From assembly GCF_000695095.2 (NCBI RefSeq), contig NZ_CP011454.1, forward strand, positions 3,844,001 to 3,908,000: a stretch of DNA of 64,000 nucleotides. The letters are read 5' to 3'. The position numbers were made by a program, and so were the translations under genes. Origin of the DNA: Gemmatimonas phototrophica (GTDB taxonomy: Bacteria; Gemmatimonadota; Gemmatimonadetes; Gemmatimonadales; Gemmatimonadaceae). Of the stretch, positions 1 through 64,000 are shown piece by piece (the stretch's first letter is position 1; every line of letters begins with the position of its first letter). The notes beneath the pieces are model-generated. The model made no database searches. It had not been told where the DNA came from and saw only the letters and a program-made list of their open reading frames with translations.

Positions 1-1035
1 ACACATGTCCGGGGATTCGTTGGGCTGACTGCCTACCACGACCGACATGGGTACGCCCCAGATGGCACCACCGGCGAGGATCTCGGTCCGCCGCTCGCGC
101 TGCTTTATGCTGTCACTGGGTTGCATCAGTAGAAACGCGCCGAGCGACGGCAGCGTGGCACCCGGCCACCACAAGCGGGAGCGATGCCGTTGCTGTAGCA
201 GCAGTGAGGTGCCCAGCACCACAACAAGAGCCAGCAGGATGGCGCGCTCCAGCAGGGTGAATTGCGTTGGGGCCAGTCCTATCGCCGCCACGACCGCAGT
301 CCCAATGCCCAGCGCAGTCCATTCAGTGCCGGTCAAACGAACGCGCCATAGGGTGAACCGAATGCCGCTGGCGTATCGGTGCCAGAGCACCACGGCGATT
401 GCGATGGCGCCTAGAGACCATTGGACCGGATTGAGTCCGGCCACGGTGCTGCGTCCATCACGCCAAAACTCTGTGGCTATGCGCAGGCTGGCGTAGCCCA
501 GTACTCCCAGTCGGAACGTGCTGCCATCGCGAGCGGCTGAACCACGACGCACGAGCCACGTCATGAGCAGCACATCGCCCAGCATTTCGTAAAGCTGGAC
601 GGGGTGCACCGCGTGCTCTTCGCCGTCATAGTGCACACCCCACGGGAGCGAGGTGGCAACGCCTTTGCAGCATCCGGCGAGAAAGCAGCCCACCCGTCCA
701 ACGGCCATCCCGGCGAGTGTTGGCACCGTCAGTGTGTCCAGCGTGCGCGTCACGCCAAATCCGTAGGCACGTGCCAACACCACGACCATGAGCACGCCGG
801 CGACGATGCCGCCGAGGTTGCTCTTCTTGCCTGGCTCCGGTGTGGACAGGTCGAGAAAGATGTACTTGGAACCGATGAGGCTCGCTATTGCGGCGGCAAT
901 GATGAGCAGGCGCCAGGAATCCGTAGCGAAGTGCTCACGGTCGCCAGCCCGAAGCGCCAGCACGACACCCGTAACCACGGCTGCAACCAGCGCCACATTG
1001 TACGGGCCAGCGAAGACCGCATTGAGAAGGGACAT
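1..1035 (-). CDS. Lgt-like membrane protein (prolipoprotein diacylglyceryl transferase family), 3' end cut by window
   Basis: The frame is open from an ATG at 1035 to the window edge, so the C-terminus is missing. The translation is a multi-pass membrane protein. It contains the Lgt-family core GRVGCFLAGCCKG, followed by TSLPWGV and HPVQLYE, which is the arrangement in Lgt homologues. Lgt moves diacylglycerol from phosphatidylglycerol to the lipobox cysteine of prolipoproteins at the inner membrane. The copy is divergent: the HGG of classical Lgt reads LGG, and the GRxGNFxNxE signature is replaced by the cysteine-rich form. It may therefore be a paralogue rather than the main lipoprotein-modifying enzyme. 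After the Lgt core the frame continues for well over 100 residues through further hydrophobic segments and a polar stretch. Family membership is fairly sure; activity is not. Confidence 0.75.
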   Translation of the reverse strand, partial: MSLLNAVFAGPYNVALVAAVVTGVVLALRAGDREHFATDSWRLLIIAAAIASLIGSKYIFLDLSTPEPGKKSNLGGIVAGVLMVVVLARAYGFGVTRTLDTLTVPTLAGMAVGRVGCFLAGCCKGVATSLPWGVHYDGEEHAVHPVQLYEMLGDVLLMTWLVRRGSAARDGSTFRLGVLGYASLRIATEFWRDGRSTVAGLNPVQWSLGAIAIAVVLWHRYASGIRFTLWRVRLTGTEWTALGIGTAVVAAIGLAPTQFTLLERAILLALVVVLGTSLLLQQRHRSRLWWPGATLPSLGAFLLMQPSDSIKQRERRTEILAGGAIWGVPMSVVVGSQPNESPDMC

Positions 1036-1156
1036 GGTGTGCCTCGGCTGAAGGGGGCGCGGCGCCCAGTCGGCGCCACGCCTCTCTACAGTGCGAAACG
1101 CACGCGATCACGACCATACGTCGTGCGACGTAATCGCATCAGCACATCAGGATGTG

Positions 1157-1549
1157 CTACTCGGGTACTCGACGTCGCAAGAATATCAGCCAGTCAATCG
1201 TGAAGGCCGCCGCGATCCCGGCGGCGTAGGCGAGCAGGTCACGCGCATCGAAGTCGCTCCCCAGGACCAGATGGCCCAGCGGGTGCGAGCGCACCGCCAG
1301 CAGCCAATCCCATCGCCACCGCTGTGAGAACTCCACCAGCCAACAGATCGCGACGGCCGAGCCTGCGCGGTGTGTACGGGCCGCGCGAGGGGCCACCACG
1401 CTGAGCAGCCACATGATCATGGTGGCCCAGAGCACGTCACCTACGACATCGCGCCAGAGCGGAGGCAGTGGCAGCACGCCGCGGTGGACCAGCAGGCCGA
1501 CCACCACGGTGGCGAGGGCCGCGACGACATAGCCAGCCCGGCGGGTCAT
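1157..1549 (-). CDS. Small membrane protein, DUF2809-like
   Basis: About 130 residues with four hydrophobic segments. The order of features (a short periplasmic segment, WLVEFSQ in the third helix, and DARDLLAYAAGIAAAF in the last) matches the DUF2809 family of VanZ-like small membrane proteins, whose function is unknown. I chose the ATG at 1549 because translation upstream of it looks non-coding; an in-frame ATG at 1639 would add 30 residues. It lies downstream of nothing obvious and is divergent from the TadG-like gene at 1688. Role not inferable from sequence. Confidence 0.65.
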   Translation of the reverse strand: MTRRAGYVVAALATVVVGLLVHRGVLPLPPLWRDVVGDVLWATMIMWLLSVVAPRAARTHRAGSAVAICWLVEFSQRWRWDWLLAVRSHPLGHLVLGSDFDARDLLAYAAGIAAAFTIDWLIFLRRRVPE

Positions 1550-1687
1550 TGGGGCGAGAGATCGCCTGAGGAACGCCACATTCCATGGAGTATAGGGGTC
1601 CGGCGGCCCGGCGAGGTTGCAGCATGAAGCAATTGTCATACATTACGCCAGCCTCATTAGGATTGCTTCACCATTCTGGAGTTTGGC

Positions 1688-3016
<1,329 letters not shown>

Positions 3017-3051
3017 CCGCCGGTCGCGCGGCGCCGCGGTGGAGGGACCGT

Positions 3052-4464
3052 CTACAACTGCCCGGTACTGCCCCACTGCGCCAGCTTGGCCTGGTAGGCC
3101 GGGTCGTCGTAGCGCGCCAGCAGAAACGACGAGGCCAATGGCGGCACCGCTGCGCCGGCAATCTGCTGTGCCAGCAACTCTGCAGCAGCCGGTGCGGCCA
3201 TGAGCCCGAAGCCGGAGAACGCGGCACACACATACGCGCCCGGCACGCCCATGGGGCCAATGAGCGGGCGGTTCTCCGCGGTCTTGGTGTAATACCCACC
3301 ATCCACGTACGCGTGGGGTAGCCGTTCCAGATACCCGGCCAGCGCGGGCACCAGCTTGGTCATGCCGCGCAACACCACTTCGGGATAGAAGGGATCGTCG
3401 GGAAGCGGAAACTCGGGCGTATCAAAACGATGCGCGCTGTGATAGTCCCACAACATCAGCACCGTGGTGGAGCGGCCATACCCTTCCGGTCGCAGGTGAA
3501 TCCCCGCCGGCAGTGGTTCGGTCAACCAGCGTGTGCTGTCGTCGGCCGCCAGTTCAGCCTGTTCCTCCGCACTCCACTCCAGCGACTGCGCATCGTCGAG
3601 AATGACCAGCCCCGTGTTGCGATCCACGGCGCCCTGCGGGTCTTCAATGGCAATCTTGTAGTGGGCTTCGCTGAACAGCGGCAGCGTCACCCCGAGCAGT
3701 TCGCCCACCGACTTGGCGTATGGCCCGGCGGCGTTCACGAACACCGGCGTCGCAATGGCATGTGTCTGCCCGTCGGCCCCCTGCACCTGCACACCAGCCA
3801 CACGGCCTTCCGGATAGTCAACCGCTGTCACGCGACCACTCAGCAACTCCACGCCGGCGTCACGCGCCTGCTCCAGCAGCATCATGCCCAGCTGCTGTCC
3901 GCTGAACCACCCGCATCGTCGTGCGTGCAGCACCGCACAGATCTCCGGCGACAGCCACGGGAAGTGGGTGCGAATGGCCTCGCGATCGAGGAAGAGATCT
4001 GCCCCCGCCGGATGATCGCGCCAGCCGCTATGCGACGACGGCACATAGGCTGCCGCGTCCTGGCGTGAGCGATAGATCCGCACGTCGCCCGCGCCCTGCG
4101 CACTGGCGAGCGCGGCATCTGCTTCAAACTCCGCGGCGCGCTCAGCCCGGGTCGTGGTGTAGAGATAGCCCCGCCGGTTGAGCAGAAACCGGTTGTCGCT
4201 GGCGTCAGCCCACCGCTCAAGCAAATCGATACTGCGGTTGATGAGCTGTACCATGGCATCATCAGGGCCGGGCCACCAGTTGCGATACGCCTCCGTGCTC
4301 TTGTCGCTGGTCAGCGTCAGCGGGGCCAGATCATCAACCACGAGCACGCGCAGCCCGTGTGTGACACTTAGCGCGTGCGCCACGGCAATGCCGGCAATGC
4401 CCGCTCCACAAATCACGGCGTCGGTACGCATGACCGTTGGCACGGAGGGCGCCGCCCCGCTCAT
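3052..4464 (-). CDS. FAD-dependent oxidoreductase, D-amino-acid oxidase (DAO) family
   Basis: 470 residues. An N-terminal Rossmann dinucleotide-binding motif (GAGIAG, residues 20-25) is followed by VVDD at the end of beta-2. The C-terminal half contains GGYYTKTAENRPLIGPMG and a final FSGFGLMAAPAAAELLA, which is the FAD-closing element of DAO-type amine or amino-acid oxidases and sarcosine-dehydrogenase-like proteins. It would oxidise a C-N bond of a small amine; the substrate cannot be read from sequence. The ATG at 4464 was chosen because it overlaps the stop of the upstream gene (ATGA), which implies translational coupling. The frame stays open further upstream, but that part is antisense-like shadow. 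No signal peptide is seen, so it is probably cytoplasmic. Confidence 0.85.
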   Translation of the reverse strand: MSGAAPSVPTVMRTDAVICGAGIAGIAVAHALSVTHGLRVLVVDDLAPLTLTSDKSTEAYRNWWPGPDDAMVQLINRSIDLLERWADASDNRFLLNRRGYLYTTTRAERAAEFEADAALASAQGAGDVRIYRSRQDAAAYVPSSHSGWRDHPAGADLFLDREAIRTHFPWLSPEICAVLHARRCGWFSGQQLGMMLLEQARDAGVELLSGRVTAVDYPEGRVAGVQVQGADGQTHAIATPVFVNAAGPYAKSVGELLGVTLPLFSEAHYKIAIEDPQGAVDRNTGLVILDDAQSLEWSAEEQAELAADDSTRWLTEPLPAGIHLRPEGYGRSTTVLMLWDYHSAHRFDTPEFPLPDDPFYPEVVLRGMTKLVPALAGYLERLPHAYVDGGYYTKTAENRPLIGPMGVPGAYVCAAFSGFGLMAAPAAAELLAQQIAGAAVPPLASSFLLARYDDPAYQAKLAQWGSTGQL

Positions 4465-5075
4465 ACGCGGGCGCCGGCGTTTACGCCATGCGCCCACAGC
4501 GCACGTTCCACCATGGTGGCGTGCCACCCTTCTCCCAGTGCCACCGCACGCTGAATGAGTGCCAGCGCGTACTTGCGATAGTACACGGCAGTCCAGGCAA
4601 TCTGCCCCATGCCATCGACATGCGGTGCCACCTGTCCGGTGACAATTTCGTCGAAGAACGGGAAACGCTCTGGCATCATGACCGCGAGCACCGCCGACGC
4701 CGTGGCCGGACCCACACCTCCCAGCGTGACCACGGCGGCCAATGCCTTGGGTGGAGTGTCCAGCAACGCCGACGCCGTGCGCGTGGCGTCTTCGACCGCG
4801 CCCGGCGGATTGTTCTTCACCAGCACCAGATTGGGCGCGCGCCAGACACCGCGCAGCATCTTCCACTCGGTAATCCGCACCATCTCGTCGTGCGTCACGT
4901 AGCCGGGCGACCGCGCAGCCATCACGGCTGGCAACTCATGCCGGTACCACTGATCGTGCTCCGGCAGCTTCCGGTTGGCCAATGCCGCAATGGCCTGATC
5001 ATAGCCATCAAGCGCTTCGCGCCATGCCGACAGATTGGACGAGCGCCAGAGCGGGAGTTTTGCGAGGTCGGTCAT
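4461..5075 (-). CDS. Orphan helix-hairpin-helix protein, unknown function
   Basis: 204 residues from the ATG at 5075; an in-frame TTG at 5084 is an alternative. Residues about 117-131 (VTLGGVGPATASAVL) are a good helix-hairpin-helix. They are followed by FPFFDE, whose Asp142 sits where HhH-GPD DNA glycosylases carry the catalytic aspartate. The rest does not resemble AlkA, MutY or Ogg1, and there is no Fe-S cysteine cluster. It is a conserved-looking hypothetical that could be a minimal glycosylase-fold protein or only a nucleic-acid binder. It shares ATGA with the downstream flavoprotein gene. I do not recognise an experimentally defined homologue. Confidence 0.6.
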   Translation of the reverse strand: MTDLAKLPLWRSSNLSAWREALDGYDQAIAALANRKLPEHDQWYRHELPAVMAARSPGYVTHDEMVRITEWKMLRGVWRAPNLVLVKNNPPGAVEDATRTASALLDTPPKALAAVVTLGGVGPATASAVLAVMMPERFPFFDEIVTGQVAPHVDGMGQIAWTAVYYRKYALALIQRAVALGEGWHATMVERALWAHGVNAGARV

Positions 5076-5387
5076 GGGGTGCAAACTACCGCGAATACGG
5101 GTTGGGGGTACTGGCTGGGATTACGATGACGGAAAGGCAGGGAGCAACGGCTGGCGGGACCACAACAGCAGGGCGCCCTGCGGGCGCGACAACAGCATGA
5201 GTTACTGCATGACAACTGCATGACAAAAAGCGGTGTGACCGCGGGGCTCCGAAATTCCTGAACGCCCCCGCTGTTTCATGCTGTTGTCATGCTGTAAGTC
5301 ATGCAGTTGCCATTCCCTGCCGTTGCCATTCCCGGCCGTTGTCATTGCCGGCAGTTGTCATTCCCCAGCCTGCCCAATTGCGACGTC
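5076..5387. repeat. Gene-free stretch with inverted and tandem-like short repeats
   Basis: No coding frame here looks real. The stretch contains a 41-base repeat unit at 5276-5316 and a roughly 35-base imperfect inverted copy at 5189-5223, separated by about 52 bases that can fold partly on themselves. Downstream, 5303-5366 has four successive short units of the form gttgYcattNcc. A second copy of the 41-base unit lies at 48869-48909 (36 of 41 bases identical). The region separates the 3' end of the lipoprotein gene from the HhH gene, both on the minus strand. It looks like a decayed REP or MITE-like element. Confidence 0.65.
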
Positions 5388-5906
5388 CTACGGCACCTTC
5401 AGCACATCCACGCGCGACACCGCCCAGGTACCACTGCGTCGGGCCACGGTCACACGCCACGCTGAACGACAGAGCTCTCCGCACGCTCGACCCACATACA
5501 CGATGGCCGAGTCCTGGAACATGCGCGGCTTGACTACCTCGACCACGCCGGCGTTGCCTGGATGATCGGCGAACCACGCGTCCCACCCCTTGGGATGGTC
5601 ACGAAAAAAACGCTCCATTTCGCCCAGCGTGATGCGTTCCACCAGAAACGGCAAACCGAAGGCGGTGGTGTCTACCACTTGCAGCGCCAGCGTATCGTGA
5701 TGATCCCAGGGCCCGCCAAACGCTGACAGCGTTGGGGACTGCTGGCGCGGGTCGTGCCACACCGTGATGACCTGCGCCTGTTCGCGCCGGGAAAACAGCT
5801 CCAGGAGCGTGGCCTTGAGCACGGCCCGTTCGGAGGGGTAGTCCCGTCCCGGCCCACAGGCGGAGACGGACACCAGCAGCAGGAGTGCGATGTACCGCCA
5901 GCGCAT
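5388..5906 (-). CDS. Small secreted lipoprotein, unknown function
   Basis: 172 residues. The N-terminal signal ends in a lipobox (LLLVSVSACG), so the mature protein would be a lipid-anchored envelope protein of about 150 residues. The body is soluble and contains two cysteines in ACGELC. No known domain was recognised. The ATG at 5906 overlaps the stop of the DUF3179 gene (TGATG); a GTG at 5909 is equally possible. It is the last gene of a four-gene minus-strand operon that begins at 8564. Confidence 0.7.
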   Translation of the reverse strand: MRWRYIALLLLVSVSACGPGRDYPSERAVLKATLLELFSRREQAQVITVWHDPRQQSPTLSAFGGPWDHHDTLALQVVDTTAFGLPFLVERITLGEMERFFRDHPKGWDAWFADHPGNAGVVEVVKPRMFQDSAIVYVGRACGELCRSAWRVTVARRSGTWAVSRVDVLKVP

Positions 5907-7105
5907 CACCGTACGCCTGCCACAACGCGCGGGAACTGATCGGTAGTGGGCTGGAATGTGCGCCAGCTGTGCCAGAACTCCTGGCTCGCATTGATGGGGA
6001 CCAGCGCGCCCGCCGGCCCTTTGCCATTGAAGGCATAGCGTGTGGAAGGACCAGCACGCATCACCACCAGCGAGTCGCCATCAAGCGTGAACTCGGTGGC
6101 GGCAGTAGGACGCGCGAACGCGAAGAAGCTCACACTGTCGCTGGCCAGTGCCAGCACCACGGGTGTGTCTCCCACGATATCGTTGATCACCCGCACGCGC
6201 TCCAGATGGTTCCAATCGTAGGCGCGACTGACGCCGTTGAGCGTAATCCCCACCACCCACGATTTCTCTCGCCACGACGCGGTGTCGGTACCGGTGAGTG
6301 CCTTGCGACTGGTTCCTCGTTCGTAGGCGTAGTCCTTGGCGTATTCACTGGTGAAGGTACTATCGGCCTGCATGATCAACGAATGGGGATACAGCTGCAG
6401 CCATTGGCGCAGCGACACCTGGCGACTGGGGAGTTCGGGCATTGCCGTACCGGTGAGCGGACCGGCCACCGCCTCTCCGTTGGCCTGACGCCACCAACTG
6501 CCGGTGCGCACGTCTTCGAGCATGGCGTTGAAGTGATCCATGCCCACCAGACGGAACTGCTCCACCTGCCCGTTCACGATGGGGCGAAACACTCGACCGG
6601 TGCGGCACACGGTGCAGTAACTCACCAGCACGTCCTGACCGCCAACGGTATCCCGCACCTGATGATGGTAACCAATGAACTGCAGCGGATACGCGCGCGC
6701 CTGGCCATTGTGTTCGAAACCCACTACCAGACGGTCCGTAGCCACCGTATTGCGAGCTGCTGGCTCCATGCGCATGACCGTGGGTGGCAGGAACATCGCG
6801 TCAGCCGCCATGCGGAAGTTGAACATGTACGTCACGCCGCTCACCACCAGCGCCGTCACGCCCACCAGAATGCGCTGTCGCCCGCCGACCCGCAGGGCAG
6901 CGGTTACTCCTGCCAGCATCAGCACGCCGGCTACGGCGCGCACAGCCCAACGCAGGGAGTACAAGGTGTACGCCAACTCCAGACTGCGGGTGCGTTGACT
7001 GCCCGGCAACGGCATGATGAAATACACGTTGGCAAATTCGAACAGCATGAGAAGCGCGGCGCCACTGTACAACAACCACCGGCGGGAGTCACGATCGGTC
7101 AACAT
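5906..7105 (-). CDS. DUF3179 domain membrane protein
   Basis: 399 residues. Three hydrophobic helices fill the first 95 residues, followed by a soluble domain with ARAYPLQFIGYHHQVRD, then VSYCTVCRTG (Cys164 and Cys167) and WWRQANGEAVAGPLTG. These are the hallmarks of DUF3179, a family of unknown biochemical function found in many environmental bacteria; the CxxC may bind a metal or act in redox. Fusion to N-terminal membrane helices would place the domain outside the cytoplasmic membrane. The start overlaps the end of the HAD gene by 7 bases. Confidence 0.85.
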   Translation of the reverse strand: MLTDRDSRRWLLYSGAALLMLFEFANVYFIMPLPGSQRTRSLELAYTLYSLRWAVRAVAGVLMLAGVTAALRVGGRQRILVGVTALVVSGVTYMFNFRMAADAMFLPPTVMRMEPAARNTVATDRLVVGFEHNGQARAYPLQFIGYHHQVRDTVGGQDVLVSYCTVCRTGRVFRPIVNGQVEQFRLVGMDHFNAMLEDVRTGSWWRQANGEAVAGPLTGTAMPELPSRQVSLRQWLQLYPHSLIMQADSTFTSEYAKDYAYERGTSRKALTGTDTASWREKSWVVGITLNGVSRAYDWNHLERVRVINDIVGDTPVVLALASDSVSFFAFARPTAATEFTLDGDSLVVMRAGPSTRYAFNGKGPAGALVPINASQEFWHSWRTFQPTTDQFPRVVAGVR

Positions 7106-7968
7106 AAGTCGTTCAAGAGATAGGTTGGCGCGTGTGCCCCTGCGGCCAGCGCCTGCGCTGCCGTGGTTACGCCGGTAAGTACGATGGCGCTGGCAAGACC
7201 CACCGCGGCCGCACCGGCAATGTCGGTGTGCAAGGTGTCTCCCAGCATCACCGCATGACGGGTACCTACCATGGACAACGCCGTTGCAAAGTGGCGGGAC
7301 GCCGGTTTGCCCAAGACTTCAAACGTGGGGGCCTCATCACCCAGCAGCAATTGCAGGGCGCGTTCCAGCATCCCCGCCAGCGAGCCAGCTGTGAGCCCAA
7401 AGGTGCCGGCCCCCGACGGATACACGAGATCGGGGTTGGCCAGCAGCAGCACCGTTCGCTGGCCGCGGGCGTGCGCGGCGAGAATCATGCTCAGCGTGGC
7501 GTCCAGGGTACCCAGCGTATCAAAGCCGCCTTCGTCGGCGATCACCACCGCATCCGCCGGGTCGGCCACGTCGGGGTCCACTACGGTGGCACCAATCTGC
7601 CGGGCATAGTTGGCCGAATCGCCGGTGCCCAGCACCACCACGCGCCGTCCGCGCATCCCCTGTTCGTCGAGCGCTGGCGCAATGAGCATCCCGGAGCTGA
7701 GCACATGTTCCGGTTGCACCGGAATGCCCAATCGTGTGAAGCGCGCCGAGGCCCGATGCGGCGAGCGCGACGCATCGTTGGTGACCACCAGAAACGGCTG
7801 CCCACGATCAATGAGATGCTGCACCGCCTCAGCCGCTCCGGGCAGGGCGCCCGATGCATTCACCAGCACGCCATACGCATCAAACAGGATGGCGTCGTAG
7901 CGATGCACCAGTGCCCGGAAGTCGATGCGCTCGGGCGGAATCGAGTGCGACGCGTGCGCGTGCGTCAT
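7099..7968 (-). CDS. HAD-superfamily phosphatase, subfamily IIA (NagD/TIGR01459-like)
   Basis: 289 residues. Motif I is ILFDAYGVL: the nucleophile Asp30 is present but the usual second Asp two residues on is Tyr, as I recall for TIGR01459-type members. Motif II is VVTND, motif III lies in GKPASRHF, and motif IV is MLGDTLHTDIAGA. The large cap between motifs II and III fits the C2 class. It probably dephosphorylates a small phosphorylated metabolite; the substrate is unknown. The ATG at 7968 overlaps the DUF1697 stop (ATGA), and the longer open frame upstream is shadow. Second gene of the operon. Confidence 0.85.
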   Translation of the reverse strand: MTHAHASHSIPPERIDFRALVHRYDAILFDAYGVLVNASGALPGAAEAVQHLIDRGQPFLVVTNDASRSPHRASARFTRLGIPVQPEHVLSSGMLIAPALDEQGMRGRRVVVLGTGDSANYARQIGATVVDPDVADPADAVVIADEGGFDTLGTLDATLSMILAAHARGQRTVLLLANPDLVYPSGAGTFGLTAGSLAGMLERALQLLLGDEAPTFEVLGKPASRHFATALSMVGTRHAVMLGDTLHTDIAGAAAVGLASAIVLTGVTTAAQALAAGAHAPTYLLNDLC

Positions 7969-8564
7969 GCGGTGCCTGTGGCAGCGGTGTCCATTCGTGC
8001 GACCAGCTTCTGCATGGTGTTCCAGTTTCGCGCGGTGATATGCATGCCCGCGCCGCGTGCCGCCTTGTCGTACACGGTGCTCGCCGAGATGCCGTCCGGG
8101 TGCCAGGTGTACAAGGCGTGGGGTCCCAGGACAAACTGCTCCACCGTGGCGGGAGCGGTGGTGAACGCCGCCAACATCGCGGGCGTCACGTGCTCGTCCC
8201 ATACGGTCACCAACAAGCGTGACGGGTTGAGCTGGGCTTGCTCCTGCAATGGACAGTCGCGCAGCATGGTCACGAGTTCGTCGTACGTGCGCACGAACAC
8301 CGTACTCCGGATGCCCACACGCTCAGCAATGGCCTCGTGCAGTTGCCTGGCCTCCTCCTGCGGCGCGCCGCCGTGGCTGCGGTACACGAGATTGCCGCTG
8401 TTGAGCAGCGTGGAGGGGGAGGCGAGGCCGATGGACGCCGCAATGGCCTGCAGGTCGGCCATGGCGATGTTCTTGCCGTTCACATTGACGCCACGGAGCA
8501 GCGCCACCCGGTATTCGCGGGAGGAAACGGGTGAGGCGGGGGGACGAGTGGTGCGCGGGGGCAT
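7965..8564 (-). CDS. DUF1697 family protein
   Basis: 199 residues. After a short Pro-rich start it reads YRVALLRGVNVNGKNIAMADL, then a segment with LLNSGNLVYRS, and ends near ARNWNTMQKL. This is the typical DUF1697 pattern (RGINVGG, LxSGNV, RNWxTV). The family is small, soluble and of unknown function. It is the first gene of the operon running to 5388 and is divergent from the S41 protease gene, with only about 44 bases between start codons. Confidence 0.88.
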   Translation of the reverse strand: MPPRTTRPPASPVSSREYRVALLRGVNVNGKNIAMADLQAIAASIGLASPSTLLNSGNLVYRSHGGAPQEEARQLHEAIAERVGIRSTVFVRTYDELVTMLRDCPLQEQAQLNPSRLLVTVWDEHVTPAMLAAFTTAPATVEQFVLGPHALYTWHPDGISASTVYDKAARGAGMHITARNWNTMQKLVARMDTAATGTA

Positions 8565-8608
8565 GCTCAGAGCTAGACGCGGGGCCGTGGCCGGGCAAGG
8601 TTTGGCCT

Positions 8609-11600
8609 ATGCGACTCTTCCCTGCCCTGCTCGCCACGGCCCTTGCGGCGCCGTGCCTCGCCACGCCTTTGGCGGGCGCTCAGCCACCTGTTGCCACACC
8701 GGCGCTGGCCGAGCCCAGCCTGTCGCCCGACGCGCGAGAGATTGCGTTGGTGAGCGGCGGCGACATCTGGACGGTACCGGCAACCGGCGGCGATGCCCGG
8801 TTGCTGGTGGCGCACCCTGCCAACGAGTCCAGACCACTGTATTCGCCGTCCGGCACGATGCTGGCGTTCGTGAGCACCCGCACCGGCAACGGCGATGTCT
8901 ACCTGCTCGATCTTCAACGTGGCACGCTCCGTCGCCTCACCTTCGACGATGCGGCGGAGTCGGTCTCCGGCTGGTCGCGCGACGGGCAGTGGCTGTATTT
9001 CCATAGCAGCGCCGGCGACATCTCTGGCATGCAGGACGTGTATCGCGTCTCCGTTGCCGGCGGCACGCCCATGGCTGTTGCCGGTGACCGTTACGCGAGC
9101 GAGTTCTTTGCCGCTCCCAGTCCGGATGGTGCCACGGTGGCGCTGTCGGCGCGGGGGACGGCCAGCAGTCAGTGGTGGCGGCACGGGCGTTCGCATTTGG
9201 ATGAAGCGGAGCTGTGGCTGGTGACGCCAGGCGCCGCACCGACGTACACGCGGTTGTCCGACGACGGAGGGAGCAAGGACCTGTGGCCCATGTGGTCGCC
9301 TGATGGTCGCACGGTGTTCTACATGAGCGACCGCACGGGACCGGAGAACCTCTGGTCACGCCCGATCGCGGGCGGCGCGGGTGTGCGCCTCACCGATTTC
9401 AAAAACGGCCGGGTGCTCTGGCCGCAGATGGCGGCCAATGGTGCGGCCATTGTGTTTGAGCGCGACTTTGGCGTGTGGCACTTCGATGTACGCAGTGGCA
9501 AGGCGCAGCCGGTGCCCATCACGCTGCGCGGGGTAAGCGCCACGCGTGGGGTGGAGCGGCAGACGATCGCGCAGGGGTTCACGGCCGATGTCTCCAGCGA
9601 CGGCAAGAAGCTCGCGCTCATTGGCCGCGGCGAACTGTGGGCCACCGATGCGCGCGAGGGCGGCGACGCCATCCGGCTCACCCAGTCTGCCGCGCTGGAG
9701 AAGCAGCCCCGCTGGTTGCGCGGTGATCGCACCGGTGACCGCAGTGTGGTGTACGTGGCATGGAGCGCCGACGGTGGGCGGATCATGCTGCACGATGTGG
9801 TGGCCAACAGCACGCGCGCGCTGACCACCAGCGGCGATGCCACACAGCCCACACCGTCACGCGACGGCAAGCGTATTGCCTATTTGCGCGACGGCACGGC
9901 GTTGCACGTGATGAACGCCGACGGCAGCGATGATCGCCGCCTGGCCACCGGGTTGTTTGGGCGGGCGCCCTTTGACGGCGGCAAGACCATGGCGTGGAGC
10001 CCCGATGGACAGTGGGTGGCCTATTTGTCGCGGGGGAGCCGCGGGTTTACCAACGCCTACGTGGTGCCGGTGGCCGGCGGTGAGGCGCGGCCGGTGAGCT
10101 TTCTGGGCAGTTCCAATAGTGGTGGGTTGGAGTGGAGCCCCGATGGCAGCTCCCTGCTCTTCCTCACGTCGCAGCGCACCGAAAGCGCGCGTCTGATTCG
10201 GGTCAATCTGGTGCCGCGAAGCCCTCGCTTCCGCGAAGACCGTTTCCGCGATCTGTTCACCACGCCCGTGCGCGACAGTGCCCGCGAGCCAGTGCGTCGT
10301 GACACCACCCGAGCCGCCGCGCGCCCTGACAGTGCCAGTGCGCGGCCGGCAAGTGGTGCCCCCACCCGCATCGTGTTTGAGGGGATCCGCGAGCGCGCGG
10401 AAGTGCTGTCGCCGGGCATTGAGATTGGGAGTGCCACGCTTACCCCCGATGGACGCACGCTCGTGCTGACCAGTGCTGGCGGCGGGCAACCCAATCTCTA
10501 CACGTGGTCGCTGGATGAACTGGCACGGGAACCCGCCGTGCCTCGCCAGATTACCACGTCGGCCGGCGGCAAGAGCGTCATTGGCGTCTCCGCCGACTCC
10601 CGTGAGGTGTGGTATACCGACGGCGGTCGCATTGCCATAGTGCCCGTGGCCGGCGGGCCGTCGCGTCCGGTGGCGGTTACGGCGTCGCTCGACGCGGACT
10701 TTCAGCAAGACAAGATGGTGGCGTTCGAGCAGGCATGGGCCACGCAGCGCGATCAGTTCTACGATCCCGCCATGCATGGCACCGATTGGAACGCCGTGCG
10801 TTCGCGCTTTGCGCCCGTGATTCAAGCGGCGAAGACCCCGGATGAATTCCGCCGGCTGCTGTCGCTGATGGTGGGGGAACTCAACGCCTCACACAGCGGC
10901 GCCAGTGGTCCGAGTGGTATGCCGTCAGCGCCGGTGGGCAAACTGGGGCTGCGATTTGATCGTGAGGCGTACGAGCGCGATGGGACGCTCCGGGTGCAGG
11001 AGGTGGTGCGTCTCAGCCCGGCCGCCATTGCCGGCGTTGCGGTGAACGACCGGTTGCTGGCGGTGAACGGTCACGCGGTGGCCCGGGGGGACAATCTCGA
11101 CTCCCTGCTCACCAATGCAGTGGAGCGCAAAGTGGAGTTGCAGGTGAGCGGGCCGTCGGGCACGCGGACCGTTGTGGTGCGTCCGGTGGCCGGGAATGCC
11201 CTCAAGCAGTTGCTCTATCTGCAGTGGGTGGAGGAGCGGCGGGCGTACGTGGCCCGCGTGTCGAACGGCAGGCTGGGCTACGTGCACATGTTCGACATGG
11301 GCGAGGAGTCGCTCAACAAGCTGTACCTCGATCTCGACGCGGAGAACTTCGGGCGCGAGGGGGTGGTGATCGACATGCGCAACAACAACGGCGGCTTCGT
11401 GAACGCGTACGCGCTCGATGTCTTTGCCCGCAAGCCGTACATGACCATGACCACCCGGGGGTCGGTGTCGGTGCCGGCCCGCACGCAACTGGGGCAGCGC
11501 TCGCTCGAGAAGCCCACGGTGCTGGTGACCAACCAGCACACGCTGTCCGACGGCGAAGACTTTACCCAGGGGTATCGCACCCTGGGGCTGGGTAAAGTCG

Positions 11601-11839
11601 TGGGGGAGCCCACCGCGGGGTGGATCATCTACACGTCGAACGTCACCCTGGTGGACGGGACCTCACTGCGGCTGCCGTTCATTCGTGTGGATGACCACGA
11701 GGGGAAAAACATGGAGCTCGTGCCCCGCCCGGTGGACGTGCCGGTGACCCGCCCGGTGGGGGAGGCGTACCGGGGGGTGGACTCCCAGCTCGATACCGCG
11801 GTGCGCGTACTGCTTCAGCAGCTGGGTTCGGCGCGGTAG
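8609..11839 (+). CDS. Tricorn-like S41 family protease, secreted
   Basis: 1076 residues. A signal peptide (MRLFPALLATALAAPCLATP...AGAQ) is followed by repeated beta-propeller blades of the PD40/TolB type, seen as recurring SPDG, SRDG and SADG turns through about residue 690. A linker rich in charged and Ala residues follows, then a PDZ-like segment (about 770-860) and an S41 protease domain with GYVHMFDMGE, VVIDMRNNNGG and TNQHTLSDGEDF. Ser980 is the likely nucleophile. Tricorn homologues degrade peptides; the signal peptide places this one in the periplasm or outside. The ATG at 8609 begins the signal peptide. The frame extends to 8531, but over the neighbouring gene. Confidence 0.88.
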   Translation: MRLFPALLATALAAPCLATPLAGAQPPVATPALAEPSLSPDAREIALVSGGDIWTVPATGGDARLLVAHPANESRPLYSPSGTMLAFVSTRTGNGDVYLLDLQRGTLRRLTFDDAAESVSGWSRDGQWLYFHSSAGDISGMQDVYRVSVAGGTPMAVAGDRYASEFFAAPSPDGATVALSARGTASSQWWRHGRSHLDEAELWLVTPGAAPTYTRLSDDGGSKDLWPMWSPDGRTVFYMSDRTGPENLWSRPIAGGAGVRLTDFKNGRVLWPQMAANGAAIVFERDFGVWHFDVRSGKAQPVPITLRGVSATRGVERQTIAQGFTADVSSDGKKLALIGRGELWATDAREGGDAIRLTQSAALEKQPRWLRGDRTGDRSVVYVAWSADGGRIMLHDVVANSTRALTTSGDATQPTPSRDGKRIAYLRDGTALHVMNADGSDDRRLATGLFGRAPFDGGKTMAWSPDGQWVAYLSRGSRGFTNAYVVPVAGGEARPVSFLGSSNSGGLEWSPDGSSLLFLTSQRTESARLIRVNLVPRSPRFREDRFRDLFTTPVRDSAREPVRRDTTRAAARPDSASARPASGAPTRIVFEGIRERAEVLSPGIEIGSATLTPDGRTLVLTSAGGGQPNLYTWSLDELAREPAVPRQITTSAGGKSVIGVSADSREVWYTDGGRIAIVPVAGGPSRPVAVTASLDADFQQDKMVAFEQAWATQRDQFYDPAMHGTDWNAVRSRFAPVIQAAKTPDEFRRLLSLMVGELNASHSGASGPSGMPSAPVGKLGLRFDREAYERDGTLRVQEVVRLSPAAIAGVAVNDRLLAVNGHAVARGDNLDSLLTNAVERKVELQVSGPSGTRTVVVRPVAGNALKQLLYLQWVEERRAYVARVSNGRLGYVHMFDMGEESLNKLYLDLDAENFGREGVVIDMRNNNGGFVNAYALDVFARKPYMTMTTRGSVSVPARTQLGQRSLEKPTVLVTNQHTLSDGEDFTQGYRTLGLGKVVGEPTAGWIIYTSNVTLVDGTSLRLPFIRVDDHEGKNMELVPRPVDVPVTRPVGEAYRGVDSQLDTAVRVLLQQLGSAR

Positions 11840-11923
11840 ACGGCGAACCGCATTCTTCTTTTAGGAAATTCCGCCTTTTCGCCAACCTTTCGGAACGAAC
11901 TGGCGGAATTTCCGTTGGCGCCA
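11840..11923. terminator. Inverted repeat after the S41 protease gene
   Basis: A perfect 12-base inverted repeat (11864-11875 with 11902-11913, arm ggaaattccgcc) encloses a 26-base loop just downstream of the protease stop. No T tract follows, so intrinsic termination is uncertain. It may be a processing hairpin or a terminator that relies on other factors. It is the first structured element in a 350-base gene-free stretch whose rest is the cspA promoter and leader. Confidence 0.45.
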
Positions 11924-11952
11924 TTGCCGCGCGTGCCGTGGGGGGGTACTAT
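11924..11952 (+). promoter_or_regulatory. Candidate sigma-70 promoter of the cold-shock gene
   Basis: TTGCCG at 11924-11929 and TACTAT at 11947-11952 are separated by exactly 17 bases, followed by a T-rich start region. Transcription would begin near 11959, giving a leader of about 230 nt before the cspA ATG. A long structured leader is typical of cold-shock genes. Confidence 0.55.
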
Positions 11953-11958
11953 TCTTTT

Positions 11959-12189
11959 CAGCGATGCGCGCACTGTATCTGATACAACTGCGTGGACTTG
12001 TTCCGACCTACACGGGCCTGCCAAAGCGAGCGGGCCCGTTTGTGTTTGCACCGTAGCCATAAAGTTATGGCGACCGTCGTGAGGGCGATCACGAGCACGT
12101 GGAAGTCGGTATCGTTTTGCATGCGGGTCCTTCGGGACCTTGTGCTCCGACAGATCCAGCACCGATCCAGCTTTTAGGAGTACACAGCA
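11959..12189 (+). promoter_or_regulatory. Long structured 5' leader of the cold-shock mRNA
   Basis: About 230 bases with no convincing gene. Visible elements are a 7-bp GC stem (acgggcc with ggcccgt near 12013-12041) followed by T-rich sequence, and a cUUCGg tetraloop hairpin (ggtcc/ggacc, 12126-12139). An AGGAG Shine-Dalgarno lies about 9 bases before the ATG at 12190. In characterised cspA genes the leader acts as an RNA thermosensor. By analogy this leader may control translation with temperature, but no sequence match to a known element was established. Confidence 0.5.
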
Positions 12190-12399
12190 ATGCGCACGAC
12201 CGGCACCGTTAAGTGGTTCAACGACGCGAAGGGCTTTGGTTTCATCACGCCCTCGAACGGCCAGAAGGACTGCTTCGTTCACCACTCGGCCATCCAGGGT
12301 CAGGGTTTCAAGTCGCTGACCGAAGGCGAGACTGTCGAATTCGATATCGTGCAGGGCCAGAAGGGCCCCGCCGCCGAAAACGTCACGCGCGCGCGCTAA
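12190..12399 (+). CDS. cspA: Cold-shock protein, CspA family
   Basis: 69 residues, full family length. It contains [16 protein letters not shown] with RNP1 at about residues 14-20 and RNP2-like FVHH at 29-32, then the [21 protein letters not shown] ending. It is a single-stranded nucleic-acid-binding OB-fold protein acting as an RNA chaperone. It is preceded by a strong ribosome-binding site and a long leader, and followed by a hairpin before the next gene. Sequence identity to the family is unmistakable; which physiological paralogue it is cannot be said. Confidence 0.95.
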
Positions 12400-12433
12400 G
12401 CCTCACCGGCACAGCAGCGTAGCACTGTCTCGC

Positions 12434-12462
12434 GGGTGGGAGCGGCATGTCCGTTCCCACCC
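12434..12462 (+). terminator. Hairpin between cspA and the next gene
   Basis: A 12-bp stem with one G-U pair (12434-12445 with 12451-12462) and a five-base loop lies 35 bases after the cspA stop, followed by only three T residues. It could terminate or attenuate cspA transcripts before the hypothetical gene and infA, letting cspA be expressed more strongly than the genes behind it. Confidence 0.55.
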
Positions 12463-12490
12463 GATGCTGTTTCCCCAGTTCGGAGGTCAA

Positions 12491-13042
12491 GTGATCGACC
12501 AAGCAACTCCAGTTACCCCGCCGGATTCGCGCTTCGGCCCCGACCGTACGAACTTCCTGACGTCGCACCGCGCCCAGTCTGTAGCGGCGCGTGAGTTTAC
12601 CCGCTTGACCGACGCCGTGGTTGCGCTCACCAAGCGCCAGGCGACCCTCAATGCCTGCGAGCCGCCAACGACCCGGCTCTCCCCCGATCGCTGCATCGTG
12701 CAGCTCGGCCCTGTCGCCCTCACTGTGGCGCATATCCGCACCGGCAACGATATCCCGCCGGGTGGCCAGCTTCTCTGCATCATCTGGAAGGGCACCATCG
12801 CCGCCCGTGGCGATCATGTGCCTGAGCGTTCGGCCCGCCATGTGCCGCCGCCGCCCGTTTCCGTGTGGGAAGAGTCCATGGTGGTCTCGGCCGCCAGCGA
12901 AACCACGTGGCACTGGCATCCCAATGGCATTGATTCCACGGGATATACTTCCCCGGAACTCGCTGAACGGTGTGTCGAGCAGCTGCAGGCAGCATTCGAG
13001 GTTGCCCAGCGCGACGACCTGCCAACGGCACCGCTGTCCTGA
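12491..13042 (+). CDS. Unknown protein encoded between cspA and infA
   Basis: 183 residues from the GTG at 12491, chosen because GGAGG lies 5-6 bases upstream; an ATG at 12464 has no such site. No known domain was recognised. Visible features are an N-terminal polar region, a helical segment with [12 protein letters not shown], and a beta-rich segment with [42 protein letters not shown] motif and a helical C-terminus follow. There is no signal peptide, so it is probably cytoplasmic. Its place between two OB-fold RNA-binding genes hints at a link to RNA or translation, but that is inference from position only. Confidence 0.6.
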
Positions 13043-13061
13043 CCCGCCCAAAGGAGGGCGC

Positions 13062-13277
13062 ATGAAGCAAGACATGATCGAATTTGAAGGCACCGTCACC
13101 GACGTCCTTCCCAGCACCATGTTCCGCGTCAATCTTGAAAACGGTCACGAGATCCTGGCCACCGTGGCCGGCAAGATGCGCAAGTTCCGCATCCGTATCC
13201 TGGCTGGTGACAAGGTGACGGTAGAAGTGTCGCCGTACGATCTCAACCGCGGGCGCATCACGTTCCGGCACAAGTAA
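13062..13277 (+). CDS. infA: Translation initiation factor IF-1
   Basis: 71 residues. The body [19 protein letters not shown]...[19 protein letters not shown]...[21 protein letters not shown] is the complete S1/OB-fold IF-1. It binds the 30S A site with IF-2 and IF-3 during initiation. The ATG at 13062 is preceded by AAGGAGG. The longer open frame upstream overlaps the previous gene out of phase and is not used. It ends the cspA-unknown-infA group and is followed by an intrinsic terminator. Confidence 0.96.
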
Positions 13278-13296
13278 GCGACCAGCAATTGATGAT

Positions 13297-13339
13297 GGAG
13301 CGCCGGGTGCGTGAGTTTTCCGCCCGAGCGCTCCTTTTT
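13297..13339 (+). terminator. Intrinsic terminator after infA
   Basis: A perfect 7-bp GC stem (ggagcgc at 13297-13303 with gcgctcc at 13328-13334), extended inward by cggg/cccg pairs, is followed at once by five T residues. It lies 19 bases after the infA stop. Confidence 0.85.
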
Positions 13340-13412
13340 CATTGTCCCAATGGCCGTACCCTGGCCGCGCACTGTATGAGTACGCCTGGCCTCGACCTCT
13401 AGCCTACGTCAC

Positions 13413-14450
13413 ATGCGCGCTGTTCGACTTGCCGTACCGGGTCAGCCCGTGGTTGATGCCGACATCCCGTTGCCCCGCTGCGGAGACGATGAGGTGCTGG
13501 TGCGCGTGCGCGCCGCCGGTATCTGCCACTCCGACGTGCACTACCGCGCAGGACGCTCGCCGGTAGAACCACTGCCACTCACCCTGGGCCACGAGGTGGC
13601 CGGCGAAGTGGTGGAAGTCGGCGCCAACGTCATGACCCACACGGTGGGCGAAGCGGTGAGCCTGCATTACCTCGTTACCTGCGGGGCGTGCACCTACTGC
13701 CTGGGCGGTCGCGAGATGTTCTGCGCCACGGGCAAGATGCTGGGGCACTTCACCGACGGGGGGTGGGCGGAGTACATCGTGGTCCCTGCCCGTAATGCTG
13801 TACCGCTGCCTCACAATGTGTCGTTCGCGCATGGCGCCGTCATGATGTGCTCCTCCGCCACATCGCTACACGCGCTGCGCAAAGGGCGCATACAGTCCGG
13901 CGATACCGTGCTGGTGATTGGGGTTGGTGGGCTCGGCATGTCGGCCGTACAGCTGGCCTCACTGCTCGGCGCGTCGCGCGTGATTGCCGTGGACCGTGAC
14001 CCGGCCAAGCTCGCACTCGCCGTACGCTTTGGTGCGGTGGCCGTGTTGGCGGTGGACCGCACACCCGCCGAGCTTGCGAAGGCAGTGCACGTCGCCAACA
14101 ACGGCCGCGGTGTTGACGTGGCACTCGAACTGGTCGGCAGCGAGAGCTGCGTCCAGAGCGCCTTGTTGTCGCTGGCACCACAGGGGCGCGCGGTGGTGGT
14201 GGGTCTCAACGCCATCCCGGTGCCGGTGGATACGTACCGGGATATCATTGGGCGCGAGGCGGAACTCATTGGCTCCAACGATCACCTGCTGAGCGAGTTG
14301 CACGAGCTCATGACATTCGCCGAGCGCGGCCAGCTGGACCTGCGCGATGTGGTGACCAACACGGTGCCGCTGGAGGCGGCGGCCATCAACGGCGTATTGG
14401 ATGCCCTCGATCGCTACGCCGCGCCAGTGCGAACCGTGGTCGTACCGTAG
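13413..14450 (+). CDS. Zinc-dependent alcohol dehydrogenase, MDR superfamily
   Basis: 345 residues. The catalytic-zinc segment GICHSDVH (Cys38) and LGHEVAGEV are present, and the structural-zinc lobe CGACTYCLGGREMFC has all four cysteines. The Rossmann fold shows GVGGLGMSAVQLA and an acidic AVDRD end of beta-2, which favours NAD over NADP. It would oxidise an alcohol or reduce an aldehyde. Specificity cannot be called from sequence. It is monocistronic and convergent with the Nudix gene 9 bases away. Confidence 0.9.
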   Translation: MRAVRLAVPGQPVVDADIPLPRCGDDEVLVRVRAAGICHSDVHYRAGRSPVEPLPLTLGHEVAGEVVEVGANVMTHTVGEAVSLHYLVTCGACTYCLGGREMFCATGKMLGHFTDGGWAEYIVVPARNAVPLPHNVSFAHGAVMMCSSATSLHALRKGRIQSGDTVLVIGVGGLGMSAVQLASLLGASRVIAVDRDPAKLALAVRFGAVAVLAVDRTPAELAKAVHVANNGRGVDVALELVGSESCVQSALLSLAPQGRAVVVGLNAIPVPVDTYRDIIGREAELIGSNDHLLSELHELMTFAERGQLDLRDVVTNTVPLEAAAINGVLDALDRYAAPVRTVVVP

Positions 14451-14459
14451 CGGAAAGCG

Positions 14460-14879
14460 CTACAGATGCGGCGGCGACCATCCGCCCTCGAACAGATGGC
14501 GGATGGGCAGAAAGAGGGGCTCGGGTAGCGCATCCCACGTGTGCCAGGCCCACTGTTCGCACTTGTGTGGCTCACGCACCTCAGGTTCACCGTCGGTGCT
14601 GCGCGTAAGGACGAACAGCGTTACGTAATGCTTGTCTTCGGCAGCAAACACATCGTTGGTCCACGGGCCGTAGCCACGCACCGTGACGTGCAGTCCGGTT
14701 TCTTCGAGCGCTTCGCGGCGGGCGCAGTCGTCGACCGATTCGCCCCACTCCAGATGCCCGCCGGGAAACTGCCACACGCCGTCGCCGTGGGAGTCGCTGC
14801 GGCGCTTGCCCAGCAGCACCTGGGTGCCACGCTGCACGATGACGGCCACGCCAATGCGCGGGTACCGGGGCGCGGTCAC
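14460..14879 (-). CDS. Nudix hydrolase, MutT/NUDT15-like
   Basis: 139 residues. The Nudix box is complete: GGHLEWGESVDDCARREALEETGL (GX5EX7REUXEEXGU). The N-terminal RIGVAVIVQRGTQVLLGKR and the following WTNDVF and EPHKCEQWAW resemble the nucleotide diphosphatase (MutT/NUDT15) branch, which hydrolyses modified or excess nucleoside triphosphates. The start is GTG at 14879, overlapping the stop of the upstream LuxR-type regulator gene (GTGA), so the two are translationally coupled. Confidence 0.88.
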   Translation of the reverse strand: MTAPRYPRIGVAVIVQRGTQVLLGKRRSDSHGDGVWQFPGGHLEWGESVDDCARREALEETGLHVTVRGYGPWTNDVFAAEDKHYVTLFVLTRSTDGEPEVREPHKCEQWAWHTWDALPEPLFLPIRHLFEGGWSPPHL

Positions 14880-15439
14880 GAAGGGAGCACCACGTCCTGG
14901 AGGAAGAACGCCGCCAGCTCGGAGCGCCCCTGCAGCCCGGCTTTGCGGTACACATCGACCGCCTGCTGACGCACCGTGCGCTCCGACCGCCCCAGCTGAG
15001 CGGCCACCTGCTTATGACCAAGCCCTTTGAGCAGCAACAGCGCCACCTCGCGCTCGGCGCGGGTGAGCTGCCAGCTGCCGAACTGCTGATCGATGGCGGC
15101 CCCGAAGCCAGTCAGCGCCTGCTCCGCACTGGCGCGCCACGCGTCGCGCTCGGCCTGCCGCTCCTGCAGCGCCTGCGACGTAGCTGCCAATGACACGCGG
15201 GCGTCTTTCAGGGCTGCGGTGGACTGGCGCCAGCGTGAGAAAATGAGAATGGCGAAGGTGAGGCTGACGAGCACCATGCCCAGTTCGACGGCAATGTGAG
15301 CCGAGAACCAGGAGGTGGGGCGATCGAGCACAATGTCGGTGACGCCGCCCACGACCACGACCAACAGGAAGCCCACCAGCAGGGGTGGCCACTTTCCGGT
15401 CAGAATGTCGTCTTCGTCGGTCACTTCGGGCGAATTCAT
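14876..15439 (-). CDS. Membrane-anchored LuxR-type HTH regulator
   Basis: 187 residues from the ATG at 15439. There are two transmembrane helices (about 18-36 and 47-68), a helical charged linker likely to form a coiled coil (70-110), and a C-terminal LuxR/GerE HTH. In the HTH, LTRAEREVALLLLKGLGHKQVAAQLGRSERTVRQQAVDVYRKAGL matches the family closely. There is no receiver or ligand domain, so any signal would be sensed by the membrane part or by partner proteins. The DNA-binding domain faces the cytoplasm. It is coupled to the Nudix gene downstream. The open frame upstream of 15439 lacks coding character. Confidence 0.82.
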   Translation of the reverse strand: MNSPEVTDEDDILTGKWPPLLVGFLLVVVVGGVTDIVLDRPTSWFSAHIAVELGMVLVSLTFAILIFSRWRQSTAALKDARVSLAATSQALQERQAERDAWRASAEQALTGFGAAIDQQFGSWQLTRAEREVALLLLKGLGHKQVAAQLGRSERTVRQQAVDVYRKAGLQGRSELAAFFLQDVVLPS

Positions 15440-15585
15440 GGTGTGTTCAGAGGGTATACGACAAGTGTCGGATGTTTTCCCACCTGCGTCCAGTCGCTTG
15501 CCGGATGTTTGGGGCGGCGGTGGCGCCCGATAGTGGAGGTGAGGCACGGGACACGGTGCCGGTCACCCACTTTCCGGAGCTACTT

Positions 15586-16047
15586 ATGCTGAACAATCTG
15601 CCGCTTCATGCGCTCATCGTGCACATGCCGATCGCGCTGACCGTTCTGGTACCTGTCTTCGTGGTGGTCGCCTTGCTGCTGGGGCGGCGGTACATGAAAC
15701 CCGCCCACGCCTGGGCGTTCCCGGTGGGCATGCTGGCGCTGTTGCTGGCGAGCGGTGTGGTGGCCGACAAGACCGGCGAGCAGCAGGAAGAGAAGGTGGA
15801 GCGCGTAGTGCCCGAGTCGGCGCTGGAAACGCACGAAGAGGCCGCAGAGCTGTTTCTGGTGGTGACCGGCGGGGTGCTCGTGCTCGCGGCCGGTGGCCTC
15901 ATGAGCAACAAACTGGGGGCCACGATGCGGGTGGTGGGCGCGGTGGGGTCGCTGGCCGTGCTGGCCGCCGGCTGGAATGTGGGGCATAGCGGCGGCGCGC
16001 TTGTCTACCAGCATAATGCGGGCTCGGCGTACACGTCGCCGAAGTAG
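15586..16047 (+). CDS. DUF2231-like small membrane protein
   Basis: 153 residues. It starts at the ATG at 15586, with GGAG 7 bases before. The N-terminus LHALIVHMPIALTVLVPV is the DUF2231 hallmark (a His-containing first helix). Three further helices and a C-terminal GWNVGHSGGALVYQH motif follow. The conserved histidines suggest metal or haem contact, but function is unknown in the family. The gene ends one base before a long inverted repeat. Confidence 0.75.
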   Translation: MLNNLPLHALIVHMPIALTVLVPVFVVVALLLGRRYMKPAHAWAFPVGMLALLLASGVVADKTGEQQEEKVERVVPESALETHEEAAELFLVVTGGVLVLAAGGLMSNKLGATMRVVGAVGSLAVLAAGWNVGHSGGALVYQHNAGSAYTSPK

Positions 16048-16176
16048 GACTGACAACTGAAAACTCGAACTGAGCACTGAGAACTTGGACTGAAAACTGA
16101 CAACTCGTAGCCCTCAAGGAGTTCTCAGTGGTCCGTTGGAGTTTTCAGTTCTCAGTTCGAGTTTTCAGTTGTCAGT
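16048..16176. repeat. Long inverted repeat filling a convergent gene gap
   Basis: A perfect 26-bp inverted repeat (16049-16074 with 16151-16176) continues inward as an imperfect palindrome made of actgaaaact, gttctcagt and related blocks. It can form a cruciform or, as RNA, a long stem for transcripts coming from either side. It sits directly between the 3' ends of the DUF2231 and glycosylase genes and could terminate both. Confidence 0.85.
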
Positions 16177-16228
16177 TCATGTCCATGTTCATGTTCATGT
16201 TCATGTTCATGTTCATGTTCATGTTCAT
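16175..16228. repeat. Tandem hexamer (gttcat) repeated nine times
   Basis: Nine consecutive six-base units, the second being gtccat and the rest gttcat, abut the inverted repeat. The last unit contains the stop codon of the DNA glycosylase gene on the minus strand. Such an array is prone to slippage but lies downstream of coding sequence, so length change would not alter the protein. Confidence 0.95.
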
Positions 16229-16866
16229 GGCACTGATCGGCCGCGCTGGCTGAGATACCCGTGCCAGAGAATGCGCGCAGCGACGGCGCGGTACGGCGAC
16301 CAGAGCGACGCAAGATGCAGCGCCTCGTTGCTGGTGGGCACCTTGGGCAATTCGCGCGCCTGTTGTAGCGCGAGGTGCAACGCGAGATCGCCGGGGGGCC
16401 AGGCATCGGGGCGCCCCAGCGCAAAGAGCAGATACACCTGAGCGGTCCATGGGCCAATGCCGGGTACGCGCTGCAGCTGCGCCAAGACCTCTGCGTCGGG
16501 TAGCGCGGCCAGCGCGCTGAGATCCAGTCGGCGTTCAATGACCTGTTCGGCCAGCGCGAACAGGTAGGCCGCCTTCTGCCGCGTTACGCCAAGTGCGCGC
16601 AGTCCATCGGCGCCAAGGGCAGCAATAGTGGCCGGTTGCAGTCCGCCGTCCACGCTGGCATCCAGCCGACGAAAGAGCGTCGCGGCCGATTCCAGTGAGA
16701 CCTGCTGTTCAAGAATGATGCGCACGAGCGTCACGAAGCTCTCGTCGCGCGCCCAGAGTGTCGGCGGGCCGTGCTGGGCGACGATGCGTGCGAGTGCGGG
16801 GTCCTGCGCGCAGAGCGCCTGCACCGCCTCGTGCAGCGAGGCTGCATCAAGGCGGGGGATCGTCAC
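16225..16866 (-). CDS. DNA-3-methyladenine glycosylase family (HhH-GPD), AlkA-like
   Basis: 213 residues, shorter than E. coli AlkA (282) because the N-terminal domain is absent. The core has LVRIILEQQVSLESAATLF, the hairpin LQRVPGIGPWTAQVYLLFALG and the following PPGDLAL, whose Asp is the expected catalytic residue. It removes alkylated purines from DNA. The stop codon lies inside a hexamer repeat. The start overlaps the psd stop by 4 bases (16863-16866), so it is expressed with psd. Confidence 0.9.
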   Translation of the reverse strand: MTIPRLDAASLHEAVQALCAQDPALARIVAQHGPPTLWARDESFVTLVRIILEQQVSLESAATLFRRLDASVDGGLQPATIAALGADGLRALGVTRQKAAYLFALAEQVIERRLDLSALAALPDAEVLAQLQRVPGIGPWTAQVYLLFALGRPDAWPPGDLALHLALQQARELPKVPTSNEALHLASLWSPYRAVAARILWHGYLSQRGRSVP

Positions 16867-17720
16867 GCGAGTTGGCTCTCGCTGGGCAGCGCCCCAATAC
16901 GTTGGCCCATGCGCACCGGCACTCCAAGCGTAAGCGGCTCAATGACGCCGCAATCGGGCGAACAGACCAGCACCACGGTGGAGCCAAACTCGAAGTGCCC
17001 CAACGGGCCGCCCGCTTCTACAACAACGGGTGTGTTGTACACGTGACGCTGCACCTCGCGACGCCGTGCGTTGGTGTGCAGATCATCGAATACCAGTCGC
17101 GTCATGCCCACCATGGTCGCACCCACCGGCACAATGGCCATGCGCCCGCCGCGCGCGCCGTCCATCAGCACCACAATGCGCTCGTTCACGGCAAACAAGT
17201 CGGGCACGTGCATCACGGCGGCGGAGTTCACCGGCCAGAGTTCGCCCGGGATGTACGTGGCCTCGGTAATGCGCCCCGCCAGCGGGACATGGATGCGGTG
17301 ATAGTCCTTGGGCGACAGATACAACGTGGTGTACGTGCCCCCCTCGAATGACTGCGCCAACGCCTGATCGCCGAGCAGCGATGTGAGCGTGTACGTGCGC
17401 CCCTTGGCTTGCACCAGCGTGTCGTTCTGCACCACACCGTAGGCGCCCACTGCTGCATCCACCGGGCTGACCATGGCGTTGGGTGCCAGCGGGCGAAGCC
17501 CCGGCTTGAGCGCGCGCGTGAAGAACGCGTTGATGCTCGGATAGGCTTCCAGCGGCTGCTCCGCCTCTTCCGGCTTTGCCCCGAAGATACGGCTGTAGCC
17601 GCGATATACGGCGCCCCGCCAGGCCACAGGAATGGTGCGCCCCGCCAGCCACCCGGCCCCACGGCTGAGGGCGTGCTTGGGGAGTACCGACAACAGGAGA
17701 ATGAGCAGTTGGCCGACCAT
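16863..17720 (-). CDS. psd: Phosphatidylserine decarboxylase
   Basis: 285 residues. It contains LSPKDYHRIHVPLAG, with the histidine of the self-cleavage site, and near the C-terminus HFEFGSTVVLV, in which Ser247 of GST becomes the pyruvoyl cofactor after autocleavage. VSPVDAAVGA is also typical. It makes phosphatidylethanolamine from phosphatidylserine at the inner membrane. A hydrophobic N-terminus provides membrane association. First gene of the psd-glycosylase pair. Confidence 0.93.
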   Translation of the reverse strand: MVGQLLILLLSVLPKHALSRGAGWLAGRTIPVAWRGAVYRGYSRIFGAKPEEAEQPLEAYPSINAFFTRALKPGLRPLAPNAMVSPVDAAVGAYGVVQNDTLVQAKGRTYTLTSLLGDQALAQSFEGGTYTTLYLSPKDYHRIHVPLAGRITEATYIPGELWPVNSAAVMHVPDLFAVNERIVVLMDGARGGRMAIVPVGATMVGMTRLVFDDLHTNARRREVQRHVYNTPVVVEAGGPLGHFEFGSTVVLVCSPDCGVIEPLTLGVPVRMGQRIGALPSESQLA

Positions 17721-17755
17721 ATCGGAAATGTAGCCGACTCAGCCTGTGGGCTGGC

Positions 17756-18064
17756 TCACGCCGGGGCGTCGGGAGAGGTCTCGGGGGTGTCCTCAACCAC
17801 CACGGCCTTGGCCGCGGTCTGCTTTCGGGGATGCGCCACCGAATGCAGATACAGCGACTCCACCTTGGCCCGCGCCCACGGCGTCTTGCGCAGGAACTTG
17901 AGCGACGAGTTCACCGTGGGATCGTGCGTGAAGCAACGAATGGTGATGCGATCGCCCAACCCATCCCAGCCGTAGCGTTCGGCCAGATGTTCCACCATGG
18001 CTTTGAGCGTGACGCCATGCAGTGGGTCAACGGGTTTGGGGGCGGGCGTGGGCGCGTCGGTCAT
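17756..18064 (-). CDS. VF530-like (DUF2132) small DNA-binding protein
   Basis: 102 residues. The core DPLHGVTLKAMVEHLAERYGWDGLGDRITIRCFTHDPTVNSSLKFLRKTPWARAKVESLYL is the VF530/DUF2132 fold, a small helical double-stranded DNA-binding family. The C-terminal tail is Ala/Pro/acid-rich. The start is taken at the ATG at 18064; an in-frame start at 18073 would add three residues. It is transcribed away from 18183, with no partner gene. Confidence 0.85.
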   Translation of the reverse strand: MTDAPTPAPKPVDPLHGVTLKAMVEHLAERYGWDGLGDRITIRCFTHDPTVNSSLKFLRKTPWARAKVESLYLHSVAHPRKQTAAKAVVVEDTPETSPDAPA

Positions 18065-18182
18065 GGCGCACAATCTAGCGTGGGTGCAGGTCGGGAACCG
18101 CCCTTGTTAACTTGCAGGGACGTTGGGGCCGTCACGCGTGACGCCCCTCTAGCCACCCTGATCGACCAACTCCGGAGGTCCC

Positions 18183-18455
18183 ATGTCGATGGCGTTTCTG
18201 CGGGACGACGCGGAAGGGGAGAAGCCCCGCCGCGACTACGGGTTGCCCGACAAGAGCGACCCCGATTTTGACCGGGTCGCCGCCCAGGCGTTGCTGGAAG
18301 CGGCCCGGGTGGGGGAGACGGAATTAGCCGAGCGGGCCACCGGGTACTACTGGGGCGAAGCGAGCCTGCGTCCGTACGTGGAGGTCATGCTGCAGGCCGC
18401 CGAAAAGGCCGGCGATGATCGACTGGAGCAGGTGGCACGGCGCTTTTTGCGCTAA
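18183..18455 (+). CDS. Small hypothetical protein
   Basis: 90 residues with a clear GGAGG six bases before the ATG. It is highly charged and helical: KSDPDFDRVAAQALLEAARVGETELAERATGYYWGE, ending DDRLEQVARRFLR. No known domain was recognised. The ribosome-binding site and compositional bias support a real cytoplasmic gene. Confidence 0.65.
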   Translation: MSMAFLRDDAEGEKPRRDYGLPDKSDPDFDRVAAQALLEAARVGETELAERATGYYWGEASLRPYVEVMLQAAEKAGDDRLEQVARRFLR

Positions 18456-18592
18456 CGCGTAGGCAGGTGCGCCGGTGCAGCGCCGGATTGTTACGGATAT
18501 GTACCGCCATCGCGACGACGACATCGGCAGGACGTGACGCTCGCTGGACTTATTGAAGAGTTGTTCTCTTTCTTCACAGCCACGAGTGTGCC

Positions 18593-21115
18593 ATGTCTTT
18601 GTCCCGTTTCGCGTGGGGGGTTTTGACCCCCACCTTTCTTCTGGCCGTCCCGGCCGCCGCGCAAACGTCTGCCACGGTGGCCGGCGCGATTACCGCCGCC
18701 GATGGCAACCGCCCCGTGGAAGGCGCCATCGTCACGTTGTCCGGGCAGCCCGGCCGTGGCCAGACGGATGCGTCTGGTCGCTATCGTCTCACGACCACGG
18801 CTAGCGGTTCGGTGTGGGTCGTCGCCCGCGGGATTGGCCTGCTCCCCGATAGCGTGCGTGTGTCACTCGCGGCGGGGCAACCGGCGCGCGCCGACTTCGT
18901 GCTGCGTCGCTCTACCACGACGCTCCAGTCCATTGCCGTCACGGCCAACAAGCGGGCCGAGTCGATTCTCGAAGTACCGGCGTCGATCACGGCGTACGCC
19001 ACGGAGTTTCTTGAAAAGCAGAGCATTCAGCAGTTCGACCAACTGTCGGCGTATGTGCCGGGGCTCAATGTGCAACTGCAGAGTCCCAATAATCCGGGGT
19101 TTGTGATTCGCGGCATTACGTCGGACGACGGCACCAGCTATGTGGAGCCCCGTGTGTCCGTATTTCAGGACGGCGTCTCCATCAGCAAGTCACGCGGCTC
19201 CGTGGTGGAGCTGTTCGATCTGGAGCGCGTGGAAGTGCTGAAGGGCCCGCAGGGCACGCTCTTTGGGCGTGGGGCGCAGATTGGCGCGGTGCACGTGATT
19301 CAAAACAAGGCCGTCAATCGTCGTGAAGGGTTTGCCTCCGTCGGCAGCGGCAATTACAACGAAGTGTACGCCAACGGCATGGTGAACCGCCCGTTGCTCG
19401 ATGGCAAGCTGTTTGGTCGCGTAGCCGCGATCTACAACAAGCGCGACGGATTCATTGATAACACGGCCGGTGGTACGCTGAATGGCAAGCAGACAGCCGC
19501 CATGCGCGCCTCGTTGCGCTGGTTGCCGTCGGCCACGGCCACCGTGGACATCATTGCCAACTTTCAGCACGACGACTCGCCCGGGACCTCGTTCAAGAGT
19601 GTGTTGTACGCGCCGGTCGGTGGTACCCGCACGCCATTCCGCAGCGCCGCGCTTGGCGGTGGCGATTCCCTGGGCATCAATCGTCAGGTGGGTGGCCTGA
19701 CCGTGCTGTGGAACCAGCAGTTGTCGTCCTCGGTGCAGTTCACCAGCGTGACGGCGGGACGGCGATTCTACAGCGACGAGGCCTTTGACGCTGACGGCAC
19801 GCTGGCGTCGGCGCTGCAGTTTAGCGAAGTGGCCGAAGGCACCCAGGCCAGCCAGGAGTTCCGTTTGGCGTACGATCGCGGCGGGCGCCTGAGTGGCTTT
19901 GCCGGTGTGAGCGGTTTCTGGGAGCGTGGTTCGCAGCGAGTGCCGTTTCAGACGGATGAGCGCAGCTTCTTCGCGCTGCTGTCGCCGCTGCTGGGAGGGT
20001 CGGGCGTTCCGTTCGTTCCCCTCATTGGCGCGGATGGGCAGCCGAACCTCAGCGTGACCACCAATCCGCTCACGCGCCAGCCGCTCAAGACCGATCACGT
20101 GGAGCAGTACCAGAACTTTGGCGAGACGCGCGCGGCCGAAGTATTTGCGGATGCCACGTACACGGTGCAGCGCCTGAGTCTGACGGCGGGGTTGCGCGGC
20201 ACGTATGAAGACGTGGACAACGGCTACGAGGTACAGAACAGTACGACGCCGGGATCGCTGGGTGTGTTGTTGGGAGCCGGACGCAACAACCTCTTCGCGC
20301 CGACGAATGGCCGGAAGAGTGGCACCGGCGCGTTTCGGTCGGCGGTAGGCCGCGGTATTGCCAGCTATGATTTTGGACGCGGATTCCTGGGCTACGTGAG
20401 CTACGCCAAGGGCCGTCGCCCCAACGTGGTGCAAGTCACGGCCGCCACGGTGCGCACGCTGAGCGATGAGCGCGTGTACAGCACGGAGGCCGGGCTCAAG
20501 GGACAACTGCTGGGCGGGCGCGTGCAGTTCGACGCCAGCGCCTATCAGTACGATTACCGCAACTTCCAGACGAGCATCACGCGTCTCACCGCCACCGGAT
20601 TGGTGAACGAAACGCTCGACGCCGGCAGTGCCAAGGCCAACGGCGTGGAAGGGAGTATCCGCATGCAGGTGAATCCGTCGTTCGCGCCGTTCATTACCTA
20701 CGGGTACACCGACGCACAATTCGACAGCACGGATGTGAATGGCAACCGTCAAGCGCGGGCGAACAACCGCTTCCGCCTCACGCCCATGCACAGCTACGCA
20801 GCGGGTTTTACGCTCGACGGCAAGCTCACCCGCCTTGGCCAGGGCTTCGTTTCGCCCAACATGACGTACCGCGGCAAGATCTATTTTGAAGACACCAATC
20901 TGCCGAATATCGCCGAGGTGGGCACGTTCCTGTTCAACGCCCGCGCGGGATGGCGGCTCAAGGACCAGCGGACGGAGATCACGCTGATCGGGCGGAATCT
21001 GTTCAGCGAGCCGTACATCATTGACGCCGGCAACACCGGCGGGGCGTTCGGCATTCCCACGTTCATTGCCGGTGCGCCGCGCCTGGTGTCGGTACAGGTG
21101 AGCCGGCGGTTCTGA
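18593..21115 (+). CDS. TonB-dependent receptor with carboxypeptidase-regulatory-like N-terminal domain
   Basis: 840 residues. A signal peptide ending PAAAQ is followed by a CarboxypepD_reg-like beta domain (about residues 28-100), a plug (about 110-230) with VPASITAYATEFLE, IRGITSDDG and LKGPQGTLFGRG, and a long beta-barrel ending in Phe (VQVSRRF), as outer-membrane proteins do. It transports an unknown ligand across the outer membrane using TonB energy. The barrel lacks obvious siderophore-specific features. The hairpin element at 21177-21282 follows and may terminate it. Confidence 0.93.
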   Translation: MSLSRFAWGVLTPTFLLAVPAAAQTSATVAGAITAADGNRPVEGAIVTLSGQPGRGQTDASGRYRLTTTASGSVWVVARGIGLLPDSVRVSLAAGQPARADFVLRRSTTTLQSIAVTANKRAESILEVPASITAYATEFLEKQSIQQFDQLSAYVPGLNVQLQSPNNPGFVIRGITSDDGTSYVEPRVSVFQDGVSISKSRGSVVELFDLERVEVLKGPQGTLFGRGAQIGAVHVIQNKAVNRREGFASVGSGNYNEVYANGMVNRPLLDGKLFGRVAAIYNKRDGFIDNTAGGTLNGKQTAAMRASLRWLPSATATVDIIANFQHDDSPGTSFKSVLYAPVGGTRTPFRSAALGGGDSLGINRQVGGLTVLWNQQLSSSVQFTSVTAGRRFYSDEAFDADGTLASALQFSEVAEGTQASQEFRLAYDRGGRLSGFAGVSGFWERGSQRVPFQTDERSFFALLSPLLGGSGVPFVPLIGADGQPNLSVTTNPLTRQPLKTDHVEQYQNFGETRAAEVFADATYTVQRLSLTAGLRGTYEDVDNGYEVQNSTTPGSLGVLLGAGRNNLFAPTNGRKSGTGAFRSAVGRGIASYDFGRGFLGYVSYAKGRRPNVVQVTAATVRTLSDERVYSTEAGLKGQLLGGRVQFDASAYQYDYRNFQTSITRLTATGLVNETLDAGSAKANGVEGSIRMQVNPSFAPFITYGYTDAQFDSTDVNGNRQARANNRFRLTPMHSYAAGFTLDGKLTRLGQGFVSPNMTYRGKIYFEDTNLPNIAEVGTFLFNARAGWRLKDQRTEITLIGRNLFSEPYIIDAGNTGGAFGIPTFIAGAPRLVSVQVSRRF

Positions 21116-21176
21116 GTCTGGCATATTTTGGTTGCGGCTCGTCGAATAGTTGGGTGAATACGACGGGCATTCATTG

Positions 21177-21282
21177 AAAAGCTCTCACGGAGGCCACAAA
21201 GGGACGGAGGACTCGGAGAACAGCAGATACGTGGGCTGTTCTCCGTCACCTCCGTCCCTTTGTACCCTCTGTGAGAGCTTTT
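21177..21282. repeat. Palindromic repeat element, copy A, likely bidirectional terminator
   Basis: Two 48-base arms (21177-21224 and 21235-21282) pair at about 42 positions around a 10-base loop. Both ends are aaaagctctcac/gtgagagctttt, so each strand gives a stem followed by T residues. It lies between the convergent TonB receptor and hydrolase genes. Related arms occur at 48791-48824 and 54563-54669, so this is a dispersed family. Confidence 0.85.
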
Positions 21283-21332
21283 CTACAATGCCAGCCGTTA
21301 CACTGACGCCTGTGAGACAGCCACTGTGACGC

Positions 21333-22733
21333 TCAGTACAAGAACTCCGCCAGCACCAACCGCCGCTTATCGTCGGGGCGGGTGCGCACCACAATGGTTT
21401 CGCCGTTCACGCGTGTGACCACGGTGCGTGATGAATCCGTGGCGAACCAGCGGATGGCACGGTCTACCGATGGCACACCAGGCGTGATGCCACGCGCCGC
21501 TGCACCATCAAACTGCACCGTGTCGCGTCCTACGCCGAAGTAGCCGCGCGGGCGCGTGATCAGCACGCTCGTGCTGTCCTTTTTTCCGGCCGGCAGCGAC
21601 GGCAGGCGAAAGTTCACCACGCGGCTTGAGCGCAGCAGCGGCGAACGGTACACATGCAACAGCACACTGCTGTCGGGCGCGACCACTTCGAACTCGTAGG
21701 TTTGTGTGGGCTGCGCGCGAAACGGCCCCCATTCGCCCATCACGCCGGTGGTGGCACGGTGCACCGCCGACCCACTGCGCATACCTGTGGTGGGGTCCAC
21801 GGTATACACCGTCACTTGTGCCCCAATGGTGGGCAGATTCGTGGGGCCGTCGTTGACGTTGCGACTCACCATACCGTTGAGCACGGCCACCGTGTCGGCC
21901 ACGATGGCCGTGGTGCGCGGCGCGCGCTGCGTAACGAAGCGATACTGCGCCGCAAACGATGCCGGGCCGAAGGCCACTTCGCGGTGGTCGGTGCCGGGCA
22001 ACACGACATTCGTGGCGCCGCGGAGCGCTGGTCCAGTGGCATCCACGCCGGTTTTCATGGATGGATTGCCCAACCCGGCCCCGCTGGCCTGCGCATACTT
22101 GTCCAGCGAATCCGAACGCAGCGCCAGGAAGCGCACGCCGGCGACCACTTCGCTGCCGGCGTTGAGGCGCTGCAGATACTCTCCGGCCCCATTGTACTCC
22201 GAGAGGGGCTGCATCTCGCGGAGCGCAAACACGCCATGATTGGGCGAGCCGCACGTGATCACGTGCGAGACGTGCGCCGCCCCACCACCAAAGCGCACGT
22301 AGTTGCGAATGGTCATGCCGCCGCGTGAACTGCCCACCAGCACCACCTTGGGAGCGCCGGTCTGCAACAGCACGCGCGTGACGTACGCCGCCAGCGCGGC
22401 CGTTTGGTCTTCGGGGGTGCTCCGATTCAGCTCGGCCGCCCGAATGGTGCTGGACGAGAGCGGATTGGGCAGATCGACGGCGAAGAGACGATTGGCGGGA
22501 TAGCCGTTGCTTTCGAAGCGCCAGATGGTGGTGTCCCAGAGCCCGGCGTGGTCGCCATTGCCATGGACGAACACAATGGGTAGAGCGCTCTGTTGGGGCG
22601 CCACGGAGCGCGCCACCGCCGTACTCTGTGCCGCGAGCGGCCGGGACAGCGGCGGCAGCAGCGTGCAACACGCCGCTGCCATCAGCCCCCCGTACCACCC
22701 GCGGTACGACCGTGTTGTCGGCCGGTGTGTCAC
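21333..22733 (-). CDS. Secreted alpha/beta hydrolase, lipase-like
   Basis: 466 residues. A signal peptide (GGLMAAACCTLL...RPLAAQ) precedes an alpha/beta-hydrolase domain with IVFVHGNGDHAGLWDTTIW as the oxyanion strand. The nucleophile elbow is VLVGSSRGGM, and TCGSPNHGVF and GTDHREVAF supply the likely late acid and His regions. The C-terminal 180 residues form a beta-rich domain resembling the accessory domain of the Archaeoglobus AF1763-type lipases. It probably hydrolyses carboxyl esters or lipids in the periplasm or outside the cell. Its start overlaps the stop of the PH-domain gene. Confidence 0.82.
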   Translation of the reverse strand: MTHRPTTRSYRGWYGGLMAAACCTLLPPLSRPLAAQSTAVARSVAPQQSALPIVFVHGNGDHAGLWDTTIWRFESNGYPANRLFAVDLPNPLSSSTIRAAELNRSTPEDQTAALAAYVTRVLLQTGAPKVVLVGSSRGGMTIRNYVRFGGGAAHVSHVITCGSPNHGVFALREMQPLSEYNGAGEYLQRLNAGSEVVAGVRFLALRSDSLDKYAQASGAGLGNPSMKTGVDATGPALRGATNVVLPGTDHREVAFGPASFAAQYRFVTQRAPRTTAIVADTVAVLNGMVSRNVNDGPTNLPTIGAQVTVYTVDPTTGMRSGSAVHRATTGVMGEWGPFRAQPTQTYEFEVVAPDSSVLLHVYRSPLLRSSRVVNFRLPSLPAGKKDSTSVLITRPRGYFGVGRDTVQFDGAAARGITPGVPSVDRAIRWFATDSSRTVVTRVNGETIVVRTRPDDKRRLVLAEFLY

Positions 22734-23338
22734 GCGTGGATGTACTTCTCGAACACCACGCTGAAATCCTTGCGCATGTGGCGCTCCAGCACGGCCTCGT
22801 TCAGTTCATCGAGCAACGAGCGAAAGTGCGCACCCACCGCCGCCGGATCGGCCGCCCCATTGAGTTTGAGCATGGAGCCTAGTACCGACGCCGCGGACAT
22901 GGCGTGCGAGCGCCCAAATTCATCTTTGCGCTGCAGTTTGCCGATGGTGTGCAACGCCTTGTAGATGTCCTTCAGCTGCTCCAGGTGATCCTTGCGCACA
23001 TCGATGCTGAACAGCTTGTCGCCAATGGTGAACTTGAGTTCGATGTCGAGGTCAATTGTGCCCGCGGTTTCGATGGTCACGCCATTGATGGCGTACTGCG
23101 CGTAGTCGTAGCGCTTGATGACCCGCTTGCTCGAAATGGCCGATTCTCCGTCCACATGAATGAGCGCAAGATTCGTGAAGCAGTACTCGTCTTTCTTGGA
23201 CTTGATCAGGAAGTAGATCTTTTCCTGATCTTCGTGAAAGAGATAATCGTCAGCATCAACCTTGTCGTAATCCTTCTGCGACACGATGATGCCGATGTCA
23301 CTCAGCCCAAGCGCTTCAGCGGCAAACTTCTTGAACAT
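22730..23338 (-). CDS. Bacterial PH-domain-like protein
   Basis: 202 residues from the ATG at 23338, with AAGAGG upstream. The start MFKKFAAEALGLSDIGIIVS, followed by EDQEKIYFLIKSKKDEYCFTNLALIHVDGES and a region with FDIELKF-like strands, is typical of bacterial PH-domain proteins (YvbH-like). The C-terminal half is helical. Such proteins are of unknown function and probably bind protein or membrane surfaces. It is less arginine-rich than its neighbours, with many Lys, Asp and Ile codons, which could reflect a different history. It is coupled to the downstream hydrolase gene. Confidence 0.75.
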   Translation of the reverse strand: MFKKFAAEALGLSDIGIIVSQKDYDKVDADDYLFHEDQEKIYFLIKSKKDEYCFTNLALIHVDGESAISSKRVIKRYDYAQYAINGVTIETAGTIDLDIELKFTIGDKLFSIDVRKDHLEQLKDIYKALHTIGKLQRKDEFGRSHAMSAASVLGSMLKLNGAADPAAVGAHFRSLLDELNEAVLERHMRKDFSVVFEKYIHA

Positions 23339-23447
23339 CGGACACCTCTTGAGAATGGAAGCGGGCGACCGGGCGCCCTCCCCGGAGCGGTGCACACATC
23401 AGCACACCATGAACCACGCTCAATGTTAGCATGCTGCCCGTCCCGCA

Positions 23448-24158
23448 TCACGTGCAGACTGGACGGTTGAGGCAGGGACCGCGGGGAGCCCCAGCGATCA
23501 TCCCGGAAAAAAGTTGTTTGAATGACAGTCCCTGGAAAGCGATTGAGGGGACAATGACCAGATCGTTACGTCGCAGCCCCAGCGCCGACCGGTCATAGAA
23601 GACTCCCAATTCCAGCGAAATACCGCCGTCCCGTCCACCCAGCCGCGTCCCCCCGAACACGCCAATGGTGGGCTTGTCGCTGACGGCATCGGTGCTGAGC
23701 GGCATGATCTGGATGAGGCGGACTCCACCATAAGGCATGGTGCTGCGGGTGCTGTCTCCCGCCGAGGTAATGAGCGTGATTTCTCCGTGCGCATGCTCCC
23801 CCGCGTTCACGAAGCCGGCCCCCACCAAAATGGCCGTGGCCCGCGACTGCTTGAGGGTGACGCCATCCAGGCGGCGCTTGTAGCTGACGATGGCTCCACT
23901 GAAGGAGTTGATGCGCAGCCCCACATCCGAGCGGTCATCCAGCCCCCGGCGCCGTTCCCAGTCGAAACTGGGCATGGCCTTGCTCACGCTGTCGTTTACC
24001 CGGGCGCCCTTGGGCACCACGGTCACGATATTTCCGGTGGTTTGCTCTCCCTTCAGCAATGGCTGGGCCGTGGTGTGCACCGCGTAGGGGGTACAGGCGG
24101 TGGCAGCCGAAACGGCGAGCGCGAGGGACAGGGTACGGACACTACGAGACATGGGCAT
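23448..24158 (-). CDS. Putative secreted lipoprotein, unknown function
   Basis: 236 residues from the ATG at 24158, with GGAG 7 bases upstream. The N-terminus LSLALAVSAATACTP is a signal with a plausible lipobox cysteine. The mature part is beta-rich: two Arg/Gly segments, GVRLIQIMPLSTDAV, GTRLGGRDGG and a Cys pair near the end. No domain was recognised. It may be an envelope beta-sandwich protein. It is divergent from fabH. Confidence 0.65.
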   Translation of the reverse strand: MPMSRSVRTLSLALAVSAATACTPYAVHTTAQPLLKGEQTTGNIVTVVPKGARVNDSVSKAMPSFDWERRRGLDDRSDVGLRINSFSGAIVSYKRRLDGVTLKQSRATAILVGAGFVNAGEHAHGEITLITSAGDSTRSTMPYGGVRLIQIMPLSTDAVSDKPTIGVFGGTRLGGRDGGISLELGVFYDRSALGLRRNDLVIVPSIAFQGLSFKQLFSGMIAGAPRGPCLNRPVCT

Positions 24159-24370
24159 GACGCACTCCAGTGGAGGGGACAGGGTGGACACCCCGAACAT
24201 CGGGGGTACCGTCGTCCAGCTCCATGCGTCGTGTGACGTACTCTCTCGCCGTGTCCGAGGTAGCCGCCCCGCCTCTGGCTTGTCCCAAACGGAGCAGGCC
24301 GGTAGCGTTCTGCAGCGATTCCTGCGCCACATCTCCCTCCCCGCGCGCGCGTCCCCTACTCTTTGCGGCC

Positions 24371-25513
24371 ATGACACCTGCCCGCTACGCGGCCATCACC
24401 GGCTGGGGCGAAGGGCTCCCGCCCGCCGTCCTTACCAACGAAGACCTGTCCACGTTCCTCGACACATCGGACGAGTGGATCACGCAGCGCACCGGCATGA
24501 AGGAGCGCCGCATTTCCCATGTCTCGGCCATCGATATGGCCACATTGGCGAGCAGGCGCGCCCTGGCCTGCGCGGCCCTCGACGCCAAGGACCTGCAGCT
24601 CATCGTCTATGGCAGTTGCTCGCCGGACGAACAGGTGCCCAATTCGGCCTCTGGCGTTCAGGTGGCGCTGGGCGCAACACGCGCGGCGGCCATGGATGTG
24701 AACACGGCGTGCACGAGCTTTTTGTACGGCCTCTCCAGCGCCACCGCCATGATTCAGAGTGGCATGGTAGACAATGCGCTGGTGATTGGCGTGGAGTACA
24801 TCAGCCCGTTCATGGATTGGAGCAACCGCAACGTGGCGGTCTTGTTTGGCGACGGCGCCGCGGCGGTGGTCCTGCAGGCCAGCGATGAACCCGGCGGCGT
24901 CATTGGCACCGTCCTGGGCTGTGACGCCGAGGCCCGACAGACGCTGCGCGTACGAGGCATGGGGTGCTCGTACGTGAACGGCGATCTTCACTACGGCGAC
25001 ACGCTATGGGACTTTGACGGACAGGCCATTTTCAAGCGGGCCGTGCACGGTATGAGTGATGCCTGCGGCCGCGTGATGGCCACGGCGGGTGTATCCGCCG
25101 CCGACATCGATTTGGTGGTACCACACCAGGCCAACCTGCGCATTATTGAAGCGGTGGCCAAGTATGCCGGTGTGCCAATGGAGCGGGTGATGCTCACGGT
25201 GCAGCGCTATGGCAACATGAGTGCGGCCACGGTACCGGTGTCGCTGGTGGACGCGCTCAAGGAAGGGCGCATCACTCCGGGCAGCCTGGTGTTGATGCCC
25301 GGCTTTGGCGGTGGGCTCACCTTTGGGGCACTGCTGGTCCGGTGGGGCAACCGCGTGACCCCCCTCGGGGAAAGCGACGCGCAGCATCCGCCGTTGGAGC
25401 AGAGTGCGCTGGAGATGGTGAACGCAATACGCGCCCGCCAGGACCCCCACGGCCGCTCGAAGGACGCGCTCTTGCAGACGCGGTTCATCGAAAGCCAGCT
25501 GGCGCCGGCCTAA
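24371..25513 (+). CDS. fabH: 3-oxoacyl-ACP synthase III (KAS III)
   Basis: 380 residues, about 50-60 longer than most FabH proteins because of a C-terminal tail. Catalytic residues are Cys114 (NTACTSF), His252 (VVPHQANLR) and Asn282 (GNMSAAT). It condenses acetyl- or branched acyl-CoA with malonyl-ACP to start fatty-acid synthesis. The ATG at 24371 begins MTPARYAAITGWGEGLP, the usual FabH N-terminus; the upstream open frame overlaps the divergent gene. No other fab genes are adjacent, so it is either a second copy or a solitary initiator. The tail after GALLVRWG (about 45 residues) is polar and helical. Confidence 0.92.
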   Translation: MTPARYAAITGWGEGLPPAVLTNEDLSTFLDTSDEWITQRTGMKERRISHVSAIDMATLASRRALACAALDAKDLQLIVYGSCSPDEQVPNSASGVQVALGATRAAAMDVNTACTSFLYGLSSATAMIQSGMVDNALVIGVEYISPFMDWSNRNVAVLFGDGAAAVVLQASDEPGGVIGTVLGCDAEARQTLRVRGMGCSYVNGDLHYGDTLWDFDGQAIFKRAVHGMSDACGRVMATAGVSAADIDLVVPHQANLRIIEAVAKYAGVPMERVMLTVQRYGNMSAATVPVSLVDALKEGRITPGSLVLMPGFGGGLTFGALLVRWGNRVTPLGESDAQHPPLEQSALEMVNAIRARQDPHGRSKDALLQTRFIESQLAPA

Positions 25514-25545
25514 CGGCCGACCCGCGGGACCCGCAGTCCGGCAGC

Positions 25546-25586
25546 ACGGCGCCGTCCATCCGGAACGTCCGGCTTGGCGGCGCCGT
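25546..25586 (+). terminator. GC-rich hairpin between fabH and the next gene
   Basis: An 8-bp perfect outer stem (25546-25553 with 25579-25586) encloses an inner ccgga/tccgg stem. No T tract follows. It may pause or partly terminate fabH transcripts, and it ends only 13 bases before the ATG of the membrane-protein gene. Confidence 0.45.
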
Positions 25587-25598
25587 TATGTTGCCGCC

Positions 25599-26024
25599 AT
25601 GTCGAACTGGTTCAATCCTGACGACCGAGTCGTCCTCCGCAGAATTCCGCTGGCCACCGCCTTGGCGGCGGCTGGCAGCGCCGCCTGCAATGTGGGCGTG
25701 TACCAGGCCGCGCTGCGCTATGGCCGCCTGACCATCGGGGTGCAGGAAACGGTCATCGCAAGTGTCATTGGCGCAGTGCTCGCCGGCGTCGTGTACTGGC
25801 TACTGGCCCGCTACACCGACAACGCCGTACGATGGTTCACCATCATTGCCACCATTGCCATTGGGGTCTACGGCGTGGGGCCCGTGGCCGCTGCCTACGA
25901 GCCGTACATGGAGGGCGCCGAGCGATTTACGCTCACCACCGTCGTAGCCACGGAGCTCATGCACATCGTCAGTCTGGCATGGATACTCTGGGCCCTCCTC
26001 CGCCTGGCGCGCGAAGCGAAGTGA
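25599..26024 (+). CDS. Small four-helix membrane protein, DUF6069-like
   Basis: 141 residues with four hydrophobic helices, IPLATALAAAGSAACNVGVY, VIASVIGAVLAGVVYWLLAR, WFTIIATIAIGVYGVGPVAAAY and LMHIVSLAWILWALLRLA. This pattern resembles the DUF6069 group of small integral membrane proteins of unknown role. It stops directly before a large inverted repeat. Confidence 0.65.
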   Translation: MSNWFNPDDRVVLRRIPLATALAAAGSAACNVGVYQAALRYGRLTIGVQETVIASVIGAVLAGVVYWLLARYTDNAVRWFTIIATIAIGVYGVGPVAAAYEPYMEGAERFTLTTVVATELMHIVSLAWILWALLRLAREAK

Positions 26025-26355
26025 GATCTGAGATCGCGGATCTGTGATCTGAGAGTCGGGACTCGGATGCTGAGAGCGTTGCGAGGCCAGAGCTTGCGAT
26101 GGATATCGACGGTGGGAGTGTCGAGATGACCACGAGTGTGAGAGGTCCGAGTGCTGGCGTCCGCACGGAAAGTGCCCCCCACCACCGTTGTTGAACCACG
26201 GTGGTGGGGGGCACTTTCCGTGCGGACGAAGTGCTCGGAGCTCTCAACTCGCTTTCATCGGACGTCCGACATCGATATCCATCGCACGTTCGAGAATCGC
26301 AACGTTCTCACCTCAGAATCGCGATTCGGCCGTCGGAGATCTCAGATCAGAGAAC
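26025..26355. repeat. 330-base imperfect inverted repeat with perfect 30-bp central hairpin
   Basis: The whole gap between two convergent genes is one palindrome. Its centre is a perfect 30-bp stem (26159-26188 with 26198-26227) and a 9-base loop. Outward, the arms match with gaps. For example, gcgatggatatcga at 26096-26109 pairs with 26272-26285, and runs of gatctgagatc occur at both ends. No coding potential. It resembles a decayed MITE-like or other foldback element. Confidence 0.85.
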
Positions 26356-26357
26356 GG

Positions 26358-28808
26358 TTACGGCCAGGGCAGCGTGATCACCGGGTACCGCGGCCGCTTC
26401 GCCGGCACGTCGTCGCCGTCAAAGAAGCGCTCGAGGTCCACGCGCGCCGCCGCAATATGCGCCCGCTGGGCATCGTCGGCGGTGAATGTCTTCGTCAGTC
26501 GCGCCTCGATCAGCTTGAGCGCCTGCACCGCCGCCGCACGCACATCGGGCAGGGCGCGGGCATCACCACCCAGATCAAGCAGGATATCGAGCGCCGCGCG
26601 CTGTGACGCACGAAGCAGCGCGCGCTCCGACGGATTGGCCGGCAGCGTGGCGCCCCACGTGCGCTGCAGGATGGCATCGGTGACTTCCGTGAGCGTCAAG
26701 GCTTTTGCATCGGTGGCCGCCGTATGCACCAGACGCGCGGCGCGATCACGATCGAGGATGTAGCCGATCACCTCGGTTGCAAGCCCGCCGCCGAGGGTGA
26801 TCGCATCGAACATCGTATCGCCACTCCCCGAAATCCACGTCTGATCCGTATTGAACCCCGGCGGCGGCGGCGGAATGAGCCGCTGCACCTTCTCGGGGAC
26901 CGTCAGTTCCTTCGGCGCGATGGCATCCAGCAACATCCCCAGCGCCTTCCGCTGGTCAGCCGCCGGGGTGATGGTCGTCGGAGCCTGCGTGTCCCCGCGC
27001 AACGCGAACGTGAAGTCCATCCCGCCGATGTACTTCGACAGCGCTTCGAGCGAGTACCGATGATGCAGGTACACGTGAGCAAAGCGCATGTTGAGCAGAT
27101 GCATCGGCTCGCCCGGCTTGATGGCGCGCTCGTCGAAGTTGTCGATGAGCACGCGGCGTACCGCTGCGGTGCGCTGCACCCCTTCGAACGGCGTCGTGCC
27201 TTCTTCCCATCGCGTCACGAGGGGGTTGGAACCGTTGGCGTTCGCGTAGCGGTCATTGATGTAGCGGACGTTCTTCGCGATCCCCTCGCGCATCATGCTC
27301 GCGAGCCCTGTGCGCTCGGCGTTGGCATCGGGATACCAGGTGTAGCCAAGCCGGATGGCGAGCGTATCCCACGCGCCTGGGCCGTTTCGGTAGGCGTTGC
27401 GCAGGTCGGGGCGTCCGTTCGCATCGAGGGTGATGTATGGGGCCGGATACTCCATCACACTCGCACGGTTCTGCGTGGATGCGATGTAGTTGTGCTGCAG
27501 GCCGAGCGAGTGGCCAATTTCGTGTGCCGTGTGCTGCCGGCGACGCGCCATGGCGAAGGTTTCCGCATCCACATTCGGCCCGTTTGCGCCCGACGCCGGC
27601 ACCGTGCCGGCCCAGATGTTGTAATCCACCAGCGAGCGCCACGTGTCCATGGCGATCATGGCGCGAATGATTTCACCGGTCCGGGGATCCTCGAGGCTTC
27701 CCGCATAGCTGGGCCCCGTTCCGGTACGATGCACCCAGTTCAGGACGCTGTACCGCACATCGCGCGGATCGGCATCAGGCGGAAGATCGAGCACGCGGAA
27801 GGCGTTCTTGAATCCCGCCGCTTCGTACACCTTGGCCCACCAATTGCCGCCCTCACGGAAGGCTTCGCGATACGGCGCCGGAATGGCCGGATCGAGATAG
27901 TAGGTGATGGGCGTAACGGGCTCCACCAGCTCGCCACGGGCATACGCCGCCGGATCTTTGGGCACGAGACGCCAGCGATTGATGAAGCCGCCGCGGTAGT
28001 TGCCGTCGAGCCCCTGCGAGAGATCGAAGAAGCTCACGCTGCCGTAGCCGAACCGCGGATCGTAGTCGCGCGGGCGATACCCCGTGGTGTCCGGCAGCAT
28101 CACCAGCGAGTGGTGCTCCTCGAAGGTGAGGGCACGCGCATCCGGCGCCATGATGCCGCGACCACGCGATGGCTGGTCGGTGACGAACGTGAGTACGGCG
28201 TGCACTTCCGAGTTGCGGGGAAACGCTTTCGTGCGGGTGCCGTCGATGTAGCTGCGTGACGCGTCGACCCGGTAGGCGCCCACGCCGGCGCCCGCCGCTG
28301 TGCCACCGACACTGCCGCCGGCGCGGAGCACGTCGGCTACCCCGTACGCATCGGCGAGAAACAGCGAGGTCGCATCGACGGTGAGCACACCGGCCGTATC
28401 CTTTTCAATCGGGAGCGAGCCTACGATCGAACGGGGGTAGGCCTCGGTGGCGGCCCGCTGATTGGCCGCATCACCGCGCGGAGCACGAACGCCGAAGTTG
28501 TCGCGCACCATGAGCACCCGGTTGCCACGCCGTTCGAGGCGGACAATTCCATCCGGCCCCGACTGCGCCCGATCGAGTGCGCCATTACCGAGTCCGGTAC
28601 TCAGGGAGACCTGGTGCAGAAAGTCCCGGTTCATTTGGCTGGCCGGAATCTCGAGCAGCGCGCGGTTCCGCGCCTCGTCGATACGGACCCGCAGGAAGGG
28701 GGGCTCTCCCTGTGCCTGCAGCATCAGCGGCGAAGCACACTGGGTGGCCAGCATGAGCGCCAGAGCGCGGCGCGGCAGCCGGCGAACGATGGATGGGGGA
28801 ATGGTCAT
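26358..28808 (-). CDS. Zinc-dependent metalloprotease, DUF5117/DUF4953-like
   Basis: 816 residues from the ATG at 28808. A basic signal (RRLPRRALALMLATQCASPLMLQAQ) is followed by a beta-rich N-terminal region and a catalytic domain with HTAHEIGHSLGLQHN, the HExxHxxGxxH zinc motif (first His about residue 429). A long helical C-terminal domain has a YLHHRYSLEALSKYIGG segment. This is the architecture of the DUF5117/DUF4953 proteases common in Bacteroidetes and Gemmatimonadota. It is secreted. The substrate is unknown. Confidence 0.9.
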   Translation of the reverse strand: MTIPPSIVRRLPRRALALMLATQCASPLMLQAQGEPPFLRVRIDEARNRALLEIPASQMNRDFLHQVSLSTGLGNGALDRAQSGPDGIVRLERRGNRVLMVRDNFGVRAPRGDAANQRAATEAYPRSIVGSLPIEKDTAGVLTVDATSLFLADAYGVADVLRAGGSVGGTAAGAGVGAYRVDASRSYIDGTRTKAFPRNSEVHAVLTFVTDQPSRGRGIMAPDARALTFEEHHSLVMLPDTTGYRPRDYDPRFGYGSVSFFDLSQGLDGNYRGGFINRWRLVPKDPAAYARGELVEPVTPITYYLDPAIPAPYREAFREGGNWWAKVYEAAGFKNAFRVLDLPPDADPRDVRYSVLNWVHRTGTGPSYAGSLEDPRTGEIIRAMIAMDTWRSLVDYNIWAGTVPASGANGPNVDAETFAMARRRQHTAHEIGHSLGLQHNYIASTQNRASVMEYPAPYITLDANGRPDLRNAYRNGPGAWDTLAIRLGYTWYPDANAERTGLASMMREGIAKNVRYINDRYANANGSNPLVTRWEEGTTPFEGVQRTAAVRRVLIDNFDERAIKPGEPMHLLNMRFAHVYLHHRYSLEALSKYIGGMDFTFALRGDTQAPTTITPAADQRKALGMLLDAIAPKELTVPEKVQRLIPPPPPGFNTDQTWISGSGDTMFDAITLGGGLATEVIGYILDRDRAARLVHTAATDAKALTLTEVTDAILQRTWGATLPANPSERALLRASQRAALDILLDLGGDARALPDVRAAAVQALKLIEARLTKTFTADDAQRAHIAAARVDLERFFDGDDVPAKRPRYPVITLPWP

Positions 28809-28994
28809 AGCGAGGAGATCACGGGGAGGTGGCCAGGAGCGCAACAGGCGCAGGCGTTACGCGGCGTCGCTGGCGTCGCTGGCGACGCCAAAACTCTCCG
28901 AAGCTATCGCGCCGCCCCCGGTCACGCTAACATTGGAAGGCCGATGCCGGCTGGGTGTGTCCAAAACGCCACTCTGTCTGTCGGACAGGCCACA

Positions 28995-30989
28995 ATGTCT
29001 CTGAATGCAGCAACGCCGCCGTCGGACGACGCCGGTCATGTTTCCCCGTCCTCTGTGGCGGTCATCGCACTGCTCCAGCAACAGCTCGAAGAGGCGCAGC
29101 GCCTCGCCGGGATTGGTAGCTGGAGCTGGGATTTGGATTCCGGCTCGGTAACCTGGTCGCGCGAGACCTATCGCATATTGGGCATCGATCCGGCAACGCC
29201 CCCGTCTTTTGAGGCGGTACTGGCACTCGCGGTCGATGCCACTCGGCAAGAGCAGTTTCTGGCCATGGTCCATGCCGCACTGCGCGGCGAGCGGGAGTAC
29301 GATTTCGAGGTTCCGGCCAAGCTCGGTAGTGGTCGTGTCATCACCATCCACACCCGTGGATCGGTAGAGCGTGCCTCGGATGGCACACCGCTTCGCATGG
29401 TGGGCACCATGCAGGATGTGACCGCCATGCGTGCGGCCGAAGCCACGCTGCGTGAACGCGAGGCGCAGTTCAGAACGCTCGCGGAGTCGTCCCCTACCGG
29501 TGTGTTCCAGACGAATACCGCTGGGCATACGGTCTATGCCAACCAGCGACTGCTACACTGGTTCGACTTGAGTCTGGAGCAATTCGCCGCGGGGGAGTGG
29601 TTTTCCAGAGTGCATCCGGAAGACCTGCCCACGGTCACGGAGCTCTCCATGCGCACCCGTGACCGGTTCGAGCCGTTCGATGCGGAGTATCGCATTGTGG
29701 TGCACGGCCACATCCGCTGGCTGCGCGTACGCTCGGAACCTTTCGTTGATGGTGATGGTGTCTCGCGGCTTGGACATATCGGTTCCGTGCTCGACACGAG
29801 CGCCGAACGCTTTGCCGCCGAGGAGCGCACGCGATTGCAGTCGCAGTTGCAGCAGGCTCGGCGCCTGGAATCCCTGGGACTACTGGCGGGCGGAATTGCG
29901 CACGACTTCAACAATTTGCTGGTAGGCATTCTGGCCAACGCCTCCCTCGCGCGCGACGACCTCCCGCTCGAGCACTCCGGCCGCGAGGCGTTGGATGATA
30001 TTGCCCACGCCGCACAGCGGGCCGCGGACCTGACGCGCCAGCTGCTCGCGTATGCAGGGCGGGCCCGCGTAGAACGCCGTCAGGTGGCGTTGCCGGCGCT
30101 AGTCGCGGAACTCCCCAAAGTGCTCGGGGCACGCGTGCCATCGCAAATCGCGTTTACAGTCGCGGCGACGGAGCCACTGCTGGTCGATGGTGACGAAACG
30201 CAGCTCCGACAGATTATTCTGAACCTTGTGACCAACGCGGTCGACGCCCTGGGGTCGAGTGAAGGGCGGATTGAGCTCCGCGTTGCCTCACGGGAATGCA
30301 CGGCGGCTGACTTGCAGCGATGCTTGTTGGGGCGGGACCGTACGCCCGGGCGGTATGCCGTGGTCACCGTGCAGGACACCGGTGCGGGTATGAGCGCCGA
30401 GGTGCAGGAACGGATGTTCGACCCGTTCTACACCACCAAACGCAGCGGGCGCGGGCTCGGGCTGGCGGCTACGCTGGGTGCGTTGAACAGCCATCTGGGC
30501 GCAATTCTGGTGGAGTCTACCGTTGGCATCGGGACCACCATTCACGTGCTGCTGCCGGTGAGCGTGAGACAAGGGACGCCGGAAAGTGTTCCGGCGATCC
30601 CCGACACCAACTACGTCGGCAGTGGCACCGTGTTGCTGGTGGACGACGATGCCAGTGCCCGGTCGGCCGCCCTCCGTATTCTTTCGCGCGCCGGGTACGA
30701 CGTACGTGAAGCCGAGAACGGCGCCGACGCGATTGTCCAGTACGAAACGCTGGCGCCGCCTCCACGGTGTATCGTGCTGGACCTCTCGATGCCCATCATG
30801 AGCGGCGACGAATGCCTGCATGTGTTGCGGGCACGGGGGAGTACGGTACCGGTCCTCATGTCGAGTGGGTACGACGCCGACGATGTGGCGGGGCATCTGG
30901 TGGAGCCGGGGTCCGTGCACTTTCTGCAAAAGCCCTACACCGCAGGCGCCCTGCTGAAGGCGGTTGGCGAACTCATTGGCCCCAGCTAG
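28995..30989 (+). CDS. Hybrid sensor histidine kinase (PAS-PAS-HisKA-HATPase-REC)
   Basis: 664 residues from the ATG at 28995. Two PAS domains (about 45-150 and 165-285) are the sensor, with WDLDSGSVTWS and PTGVFQTNTAGHTVYANQRLL. The H box LLAGGIAHDFNNLL gives phospho-acceptor His303. The N box ILNLVTNAVDAL, the G boxes and FDPFYTTK follow. A C-terminal receiver (LLVDDDASAR) carries Asp596 in VLDLSMP. There is no membrane helix, so it is a soluble sensor. The class resembles HWE/NtrB-like two-component kinases that pass phosphate to the attached receiver. No response regulator gene is adjacent. Confidence 0.93.
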   Translation: MSLNAATPPSDDAGHVSPSSVAVIALLQQQLEEAQRLAGIGSWSWDLDSGSVTWSRETYRILGIDPATPPSFEAVLALAVDATRQEQFLAMVHAALRGEREYDFEVPAKLGSGRVITIHTRGSVERASDGTPLRMVGTMQDVTAMRAAEATLREREAQFRTLAESSPTGVFQTNTAGHTVYANQRLLHWFDLSLEQFAAGEWFSRVHPEDLPTVTELSMRTRDRFEPFDAEYRIVVHGHIRWLRVRSEPFVDGDGVSRLGHIGSVLDTSAERFAAEERTRLQSQLQQARRLESLGLLAGGIAHDFNNLLVGILANASLARDDLPLEHSGREALDDIAHAAQRAADLTRQLLAYAGRARVERRQVALPALVAELPKVLGARVPSQIAFTVAATEPLLVDGDETQLRQIILNLVTNAVDALGSSEGRIELRVASRECTAADLQRCLLGRDRTPGRYAVVTVQDTGAGMSAEVQERMFDPFYTTKRSGRGLGLAATLGALNSHLGAILVESTVGIGTTIHVLLPVSVRQGTPESVPAIPDTNYVGSGTVLLVDDDASARSAALRILSRAGYDVREAENGADAIVQYETLAPPPRCIVLDLSMPIMSGDECLHVLRARGSTVPVLMSSGYDADDVAGHLVEPGSVHFLQKPYTAGALLKAVGELIGPS

Positions 30990-31027
30990 CAATTGGCATG
31001 ACGGACACGACGCACGGCCTGAACCGG

Positions 31028-32872
31028 TTACGGCCCATTCAGTTGCTCCACCAGCCCTGACGACCGCGCAACGCTCCGCTGGGTCGCCGCCCTCACCATC
31101 TCCTGTGTGCCCACAATGCTCACGCGCTCGCGGGCGCGTGTGATGCCGGTATACAACAACTCCCGCGTGAGTATCCGGGTGTCTGCCTCCGGCAGTATCA
31201 GGCGGACATGATCAAACTCCGAGCCCTGCGCCTTGTGGACCGTCATGGCCCAGGCCGTTTCGTGAGCTGGCAACCGCGATGGCGGTACCGCGCGCACACC
31301 GCCTCCGGCAATCGGGAAGTACACAAGCGGGACGCCCTCTTCGACCCATGTCGTTCCGACATCGCCATTGAAGAGCCGCAAGGCCGGATCGTTCGCCGTC
31401 ACGAGGATGGGGCGGTGATGATACCATCCCGTCACGGAGAAACCACGCTGCCGCAGCCAGCGCTCCATGGCGTCGTTCACGCCCGACACCCCGGTGTCGC
31501 CGTCGCGCAGCGCGCATAGCACACGGAAGCGTGCCTGCGCGGCCAGCGCCTCCTGCGGGGAGGTCGCGTCAAGGTACGCGTGCACCTGCGGCATCAACGG
31601 CGCCAGTACGCCGTCGATGGGTGATGGCGCATCCAACGCGACATCCTCGTACGCCGCATCCTGGAGCACGCGCAGTACTTCCTGCGCATTGCCGTCCTGC
31701 GTTGCGGTGGCGAGCGCGCCAATGCCAGGCCGACGGCCGAAGCGGTAGGACACGCGCAGTCGCACCACCGCGTCCCGCAGCGGCGCCGCGATCGGTTGCG
31801 CGTCGGGCAAGACACCACTTCCGCCGCTCAATGTGCCATAGTCGGCCGACAGCGCCTGCGAATGCGCCTCCGGAAATGCTCCACCCGCTGCGCGGGCCGC
31901 ACGTGTCACATCGCCCAGCACGAACCCGGTATCCACGCTGGCCAGCTGATCGGGATCGCCCAGAACAATGATGCGCGCGGCAGGACGGGTGGCCGCAAAG
32001 AGCGTATCCATCATGAGCACGTCCACCATACTGGCTTCATCCACAATCAACACATCATAGGGCAACGGGTTGCCGCGATGATATCGAAACTGCTCGTTCC
32101 ACGGGGTATACCCCAGCAATCGATGCAACGTGTTCCCGACCGTGGGCAGTTGCGTGCCGACCAGTTCCTCCAGCTGCTCACGCTGCACCGCCGCGCCAAT
32201 GGCCTCCGTCAGGCGCGCGGCCGCGCGACCGGTGGGTGCCGCCACGGCAATGAACAATGTTGGGGCACGATTCAGCAACAGCGCGAGCAACCGCGCGGCC
32301 ACGGTTGTTTTTCCCGTGCCCGGCCCGCCGGTAACAAACACCAGCGATGACCGCAGCGCCGCCACCGCAGCCACGGCCTGCCAGTCCACGCCGTGCGATG
32401 CCTCCGGAAACAGCTTTCGAAAGAGGGGCGCTGAACGCGACAGCTCCACCGTAAGTGGTGCGGCGAGGCGATTTCGAATGGCCGTGGCCACCCGACGCTC
32501 GGCCTCAAAGAACCGACGCAGATAGAGCCGTGTGCCGTGGAGCACGAGTGGGGTGACATCGAGCGCCGCGGTCTCCTGCTGTCCAACAGCGGCACAGCGG
32601 CCACTGGCGAGCAGTGCGCTGCACCAGGCCGTGACCTCCGGGAACATTGCCCCCGACGGGTCATCGGGAATGGGACGCCCGGTATACGCGAGCAGTTCGA
32701 CGCAACTGTTCCCCTGCGCACGCTCCGCACTCACCAGCACCGCGCTATGCGCCACGAGAGCGGCCACATTGTCCGGCACCCCACGGGCGACATAACGACC
32801 AAACGCACGATCGAGGGTCGAGATGTCCGGCACCTGGTGTACCGACAGTGAGTCATTGACTGTCTGGCTCAT
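31028..32872 (-). CDS. recD: Exodeoxyribonuclease V alpha chain RecD
   Basis: 614 residues. Walker A is GGPGTGKTTVA, Walker B is IVDEASMVDV, and superfamily-1 motifs follow, including GDPDQLASVDTG, the VSYRFG region and a C-terminal AMTVHKAQGSEFDHV. This is the 5'-3' helicase subunit of RecBCD, the double-strand-break repair nuclease-helicase. The ATG at 32872 overlaps the recB stop (ATGA); a longer upstream frame is shadow. Convergent with the hybrid kinase gene. Confidence 0.93.
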   Translation of the reverse strand: MSQTVNDSLSVHQVPDISTLDRAFGRYVARGVPDNVAALVAHSAVLVSAERAQGNSCVELLAYTGRPIPDDPSGAMFPEVTAWCSALLASGRCAAVGQQETAALDVTPLVLHGTRLYLRRFFEAERRVATAIRNRLAAPLTVELSRSAPLFRKLFPEASHGVDWQAVAAVAALRSSLVFVTGGPGTGKTTVAARLLALLLNRAPTLFIAVAAPTGRAAARLTEAIGAAVQREQLEELVGTQLPTVGNTLHRLLGYTPWNEQFRYHRGNPLPYDVLIVDEASMVDVLMMDTLFAATRPAARIIVLGDPDQLASVDTGFVLGDVTRAARAAGGAFPEAHSQALSADYGTLSGGSGVLPDAQPIAAPLRDAVVRLRVSYRFGRRPGIGALATATQDGNAQEVLRVLQDAAYEDVALDAPSPIDGVLAPLMPQVHAYLDATSPQEALAAQARFRVLCALRDGDTGVSGVNDAMERWLRQRGFSVTGWYHHRPILVTANDPALRLFNGDVGTTWVEEGVPLVYFPIAGGGVRAVPPSRLPAHETAWAMTVHKAQGSEFDHVRLILPEADTRILTRELLYTGITRARERVSIVGTQEMVRAATQRSVARSSGLVEQLNGP

Positions 32873-35800
32873 GCGCTCTCCCGCCGACCGCGACGATCCA
32901 TCACGGCACTCAACGCTTCGATCAGGGCTCGCGGCGGGCGGTGCGTGAACCACCCGTGGCCACTGACCGACGCACCGGGCGCAAAGCCCCGCAGAAAGGC
33001 GTACGCGGCTCCCCCGAGATGCACATCGATGTCGTAGTGCGGTAGTCGCGTCCGCAGGTACCGGTGCAGTGCCACGAGATACAGATGGTACTGCAAGGTA
33101 TAGTGGCTCGAATCCATGACCGCCTGCAGCGAGGTCTCACCATACGCGGCAGGATCGGCTCCCAGCTGGTTGGACTTCCAGTCGATCACGTACCATTTAC
33201 CGTCGTGCTCACACACCAGATCGACGAATCCGGTGAGGAACCCGTGCAGTCGGGCGCCCCCGAGCTGTCGCAACATGGCCGCATAGCGCACACCATCCGG
33301 CCCGCCGTGTGTCTCGAATGCCAACGCGATGGCTTGCCGTGTAAACGCCGATTCGGCATCGGCAAAGGGCAACAGAAATTCCCATTCGTGCCGAGCGCGG
33401 TCGGTTGAGAGTTGCGCCAGCGTGAAGGACCACGATGGCAGCGGAGTGGTGAAGACGGCGTGCATCATCTGCGCCACCGCCTCCACCCGGTCGTCGATGC
33501 GATCGGCAATGATCTGTTCACGCAGCAGTTCCCCGGCCACCCGATCACGCAACAGCGCGGGGGTGTCGTCAAAGCGCGAGTGTTCGAATAGCGTATGCAA
33601 CAGGGTTCCCGCACGGCGCCCCGCCGGGAACCTCCGGAAATCCGAGCGTGGCAGGGCCTGCACACTCTGCGTGGTGTTGACGCCCACGTCGTCCACATCC
33701 CGTGGAGCGGCCACCGTGAATGCGTGCGCGCCCGCCGTGAGCCCGGTAAAGCTGGTCACGGCGAAGGTATCGAAGCGTGTTCGCACGGGCACCGTGTCCG
33801 GCAACAGGCGCGCGGCAAAGTGCGGCGCCTGCGGAGCAGTACCAGCGTGCAGACGAACCGGCGGTTCCAACGTATCGATCATTTCCAAGGCCATGTGTGA
33901 CGGATACCGACGGACCAGCGCCTGCAGCGCCGCTTCGTATCGCGTGCAATCACTCCGGAACCACTCGGCCACTGCCGCCGGCCGGTCAGACGTTGGCTGC
34001 TGATCAAGACCCGGCTGATCCGACAGCAAGTAGGCGAGCGCCGAGAACCACGCGCCGGACACTTTGCTGTTCGTGTTGCCCACGGCCCCCCATCCCACGT
34101 AGGTGCGAAATCGGGCACGGGTGAGTGCGACATAGGCCAGCCGACAGTCCTCGGCCAGCCGTTCCACCTCGGCCTGTTGCTCCCGTGCGGTACGGTTGGC
34201 GGAGCCGTGATCGAAGACCACCTGTCCACCTTCGTGGACCAACAGCGGCTGGGTGGTATCGGTTGGGCGACCGCGGAAGAGTGTGGGACAATAGACGAGG
34301 TCGAACTGCAACCCCTTGCTCTTGTGAATCGTGAGAATCTGTACCGCGTCGGCATCTGTCTCGAGACGCAGCTCGCTGATGTCCGCCTCACGGGGACGCT
34401 CGGCCCGCTGCTGGCTGATCCAGCGCAGGATCCCTTCACTGTTGAGCGATTCATCCACGGTGGCGTGATGCAGCAGCTCCACGGCATGCCGCAGATTGGT
34501 CAGCCGACGGTCGCCATCCCGAAAGGCCAGCACCCGCTCGGCCACGGTCCGCTGCGCCAGCAGTTCCTGTGTCATCTGCAGAAACCCATGCGAGACCCAT
34601 GTATCGCGCAGCGCTGTCAGCGACGCGACGACCGCATCCCATTCCGCTTCACAGCCTGCCTGCGACATTTGCTGCACCTCGGGCGCGCCGCTTCCCCAGA
34701 GATGCGTGGCCATCGCGGCCCGCACGCGTGCCTCGTGACGGGGCGAGGCCACCGCCTCCAGCACCAGCTGCAACTCCAGCATCTCTGCCGACTGCAGGAT
34801 GTTTCCCATCCCCGAGACGACGGCGGGGATATCATGGGCGCGGAGCAGCTCGGCCATCGCCTGCCCTTCGGCGGCTGTGCGCACCAGCACGGCCATGTGG
34901 CGCGGCTCCCAACCATCGCGGATCTGCTGGGCCATGTGTCGCACGCACGCCGCAAAGATCAACTGGCGCGCCGTTCCCTGTGACGTAACCGTCCACTTGC
35001 CGCGCCGCTCTTCGGGCCCCACGAAGAGCCAGTGCAACGACTGCGTGCCGGAGAGGATGGCTGGCGGGCCTTCGTTGCGCGCCGCCGTGGCCCCGTGAAA
35101 CCCAATGGCATCTTCTACGAACGGCTGCAGGCGTTGCGAGAAGACTGCATTGACGGCCTCCACCATGGCTGGCGTGCTGCGATAGTTCTCACCAAGGGTG
35201 AACTGCGGAGACGCGCGTTCGACCGCCGCGAGATAGGCATGCACGTCGGCCCCGCGAAAGGCGTAAATGGCCTGCTTGGGGTCGCCAATGAGGAAGAGGG
35301 GGCGTCCGGCAAACGCCGTGTCGAAGATACGGAACTGGTGAATGTCCGTATCCTGAAATTCGTCAATCAGGGCCGCGTGGAACTGCGAGCGGATGGCCGT
35401 GGCCAGCAGCCCGTCAGCCCCCTGCGCGGCAAGCACCGTACTCAGTGATTCGAGGAGATCGTCGAACCCCATTTGGTTGCGCCGGCGCTTCTCCTCCACG
35501 AGCCACGCCCGCACGTGCCCCAGACAGTCTACCCGCACCGCTTGCTGCATCGTCTCGAGCGTTGCACCAAGTCGTGATGCCGCCTGCGCCACCGGCCACT
35601 CCGCGATCTGGTCGCGCTTCGCCTTTTGTGCGTTGCTGCGTTTCGCCACCACGTCCTGCAGCGACTCCACGCAGAGTGCACGGCCCACAACCTCGGCGGC
35701 CCCCAGGCGCCCTGCCTGCGCCTCGGCGGCCCGGCTCATGAGCTCGTCGAACTGCGCCGGGTCGTGGAAGGGGGACTTCTGCGTCCACTCCATGTCGGCC

Positions 35801-36540
35801 ACCAGCGAACGGAACGCGCGCTCGTCCCACACGGCGGCAAAGGCCTCGATCGCCACCTGTGCCTGCTGACGCGCCTCGTCGAAGGCGGGGGTGGGATCTA
35901 CGCGAACATCCGGAAAGCGTGCCCAGAGCCGATAGTCCGACAGAAACGTGTCCGGCTGCCAACTCCGCTGTACCGCGTAGCCGGCCAACGCGCCGTCGGC
36001 GTAGAAGCGCGTGCGCCACCAATCCTGCAACGCGTTCAGGAGCAACGCCTCTTCATCCTCGAGCAGCGTGGCTCCGAAAGCGGTCCCGCTCTCCAGCGCG
36101 AACTCGTCAAGGATGCGCTTGCAGAACCCGTGGATCGTGAATACGGCCAGGGTATCCAGCTCGGCCAGCGCACGCGCGAGCCGCTGCTGCGCGTATTCCT
36201 CGCGACCATCGAAGAGGCGCAGCAACAGCTGCTGCGTATTGTACGGTGCGTTGGTTGGGCGACCATGCGACACGTCGTAGGCCCACCGCAGCAACCCCCG
36301 AATGCGCTCAACCAATTCGTCAGTGGCGGCAACGGTAAAGGTGACCACCAGAATGTTGCCGATGTCCTTCACCACCGGTTCGCCGTGCGCATCCTTTTCA
36401 AGCAGCAGCCGGATGACGCTCATCGCGATGTTGAAGGTCTTGCCGGTTCCGGCGCTGGCCTCCACAAGCGATACGCCGGGCGCAAAGGGGCTGGTATCTA
36501 CCGCAAACTGTGTTCTGTCAGGAACCGCGGTGCGTGTCAT
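32869..36540 (-). CDS. recB: Exodeoxyribonuclease V beta chain RecB
   Basis: 1223 residues. The N-terminus has the UvrD-type Walker A (VEASAGTGKTFNIA). Later motifs are IDEFQDTD, LIGDPKQAIYAFRGAD and TIHKSKGLQFDLVYCP. The C-terminal nuclease domain has WYVIDWKSNQLG, the RecB-family nuclease core. This is the 3'-5' helicase and sole nuclease of the complex. It is coupled by ATGA overlaps at both ends, downstream of recC and upstream of recD, so the three subunits are made together. Confidence 0.95.
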   Translation of the reverse strand: MTRTAVPDRTQFAVDTSPFAPGVSLVEASAGTGKTFNIAMSVIRLLLEKDAHGEPVVKDIGNILVVTFTVAATDELVERIRGLLRWAYDVSHGRPTNAPYNTQQLLLRLFDGREEYAQQRLARALAELDTLAVFTIHGFCKRILDEFALESGTAFGATLLEDEEALLLNALQDWWRTRFYADGALAGYAVQRSWQPDTFLSDYRLWARFPDVRVDPTPAFDEARQQAQVAIEAFAAVWDERAFRSLVADMEWTQKSPFHDPAQFDELMSRAAEAQAGRLGAAEVVGRALCVESLQDVVAKRSNAQKAKRDQIAEWPVAQAASRLGATLETMQQAVRVDCLGHVRAWLVEEKRRRNQMGFDDLLESLSTVLAAQGADGLLATAIRSQFHAALIDEFQDTDIHQFRIFDTAFAGRPLFLIGDPKQAIYAFRGADVHAYLAAVERASPQFTLGENYRSTPAMVEAVNAVFSQRLQPFVEDAIGFHGATAARNEGPPAILSGTQSLHWLFVGPEERRGKWTVTSQGTARQLIFAACVRHMAQQIRDGWEPRHMAVLVRTAAEGQAMAELLRAHDIPAVVSGMGNILQSAEMLELQLVLEAVASPRHEARVRAAMATHLWGSGAPEVQQMSQAGCEAEWDAVVASLTALRDTWVSHGFLQMTQELLAQRTVAERVLAFRDGDRRLTNLRHAVELLHHATVDESLNSEGILRWISQQRAERPREADISELRLETDADAVQILTIHKSKGLQFDLVYCPTLFRGRPTDTTQPLLVHEGGQVVFDHGSANRTAREQQAEVERLAEDCRLAYVALTRARFRTYVGWGAVGNTNSKVSGAWFSALAYLLSDQPGLDQQPTSDRPAAVAEWFRSDCTRYEAALQALVRRYPSHMALEMIDTLEPPVRLHAGTAPQAPHFAARLLPDTVPVRTRFDTFAVTSFTGLTAGAHAFTVAAPRDVDDVGVNTTQSVQALPRSDFRRFPAGRRAGTLLHTLFEHSRFDDTPALLRDRVAGELLREQIIADRIDDRVEAVAQMMHAVFTTPLPSWSFTLAQLSTDRARHEWEFLLPFADAESAFTRQAIALAFETHGGPDGVRYAAMLRQLGGARLHGFLTGFVDLVCEHDGKWYVIDWKSNQLGADPAAYGETSLQAVMDSSHYTLQYHLYLVALHRYLRTRLPHYDIDVHLGGAAYAFLRGFAPGASVSGHGWFTHRPPRALIEALSAVMDRRGRRESA

Positions 36541-39500
36541 GAGCCGGCCACCTCATCGAAGGTGGACCAGAACCCATCGGCCAGGGCACTGAATTGCTCG
36601 GCGCACTCTTCCACCGGGTTCCATCCGCGCCAGAGGAGCTGCACGTAGGGATCGGCAATATCGCCGCGTCCGAAATCATCGTCCTTGGCGAAGGCAACTG
36701 CGGCAGCCGGAATACCCGGTTCGCCTTTCCGCACCTTGTCGCGGTAGGCACCGGCCGCCTCGATGAAATAGGGGAGCGGCGTGGTCTGCACCGCGCGCAC
36801 ACCCTGCACCAGAAAGTCGAGCTGCTGCATGGCGTTCGTGAGCGGCGGCAGCAGCAACTCTTTATCCCGCGCCATCACGCGGGTGGTTACCGGCGAGGTC
36901 GCGGCACAGCGGACGACGTGGGCAATCCATGCCCGCGCTTTGTCTTTGACGTTCAACTTGGCCGCGCGCACGCGCCACTGTTCGTGGGGCAACTGATTCC
37001 CGAGGTGACCACGGAGCACCCAGTCGCTGCCGGCAACATCCACGACCAGCGGATCAAGAAATCGCGGGGTCCCCACGCGGTGCAGCAGGGGCGCCAGCTC
37101 ACTCCGCAACCGCTCGTACCACTCCGCCCCCAACGCGCCGGCCGGCAAGGCGCCACCGGCGACCGCCAGCGCCAGCTCGCGGGGGAGGTCGCGACGAGCG
37201 TGCAAGGCCCGGTCGAGCATCTCCTGTTGGAGCTGATAGCGAAGCAGCCCATCCATGGCCATGGGCTCGACATCTTCCACCAGCGTGTCATCGGCGGCGA
37301 CCGTCAATTGCAGGACACGCTTGCAGTACACCTTGGCCGGGTTGAGCCAGGTGTCCACGAGATCGTCGATGGTCAGTTCCAGCAGTGGCTCAGCACCACG
37401 CTGCCAGTCGCGCGCGAGTGTACGGGCCGGCGGCAGCGCAGGAAGAAATGGCGGGGCATCATGCCGGATGGCGCTGCCGGCGACACTTGCGGCAAGGTGG
37501 GCATCAAAGCTGAACAGGCGCGTATCCCCTCCCTCGGGCTGCGCAAAATAGTCCGGGCTGAATGGCTGCAGTCGATGCAGCACACGCAGATGTTGCGAAG
37601 GGAGCACGGGCCCCGGGCACATGAGATCGAGCTGATCGAGCAGCTCGGCCACTACAATGCTGGGCGCAAGCTCCGCGTTGTTCTTCTGCGATCGGCCCAC
37701 GTAGGACAGCAGCAGTCGGTCTCCGGCGCTCATGATGGTGTCGAGCACCAATTGGCGATCGTCGGCACGCGGATCGCGGTCACCCAGCCGAATGTCCGAG
37801 GCCATGATGTCAAAGGCGGCGCGACGCAACCGGCGTGGGTAGGCCCGATCATCAAGTCCGAGCATGGCGATGATGCGATGCGGGATGGCCCGCATGGGCT
37901 TCATGGCGCAAAGCGTGAGTCCTCCCGTGAGGAATCCGCTGGTGTGTTCATCACTGGCCAGTGCATCGAGCACCCAATCGCGCACCACCTCAAACGTCAC
38001 CGACTGATCGGCAGCAAAGAGTGCAGCGCGGCCATCGGGGCGGCCGGTGGCGAGTTCACCCAAACGTTCCAGCTGTTGCCCAACCAGATCGATGGCGGCG
38101 CGTTCGTTGGCGTCGTCAGATGCCACCAGCCACGCGAGACATTCACGTAGTGCCCGTGTCCAATCCACAAGCGGGCGATCCGCCTGCAGGGCATCCACCT
38201 GCCCAAAGAGCTGCTCGATCCACGCGACGAACGTGCCCAAGAGGTCGGTGTCGCCGACAAGATCCCCCGCAACGGGCAGGACACCATTCACCAACGCCTC
38301 CGTACGCCCCGCGGCATATCCGGCCAACAGGCGATCGAGTCCGTTGCGCCAGCTGTTTTCCTCAAAGGGCGGCACACCGTGTCGCGAGGCGCGTGCGCTG
38401 CCATCGTAGCCCCAGCGAATGGCGGCCTGTTCAATCCAGCCGGTAACCTGATCCACCTGCGCGGCCGTCATGCCAGCTGCCTCGCGAACGAGAGGCTGGG
38501 ACAGCAACTCCAGCACTTCACTGGCGGTCAGACGCGCATGAACAAGCGTGAGCAACGTACTCACGGCCCGTGCTGGTGCGGACTCACGGGCCATTGTGCG
38601 GTCGGCCACCCGGAACGGGATGCTGGGGCGCTCCTCGGCATTCCGGGAACGGGCGTGCCCGAAGATTGCTTCCATCAGCGGCGCGTACTGCTCAACATCC
38701 GGTGCCATCACGAGCACATCGTGCGGACGCAGGGTTGCGTCGTTCGCGAAGGCATCGAGCAGCTGATCGCGAAGCACCTCAAGCTCCCGCATGGGCGAAT
38801 GACAGACATGCACGGTCAACGATCGATCATCGGTGGCCATGGCCAACGGCGTGACCGTGGCGGTGCGCAGTCCGCTCTGCAACTGCTGCAGCAGGTGAGA
38901 AGCGCCGGTGTGTCGCGGTGTGGCGACGTGCTCCGTATGCGGTGACTCCCCCTGCGCGTCGGGGGACAGCAGGGTGGTCAGCAGATCGCGGGACGATTGC
39001 CCGAACCGCTCGAACAACGGATGGCCGGAAGCCCCCGCCTTCCAGCTGTTCGCATCCGGGAGCAGCACATAGAACGTCACGGGAACAAAGCGGGCGACCG
39101 CCCGCAGCAGACGCACGAACAGCGGCGGGAGCGTGGACACGCCGAACACGGAAACACGTTCCGGGAGTCCCTGCGGACGCTCGCCGATCTCCTCGAGACG
39201 TTCGATGGTGCTTAGAAACCAGCGGGCAAAGTGCGACGGCCGTTCGGCCCCGAGCAGTTCCCGCCACAGCGACGCCTGCCACGGCTCGTGCACGTTCTGC
39301 GTGAGATCGTTGCGCCCCTCCTCCCAACCCACGAGCACATCCGGGCGATACAACCGGTACTCGTCGAAGCGGGCTGCAATACGCCGCGCCAGTCCGTAGC
39401 GTTTCGCGTCCGTGGCCCCCTCGAGGAAGGCCCGCAAGGGCTCGTAGATGTCGTGCGCCAGGAGCGCGGGGTCTTGCAACAGCGCAAACAGGCGCCAAAC

Positions 39501-39800
39501 GAGGGCCTGTTCTTCATAGCGGACATCGATCGTGATGCCATCACCGGTGGCGAACTGCGTGTCGCGCTGGAGGCCAACGGCCAGACGCCGGCAGAAGGCG
39601 GCCGGAAAGGGCATGACCAGCGAAGCCGCACACCCTTGGCGCAATGCCAGCTGCTGCCGAACCCACCGCTCCATGCCGAGCGACTGCACCACGATCCATT
39701 CGTCGTCGAACGGGGGCAGGGGGACGGCCGCCAGCTCCTGTTCCATTCGTGCCAGCAGCGTGGCTGGCGAGTCACCCGTGATTATGGCCAATTGCGTCAT
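36537..39800 (-). CDS. recC: Exodeoxyribonuclease V gamma chain RecC
   Basis: 1087 residues from the ATG at 39800. The N-terminus EEWIVVQSLGMERWVRQQLA-like segment, SLVMPFPAAFCRRL, and a helicase-fold body without intact Walker motifs fit RecC, the subunit that recognises Chi. Its distal part contains the usual LTFNVKDKARAWIAH-like region. First of the three genes. Its open frame extends 81 residues upstream of 39800, but that extension is out of family and probably not coding. Confidence 0.92.
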   Translation of the reverse strand: MTQLAIITGDSPATLLARMEQELAAVPLPPFDDEWIVVQSLGMERWVRQQLALRQGCAASLVMPFPAAFCRRLAVGLQRDTQFATGDGITIDVRYEEQALVWRLFALLQDPALLAHDIYEPLRAFLEGATDAKRYGLARRIAARFDEYRLYRPDVLVGWEEGRNDLTQNVHEPWQASLWRELLGAERPSHFARWFLSTIERLEEIGERPQGLPERVSVFGVSTLPPLFVRLLRAVARFVPVTFYVLLPDANSWKAGASGHPLFERFGQSSRDLLTTLLSPDAQGESPHTEHVATPRHTGASHLLQQLQSGLRTATVTPLAMATDDRSLTVHVCHSPMRELEVLRDQLLDAFANDATLRPHDVLVMAPDVEQYAPLMEAIFGHARSRNAEERPSIPFRVADRTMARESAPARAVSTLLTLVHARLTASEVLELLSQPLVREAAGMTAAQVDQVTGWIEQAAIRWGYDGSARASRHGVPPFEENSWRNGLDRLLAGYAAGRTEALVNGVLPVAGDLVGDTDLLGTFVAWIEQLFGQVDALQADRPLVDWTRALRECLAWLVASDDANERAAIDLVGQQLERLGELATGRPDGRAALFAADQSVTFEVVRDWVLDALASDEHTSGFLTGGLTLCAMKPMRAIPHRIIAMLGLDDRAYPRRLRRAAFDIMASDIRLGDRDPRADDRQLVLDTIMSAGDRLLLSYVGRSQKNNAELAPSIVVAELLDQLDLMCPGPVLPSQHLRVLHRLQPFSPDYFAQPEGGDTRLFSFDAHLAASVAGSAIRHDAPPFLPALPPARTLARDWQRGAEPLLELTIDDLVDTWLNPAKVYCKRVLQLTVAADDTLVEDVEPMAMDGLLRYQLQQEMLDRALHARRDLPRELALAVAGGALPAGALGAEWYERLRSELAPLLHRVGTPRFLDPLVVDVAGSDWVLRGHLGNQLPHEQWRVRAAKLNVKDKARAWIAHVVRCAATSPVTTRVMARDKELLLPPLTNAMQQLDFLVQGVRAVQTTPLPYFIEAAGAYRDKVRKGEPGIPAAAVAFAKDDDFGRGDIADPYVQLLWRGWNPVEECAEQFSALADGFWSTFDEVAGS

Positions 39801-39894
39801 GCGTGTAATGTGCCGCCCGGGTGTGACAATGTGGTATGGCTCTGCGGGCGACGGTGGGCCGGCACGGCACGGCGGGCGCCAGCCACCGAAGCGG

Positions 39895-40440
39895 CTATGC
39901 CCCTTTGGTCCAGCGCCGCACCATCTCCCGTTGCTCCTCCGTCTGCGGTGACCCATTGGGCCCGAACCGGCGCAGCTTCTGTTCGGACATGGTGGAGAAG
40001 AGCTCACGCACTCGCTCCAGCGCCGCCTCGCCATCCATTCCATGACGCACCAGCCAGCAGCCGATGGTCATCCCGGTGCGCCCCACGCCACCCCAGCAGT
40101 GCACGTATACGCCGTGCCCTTCGGCCAACCGGGCATCAATGGCGTTCAGCACCTTGGTCATGTGCGCGTCGTCGCAGACATCCATGTCCAGGATGGAGAG
40201 ACTGTCGTGCACGGCGTGCACCCCCGCCTGCGCCGCCAGCTCCAACAGCCGTGGCGCGTACTGATCCAGCGGGTCATCATCGTGCGTCAGATCGAGAAAT
40301 GCCGTGACGCCGGCATCAAGAAAGGCCTGTAGCCGCACGTCGCGCATGGTGCGCGGGGTGCCCCACGCCATCCCGGGATATTCACCGGCCACCAGTCTGG
40401 TGCCGGGAATGACGTACGAGTTTTCGATGGGCCGCTGCAC
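39895..40440 (-). CDS. Dual-specificity / tyrosine protein phosphatase
   Basis: 181 residues. The active site HCWGGVGRTG is the HCX5R cysteine phosphatase loop. Upstream FLDLTHDDDPLDQY supplies the general-acid Asp region seen in the small cyanobacterial and gammaproteobacterial DUSP-like group. There is no signal peptide, so it is cytoplasmic. It could dephosphorylate proteins or phosphoinositide-like molecules. It lies just upstream of recC on the same strand, but with no sign of coupling. Confidence 0.88.
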   Translation of the reverse strand: MQRPIENSYVIPGTRLVAGEYPGMAWGTPRTMRDVRLQAFLDAGVTAFLDLTHDDDPLDQYAPRLLELAAQAGVHAVHDSLSILDMDVCDDAHMTKVLNAIDARLAEGHGVYVHCWGGVGRTGMTIGCWLVRHGMDGEAALERVRELFSTMSEQKLRRFGPNGSPQTEEQREMVRRWTKGA

Positions 40441-40445
40441 GATAC

Positions 40446-41762
40446 TCAGGGAAGCACGGTGTCAGCCGCGAGTACGGCGTTGAGCAGCACGTTCGCCCCG
40501 TTGGTGATATCCGCCGCGCGCGAGAACTCCTTGGGCGAGTGACTGATACCGCCCACACTCGGCACGAAGATCATGCCCATCGGGGCAATGTGCGCAACTT
40601 CCTGCGCATCGTGTCCGGCGCCACTTGGCATGCGCTGGTGCGATAGCCCCAGTGCTGTGGCACTCGCCTCAACGGCCTGCATGATGCGGTTGTCGCTCAG
40701 CGCCGGCGTGCTGTTCACCAACTGGGTGAAGGCAAAGCTGGTACTGGTGGCGGCACCAATGTCACGCCCGAGCTGTTCAAAGCGGGCGGTGAAACGATCA
40801 ATCTTGCTCTGGTCCAAGTCACGCAAATCCACCGTGAGCACCACCTGCCCGGGGATGACGTTGGTGGTGTTGGGGAGCACGTTCAGGCGCCCCACCGTGG
40901 CCACCTGACGACCGGCTTCACTGCGCACGGCATCATTCACCGCTACAGTAAAGCGGGCCGCCGCCAGCATGGCATCCTGTCGCTGATCCATGGGCGTCGC
41001 CCCCGCATGATTGGCGAAGCCGGTAATGGTGACTTCAAACCAGCGCAGCCCCACGATGCCTTCCACCACGCCAATCTGCCGGTTGGTTTTCTCCAGCTGA
41101 CCGCCCTGCTCGATGTGCAGCTCCAGGTAGCCCGCAAGGTCGCCTTTCTTGCGCACACTCTCGGCAATGCGTGACACATCTCCGCCAATGAGGCCGATGC
41201 CTTCACGGACCGTCTTGCCGCTGCGGGCCACCTTGTCGAGATCGGCCGGCGTGAGCAAGCCCACGGCAATCTTGCTGCCAATGGTGCCGCCCTCTTCATT
41301 TTGCCACACCACTACTTCGAGCGGGTGGCGCAAGCGGACCTTCTGTTCGGCGAGCGAGCGTGCCACCTCAATGGCGCCGAACGAGCCCACGGGGCCGTCG
41401 TAGTTGCCACCGTCGGTGACGGAGTCGATGTGCGACCCGATCAGGATGGGCTTGAGCGCCGGGTTGGTGCCCGGTACGCGCGCCAGAATGTTGCCGGCGG
41501 TATCGAGGCGCCACGTGAGCCCGCTTTGCGTAAAGAGCTCCTTGGTGAAGGCGCGACCGGCCAGATCGGCCTCGCTGTACGCCACGCGATTGATACCGGA
41601 GCCGGTACGCCCAATGCGATCGAACTGCGCCAGCCACCCATTCAGCCGGTCCCCATTGACCTCGCGTGCCTTGGCCTGATGGCCCGGCACCCAATCGAAA
41701 CGGCCAAGTGCCGGGAGGGCGGCCAGTGCGGCAGCCTGCTGCACGAAATGACGACGACGCAT
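40446..41762 (-). CDS. M20-family Zn hydrolase, carbamoyl-amino-acid / allantoate amidohydrolase-like, Tat-exported
   Basis: 438 residues. The N-terminus MRRRHFVQQAAALAALPALG is a twin-arginine signal, so the enzyme is probably exported folded. The catalytic domain has IGSHIDSVTDGGNYDGPVG and VVWQNEEGG with the metal-binding His, Asp and Glu residues. GYLELHIEQGG and a lid with GFANHAGATPMDQRQD follow. This matches N-carbamoyl-L-amino-acid hydrolases and allantoate amidohydrolases. The substrate is a carbamoyl amide; nothing nearby decides which. It is divergent from the PQQ dehydrogenase. Confidence 0.88.
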   Translation of the reverse strand: MRRRHFVQQAAALAALPALGRFDWVPGHQAKAREVNGDRLNGWLAQFDRIGRTGSGINRVAYSEADLAGRAFTKELFTQSGLTWRLDTAGNILARVPGTNPALKPILIGSHIDSVTDGGNYDGPVGSFGAIEVARSLAEQKVRLRHPLEVVVWQNEEGGTIGSKIAVGLLTPADLDKVARSGKTVREGIGLIGGDVSRIAESVRKKGDLAGYLELHIEQGGQLEKTNRQIGVVEGIVGLRWFEVTITGFANHAGATPMDQRQDAMLAAARFTVAVNDAVRSEAGRQVATVGRLNVLPNTTNVIPGQVVLTVDLRDLDQSKIDRFTARFEQLGRDIGAATSTSFAFTQLVNSTPALSDNRIMQAVEASATALGLSHQRMPSGAGHDAQEVAHIAPMGMIFVPSVGGISHSPKEFSRAADITNGANVLLNAVLAADTVLP

Positions 41763-41922
41763 GAGCGAGAAGGGACAGGAGGGACAGCGTACCGCATTCG
41801 CGGCGTGCACGGTGGGCGCCCGTGCGCTTCAGGCGGAACAGCAGACCAACAAAGATGCAGTCAGCGAGGTACCTTCCGCTATGTCCTTGCGCGTGCATCA
41901 CCCCATTGCCGGGCGGTCCCCC

Positions 41923-43977
41923 ATGCTTCGTCGTCTGCTCCTCGCGTCACTGGTTGCCACCCCTGCGGCAGCGCAAACGGTCAACTGGCCGGTGTATCAC
42001 GGCAACGATGACCACACGCATTACACCACGCTGTCCCAGATCTCACCGGCCAATGTGAAGCAGCTCAAGGTGGCGTGGACGTTCGATACCAAGGACGCCT
42101 TTGCGGGGTCAGAGATGCAGGCTAACCCGATCGTGATTGACGGGGTGCTGTACGCCACGACGCCCAAGATGCAGGTGATTGCGCTGAACGCCGCCACGGG
42201 GCAGCAGATCTGGCGCTTCGATCCCCTCAACGGCGCGCCGCCGGTGTCGCGCATCCGCCACCGGGGGGTAGTGGTGACGGGTGATCGGGTGCTCTTCAAC
42301 TACCGCAATCGTCTGTACGCGCTCGACCGGTCCACGGGGCGTCCCATCCGGACGTTTGGCGACAGCGGCTGGGTGGATTTGCGCGAGGGGCTGGGGCGTC
42401 CAGTCGAGGGACTCTCCGTGAGTGCGTCGTCTCCGGGCGTGGTGTTTGGCGATCTGCTCATCATGGGCAGCACGGTGCCGGAGCAGCTGCCCAGTGCTCC
42501 CGGTGATATTCGGGCCTTTGATATCAACACCGGCAAGCTGCGCTGGAGCTTTCACACCATTCCGCACCCGGGGGAGTTGGGCTATGAGACGTGGCCGGCC
42601 GAAGCGTGGAAGGTGGCCGGTGGGGCCAACGCGTGGAGTGGGGTGACGCTGGATGCTGCCCGCGGCATGGTGTTCGCCGCCACCGGATCGGCCAGCTACG
42701 ATTTTTATGGTGCCAATCGACTGGGCGATAATCTCTACGCCAACAGTGTGCTGGCACTCGATGCGCGCACCGGCCAGCGCCTCTGGCACTATCAGGTGCT
42801 GAAGCACGATTTGTGGGACCGGGATTTGCCGGCTGCGCCCATACTGGTGACCGTGCAACGTGACGGGCGCAACGTGGACGCGTTGGCGCAGATCACCAAG
42901 ACCGGCCATACGTTCCTCTTTGATCGCGTGACGGGGACCCCGCTGTTTCCCATTGAGGAGCAGCAGATGCCGCGGCAAACGCTGCCCGGTGATCAGACGG
43001 CGGCCACGCAGAGCTTTCCGGTGAGCCCGCCACCGTTTGCGCGGCAGCGCCTTACGCGGGCGGATCTCACGCGCCGTACGCCGGCGGCGTATCGCGCGGC
43101 GCTCAAGACCTTCAACGAATTCAACACGCCACATCCGTTCACGGCACCCACGGGCAAAGGGATCATCATTTACCCTGGCGTGGATGGCGGCGGCGAGTGG
43201 GGCGGCCCCGCTTTTGATCCGCAGACCGGACTGATGTACGTCAACTCGAACGAAATGGCGTGGCTGCTCAAGCTGGTGCCGCGCAGCGATGCCTCGCTCT
43301 ACAGCGCAAACTGTGCCGGCTGTCACGGGGATGCCCGGAAAGGCACGGCCATTGGTCCGTCGTTGCTGGACATCGCGTCACGCCGGTCCCGCGAACAGAT
43401 CGCGCAAATGGTGCGCGAGGGCACGGGTCGAATGCCGGGCTTTGGCGCCGCCATGGATGGCGGGGCAATCAACGATATCGTGAACTACCTCGTGACCGGG
43501 AAGGATGAGACCAAGGCCAAGGCCGCCGCTGCTCCCAACCCGTACGCCCTGCCCTATCGCACCGCCTACTTTGACATCTTCCTCGATCACGAGGGATACC
43601 CCGGGGTGAAAACCCCGTGGGGGACCCTCAACGCCATCGACCTCAACAAGGGGACGATTGCCTGGTCTATTCCGTTCGGGGAATACCCAAAACTGGCCGC
43701 CAAGGGCATCAAGAACACCGGAACCGACAGTTACGGCGGCGCGGTGGTGACGGAGAACGGGCTGCTTTTCATTGCCGCCACCACGTACGACAACAAGATC
43801 CGGGCCTACGACAAGAGCAATGGGCGCCAGCTGTGGGAGGCCACCTTGCCCTTTGCCGGCAATGCCACTCCCAGCACCTACATGGTGAACGGCAAGCAGT
43901 ATCTCGTCATTGCCTGTGGCGGCGGCAAGAACGGCACGCCCAGCGGCGGGGTGTATGTGGCGTTTGCGCTGCCCTGA
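41923..43977 (+). CDS. PQQ-dependent dehydrogenase with C-terminal haem c domain
   Basis: 684 residues from the ATG at 41923, which starts a signal peptide (MLRRLLLASLVATPAAAQ); an ATG 42 bases earlier is also in frame. An eight-bladed propeller begins VNWPVYHGNDDHTHYTTLSQISPANVKQL. An inserted class I haem c site CAGCH, followed by MPGF, lies near residues 460-500. The propeller then closes. The enzyme oxidises an alcohol or sugar in the periplasm and passes electrons through the haem. It resembles the membrane-bound glucose/quinate and soluble quinohaemoprotein group. Confidence 0.92.
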   Translation: MLRRLLLASLVATPAAAQTVNWPVYHGNDDHTHYTTLSQISPANVKQLKVAWTFDTKDAFAGSEMQANPIVIDGVLYATTPKMQVIALNAATGQQIWRFDPLNGAPPVSRIRHRGVVVTGDRVLFNYRNRLYALDRSTGRPIRTFGDSGWVDLREGLGRPVEGLSVSASSPGVVFGDLLIMGSTVPEQLPSAPGDIRAFDINTGKLRWSFHTIPHPGELGYETWPAEAWKVAGGANAWSGVTLDAARGMVFAATGSASYDFYGANRLGDNLYANSVLALDARTGQRLWHYQVLKHDLWDRDLPAAPILVTVQRDGRNVDALAQITKTGHTFLFDRVTGTPLFPIEEQQMPRQTLPGDQTAATQSFPVSPPPFARQRLTRADLTRRTPAAYRAALKTFNEFNTPHPFTAPTGKGIIIYPGVDGGGEWGGPAFDPQTGLMYVNSNEMAWLLKLVPRSDASLYSANCAGCHGDARKGTAIGPSLLDIASRRSREQIAQMVREGTGRMPGFGAAMDGGAINDIVNYLVTGKDETKAKAAAAPNPYALPYRTAYFDIFLDHEGYPGVKTPWGTLNAIDLNKGTIAWSIPFGEYPKLAAKGIKNTGTDSYGGAVVTENGLLFIAATTYDNKIRAYDKSNGRQLWEATLPFAGNATPSTYMVNGKQYLVIACGGGKNGTPSGGVYVAFALP

Positions 43978-44050
43978 GCCTGTGAGAAGGGGCTAGCTTA
44001 CCGTTGTACAGCATCTTGAATATTGCCGTATTCGCAGTGAGGCCGACTCC

Positions 44051-45079
44051 GTGACACCAGCTCAAAACTCTGCAGCCCGTGTGGCTGCTCAATCCTTTGC
44101 GACGGCATCGGCGACTGAATCCGACCTCGGGTTCGGCCGCGTGGCGGCGCAGGCCGTCCGTGGACGGTTTCTTTCCCCCGATGGCCACTCCACGGCCAGA
44201 AAACTTGGGTTGCGGGGGCAGCGCACGGAGCAGTTCTACCTGCGCGCCCTCAACATTCCCTGGCCCCGATTCCTGCTCCTGCTCGTGGGTGGCGTGTTGC
44301 TGCTGAACGGGCTCTTCGCCCTCGGCTACCGGGCGCTGGGGCCGGGGGCGCTGGCCGGCACCACGTCGCTGGGGCTCGACGACCCGTTCATGCGCGCCTT
44401 TGTGTATAGCGTGGGCATGTTCACCACCTCCGGCATTGACGGCATGCACGCCGTGGGTCCCACGGCCCATGGCCTCACGGTCGCACAATCACTGCTCGGA
44501 CCGCTGGTGGGGATGATCACGCTGGGGCTCATCGTGGCGCGCCTTACCCGCCCGCGCGCCGCCATTCGCTTCAGTGAATCCGCGGTGATTGCCCCGTACG
44601 AAGGGGGGCGCGCCCTCATGTTCCGCATTGTGAACGAACTGCCCAGTGAGCTCACGGACGTCACGGCCAGCGTGAGCATGACCTGGTTTGAAAACATCGA
44701 GGGCCAACGCGAGCGCAACTTTCACCAGCTCGCCTTGGAACGGAACAACGTCACCTTCTTTCCGCTGCACTGGACCATCGTGCACCCCATTGACGAGCAC
44801 AGCCCACTGCGCGGCGTCACCCCCGAGCGCCTGCGCCGCGGGGAAGCGGAAATTCTCATTCTCATCAGCGCCCACGAAGAAACGTTCTCCACGCAGGTCT
44901 CGGTGCGTCATTCGTACGCCTGGGATGAAGTCACGTGGGATGCGAAGTTCACGAACGTCTTCATCAATTCCATCGACGACACGCTGGCCATTGATGCGGA
45001 GCGGCTGAGCCGCTTCGATCGCCTCCCGGAAAACAGTACCCGCGTGCCGGCGCCGGACGAAGGCGCCGCCATTTCCTGA
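44051..45079 (+). CDS. KirBac-like inward-rectifier channel with altered selectivity filter
   Basis: 342 residues, GTG start. One helix at about 71-94, a pore region (111-135) and a second helix (148-165) are followed by the immunoglobulin-like Kir cytoplasmic domain. That domain has RPRAAIRFSESAVIAPYEGGRALMFRIVNE, clearly that of KirBac. The pore segment FVYSVGMFTTSGIDGMHAVGP lacks the TVGYG signature: Gly-Tyr-Gly is replaced by Gly-Ile-Asp. If expressed, ion selectivity is likely not classical K+. The long N-terminus (about 60 residues) has no recognised domain. Confidence 0.85.
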   Translation: MTPAQNSAARVAAQSFATASATESDLGFGRVAAQAVRGRFLSPDGHSTARKLGLRGQRTEQFYLRALNIPWPRFLLLLVGGVLLLNGLFALGYRALGPGALAGTTSLGLDDPFMRAFVYSVGMFTTSGIDGMHAVGPTAHGLTVAQSLLGPLVGMITLGLIVARLTRPRAAIRFSESAVIAPYEGGRALMFRIVNELPSELTDVTASVSMTWFENIEGQRERNFHQLALERNNVTFFPLHWTIVHPIDEHSPLRGVTPERLRRGEAEILILISAHEETFSTQVSVRHSYAWDEVTWDAKFTNVFINSIDDTLAIDAERLSRFDRLPENSTRVPAPDEGAAIS

Positions 45080-45092
45080 CGCCAGCGTCCGC

Positions 45093-46670
45093 TCAATGCG
45101 CGTGCGCGGTGAGACTCTCGCCGCGCATGGCATCAAGATCGAGTTCCTGCTCCAGCTCCCGCAGCACTTCGTCGGAAATCGCACCTTCATTGCGCAACCG
45201 CACCAGCATGCGGCGTTCCGCCTGACGCATCCGCGCGCGCAACTCGTGACGCGTAGAGGCCCGCTGGGGATCCCGATGGCTCTCCAGACGGTCCCTGAGC
45301 TCGGCGCGCAGCCACGACACATCATCGTCGTTGGCCCACCCTTCGCGTGAGGCATCTTCGAGCTCTTCGTCGGCACGACGAAGCGCCTCAATACGGGCGA
45401 AGCGTTCTTCCTGTGCGTGGAAGGTTTCCTTGGCGAAGGCAAACCGCTTGATGATGGGCGCGAGCGTACACCCCTGCACCACCAGCGTGAAGAGAATCAC
45501 GCTCATCGTGATGTAGATCAGCTCCTGTCGGAACGGAAATGGGGAGCCATCCGTCAACGTGAGGGGCAAGGCGAAGGCGGTGGCCAACGACACAATGCCG
45601 CGCATACTCGTCCACGCGACCAGCGCCACGGCCTTGGGGCGTGGGACCGGGTCTGTCCGCGCGATTTCCTTGCTGAGCCAACGCGGTGCCCACGTGGCAA
45701 CCGGCACCCAAATCAGCCGCACCACCACACACACTACGCTGATGATGAGTCCCGGCGCCAGCAACGTGGGCAGTTCGTGCAACGACGTGGCCTTGAGCAG
45801 CGCCGTGAACTGCATGCCGAGCAGCACGAAGATCATGGCGTTGAGCACGAAGACGAGCAGCTCCCACACCGCCTTCGATTGCACGCGGGAGCGGGGCCCG
45901 ACCGCGAGCGAATAGTGCTGCCGCACATACAGCCCACCCGCTACACAGGCCAGCACCGCCGACACGTGCAGTTCTTCGGCGAGAATCCAGGCGGCGTAGG
46001 GGCCCGCGAGCGTGAGCAGTGTTTCCGCCAGCTCATCGCGGGTGCGCTTGAGCGCCCACACCAGCACCCATCCAATTGCCAAGCCAACGAGGATGCCCAC
46101 GCCGGCATCCAGGAAAAAGCGTACGATCGATTCGCCCAGACTGAACACGCCAGTCACCGCCGCCGCGACGGCCGAGCGATACAGCACCAGCGCCGAGGCA
46201 TCGTTCACGAGGCTTTCCCCCTCGAGAATCACGATCACGCGGCGCGGTACCGGCAACCGCGACACCACGGCCGCGGCGGCAACCGCATCCGGCGGCGAGA
46301 CAATGGCACCGAGCGCCACCGCTACGGCCCATGGCATGCCGGGAAACATGGCACGCGCCGCAAACGCCACCCCGGCCGTGGTGGCCACGACGAGGCCGAT
46401 GGCCAGAAGGCCTATGGGGCGACGGTTGGCGTTGAACTCGCGCAGCGACGTAAAGAACGCCGCCGCCCAAAGGATGGGCGGCAGGAAGACGAAAAACACC
46501 AGGTCCGGCTGCAGCGCCGGGAGCGCCACACCGGGAATGGCGGCGAGGACGAGGCCGGCCAGCACCTGCAGCACCGGTGCAGGGATCGGCAACCGCCGAC
46601 CGAAGGCCGTGAGGGCCACGACGATCGTGGCGAAGGCCAGACCGACCAGAATGGGCGAATGGGATTCCAT
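45093..46670 (-). CDS. Na+/H+ antiporter, CPA1 family
   Basis: 525 residues from the ATG at 46670. Twelve or so helices, with the family's FFVFLPPILWAAAFF, IVSPPDAVAAAAV (the Asp that binds the ion) and ESLVNDASALVLY, and later CVAGGLYVRQH. The cytoplasmic C-terminal tail of about 110 residues is charged and helical (FARIEALRRADEELEDASREG), probably regulatory. It exchanges Na+ or K+ for H+ at the inner membrane. It is convergent with the channel gene with 13 bases between, so the two are not co-transcribed. Confidence 0.93.
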   Translation of the reverse strand: MESHSPILVGLAFATIVVALTAFGRRLPIPAPVLQVLAGLVLAAIPGVALPALQPDLVFFVFLPPILWAAAFFTSLREFNANRRPIGLLAIGLVVATTAGVAFAARAMFPGMPWAVAVALGAIVSPPDAVAAAAVVSRLPVPRRVIVILEGESLVNDASALVLYRSAVAAAVTGVFSLGESIVRFFLDAGVGILVGLAIGWVLVWALKRTRDELAETLLTLAGPYAAWILAEELHVSAVLACVAGGLYVRQHYSLAVGPRSRVQSKAVWELLVFVLNAMIFVLLGMQFTALLKATSLHELPTLLAPGLIISVVCVVVRLIWVPVATWAPRWLSKEIARTDPVPRPKAVALVAWTSMRGIVSLATAFALPLTLTDGSPFPFRQELIYITMSVILFTLVVQGCTLAPIIKRFAFAKETFHAQEERFARIEALRRADEELEDASREGWANDDDVSWLRAELRDRLESHRDPQRASTRHELRARMRQAERRMLVRLRNEGAISDEVLRELEQELDLDAMRGESLTAHAH

Positions 46671-46780
46671 AGGGCTGTTGATCAACCTCGCACGACGTTG
46701 CCGGGTTCGCACCTGCTGCTGCCATATTTCACGCATCACACCCGCAATGGCGAGTGTGGCACCTCCAGACCACCGCCACC

Positions 46781-47848
46781 ATGTCCGTGCTCTTCACGCC
46801 ACTCACCCTGCGCGACCTGACCCTCCGGAACCGCATCGGGGTGTCACCCATGTGCCAGTACTCCGCCACGGATGGGTTGGCGAACGATTGGCATATGGTA
46901 CACCTGGGCGGGTTGGCCACGGGCGGTGCCGGTCTCGTCTTTACCGAAGCCACTGGGGTGCTCCCGGAGGGGCGTATTTCGCCGGCCTGCCTCGGCATCT
47001 GGAGCGATGAGCAGATTCCGGCGCTGCGCCGCATCACCGATTTCATTCACACGCAGGGCGCGGTGGCGGGTATTCAGCTGGCCCACGCCGGCCGCAAGGC
47101 CAGCACCAAGCGTCCCTGGGACGGCAGCGGGGCCGTGGCCATTGCAGACGGCGGTTGGACAGTGCGTGGACCAAGCACGTTGGCGTTTGCGCCCAATTAC
47201 CCGCAACCGGTGGCGCTGTCAGCGCTGGATATCGACGAAGTGGTGCACGCCTTTGTCGCGGGGGCACGACGGGCGCTGGCGGCCGGCTTCAAGGTGGCCG
47301 AGTTGCATGCGGCGCACGGCTATCTCCTGCACCAGTTCCTGTCGCCGTTGTCCAACGATCGCACCGACTTGTACGGTGGCGCCTTCGAACATCGCATTCG
47401 TCTGCTGTGTGACGTGGCCGAAGCGGTGCGCGCCGTGTGGCCTGATGGATGGCCACTAATTGTGCGTATCTCAGCGACCGACTGGGCCGAGGGCGGATGG
47501 GATCTTGACCAGTCGGTGCAACTCTGCACACGGCTCGCGGCGCGGGGGGTCGATCTGATTGACGTGTCGTCCGGTGGGCTGACCACGCAGCAGCAGATCA
47601 CAGTGGGGCCCGGCTATCAGGTGCCCTTTTCCTCGCGCATTCGCCACGAGGCGGGGATTGCCACGGCAGCCGTGGGCGTCATTACCGACGCGCATCAGGC
47701 CGAACGCATTGTGGCCGACGGCGAGGCCGATATGGTGCTGCTGGCGCGGGAACTGTTGCGCAATCCGCACTGGCCGCTGGAGGCGGCGCACCAGTTGGGC
47801 GCGGCCGGTCCGTGGCCCAATCAGTACGTACGCGCCCGCAAGGCGTAA
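46781..47848 (+). CDS. Old Yellow Enzyme family flavin oxidoreductase (YqjM/xenobiotic reductase class)
   Basis: 355 residues. It begins with TPLTLRDLTLRNRIGVSPMCQYSATDG, with Cys25 in the position of YqjM's Cys26. The substrate His pair lies in AELHAAHGYLLHQFLSP, and the FMN barrel ends in NPHWPLEAA. It is an NADPH- or NADH-dependent ene-reductase that reduces activated C=C bonds. The 46781 ATG begins the typical N-terminus, and the upstream frame does not fit. Confidence 0.93.
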   Translation: MSVLFTPLTLRDLTLRNRIGVSPMCQYSATDGLANDWHMVHLGGLATGGAGLVFTEATGVLPEGRISPACLGIWSDEQIPALRRITDFIHTQGAVAGIQLAHAGRKASTKRPWDGSGAVAIADGGWTVRGPSTLAFAPNYPQPVALSALDIDEVVHAFVAGARRALAAGFKVAELHAAHGYLLHQFLSPLSNDRTDLYGGAFEHRIRLLCDVAEAVRAVWPDGWPLIVRISATDWAEGGWDLDQSVQLCTRLAARGVDLIDVSSGGLTTQQQITVGPGYQVPFSSRIRHEAGIATAAVGVITDAHQAERIVADGEADMVLLARELLRNPHWPLEAAHQLGAAGPWPNQYVRARKA

Positions 47849-47875
47849 GCGGCGCGCACGGGGCGGCGTGGAGGG

Positions 47876-48481
47876 TCAGACGCCGCCCAGCCGGCACACA
47901 TAGGCCCATTCTTCGGCGGTAACCGGCACCACCGACAGGCGCCCCACCTTGATGAGCGCCATGTTGGCCAGCTGCGGATCGTCCTTGACCTGTTGCAGCG
48001 GTACCGGCGTGACGAAGGGTTGCACGGCCTTCACATCCACCATGAACCAGGTAGGAGTGTCGGGATCGCTCTTGGGGTCGAAATAATCGTGCGACGCATC
48101 CCACGCCGTGTGATCGGGGTAGCCTTCGCGCACAATTTCGCAGATCCCCACAATCGCCGACGGATCGGCGTTGGAGTGGTAGTAGAACGCCAGGTCGCCG
48201 CGCTGCATGCCGTCGCGCATGAAATTGCGCGCACTGCTGTTGCGTACACTGTCCCAGCAGGTGGTCTGCTTTGGGGCGCGGGTGAGATCATCATACGAGA
48301 ACACGTCAGGCTCAGACTTGATGAGCCAGTAGCGACGCTCGCCCGGAGCACGGGGGGCAAACACGTGCGCCCACGCCCCCTGTTCGTAGGGCATCGACTT
48401 GGGCGCTTTTTTCGCGGGCAGCGTGGGAGCTTTCTTGGCCGGCGGCTTGGGGGCGGCGCTGGCCTGTTTCTTGGCGGGCAT
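47876..48481 (-). CDS. EVE-domain protein with basic Ala/Lys/Pro N-terminal tail
   Basis: 201 residues. After a tail of repeated AKKAP-like units (residues 1-35) comes the EVE domain: RRYWLIKSEPDVFSYDDL, CWDSVRNSSARNFMRDGMQRGDLAFYYHSN, TAWDASHDYFDPKSD, then VDVKAVQPFVTPVPLQQVK. It resembles the bacterial THYN1-type EVE proteins, which bind modified nucleic acid bases. The basic tail is histone-H1-like and would add non-specific DNA or RNA binding. No adjacent restriction or modification gene is present. Confidence 0.9.
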   Translation of the reverse strand: MPAKKQASAAPKPPAKKAPTLPAKKAPKSMPYEQGAWAHVFAPRAPGERRYWLIKSEPDVFSYDDLTRAPKQTTCWDSVRNSSARNFMRDGMQRGDLAFYYHSNADPSAIVGICEIVREGYPDHTAWDASHDYFDPKSDPDTPTWFMVDVKAVQPFVTPVPLQQVKDDPQLANMALIKVGRLSVVPVTAEEWAYVCRLGGV

Positions 48482-48495
48482 GCGGAGCAAACCCG

Positions 48496-48738
48496 TTAGT
48501 GCATGCAGCAGTTTCCGGACCCGCACCCGCCGTTGGAGACGGCCCGGGGGGTTCCGCACGCCGCGCCGCCCTGCGGGCTGTTCACGATGACCAACCCGGC
48601 CGACAGAATGCGACGCACGGGCACCCCCGACTCGGGGTGCTGCGTGAGCGGCGCCTCGGCCATGGACTGGCGGACCTCAAACCGTTCCGGGGCCACGTTT
48701 GGGGTCGTGGGAAGGGTTTCGTAGACGTAGATGGGCAT
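48496..48738 (-). CDS. FmdB-like small protein with degenerate zinc ribbon
   Basis: 80 residues. The opening MPIYVYETLP and later PLTQHPESGVPVRRILSAGLVIVN match the FmdB/zinc-ribbon family pattern (MPIYEYRC, ECPxCG, VRKLIS). However, every zinc-binding cysteine of the ribbon is missing. A different Cys/His-rich end, CGSGNCCMH, is present instead. FmdB proteins are regulators of unknown mechanism. This one may not bind zinc the usual way. Start taken at the ATG at 48738. Confidence 0.7.
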   Translation of the reverse strand: MPIYVYETLPTTPNVAPERFEVRQSMAEAPLTQHPESGVPVRRILSAGLVIVNSPQGGAACGTPRAVSNGGCGSGNCCMH

Positions 48739-48790
48739 AGCTGGATTGTAGCGTCGGTACGGAGTGAGGTGAATGGGCTGGTTGGGAGGA

Positions 48791-48824
48791 ACAGCTCTCA
48801 CGGAGGTCACGGAGGGACGGAGGG
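48791..48824. repeat. Solo arm of the dispersed palindromic repeat, copy C
   Basis: The 34 bases match the left arm of copy B at 54561-54594 with a single difference and resemble the left arm of copy A, but there is no opposing arm close by. It sits upstream of the serine hydrolase gene in a divergent gap. It looks like a decayed copy of the element. Confidence 0.7.
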
Positions 48825-48868
48825 CCACGGAGCCTACCTCTCATAAACCCGGGGTATGTCCCGTTGGC

Positions 48869-48909
48869 TCATGCTGTTGTCATGCTTCAGGTCATGCCGT
48901 TGTCATTCC
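48869..48909. repeat. Second copy of the 41-base repeat
   Basis: 36 of 41 bases match the unit at 5276-5316 over the same length without gaps, so the two are related. It lies only about 45 bases from the palindrome arm at 48791, within the same divergent region. Confidence 0.75.
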
Positions 48910-48988
48910 GGCTGTTATTGAGGTTTGCCAGCGGCTGGATTGCCAGCCAGCCATAGCGCCATAGCGGCAGCGCTGTAGCTTGGCGCTC

Positions 48989-50647
48989 ATGCGCATCCTC
49001 TCCCCTGCCCCTACCACGCTCTTGGCGGCCATGGCCGCGCTCAGCGCCGCCTCCCATGCTGGCGCCCAGCCAGCCCCGTCAGCTGCCGGGCTCACCGCGA
49101 TTACCGACAAGATCTTCAGTGCCTGGAACAGCACCCACAGCCCCGGCTGCGCCGTCGGTATTTCGCGGGGAGGTACCACGCTGTTGGAGCGAGGCTACGG
49201 CATGGCCGATTTGGCCGGCGAGCGCCCCATTACGCCGTCCACCTTCCTCGAGTCGGGGTCGGTGGCCAAGCAGTTCACCGCCACGGCGGTGATGCTGCTG
49301 GTGGCCGACGGCAAACTGGCGCTGGACGACGACGCGCGCCGCTACCTGCCGGAGCTGCGGCAGTACGATCGCCCCATTACCGTGCGCCACCTGCTGACGC
49401 ACACCAGTGGATTGCGCGAGTGGAGCAATCTGGTGGCGTGGCAGGGGTGGCCGCGCGGCACGCGCGTGCACACACAAGGCGACGCGTTCCGCATCATTAC
49501 CGACCAGCAGGCGCTCAACTACCCGGTAGGTGATCACTACTCGTACACCAACTCCGGGTTCCTGCTCACGCGTACGCTGGTGGAACGCGTGAGCGGCATG
49601 GACTTCGAAGCGTTCACCGCTGCCCGCATTTTTGCGCCGCTCGGGCTCACGAACACATCATGGCGTGGCGACTTCACGCGTATCGTGCCCGGCCTGTCGC
49701 AGGCATACCGCCGCAATGGCACCGGGTGGCGCCTGGACATGCCCGGCGACAACGTGATCGCCGCCGGCGGGCTCTGGACCACCGTGGGTGATTGGCTGCG
49801 CTGGAATGAGCATCTCACGAAGAAGACACTTGGCAGCGCGGTGGTGGATTCCCTCACCCGGCAGATGAAACTCACGAGTGGGCTCGAGATTTCCTATGCG
49901 CTGGGGCTCATGGTCGGCCAGTACCGCGGCACCACGCAGATTGGCCACTCCGGCTCCACCGCCGGCTACAGTACGTATCTCGCCCGCTATCCGCAGCTCG
50001 GCAATCTCTCCATCGCGGTGCTGTGCAATTCGGCCGGCGCTCCGGCCACCGCGTACACGCACGCCATTGTGGATGCGCTGCACCCCGAGCTGACTCGCAC
50101 GCCGGCACCTGACACGGTCGCCGCCAACCAATCCACCTTGCTGGCGTGGCGTGGCTCTTACGAAGACGGTCGCTGGCACACCATGACGCGCCTGGATACC
50201 AGCGGTGGCGTCTTGCGTATGGGCACGACCCCCGTGCGTACGCTGCGCAACGGCGCGGTGTTGCTTGGCAATCAGGAAACGCGACTGGGACTGTCGGCCG
50301 ATGGCAAAACGCGGACCCTGCGCGCCGTGACCAGCGATGGCGACAGCGTGGTGTGGACCCTGCGCGCGACTGAACAGTGGACCCCTGATGCCGCGGCGCT
50401 GCAGCCGTTCGTCGGGCGTTATCGCAACGAGGAAATCGGCGTGACGTTTACCGTATCGGTGCTGAATGGCGCGCTCACCGTCAGTCCGCGCCGCGGAGTC
50501 ACGGACACCCTCACGCCCACGGTGCGCGACGCGTTCAACAGTAAAGGTGGTGCGGTGTGGTTTACCCGCGGTAAGGGCGGCGCCATCAGGGAAATGCATT
50601 TTGGCGAGTCCCGCGTATGGGACTTTGTGGCGGTACGCGTTCCATGA
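48989..50647 (+). CDS. Beta-lactamase-fold serine hydrolase, S12 family, secreted
   Basis: 552 residues. A signal peptide ends near AGAQ. Catalytic motifs are SVAKQF (Ser91, Lys94), the YTN tyrosine in YSYTNSGF, and HSG in GHSGSTAG. The family includes class C beta-lactamases, peptidases and esterases. The C-terminal 190 residues are a separate beta-rich domain. A TTG nine bases earlier is another possible start. The stop overlaps the SDR start (ATGA), placing this periplasmic enzyme first in a four-gene operon of otherwise cytoplasmic enzymes. Function in that context is unknown. Confidence 0.85.
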   Translation: MRILSPAPTTLLAAMAALSAASHAGAQPAPSAAGLTAITDKIFSAWNSTHSPGCAVGISRGGTTLLERGYGMADLAGERPITPSTFLESGSVAKQFTATAVMLLVADGKLALDDDARRYLPELRQYDRPITVRHLLTHTSGLREWSNLVAWQGWPRGTRVHTQGDAFRIITDQQALNYPVGDHYSYTNSGFLLTRTLVERVSGMDFEAFTAARIFAPLGLTNTSWRGDFTRIVPGLSQAYRRNGTGWRLDMPGDNVIAAGGLWTTVGDWLRWNEHLTKKTLGSAVVDSLTRQMKLTSGLEISYALGLMVGQYRGTTQIGHSGSTAGYSTYLARYPQLGNLSIAVLCNSAGAPATAYTHAIVDALHPELTRTPAPDTVAANQSTLLAWRGSYEDGRWHTMTRLDTSGGVLRMGTTPVRTLRNGAVLLGNQETRLGLSADGKTRTLRAVTSDGDSVVWTLRATEQWTPDAAALQPFVGRYRNEEIGVTFTVSVLNGALTVSPRRGVTDTLTPTVRDAFNSKGGAVWFTRGKGGAIREMHFGESRVWDFVAVRVP

Positions 50648-51420
50648 CGAACTGTGACAACACCCCGGTGGTGCTCATCACCGGGGCAGCGACCGGCATT
50701 GGTGCGGCGTGTGCCCGCGCCTTTGCGCGCAGCAACTGGCGGGTGGCCATTACCACACTGGCCGCCACAACGGCCGAAGCCGAGGCGGTGCGCGCGGAGT
50801 GTGAAGCGATGGGTGCGGCCGCTCTGGTCGTTGCGCTCGACGTGACCAACGACGACAACTGCCGCGCCGTGGCGTTGGAAGTTGAACGGCACTTCGGTCG
50901 CCTGGACGGACTGGTGAATTGCGCAGGTGTGACGCGATTCATTCCGCACGCCGACCTTGAGGCGTTGCCGTCGAGTGAGTTTGGCCGGACCAACGATGTG
51001 AACGTGCTGGGGACCTTTCAGATGATCCGCGCCTGTCGCGGGGCGCTGGAGCGCAGCGGCAACGGCGCCATCGTGAACTATTCCTCCATTGCCGGCCTGT
51101 CCGGGGTGGGGTCGAGTGTCGCCTATGCCGCCAGCAAGGGCGCGGTCATTTCGCTCACCCTGAGCATGGCCCGCGCGTTGGCGCCACACATTCGGGTGAA
51201 CGCGGTCGCACCGGGCTATGTGGCGGGGGGGTTGCCGAGTCGGGTGCTTGAGCCGGCCGCACTGGCGGCGGTGGAAGCCAAGTACCTTGAAACACAGCCG
51301 CTCAAGACGTTGCTGCAACCCGATGACATTGCCGCACTCACTGTGTTCCTGGTGGCCGGACCGGCCGGTATCACCGGCGAAATCATCCGAATGGACAACG
51401 GGCTTCACCTGAACGGCTGA
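50644..51420 (+). CDS. Short-chain dehydrogenase/reductase (SDR)
   Basis: 258 residues. The cofactor motif is TGAATGIGAA, then DVTNDDN, NCAG, the catalytic Ser in NYSSIAGLSG and YAASK. It is a classical SDR with NAD(P) dependence. In an operon with a beta-hydroxyacid dehydrogenase-like enzyme and an IlvD/Edd dehydratase, it would fit as the oxidoreductase of a hydroxy-acid or sugar-acid route, but the substrate is not readable. Start chosen at the ATG overlapping the upstream stop. Confidence 0.88.
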   Translation: MTNCDNTPVVLITGAATGIGAACARAFARSNWRVAITTLAATTAEAEAVRAECEAMGAAALVVALDVTNDDNCRAVALEVERHFGRLDGLVNCAGVTRFIPHADLEALPSSEFGRTNDVNVLGTFQMIRACRGALERSGNGAIVNYSSIAGLSGVGSSVAYAASKGAVISLTLSMARALAPHIRVNAVAPGYVAGGLPSRVLEPAALAAVEAKYLETQPLKTLLQPDDIAALTVFLVAGPAGITGEIIRMDNGLHLNG

Positions 51421-51433
51421 CGCCAGGGTTTTC

Positions 51434-52348
51434 ATGCACACGCAACACAGCTCCGATGTGGTGGAAGCGGTACGCATCGGCTTCATCGGAACAGGACTGA
51501 TTGGCGCACCCATGGTGGAGCGCCTGCTGGAGTGTGGACGGGACGTAACGGTGTGGAATCGCACGCCGGACAAGTGTGCGGCGCTGGTGGCAGCGGGGGC
51601 ACGCCAGGCGGAGTCTGCCGCGCAGGTGGCACGAGACACCGATATCGTCTGTCTTTGCCTTACCGATACGCAGGCCGTGCGCGACGTGATGTTTGGCAGC
51701 GGCGCGATGGCCGCAACGCTGCGCGAAGACTCGCTGGTGATAGATCTCTCGAGCATTGCCCCCGATACCACCCGCGAGATGGCCAGAGCTCTTGAGGAGG
51801 CCTGCGGGGCGCACTGGCTTGATGCCCCGGTATCGGGTGGAGTGCCGGCCGCGCGCCGCGGCGCCCTCATCGTATTCGCCGGCGGGGAAGCCGAGGACAT
51901 TGTGCGCGCGGCACCGGTCTTTGGAGCGCTGGCGCAGCGTGTCACCCATATGGGCGGGCATGGGGCCGGTCAGCTGGCCAAGAGCTGCAACCAGCAAATT
52001 GTGGCCTGCAATCTGATGGTCATCGCCGAGATGCTGGCGTTTGCCGAACGCTCCGGCGTAGATGCCGCCCGTTTGCCCGAAGCATTGGCGGGTGGGTTTG
52101 CCGACTCGTTGCCATTGCGCATCTTTGGCCCGCGCATGGCCGCCAACGTGGACCAGCCCCGACTCGGTGCGGTGGGGACCTTCCGCAAGGACATCGAGCA
52201 AGTGGTACGTCTGGCCAGTGAAGTGGGAGCGCACGTTCCGGTAACGCGAGCGGCACTCGAACAATACCGCGCCGCCCTCGAACACCCGTCGATCGGTGCG
52301 GACGGTGATGCGTCGCGACTCATTCGTCTGCTGCGCCCCAGCACGTGA
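51434..52348 (+). CDS. Beta-hydroxyacid dehydrogenase family (HIBADH/tartronate-semialdehyde reductase-like)
   Basis: 304 residues. The N-terminal [17 protein letters not shown] is the family's cofactor-binding pattern, and [11 protein letters not shown] prefers NADP or NAD ambiguously. [11 protein letters not shown] and [19 protein letters not shown], with the conserved catalytic Lys, confirm the family. Members reduce or oxidise 3-hydroxy acids. The stop overlaps the IlvD/Edd GTG start (GTGA), so it is coupled to the dehydratase. The gap to the SDR is 13 bases. Confidence 0.9.
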
Positions 52349-54030
52349 CGCGCCGCTTTCGTTCCAGCGCGATTTACGAAGGCACTCTGCGCGCGACGAC
52401 CCACGCGTTCCTGCAGGCGCTTGGACAGGATGACGACGAGATTCGTCGTCCGCATATCGGGGTGTTTCACACGGGCGGTGAAATGAGCCCGTGCAACATG
52501 AACCTGCGGGATCAGGCGCAACACGCCAAGACCGGGATCTATGCCCACGGTGGCATGCCGCACGAGTGCCCCGTGGTGTCGGTGTCGGATGGGCTCTCGG
52601 TGGCGCACGCCGGCATGCGCTACTCTCTCGTGTCGCGCGAACTGATTGCCGACAGCGTGGAAGCGAGCACGGAGGCGCACCAATGGGATGGGATCTTCGC
52701 CATTGGCGGCTGCGACAAGAATCTCCCCGGTCTCATGATGGGGATGCTGCGGTGCAATATGCCCGCCGTGTTTGTGCATGGCGGCGCCGCCTTGCCAGGC
52801 CATTGGCAGGGACGCGATACCAACGTCGCCGAAACGTACGAAACCATTGGCAAAGTGCTCGCGGGCGACGCCACCGAAGACACGTTGCGGGCGCTGGCCC
52901 ACGCCTGCCTGCCAACGGCGGGCGCCTGCGCTGGACAGTTCACCGCGAACACCATGGGGATGGTGTCGGAGGCGCTGGGGCTGGCGCCGGTTGGCTCCAG
53001 CATGGTTCCGGCAGTGTACAGTGAGCGCGCGCCACTCATGCGACGCGCCGCGGCGTCACTCATGCGCGCCGTCATGGAGGATGGCCCGAAGCCTCGGGAT
53101 ATCGTCACCCGCGCCGCGCTGGAGAATGCCTGTGCCGTGGTCTCCGCCACCGGCGGCTCCACCAATGCCGCGTTGCATCTGCCCGCTCTCGCACATGAGG
53201 CAGGTATTCGCTTCACGCTGGCGGATGTGGCCGCCGTGTTTGCGCGCACGCCGCTCATTGCCGACTTGCAGCCGGGCGGACGCTACCTGGCGCGCGATCT
53301 GCACCACGTGGGCGGCGCCGGTGTCGTGATGAAAGTGCTGCTGGAGGCCGGCGCATTGCACGGCGAGACGCTCACGTTTACGGGGCGCACGCTGGCCGAG
53401 GAGTTGGCAGCGGCGCCGGCGCCGGACGGGCGGGTGGTGGTGCCGGTGAGCGCCGCACGTTCCCCCGACGGGGGCGTGACGGTGCTCACCGGCAATCTCT
53501 GTCCAGATGGCGCACTGCTGAAAACCGCGGGGCTGGCCACCTTGGTGCATCGTGGACCGGCGCGAGTCTTTGAGAGTGAGGAAGCGGCGCAGGTGGCGGT
53601 GACGCAACGGGCCTATGCGGCAGGAGAGGTGCTCGTCATTCGGAACGAAGGGCCGCGCGGCGGACCAGGGATGCGCGAAATGCTGGGGATCACGGCGCTG
53701 TTGTACGGGCAGGGGGTGGGCGACAAGGTGGCGTTGCTCACCGACGGTCGCTTCAGCGGCGCCACGCGTGGGCTGTGCATTGGCCACGCCGGCCCCGAGG
53801 CCGCCGACCGCGGGCCCATTGCCCTGCTGCGCGACGGTGACGTGATCGATATCGACGCGCGCCCCACGGCGCGGCGCATCAGTGTGGAACTGAGCGACTC
53901 GGAGCTGGCGGAACGGTTGGCAGTGCTGCCGCCGCGTCCGTCACCGGTGCGAGGTGGTTTGCTGGAGAAATACCGGGCGCAGGTGGGTGCGGCCCACCTG
54001 GGCGCCGTGACCCACTCAGGGCCGGGCTGA
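52345..54030 (+). CDS. IlvD/Edd family dehydratase
   Basis: 561 residues, GTG start at 52345. Fe-S ligand cysteines are Cys50 (SPCNMN), Cys123 (GGCDKN) and Cys195 (GACAGQF). The active-site region has AVSDGxxxGxxGM-like [15 protein letters not shown]. The sequence is nearer to true dihydroxy-acid dehydratase (DHAD) than to arabonate dehydratases. IlvD makes branched-chain keto acids; Edd and sugar-acid dehydratases make 2-keto-3-deoxy acids. There are no other ilv genes here, and the operon (hydrolase, SDR, beta-hydroxyacid dehydrogenase) favours a catabolic dehydration. I leave the symbol blank for that reason. Confidence 0.85.
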
Positions 54031-54504
54031 CGGGCTCGACGCGGTACTGTCGCGTGGCGCGGCAGGCATGGCTGGCAGGCACATTACGTACACGTGATAC
54101 CGCTGCTCACCGGCGGCGAGGGCACGTGCGGTGCTGGCCTGATCTTCCGCCTCCGTCATGAGCATGGCGTTGCCGTACACATTGAACAGGCAATCCGCCG
54201 CGCCCTGCCGAAAACGCAACGACCCTTCGTTGGGCGCATCGCGCGGGTCGGGCGTACGTACCCACCCCACGGCCCGGATGCGCTCGTAAAAGCCCACCGC
54301 TTCGGCCTGCAGCCCGCGCGTGGTGCCGCCCGCTGCCGTGATCTTGCACCCCACCACTTTTTTCCGGGTGCGCCAATCGTCTATGGTGTCGGCTTCGACA
54401 ATGGCCGACATCTTCCGGTCGGTTGAAAGAAACGCGGCCGCCGCCGTGCAGAGGGGCTGCGGTGGCTGGAGTGGTAATGTCAGGAGCAGGACAGTGAGAA
54501 GCAT
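54016..54504 (-). CDS. Secreted hypothetical protein
   Basis: 162 residues from the ATG at 54504, with a signal peptide ([21 protein letters not shown]). The mature protein has three Cys, a [16 protein letters not shown] segment and helical [11 protein letters not shown]. No known domain. The 3' end overlaps the convergent dehydratase gene by 15 bases. Probably a periplasmic small protein. Confidence 0.6.
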
Positions 54505-54560
54505 GCCTGAATTCTGGGTAGAAGCCGCAGCTCCGCCAAGGCCGTGCTGCAATTCCCTGA

Positions 54561-54669
54561 ACAGCTCTCACGGAGGCCACGGAGGGACGGAGGGCGCGGA
54601 GAAAGCATAACAATCAGCATGCAGGGTCGGCTCCATGACCTCCGTCCCTCTGTGATCTCCGTGAGAGCT
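54561..54669. repeat. Palindromic repeat element, copy B
   Basis: Arms at about 54563-54595 and 54637-54669 pair at 29 of 33 positions, with 41 bases between. The end sequences (agctctcac and gtgagagct) are shared with copy A. Unlike copy A it is in a divergent region, upstream of the propionyl-CoA synthetase gene, so it is not simply a terminator for two converging genes. Confidence 0.85.
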
Positions 54670-54738
54670 TTTTCAACCCAACCAGCCCGTCAGGCATTTC
54701 CCCTCGACAAGCACGGCACGGCACCGAATGTTCAGCCC

Positions 54739-56670
54739 ATGACCGACCCACGCGATGCTTATACGGAGGCCTATCTGGCCGCCCGCGACAATCCGGAACA
54801 GTTCTGGGGCGAGGCCGCCCGGGCCCTGCATTGGGATGTGCCGTGGGAGCGTGTGCTCGACGACACCAAGGCGCCGCTCTTCCGCTGGTTCACCGGCGGC
54901 CAGCTGAATACCTGCCATAACGCCATCGATCGGCATGTGGCGAACGGGCGCGGAGCACAGGCGGCGGTCATTTACGACAGCCCGGTCACCAACACCATCC
55001 GCACCATCTCGTACGCAGAGTTGCTGGACGAAGTCGCTCGCTTTGCCGGAGTCTTGCAGTCACTGGGCGTACAACGTGGCGACCGGGTGGTGATCTACAT
55101 GCCCATGACGCCGGAAACACTCATTGGCATGTACGCCTGTGCGCGCATTGGCGCCGTGCATTCCGTAGTGTTTGGCGGATTTGCGCCGCACGAGCTTGCC
55201 GTTCGCATTGATGACGCCGAACCCAAAGTCATCCTCACGGCGAGTTGTGGCATTGAAGTGCAGCGCATGGTGCCGTACAAGCCGTTGCTCGACGACGCAC
55301 TGCGGCTGGCGACCCACCAGCCGGCGCATGTCGTCGTGTTGCAGCGCGACGTACATCGCTGCGAACTCACGCCGGGGCGGGACCACGACTGGGCCCAGGT
55401 CATGCGCAATGCGCAGCCGGTGCCGTGTGTCCCGGTGCTCGCCACCGACCCCTTGTATGTGCTGTACACCAGTGGTACCACCGGTCAACCCAAAGGGGTC
55501 GTGCGCGATCACGGCGGACACGCCGTGGCCCTGCACTGGAGCATGCAACACGTGTATGGCATGCAGCCTGGTGAAGTGTTCTGGGCGGCCAGCGACTTTG
55601 GCTGGGCGGTAGGCCATTCGTACATTGTGTATGCCCCCTTGCTGTATGGCTGCACCACGGTCGTACACGAAGGCAAACCGGTGGGCACCCCCGATGCCGG
55701 TGAATTCTGGCGCGTCATTGAACAGCATGACGTGCGCGTATTGTTCACGGCGCCGACCGCCTTTCGCGCCATCAAGCGTGAAGATCCACAAGGCACGTTC
55801 TTTACCCGTTACGATCTCTCACGCTTTCGCGCGCTCTTTCTGGCCGGTGAACGGCTCGACCCGGATACCTATCACTGGGCGCGGGCGCTGCTGCAGAAGC
55901 CCGTGGTGGACCATTGGTGGCAAACGGAAACCGGCTGGCCGGTGGCGGCCAATTGCCTGGGGCTCACGGCGTTCCCCGTGAAGCCAGGATCGCCCACCAA
56001 ACCGGTGCCGGGGTATACGGTGCAGATTCTCGACGACGACGGTCATGAGGTGCCGCCCAACAAGGAAGGGGCCGTCGTCATCAAGCTGCCACTGCCACCA
56101 GGAACGTTGCCCACGCTCTGGCGCAACGACGCCCGATTCGTGGAGACGTATCTCTCCCGCTATCCCGGCTACTACCTCACCGGTGATGGTGGCTACATCG
56201 ATGAAGACGGATACCTGTTCATCATGGGGCGCGTCGATGACATCATCATCGTCGCAGGGCACAATCTGTCCACCGGGTCCATGGAGCAGGCGCTCTCCGG
56301 ACATCCCGATGTGGCCGAGTGCGCGGTCATTGGCGTGAAGGACGCGCTCAAGACACAGTTGCCGGTGGGGCTGGTGGTCCTCAAGGCCGGTGTGCAGCGC
56401 GACGCCGCCTCGTTGCAGGCCGAATTGGTGCAGCGCGTGCGCGAACAGGTTGGGCCGGTGGCCAATTTCCGTCAGGTGGCGATTGTGGCACGCCTGCCCA
56501 AGACCCGCTCCGGCAAAGTGCTCCGCAAAACGATGCGCGCGATTGCCGATGGTGACGCGTGGTCGGTGCCCGCCACCATCGACGACCCGACCACGCTGAG
56601 TGAAATCACGACGGCCCTGCAACAGCTTGGACTGGCTCGCGCGCCGATCATTCAGATTGGTGGCGAGTAG
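54739..56670 (+). CDS. prpE: Propionyl-CoA synthetase-like acyl-CoA ligase
   Basis: 643 residues from the ATG at 54739. It has the ACS N-terminal segment, YTSGTTGQPKGVV (AMP-binding P-loop), WWQTETGWP (A5), GDGGYIDEDGYLFIMGRVDDII (A8) and LPKTRSGKVLRKTMR with the catalytic Lys that is acetylated for regulation. This layout fits PrpE, which activates propionate. Acetate or another short acid cannot be excluded. A frame open upstream to 54544 is not used because it lies in repeat DNA. A palindromic repeat sits in the leader. Confidence 0.85.
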   Translation: MTDPRDAYTEAYLAARDNPEQFWGEAARALHWDVPWERVLDDTKAPLFRWFTGGQLNTCHNAIDRHVANGRGAQAAVIYDSPVTNTIRTISYAELLDEVARFAGVLQSLGVQRGDRVVIYMPMTPETLIGMYACARIGAVHSVVFGGFAPHELAVRIDDAEPKVILTASCGIEVQRMVPYKPLLDDALRLATHQPAHVVVLQRDVHRCELTPGRDHDWAQVMRNAQPVPCVPVLATDPLYVLYTSGTTGQPKGVVRDHGGHAVALHWSMQHVYGMQPGEVFWAASDFGWAVGHSYIVYAPLLYGCTTVVHEGKPVGTPDAGEFWRVIEQHDVRVLFTAPTAFRAIKREDPQGTFFTRYDLSRFRALFLAGERLDPDTYHWARALLQKPVVDHWWQTETGWPVAANCLGLTAFPVKPGSPTKPVPGYTVQILDDDGHEVPPNKEGAVVIKLPLPPGTLPTLWRNDARFVETYLSRYPGYYLTGDGGYIDEDGYLFIMGRVDDIIIVAGHNLSTGSMEQALSGHPDVAECAVIGVKDALKTQLPVGLVVLKAGVQRDAASLQAELVQRVREQVGPVANFRQVAIVARLPKTRSGKVLRKTMRAIADGDAWSVPATIDDPTTLSEITTALQQLGLARAPIIQIGGE

Positions 56671-56678
56671 TCCATCGT

Positions 56679-57266
56679 TCAGCGCCGCCGCCCACCGCCA
56701 CCGCTGCGACCGCCCACGACAATCGGCACGCCGACAAAGCCGCTGTAGAACGGGCGATATCCAAAGCTGCCGAACCCGCCGCCCCACATACCCCACGGCG
56801 CAAAGGCGCCGTAAAACCACGGGTCGAAGTACGGATAATTCGCGTACGTCCGGCGCCCCTTGTCCGCATCAGCGCTCACTTCGAGTGGAGCCACCGCCAC
56901 CGAGGCGTTGCCCTGCACATCCTTGCACGCGCGTTTCTCCTTCTCGGCTTTGGCGACCAGCTTGCCATCAATCCAGAGCTCCACGTCCTCCTTGGAGGTG
57001 GAGGTGAATTGCACCTGTTCGTGCGCCGCCAGCGACATGGGCGTCTGCTCGCCACTCTTGGTCACACCGAGCGAGGCTTCGACGGGCTTCTCGCCATCGT
57101 TGCGCAACACGAACGTGTCGTCGCACAGATAGCCGAAGGTGAGCCGCGAAATGTCGGCCACCGCGCTGCGCTGTACGTTGGCAATCTGGGCGTGAACCGT
57201 GGCAGCAGTGGTGGTGCTTGCCCCAACCACCAGGCCAATCATGGTGCGTACGGATATGGACGTCAC
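56679..57266 (-). CDS. Secreted hypothetical with Gly/Tyr/Phe-rich C-terminus
   Basis: 195 residues from the GTG at 57266, with GGAGA about 8 bases upstream. An N-terminal signal (RTMIGLVVGASTTTAATVHAQ) precedes a beta-sandwich-like domain with CDDTFVLRNDGEKPVEASL and VELWIDGKLVAKAEKEKRACKD. The C-terminus from about residue 140 is rich in Phe, Tyr, Trp and Gly, and ends GGRSGGGGRRR. No catalytic motif. Surface or matrix role is a guess. Convergent with prpE across 8 bases. Confidence 0.7.
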   Translation of the reverse strand: MTSISVRTMIGLVVGASTTTAATVHAQIANVQRSAVADISRLTFGYLCDDTFVLRNDGEKPVEASLGVTKSGEQTPMSLAAHEQVQFTSTSKEDVELWIDGKLVAKAEKEKRACKDVQGNASVAVAPLEVSADADKGRRTYANYPYFDPWFYGAFAPWGMWGGGFGSFGYRPFYSGFVGVPIVVGGRSGGGGRRR

Positions 57267-57394
57267 GAGGATCTCTCCTGCTGCGACAGGGCAGCGGGAC
57301 GGGGTACGGCGAGGCGCAGCGACCCGTCGTGGCGCGCGCACTCACCCCAGTGACACCAACCGTACAACGGCACCCTACGCCAGCGCGTGTCCCT

Positions 57395-59596
57395 CTACTT
57401 GCGCAGGAATCCGAACCATGCCGAGGGCAATGGTGCCGTCATGCCGCGCGCCTGCACCTCAGCACGATAGAGCCCCGGCCCGAGGACGCGTCCGTCACCT
57501 CCGCGTGCATCCCATTCAACGGTCCCCCCGCTGTTGGTCGGCACCGCCAGCAGCAAGGTGCCATCGGGAGCGAACACCAGCACAAATCCGTTGGGCGGCG
57601 TATTGGTGAATTGCACCGTCGCTGACGTCCCGGCCCGAATGCCAAACGCCGCAGGCCCGCGTGCGGCGCTGCGCACCATGGGCAGCGGAGACGGTACCCG
57701 CGTCAGCTGTCGGACTCGCGTGTCACTCCCCTCGACCTGCAACAGCGCATCCAGCGCGGTGGCGTAGGCCGGTTCCAGTGCCACGGCCTTGAGCAGGGCC
57801 GTGGAGGCGGTAGCCACCTGCTGCTGCGCCAGTAACGCCAGCCCTAGGTTGAATGACGCGGCAGGAAGACTGGGCTGCTCGGCCAGTGCGGCCGCATACT
57901 CGCGTGTGGCGTCTGCAAGTTCGCCATCCCACTGCAGCACATCGGCGTATTCGGCGCGCATCCAGGCAAGCGCCGGCTGCATGGCCAGCGCGCGCTCGTA
58001 CAGCGTGCGGGCCGCCGAGTGATCGCCAAGCCGCAAGCGCGCCTGCGCCAACGCCCGCAACACATCGGGGCGATCGTCACCAAGACGCACGGCCTTTTCC
58101 AGTGCCTCGGCGGCTTCCTTTTGCCGACCGCGCATCTGATGGGCGACACCGAGCAGAAAATGCGCCTGCGGGTGTGCATCATCGCCCGCCAGCAATGGGG
58201 CGAGTTCCGTGGCAGCCTCGTCGAAGACCTTGCCGTCGTTGGCCAGCGACGCAAAGACGACCTTCCCCATGGCCGTGTAGAGTGCTCCCTCGGGTCCCGT
58301 GCGGTCGCGCGCGAAATAGGGATCAATGGGTCCCGCCACGGAGGTGGCAGATGGGGTATCGCGCCCGGGCACACGAATCCAGTGATCACTGAACGTGCCA
58401 TGCGGGACCGTGCGCTCCTTCACTACCGGCATGTGACAGCCAACACAGTCCGCTGCCGGCGCGTGAGTACGCTTGACGCTGGCTGTGGTGAAGCGCGCCG
58501 TGAGCGCACTCCCCGTGTGACAGGAGAGGCAGGGCTGATTGCGCGTGGCCCTGGTGGGTGGCGCTGCGTGTGGATTGTGGCAGGTGGCACATTCCAGCGG
58601 TTTTTCGCTCTGAACGGCAGCCCGGAAGCACGCGCTCTGCTTGAGGCGGTCGGCGTGCGAGACCAGATCGATGTCGCCACCATTCTTGAAGTACGCGTAT
58701 TGCGCTTCGAGCTGCCGGGCAGGCGTGAAGTCAAACGCCGTGCGCTGTTCGCGCAGCACCGCCACCGAGGTATGCACGTGGCATTGTTCGCACACATCCA
58801 TCCGGCGATCCAATGGCAGGCGCGCCGGATTGACGATGGTGGCGTCGTACGCACGTGGAATGGCCGCAAGAGCGGTGCTGTCACGCCCGGACGACCGGCG
58901 CGTGGCAACATGCAGCGCACCGGGCCCATGACAGCGCTCACAACCGATACCGGGGCGCACTACCGGATATTTGCCTTCGAGATGTGCGGCCGGCGTAGGG
59001 TAGCTGGCGTGACAGGCGATACAGCGGTCGGGGATCACCCGCGAAAAACGGGCATTGTTGATTTCGTAGCCGGGACTGAAATCCCACCCGTGGTTGGCAT
59101 ACCAGGTGAGCGGCAGCTGAAACAACCGTCCGTTCTCTTCGGTGAGGTAGGTGCGCGCCAGCCGCCCGCTCCCTATGACGTAATCGATACGCCGACGCAA
59201 TTCATGGGTGGGCGCAGCCGCATCACCGGGGCGTGTCTCCACCTGCCAGAGCGCCCCGGCGCTGTCCACCACTTTGTAGGCATAGCCGCTGGGGGCATTG
59301 CGCAGCGCCTCGACCATGGCCTGTTCCACGCGCCCGTCGGCGGCCCACGGGTGGAAGGACTTGGCCATGCTATGCTGCGCGAACGATGCCGCCGCCGCTG
59401 CGTGGCACCCCACGCAGGAGGAGTCCCCCACGTACTCCACGGCATTCGCCAGGTTGCGGAATTGGGCCTCCACACTGTCCGGCGCAGAGCGGACCGTGCG
59501 CGGCGGCGCGGGGCGATCACACGCGGCACCGCTGACTGCCGCCGTGAGCGCGAGCAATGCCACGACCGCGCGGAACGGCACAAGGGGAGAGGTCAT
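57395..59596 (-). CDS. Multihaem c-type cytochrome lipoprotein with TPR domain
   Basis: 733 residues. The signal ends near SGAACD, a plausible lipobox. Seven CxxCH haem-c sites lie in the N-terminal 60%: CVGCH (CVG), CIACH, CERCH, CEQCH, CATCH, CLSCH and a second CVGCH. The C-terminal third has helical repeats of the tetratricopeptide type (MRGRQKEAAEALEKAVRLG and the repeats after), ending in a beta-rich domain. It probably carries electrons outside the inner membrane. The tetratricopeptide part suggests a protein partner. Divergent from the FBPase gene by about 45 bases. Confidence 0.9.
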   Translation of the reverse strand: MTSPLVPFRAVVALLALTAAVSGAACDRPAPPRTVRSAPDSVEAQFRNLANAVEYVGDSSCVGCHAAAAASFAQHSMAKSFHPWAADGRVEQAMVEALRNAPSGYAYKVVDSAGALWQVETRPGDAAAPTHELRRRIDYVIGSGRLARTYLTEENGRLFQLPLTWYANHGWDFSPGYEINNARFSRVIPDRCIACHASYPTPAAHLEGKYPVVRPGIGCERCHGPGALHVATRRSSGRDSTALAAIPRAYDATIVNPARLPLDRRMDVCEQCHVHTSVAVLREQRTAFDFTPARQLEAQYAYFKNGGDIDLVSHADRLKQSACFRAAVQSEKPLECATCHNPHAAPPTRATRNQPCLSCHTGSALTARFTTASVKRTHAPAADCVGCHMPVVKERTVPHGTFSDHWIRVPGRDTPSATSVAGPIDPYFARDRTGPEGALYTAMGKVVFASLANDGKVFDEAATELAPLLAGDDAHPQAHFLLGVAHQMRGRQKEAAEALEKAVRLGDDRPDVLRALAQARLRLGDHSAARTLYERALAMQPALAWMRAEYADVLQWDGELADATREYAAALAEQPSLPAASFNLGLALLAQQQVATASTALLKAVALEPAYATALDALLQVEGSDTRVRQLTRVPSPLPMVRSAARGPAAFGIRAGTSATVQFTNTPPNGFVLVFAPDGTLLLAVPTNSGGTVEWDARGGDGRVLGPGLYRAEVQARGMTAPLPSAWFGFLRK

Positions 59597-59641
59597 CTGC
59601 CAACAGTAGCGTTGGAGACACCCCTCCGACAATTGTTCGGG

Positions 59642-60682
59642 ATGCAACGCACCTCGCCCACCGGGGGCCGCCCAACGCTGGCCCAGTTTCTGATTGAGTC
59701 TCATCGCCAGGTTCCGGACGCCACTGGCGACTTTGACGGATTGGTGACGGACATTGCCCTCGCCTGCAAAGCCATCGCGGTGCAGGTGGCGCGCGGCGCC
59801 CTGGCGCAGCCGGCCGGCTTCGTGGAGACACTCAACGGGCAAGGCGACATCCAGCAAGCGTTGGATGTGGCGAGCAATGACCTCTTTCTGCAGGCGTGCG
59901 AATGGGGTGGCCACCTGGCGGGCATGGTCTCGGAAGAGCTCGATGCCCCCTACCCCATCCCCTCCGCCTATCCTCGCGGGAAGTATCTGCTGTGCTTTGA
60001 TCCGCTCGATGGCTCATCGAACATCGACGTGAACATGAGCGTGGGCAGCATCTTTTCCGTACGCCGCGCCCCCCGTGGGGTGGAGGATCCCGTCGCGGAG
60101 GACTTCCTCCTGGCTGGCACAACCCAGGTGTGCGCGGGCTACGCACTCTACGGCCCGGCGGCCATGCTGGTGCTGACCGTCGGCCAAGGCACCCATGCCT
60201 TTACACTCGACCCGCAGCTGGGAGAGTGGGTGCTGTCACATCCGCACATTTCCATCCCGCCGGCCACGCAGGAGTTTGCCATCAATGCCTCCAACCAGCG
60301 TCACTGGGAGCCGGCCGTATCGCGCTATGTGCGGGAATGCCTGGACGGTGCCGCCGGGGTCCGGGGGGTGAATTTCAACATGCGATGGATCGCGTCGCTG
60401 GTGGCCGAAGCACACCGCATCCTCATGCGGGGTGGGGTCTTTCTGTATCCGCAGGACGCGCGGGAGGGGTATCAGAACGGCCGGTTGCGCCTGTTGTACG
60501 AAATTCACCCCATGGCCATGCTTATTGAGCAGGCGGGGGGCTGGGCCAGTGACGGACACGCCCGGGTACTCCCGGTGGCCCCCGAGTCGCTCCACGAGCG
60601 CCGGGCGTTCGTCTTTGGCGCCCGTGACGAGGTGGCCCGCATTGAGCGCTATCACCGGGATGGGGTCGGATACGCAACGTAA
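59642..60682 (+). CDS. fbp: Class I fructose-1,6-bisphosphatase
   Basis: 346 residues from the ATG at 59642. The signature CFDPLDGSSNIDVN, the ABDGSSN-type metal site and MVSEELDAPY agree with FBPase I. NFNMRWIASLVAEAHRILMRGG, YPQDAREGYQNGRLRLLYEIHPMAMLIEQAGG and the final EVARIERYH confirm it. It performs the gluconeogenic hydrolysis of fructose-1,6-bisphosphate. There are no Calvin-cycle genes nearby. The very long frame upstream of 59642 is antisense to the cytochrome gene and not coding. Confidence 0.96.
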   Translation: MQRTSPTGGRPTLAQFLIESHRQVPDATGDFDGLVTDIALACKAIAVQVARGALAQPAGFVETLNGQGDIQQALDVASNDLFLQACEWGGHLAGMVSEELDAPYPIPSAYPRGKYLLCFDPLDGSSNIDVNMSVGSIFSVRRAPRGVEDPVAEDFLLAGTTQVCAGYALYGPAAMLVLTVGQGTHAFTLDPQLGEWVLSHPHISIPPATQEFAINASNQRHWEPAVSRYVRECLDGAAGVRGVNFNMRWIASLVAEAHRILMRGGVFLYPQDAREGYQNGRLRLLYEIHPMAMLIEQAGGWASDGHARVLPVAPESLHERRAFVFGARDEVARIERYHRDGVGYAT

Positions 60683-60857
60683 GCTCGCGACAACCGTAGT
60701 GGGATGCCGACCGTAATGCGCATCATGCCTGGGCAAGCATCTGCTGACTATCGTCTGGTGGGACTCGGCGGCGTCAGCAGGAGAATCCCCGCCTGAACGG
60801 TGAACAGACTTCGGCAACGTTACATTGCCGGGGTCTTTTCTTACCTATGAGGTCTTC

Positions 60858-61928
60858 ATGCTTCGTGTATCGACTCTCAGCGTGGCTACGCTGATACTGG
60901 CCGGCGCCTGCACCCTGCAGCGCTCGGCGCCCTCCACGCCGGGATTCTCCCGTTCTTCGCAGCTCGCCTCCACAGGTGCAGGGATGAGCGCCGATGAGCA
61001 TGTGGCCCACATGAGTAGCGCGGACATGGTGGCCCCCACGGCCACGATGACAGTGGCACAGCAGAATCCCACGTTGCCCGCCAGCAACAACGGCGCGGCA
61101 GAGCGGCTGAAGAACAGCCCGCGCCACGCCGAGTGGGTGAAGATCGCGTACGAGCCCGGCTCTGCCGATTCCCTCATGGCGTGGGTGGTGTACCCGTTCA
61201 GCAAGAATGCGCGGCAAAAGGCGCCGGTGGTGGTCGTCGTCCACGAGATCTTCGGGCTCTCCACCTGGGTGCGTGGTGTGGCCGATCAGGTGGCTGCCGA
61301 CGGATTCATTGCGGTAGCGCCGGACTTTTTGTCGCGCGTTCGCGGTGGACCGAGCACGGTGGAAATGCCGGCCGCCACGGCACGTGGTCTCATCGCCGGC
61401 GTGAACACCGGAGAACGGAACACGATCATCAAGGCGGCGGCCAATTACGCGATGATGCTGCCCAGCGCGCAACAGAAGTATGCGGTGATCGGGTACTGCT
61501 GGGGTGGCACCACGACATGGGCGCACGGCGTGAACGGTGGCCTCAAGGGATTTGCCGGCGGCGTGGCATATTACGGTGCCCCGTATACCAAGGGCGGTAC
61601 GCCGGCGACCGCCACGACGTCGGCCGTCCCGGCATCGGTTGACGCCGATTCCCTGGGAAAGATCTCTCAGCCCATGTTGATGCTGAACGGGACAGCGGAC
61701 GCACGCATTGCCGCTCTGATGCCCGCGATCGACTCGGTAATGAAGGCGAAGGGCAAGACGTACACGGGCGTGAACTATGAGGGGGCGGTGCACGGCTTCC
61801 TGCGGGCGCAGAATGATCCGCGCGCCGAGAACCGCAATGCAGCAGAAGAAGCCGCAAACCTCGCCGCGACACAGGACGGCTGGCCGCGCACGATTGCCTT
61901 TCTCAAGCAGCGGTTGGGTGTGAAGTAA
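60858..61928 (+). CDS. Dienelactone hydrolase family lipoprotein
   Basis: 356 residues from the ATG at 60858, with GAGG about 6 bases upstream. Lipoprotein signal LILAGACTL. After a Ser/Thr/Met-rich region the alpha/beta hydrolase starts at VVVVVHEIFGLSTWVRGVAD. The nucleophile is Cys214 in VIGYCWGGT, as in dienelactone hydrolases, and the late His is in VHGFLRAQ. Such enzymes cleave lactones or esters. The lipid anchor would place it in the envelope. A small hairpin (cggcaa/ttgccg) followed by cttttc lies just upstream at about 60811-60841 and could end transcripts from fbp. Confidence 0.85.
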   Translation: MLRVSTLSVATLILAGACTLQRSAPSTPGFSRSSQLASTGAGMSADEHVAHMSSADMVAPTATMTVAQQNPTLPASNNGAAERLKNSPRHAEWVKIAYEPGSADSLMAWVVYPFSKNARQKAPVVVVVHEIFGLSTWVRGVADQVAADGFIAVAPDFLSRVRGGPSTVEMPAATARGLIAGVNTGERNTIIKAAANYAMMLPSAQQKYAVIGYCWGGTTTWAHGVNGGLKGFAGGVAYYGAPYTKGGTPATATTSAVPASVDADSLGKISQPMLMLNGTADARIAALMPAIDSVMKAKGKTYTGVNYEGAVHGFLRAQNDPRAENRNAAEEAANLAATQDGWPRTIAFLKQRLGVK

Positions 61929-63063
61929 CGTTAGCGCGGCGTTGCTGCAGCATCACTTCGGTGAGGACCTGCTGCAACGCCGCACCGGCTTCGGATGCGG
62001 GGAGAGACTGCAGGGAGTCATCAGGGCTTTCCAGATTGACGCCAGGCGCACGGTACAATCCCCACTGGGAGGCTTTCCCGGTGAGCAACATGTCTACAGT
62101 GGGGACTCCAAAGGCTGCCGCGGCGTGCGCCACACTGGTGTCGGGAGTAAACAGCACGTTGGCGCGCGACACGACCGCGAACGCGTCACGCAGGGAGTGT
62201 GTGGCGACGTACCGCCCCTGCGTGGTTGCCGCGAGAGACTCTCCCAACGCCCGATCGTGCGGCGCCGACATGATGCAGAGTTGCAGGTCGGGGGTCACCG
62301 TGCGCGCGGAGTTAATGACGGCGGCGTAGGAGGCGAGTGGCCACCGGCGCGACGTTTTGCCGGCCGAGATATTCACAAGCAACCGAAGCCGTGACTCGGT
62401 CGTCGCGGCGGACTCGCGGGCGGCGTTCCACACGCTCTCGGCCTGGGCACTCTCGTCATCCCGCAGCACCAGAACGGGGCGGGGATCCCGCAGCGCGGCA
62501 TCGGTACGAAATGGTGCCACGAACAGCGCCAGATGATCAACGATGTGCGCCTCGAGCGGCAGCGAGGGCGTGGCCGGGGAAAAGATCTCGTCGATCCCCC
62601 GCCCCGACGTGCCCACACGGCGACGCGCGCCCGAAGCCAGCATGAGCATCAGCGTGGTCACCGAGGGTGCCGTGGGCATGCAATCCACGACAACGTCGTA
62701 ATCTTTCGCCCGCATCTCCCTCACGATGCGCCACACGTGCGACCACCGTGAGCGGTCGAGCACCAGCACCTCGCGCACTTGCGGTTCGTGCGCCAGCACC
62801 GGCGCATTGGCAGGTGACGCCAGGACGTCCAGCACCACGCCGGGGGCACTGCCAATGGCACGCAGGACGCCCGTGGAGACGATCATGTCGCCGATGCGAT
62901 CGGGGCGCAGAAACAGGACACGTTGCGGCCCGGGACGACGTGGCGTAGCTGGATACCGCGTTCGCAGCCGATCGCGACCGCGCAACAGCGCGGCGAAGAG
63001 GCGCACCATGCGCCGCCGCCACCAGAGCTCCAGTCGTCGGCCCACCCGTTGGTCAGCGGACAT
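61903..63063 (-). CDS. Glycosyltransferase family 9 (heptosyltransferase-like)
   Basis: 386 residues. It has VLFLRPDRIGDMIVSTGVL, the N-terminal GT9 signature. A middle section has ISAGKTSRRWPLASYAAVI, and the C-terminal VLFTPDTSVAHAAAAFGVPTVDML matches the donor-binding domain of ADP-heptose:LPS transferases. It probably adds sugar to lipopolysaccharide or a glycan. Convergent and overlapping with the dienelactone hydrolase (61903-61928). A hairpin (63114-63120 with 63134-63140) lies in its upstream region. Confidence 0.9.
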   Translation of the reverse strand: MSADQRVGRRLELWWRRRMVRLFAALLRGRDRLRTRYPATPRRPGPQRVLFLRPDRIGDMIVSTGVLRAIGSAPGVVLDVLASPANAPVLAHEPQVREVLVLDRSRWSHVWRIVREMRAKDYDVVVDCMPTAPSVTTLMLMLASGARRRVGTSGRGIDEIFSPATPSLPLEAHIVDHLALFVAPFRTDAALRDPRPVLVLRDDESAQAESVWNAARESAATTESRLRLLVNISAGKTSRRWPLASYAAVINSARTVTPDLQLCIMSAPHDRALGESLAATTQGRYVATHSLRDAFAVVSRANVLFTPDTSVAHAAAAFGVPTVDMLLTGKASQWGLYRAPGVNLESPDDSLQSLPASEAGAALQQVLTEVMLQQRRANVTSHPTAA

Positions 63064-63293
63064 ATTCAGCCTGCGCAGTCACTGAGGGTCGTTGGAGACC
63101 ATCTATTCCTTCCCTGCGAAGGACACTGGGATTTTCGCAGAAATGGCACAACATTCATTTAACTTAACGTCGTTTTTCTAAATGCAACACCCACTGGCAC
63201 AATAACAATCCGGAGGCACGTGGGGCGACTGCTGATGAGGAACCGGGCTCGCGCGCGTCGTCCCGCTAAGGTGCGGCCACCGCCGCAACCGAC
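63064..63293. promoter_or_regulatory. AT-rich upstream region of the GT9 gene
   Basis: About 230 bases between the Lrp-family gene end and the GT9 start, both on the minus strand. Part of it (63140-63215) is much more AT-rich than the rest of the window and is the likely promoter area. A 7-bp perfect stem (63114-63120/63134-63140) lies between that and the start codon. No -35/-10 pair stands out strongly enough to call. Confidence 0.4.
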
Positions 63294-63713
63294 TTAGAGC
63301 TTGTGCGTCGACAGCAGCAGACTGGTTTCGGTATTGGCGACACCGCGCACCTTGCCGATCTGCCGGAGGACTTCGTCGAACTCCTGCAGGGTGTCCGTTG
63401 CGAGTTCGGCGACAATGTCCCAGCGCCCGTTGGTGGTGTGCAGGGCGCGCACCTCGGGGTAGCCGCGCAACGTGCGCAGCACCTGATCGGCGTCTCCTTC
63501 CGTGCGCACCATCGTGATGGCCCGAATGCGATGGGACGCTGCTTCCGGCGTGGTGCGCACGGTGAACCCCAGCAGGATGCGCTCCTCAAGCAGCTTGTCG
63601 ATGCGGTTCTGCACCGTCCCGCGCGACACTTTGAGCTGCGTGGCGAGAGTGGAAATCGGTATGCGGGCGTTGGCGCGAAGCAGCGAAATGAGCTGGGTGT
63701 CGAGGGTGTCCAT
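63294..63713 (-). CDS. Lrp/AsnC family transcriptional regulator
   Basis: 139 residues. An N-terminal winged HTH, MDTLDTQLISLLRANARIPISTLATQLKVSRGTVQNRIDKLLEER, is followed by the RAM effector-binding domain (AITMVRTEGDADQVLRTLRGYPEVRALHTTNGRWDIVAEL). It is the short feast/famine type. Divergent from arginase, 134 bases apart, with an inverted repeat between, so it probably regulates arginase and itself, perhaps in response to an amino acid. Confidence 0.9.
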   Translation of the reverse strand: MDTLDTQLISLLRANARIPISTLATQLKVSRGTVQNRIDKLLEERILLGFTVRTTPEAASHRIRAITMVRTEGDADQVLRTLRGYPEVRALHTTNGRWDIVAELATDTLQEFDEVLRQIGKVRGVANTETSLLLSTHKL

Positions 63714-63746
63714 TGGCGTCTTTATTGAAACTGCAGAGATGACCTT

Positions 63747-63777
63747 ACAAACTGTTCAGCAAAGATGAGCAGTTTGT
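63747..63777. promoter_or_regulatory. Candidate operator: 8-bp perfect inverted repeat
   Basis: acaaactg at 63747-63754 and its exact complement cagtttgt at 63770-63777 are separated by 15 bases. It is centred between the Lrp/AsnC start codon and the arginase start codon, and the flanks are AT-rich, as in known Lrp-type operators. This is a binding site candidate for the divergent regulator. Confidence 0.5.
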
Positions 63778-63847
63778 ACGACTGATTGCAATATTTGTGC
63801 ATTTTTCTGTCTTGTTGCTGGCACAGGAAACGCGGCATTCTGTGTTC

Positions 63848-64000
63848 ATGATGACTTCAGCCCTTAGTCGACCGCCGCACTCAGGCACGGTCCAGCTCAT
63901 TGGGGTACCCCTCGACCTTGGCGCCAGTCGCCGCGGCGTCGACATGGGCCCCTCGGCGATGCGGGTCTCCAGCCTCGTGCGGCAGTTGGAGCGTTTGGGC
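63848..64000 (+). CDS. rocF: Arginase (N-terminus only, runs off window)
   Basis: The first 51 codons are present. VQLIGVPLDLGASRRGVDMGPSAMRVSSLVRQLERLG matches the N-terminal segment of bacterial arginases. Two consecutive ATG codons (63848 and 63851) could start translation. The missing part holds the Mn-binding residues, so activity cannot be confirmed. Arginase makes ornithine and urea. Divergent from the Lrp/AsnC gene. Confidence 0.85.
   Translation, partial: MMTSALSRPPHSGTVQLIGVPLDLGASRRGVDMGPSAMRVSSLVRQLERLG

Follow-up and report, generated by a model that had tools for sequence, protein, structure and literature searches.

NirBac channels were named and defined by Zubcevic et al. (2015; PMC4607889). 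In that paper, NirBac1.1 and NirBac1.2 of Anaeromyxobacter form tetramers that pass monovalent cations without selectivity; POPG activates them and acid inhibits them, and NirBac1.2 does not pass Ca2+. The same source lists NirBac2.1 from Gemmatimonas aurantiaca T-27 (YP_002762692), with the filter TTGTD, whose expression and purification were problematic and which was dropped by the authors. As far as the available text goes, the paper contains one NirBac2 sequence and no functional data on NirBac2, makes no mention that we could find of a clade or of an antiporter neighbour, and calls it an open question what Kir-type channels do in living bacteria (PMC4607889). Here we analyse a gene from a 64,000-nucleotide stretch of Gemmatimonas phototrophica (contig NZ_CP011454.1), hereafter the window. 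An earlier interpretation made from the letters alone (the sequence-only reading) had described it as a KirBac channel without the GYG selectivity filter and knew of no characterised channel with such a filter. This overlooked the NirBac family, to which NirBac2.1 with its TTGTD belongs, but it was correct in so far as NirBac2.1 itself was not assayed.

Identity of the window channel

The reading frame at 44051..45079 (+ strand, GTG start) is open and intact and encodes a protein of 342 amino acids. The open reading frame, Pfam, phmmer and a structural model together identify it as a NirBac2-type channel subunit, consisting of a pore domain with two transmembrane helices and a Kir cytoplasmic domain. 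Its sole Pfam match is IRK_C (PF17655, E 8e-20; residues 172-324, 44564..45022, + strand); a TrkH match was absent in Pfam. When searched with phmmer against PDB sequences, residues 34-318 aligned to KirBac3.1 (E 7e-50) and residues 54-321 to KirBac1.1, and in the filter region the window segment AFVYSVGMFTTSGIDGMHAVG stands opposite AFFFSVQTMATIGYGKLIPIG of KirBac3.1. The filter segment reads TTSGIDG (residues 125-131; 44423..44443, + strand) where KirBac proteins have TxGYG, as the sequence-only reading stated.

An AlphaFold2 model of the monomer, built from the alignment of the clade described below (mean pLDDT 81), predicts a slide helix, M1, pore helix, M2 and a beta-rich Kir domain, that is, a single M1-P-M2 unit followed by the Kir domain. 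It matches KirBac3.1 with Z 21 over ~260 residues at 35% identity. The high rmsd of this match (~11 Å) probably arises because the angle between the domains differs, since the cytoplasmic part of the model alone fits Kir2.1 at 2.7 Å; the differing angle between transmembrane and cytoplasmic domains in the monomer model likewise explains the modest Foldseek TM-scores. Both the model and the KirBac3.1 alignment support the earlier view that the helices and the gating domain are retained.

With a Kir/KirBac architecture and a filter other than TxGYG, the window channel is a member of the known NirBac2 type. NirBac2.1 has the same architecture and also lacks TxGYG; the two differ in the filter itself, which is TTGTD in NirBac2.1 and TSGID (within TTSGIDG) in the window protein. 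Another genome of the genus (G021), probably that of G. aurantiaca T-27, has TTTGTDG at the syntenic locus (L025/L143), next to the same antiporter gene as in the window (see below). Its channel is ~70% identical to the window protein, falls in the same clade as the window gene (support 99) and shares its gene order. NirBac2.1 is almost certainly the orthologue of the window gene.

A clade of Kir-type channels without GYG

Relatives were drawn from 150 genomes around the window genome, from 395 genomes across the phylum and from a collection scan. Full-length matches were split by their score against the clade profile, with a wide gap between those of at least 465 bits and those of at most 330 bits. 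The upper group comprises 40 distinct sequences from the family of the window genome (Gemmatimonadaceae) and a sister family, and the lower group 93 more distant, canonical homologues. No clade member has an aromatic residue at the position of the filter Tyr, against 93 of the 93 canonical sequences, which have Tyr or Phe there and nearly all read TxGYG or TxGFG. A tree inferred after removal of the filter columns separates the GYG-less sequences from all others by a fully supported branch (100). The homologue alignment that the sequence-only reading had called for thus shows a filter that defines a conserved clade, with all 40 members lacking GYG. Close relatives that keep TxGYG, which would have pointed to a lone degenerate copy, did not turn up, and such a copy is ruled out. 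Nor is there more than a negligible chance of a degenerate copy or a sequencing error at 44420-44445, since independent assemblies yielded 40 distinct sequences with the same filter class, the frame is intact and dN/dS is well below 1; sequencing error, pseudogene and chance were rejected as explanations on these grounds.

Two further pore positions separate the 40 clade members from the 93 canonical sequences. In the pore helix, Gly122 (44414..44416, + strand) occupies a site that is Gly, Ser or Ala in all 40 clade members and polar or acidic (Glu, Gln, His or Asp) in all 93 canonical sequences. In the inner helix, Val162 (44534..44536, + strand) aligns with Tyr132 of KirBac3.1 at the bundle crossing, where the clade has Ile, Val or Leu (40/40) and the canonical proteins mostly Phe (90/93). 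The consensus of the clade filter is FTTTGT. T-T-T-G is present in 27 of the 40 sequences (TTTGTDG in seven, that of G021 among them), the central Gly is kept in 36 and missing in four, and the two positions after it are variable. In the aligned clade D111, F113, S120, G136 and G150 do not vary at all, and F124, T125, T126 and G128 hardly do. Pairwise dN/dS within the clade ranges from 0.04 to 0.23 for the whole protein and from 0.04 to 0.27 for the pore loop. The clade-wide loss, the matched pore changes and the low dN/dS indicate that the filter change is old, that it was accompanied by other changes in the pore and that the genes are under purifying selection. Since the NirBac2 filter is more variable than that of KirBac, the constraint on permeation may be weak, and since the aromatic residue at the bundle crossing is replaced by Ile, Val or Leu, the gating mechanism is uncertain. 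With its 40 naturally occurring sequences that lack GYG on a shared Kir scaffold and carry matched pore-helix and gate changes, the clade could be used for studying how selectivity gets lost.

Several genomes (loci L089, L090, L096, L065, L079 and L081) encode NirBac2 together with a canonical TIGYG KirBac. Mixed tetramers of the two are conceivable in such genomes but not in the window genome, where no second Kir gene was found as heteromer partner. Filter variants also occur in distant KirBac proteins (L013, L015, L016 and L142), among them TAGFG twice, once in Bdellovibrionota, and TVGYE in Pseudomonadota. The TLDYG filter of G270 belongs to a probable pseudogene, whose frame is interrupted by several stops. 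Plasmid-borne copies of the NirBac2 type were considered and rejected, as only remote relatives with 28-31% identity were seen.

A convergent antiporter as genomic partner

The sequence-only reading missed a conserved partner that lies outside its coordinates. At 45093..46739 on the - strand, convergent with the channel gene and with 13 bp between the stop codons, the window encodes a Na+/H+ antiporter (PF00999, 204 bits). Its TIGR00831 score of 358 bits lies above the equivalog cut-off of 279.6 and places it in the CPA1 family. The space between the convergent genes contains GC-rich inverted repeats, and a consensus scan found no intrinsic terminator there. Close orthologues of this antiporter had at least 57% identity and at least 589 bits; the next best match had 378 bits and 44% identity.

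Among the 150 relatives, NirBac2 was present in 36 genomes and the antiporter orthologue in the same 36, and the phylum sample of 395 genomes gave the same result, again 36 genomes with NirBac2 and the orthologue in the same 36. The union is 40 genomes that have both genes, and either gene alone was found in none. Channel and antiporter are adjacent and convergent in 38 of the 40, in differing surroundings; this number includes two genomes in which a contig break divides the channel gene (G115, G141) and one with ~0.95 kb between the two genes (G243). In G037 each of the two lies at the end of a separate contig. In G026 (L173/L174) a gap of 20.6 kb separates them while they are still convergent and the outer flanks are in the usual order, as if there had been an insertion between the two genes. 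At 57 canonical KirBac loci the antiporter was never a neighbour (usually ~3-5 kb searched on each side), and sister antiporters with 40-44% identity in other Gemmatimonadota had no NirBac2-type channel beside them.

At the 12 loci outside the main genus group, channel and antiporter are the only genes common to all within ~7 kb on each side, shadow frames aside. The pair is kept from the genus to the sister family, with channel identity down to ~48%, whereas the other window neighbours are not. On an rpoC tree the pair changes between presence and absence about nine times, a number possibly inflated by incomplete assemblies, with at least six changes on well-supported branches, and the two genes always change together. 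Over 17 genomes the distances of channel and antiporter correlate with r 0.90, compared with 0.72 for channel and rpoC, and the partial r is 0.79; genome pairs are not independent and these values are given without a p value. As to the other flank of the window channel, a PQQ-dependent dehydrogenase with a fused cytochrome c domain is encoded directly upstream (41761-43977 of the window); its gene accompanies the pair in many members of the genus and at 2 of the 12 more distant loci.

Being convergent, the genes are not co-transcribed as an operon and give no reason to assume co-regulation. Their perfect co-occurrence is in part a consequence of linked inheritance at a single locus, and because joint inheritance could produce the same pattern, the genes could co-occur without functional coupling. 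That they are always found together suggests that they work jointly, in Na+ or K+ cycling and the adjustment of cell pH. We found no description of this pairing in the literature, in a search that lay mostly outside subscription papers, and as far as that literature shows the strict channel-antiporter cassette is undescribed. A genomic partner this strict, present in all 40 genomes that have NirBac2 and at 0 of 57 canonical KirBac loci, provides a direct and testable hint of function.

A possible cation cycle and comparison with known systems

We propose, with a probability of roughly 45%, that NirBac2, as a Na+/K+ channel, and the convergent CPA1 antiporter constitute a two-gene cation-cycle cassette. 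Its starting points are observations on the genes themselves: the identity of the protein, the loss of GYG throughout the clade, the pore-helix and gate changes that go with it, purifying selection and the linkage to the antiporter. By homology, NirBac2 would be a tetrameric cation channel of Kir architecture with a single-glycine filter (T-T/S-G-x) and non-selective conduction, most likely passing Na+ and K+ with little discrimination. Weak discrimination is expected from the NirBac1 data, from the loss of the outer filter with T-T-x-G kept, and from the TrkH-like FTTTG. The non-selective NaK and CNG filters have likewise lost the outer filter residues and kept T-T-x-G. Of the functions that the sequence-only reading had considered, a non-selective cation channel is preferred, by analogy with NirBac1.1 and NirBac1.2 (PMC4607889). 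For anion permeability, which it had also suggested, no supporting feature was found in the sequence.

Linkage and analogy further suggest how such a cycle might run. Na+ or K+ would enter through the channel, driven by the membrane potential, and the antiporter would expel the cation in exchange for H+; taken together, an electrogenic leak of cations and their exchange for H+ would give a cycle with net H+ entry. Its effect would be a controlled uptake of H+ for pH control and perhaps volume control. Alkaline pH and/or lipids would open the channel by way of its Kir domain, and opening at alkaline pH would fit the acid inhibition of the NirBac1 channels. Alkaliphilic Bacillus offers an analogy, since there Nav channels activated at high pH supply Na+ to antiporters, and NsvBa is non-selective (PMC4225499). 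A weak hint from another lineage is that KirBac6.1 of Synechocystis is more abundant at pH 9.2 (PMC12382314). One may go further and picture NirBac2 and the antiporter as an obligate ion-cycling module, in which a channel that lost its K+ filter, polar pore-helix residue and aromatic gate would act as a pH-gated Na+/K+ valve with a fourfold Trk-like FTTTG filter, would feed a dedicated antiporter and would possibly control the exchanger physically. We consider this elaborate form conceivable but doubtful.

The evidence on channel identity applies in the same way to a non-selective NirBac2 channel that works on its own, for instance in osmotic or K+ balance, with the antiporter link reflecting mere inheritance of a neighbouring pair. 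Convergent genes need not share a function, and neighbours can be gained or lost in one event. Such an explanation seems unlikely, because the pair persists into the sister family while other window neighbours vary, because both genes took part together in the ~9 changes on the rpoC tree, and because no canonical KirBac gene examined has the antiporter next to it. A non-conducting sensor or scaffold, for instance a Kir-domain regulator of the adjacent antiporter, would agree with the obligate partner in the genomes searched and with a variable filter that lost its central Gly in 4 of 40 sequences. However, TM1, pore helix, filter region and TM2 are conserved and contain near-invariant or invariant residues, the pore loop is under purifying selection, and NirBac1 channels conduct with even stranger loops, so that we regard this role as improbable.

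It seems similarly improbable that the channel is K+-selective despite its altered filter, be it through a single-glycine filter like that of Trk/Ktr or in the way of TbIRK. TbIRK has no TxGYG and still a K+/Na+ selectivity above 7 (PMC5429665), so that selectivity cannot be read from the loss of GYG by itself. Additional K+ entry could also help the window genome, in which TrkH and KdpA were not found. Yet this genome encodes a Kup-type transporter and two canonical GYG channels (TIGYG/TVGYG), so that K+ supply does not obviously depend on NirBac2. Moreover, among the relatives that have been assayed the closest are non-selective, even the TrkH filter has hardly any preference for K+ (less than 2-fold over Na+; PMC6987127) and the partner belongs to a Na+/H+ antiporter family.

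NirBac2 and the proposed cycle resemble several known systems in part. Trk/Ktr (SKT) proteins share with NirBac2 a single filter glycine per P-loop, as reported for TrkH (PMC5449183), and the FTTTG motif of TrkH. In two Gemmatimonadota genomes (L101:1480-2925, L102:1468-2952) the first P-loop of TrkH reads GFTTTGA, nearly the same as the NirBac2 consensus; TrkH is rare in the order (2 of 41 genomes). SKT proteins are single chains with four M1-P-M2 repeats and without a Kir domain, unlike NirBac2 and the window protein with its one such unit, and the likeness of the FTTTG motifs is probably convergence. NaVBP/NsvBa of alkaliphilic Bacillus resemble NirBac2 in its proposed role, as a Na+ or non-selective channel that feeds antiporters for pH homeostasis, but they belong to the voltage-gated Nav family, and a genomic pairing of channel and antiporter is not described for them in the available part of the source (PMC4225499). 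TbIRK of Trypanosoma brucei is, like NirBac2, an IRK-family channel without TxGYG, but differs as a K+-selective, eukaryotic acidocalcisome protein with the filter GGYVG (PMC5429665). KirBac1.1 and KirBac3.1 are homologous to the window protein over nearly its full length, and the predicted fold matches the latter, whereas their TxGYG, polar or acidic pore-helix residue and inner-helix gate aromatic are all replaced. NirBac1.1 and NirBac1.2 share with the window protein a Kir architecture without TxGYG, but their P-loops show no relation to known filters, while NirBac2 has retained the frame of the P-loop with T-T-x-G.
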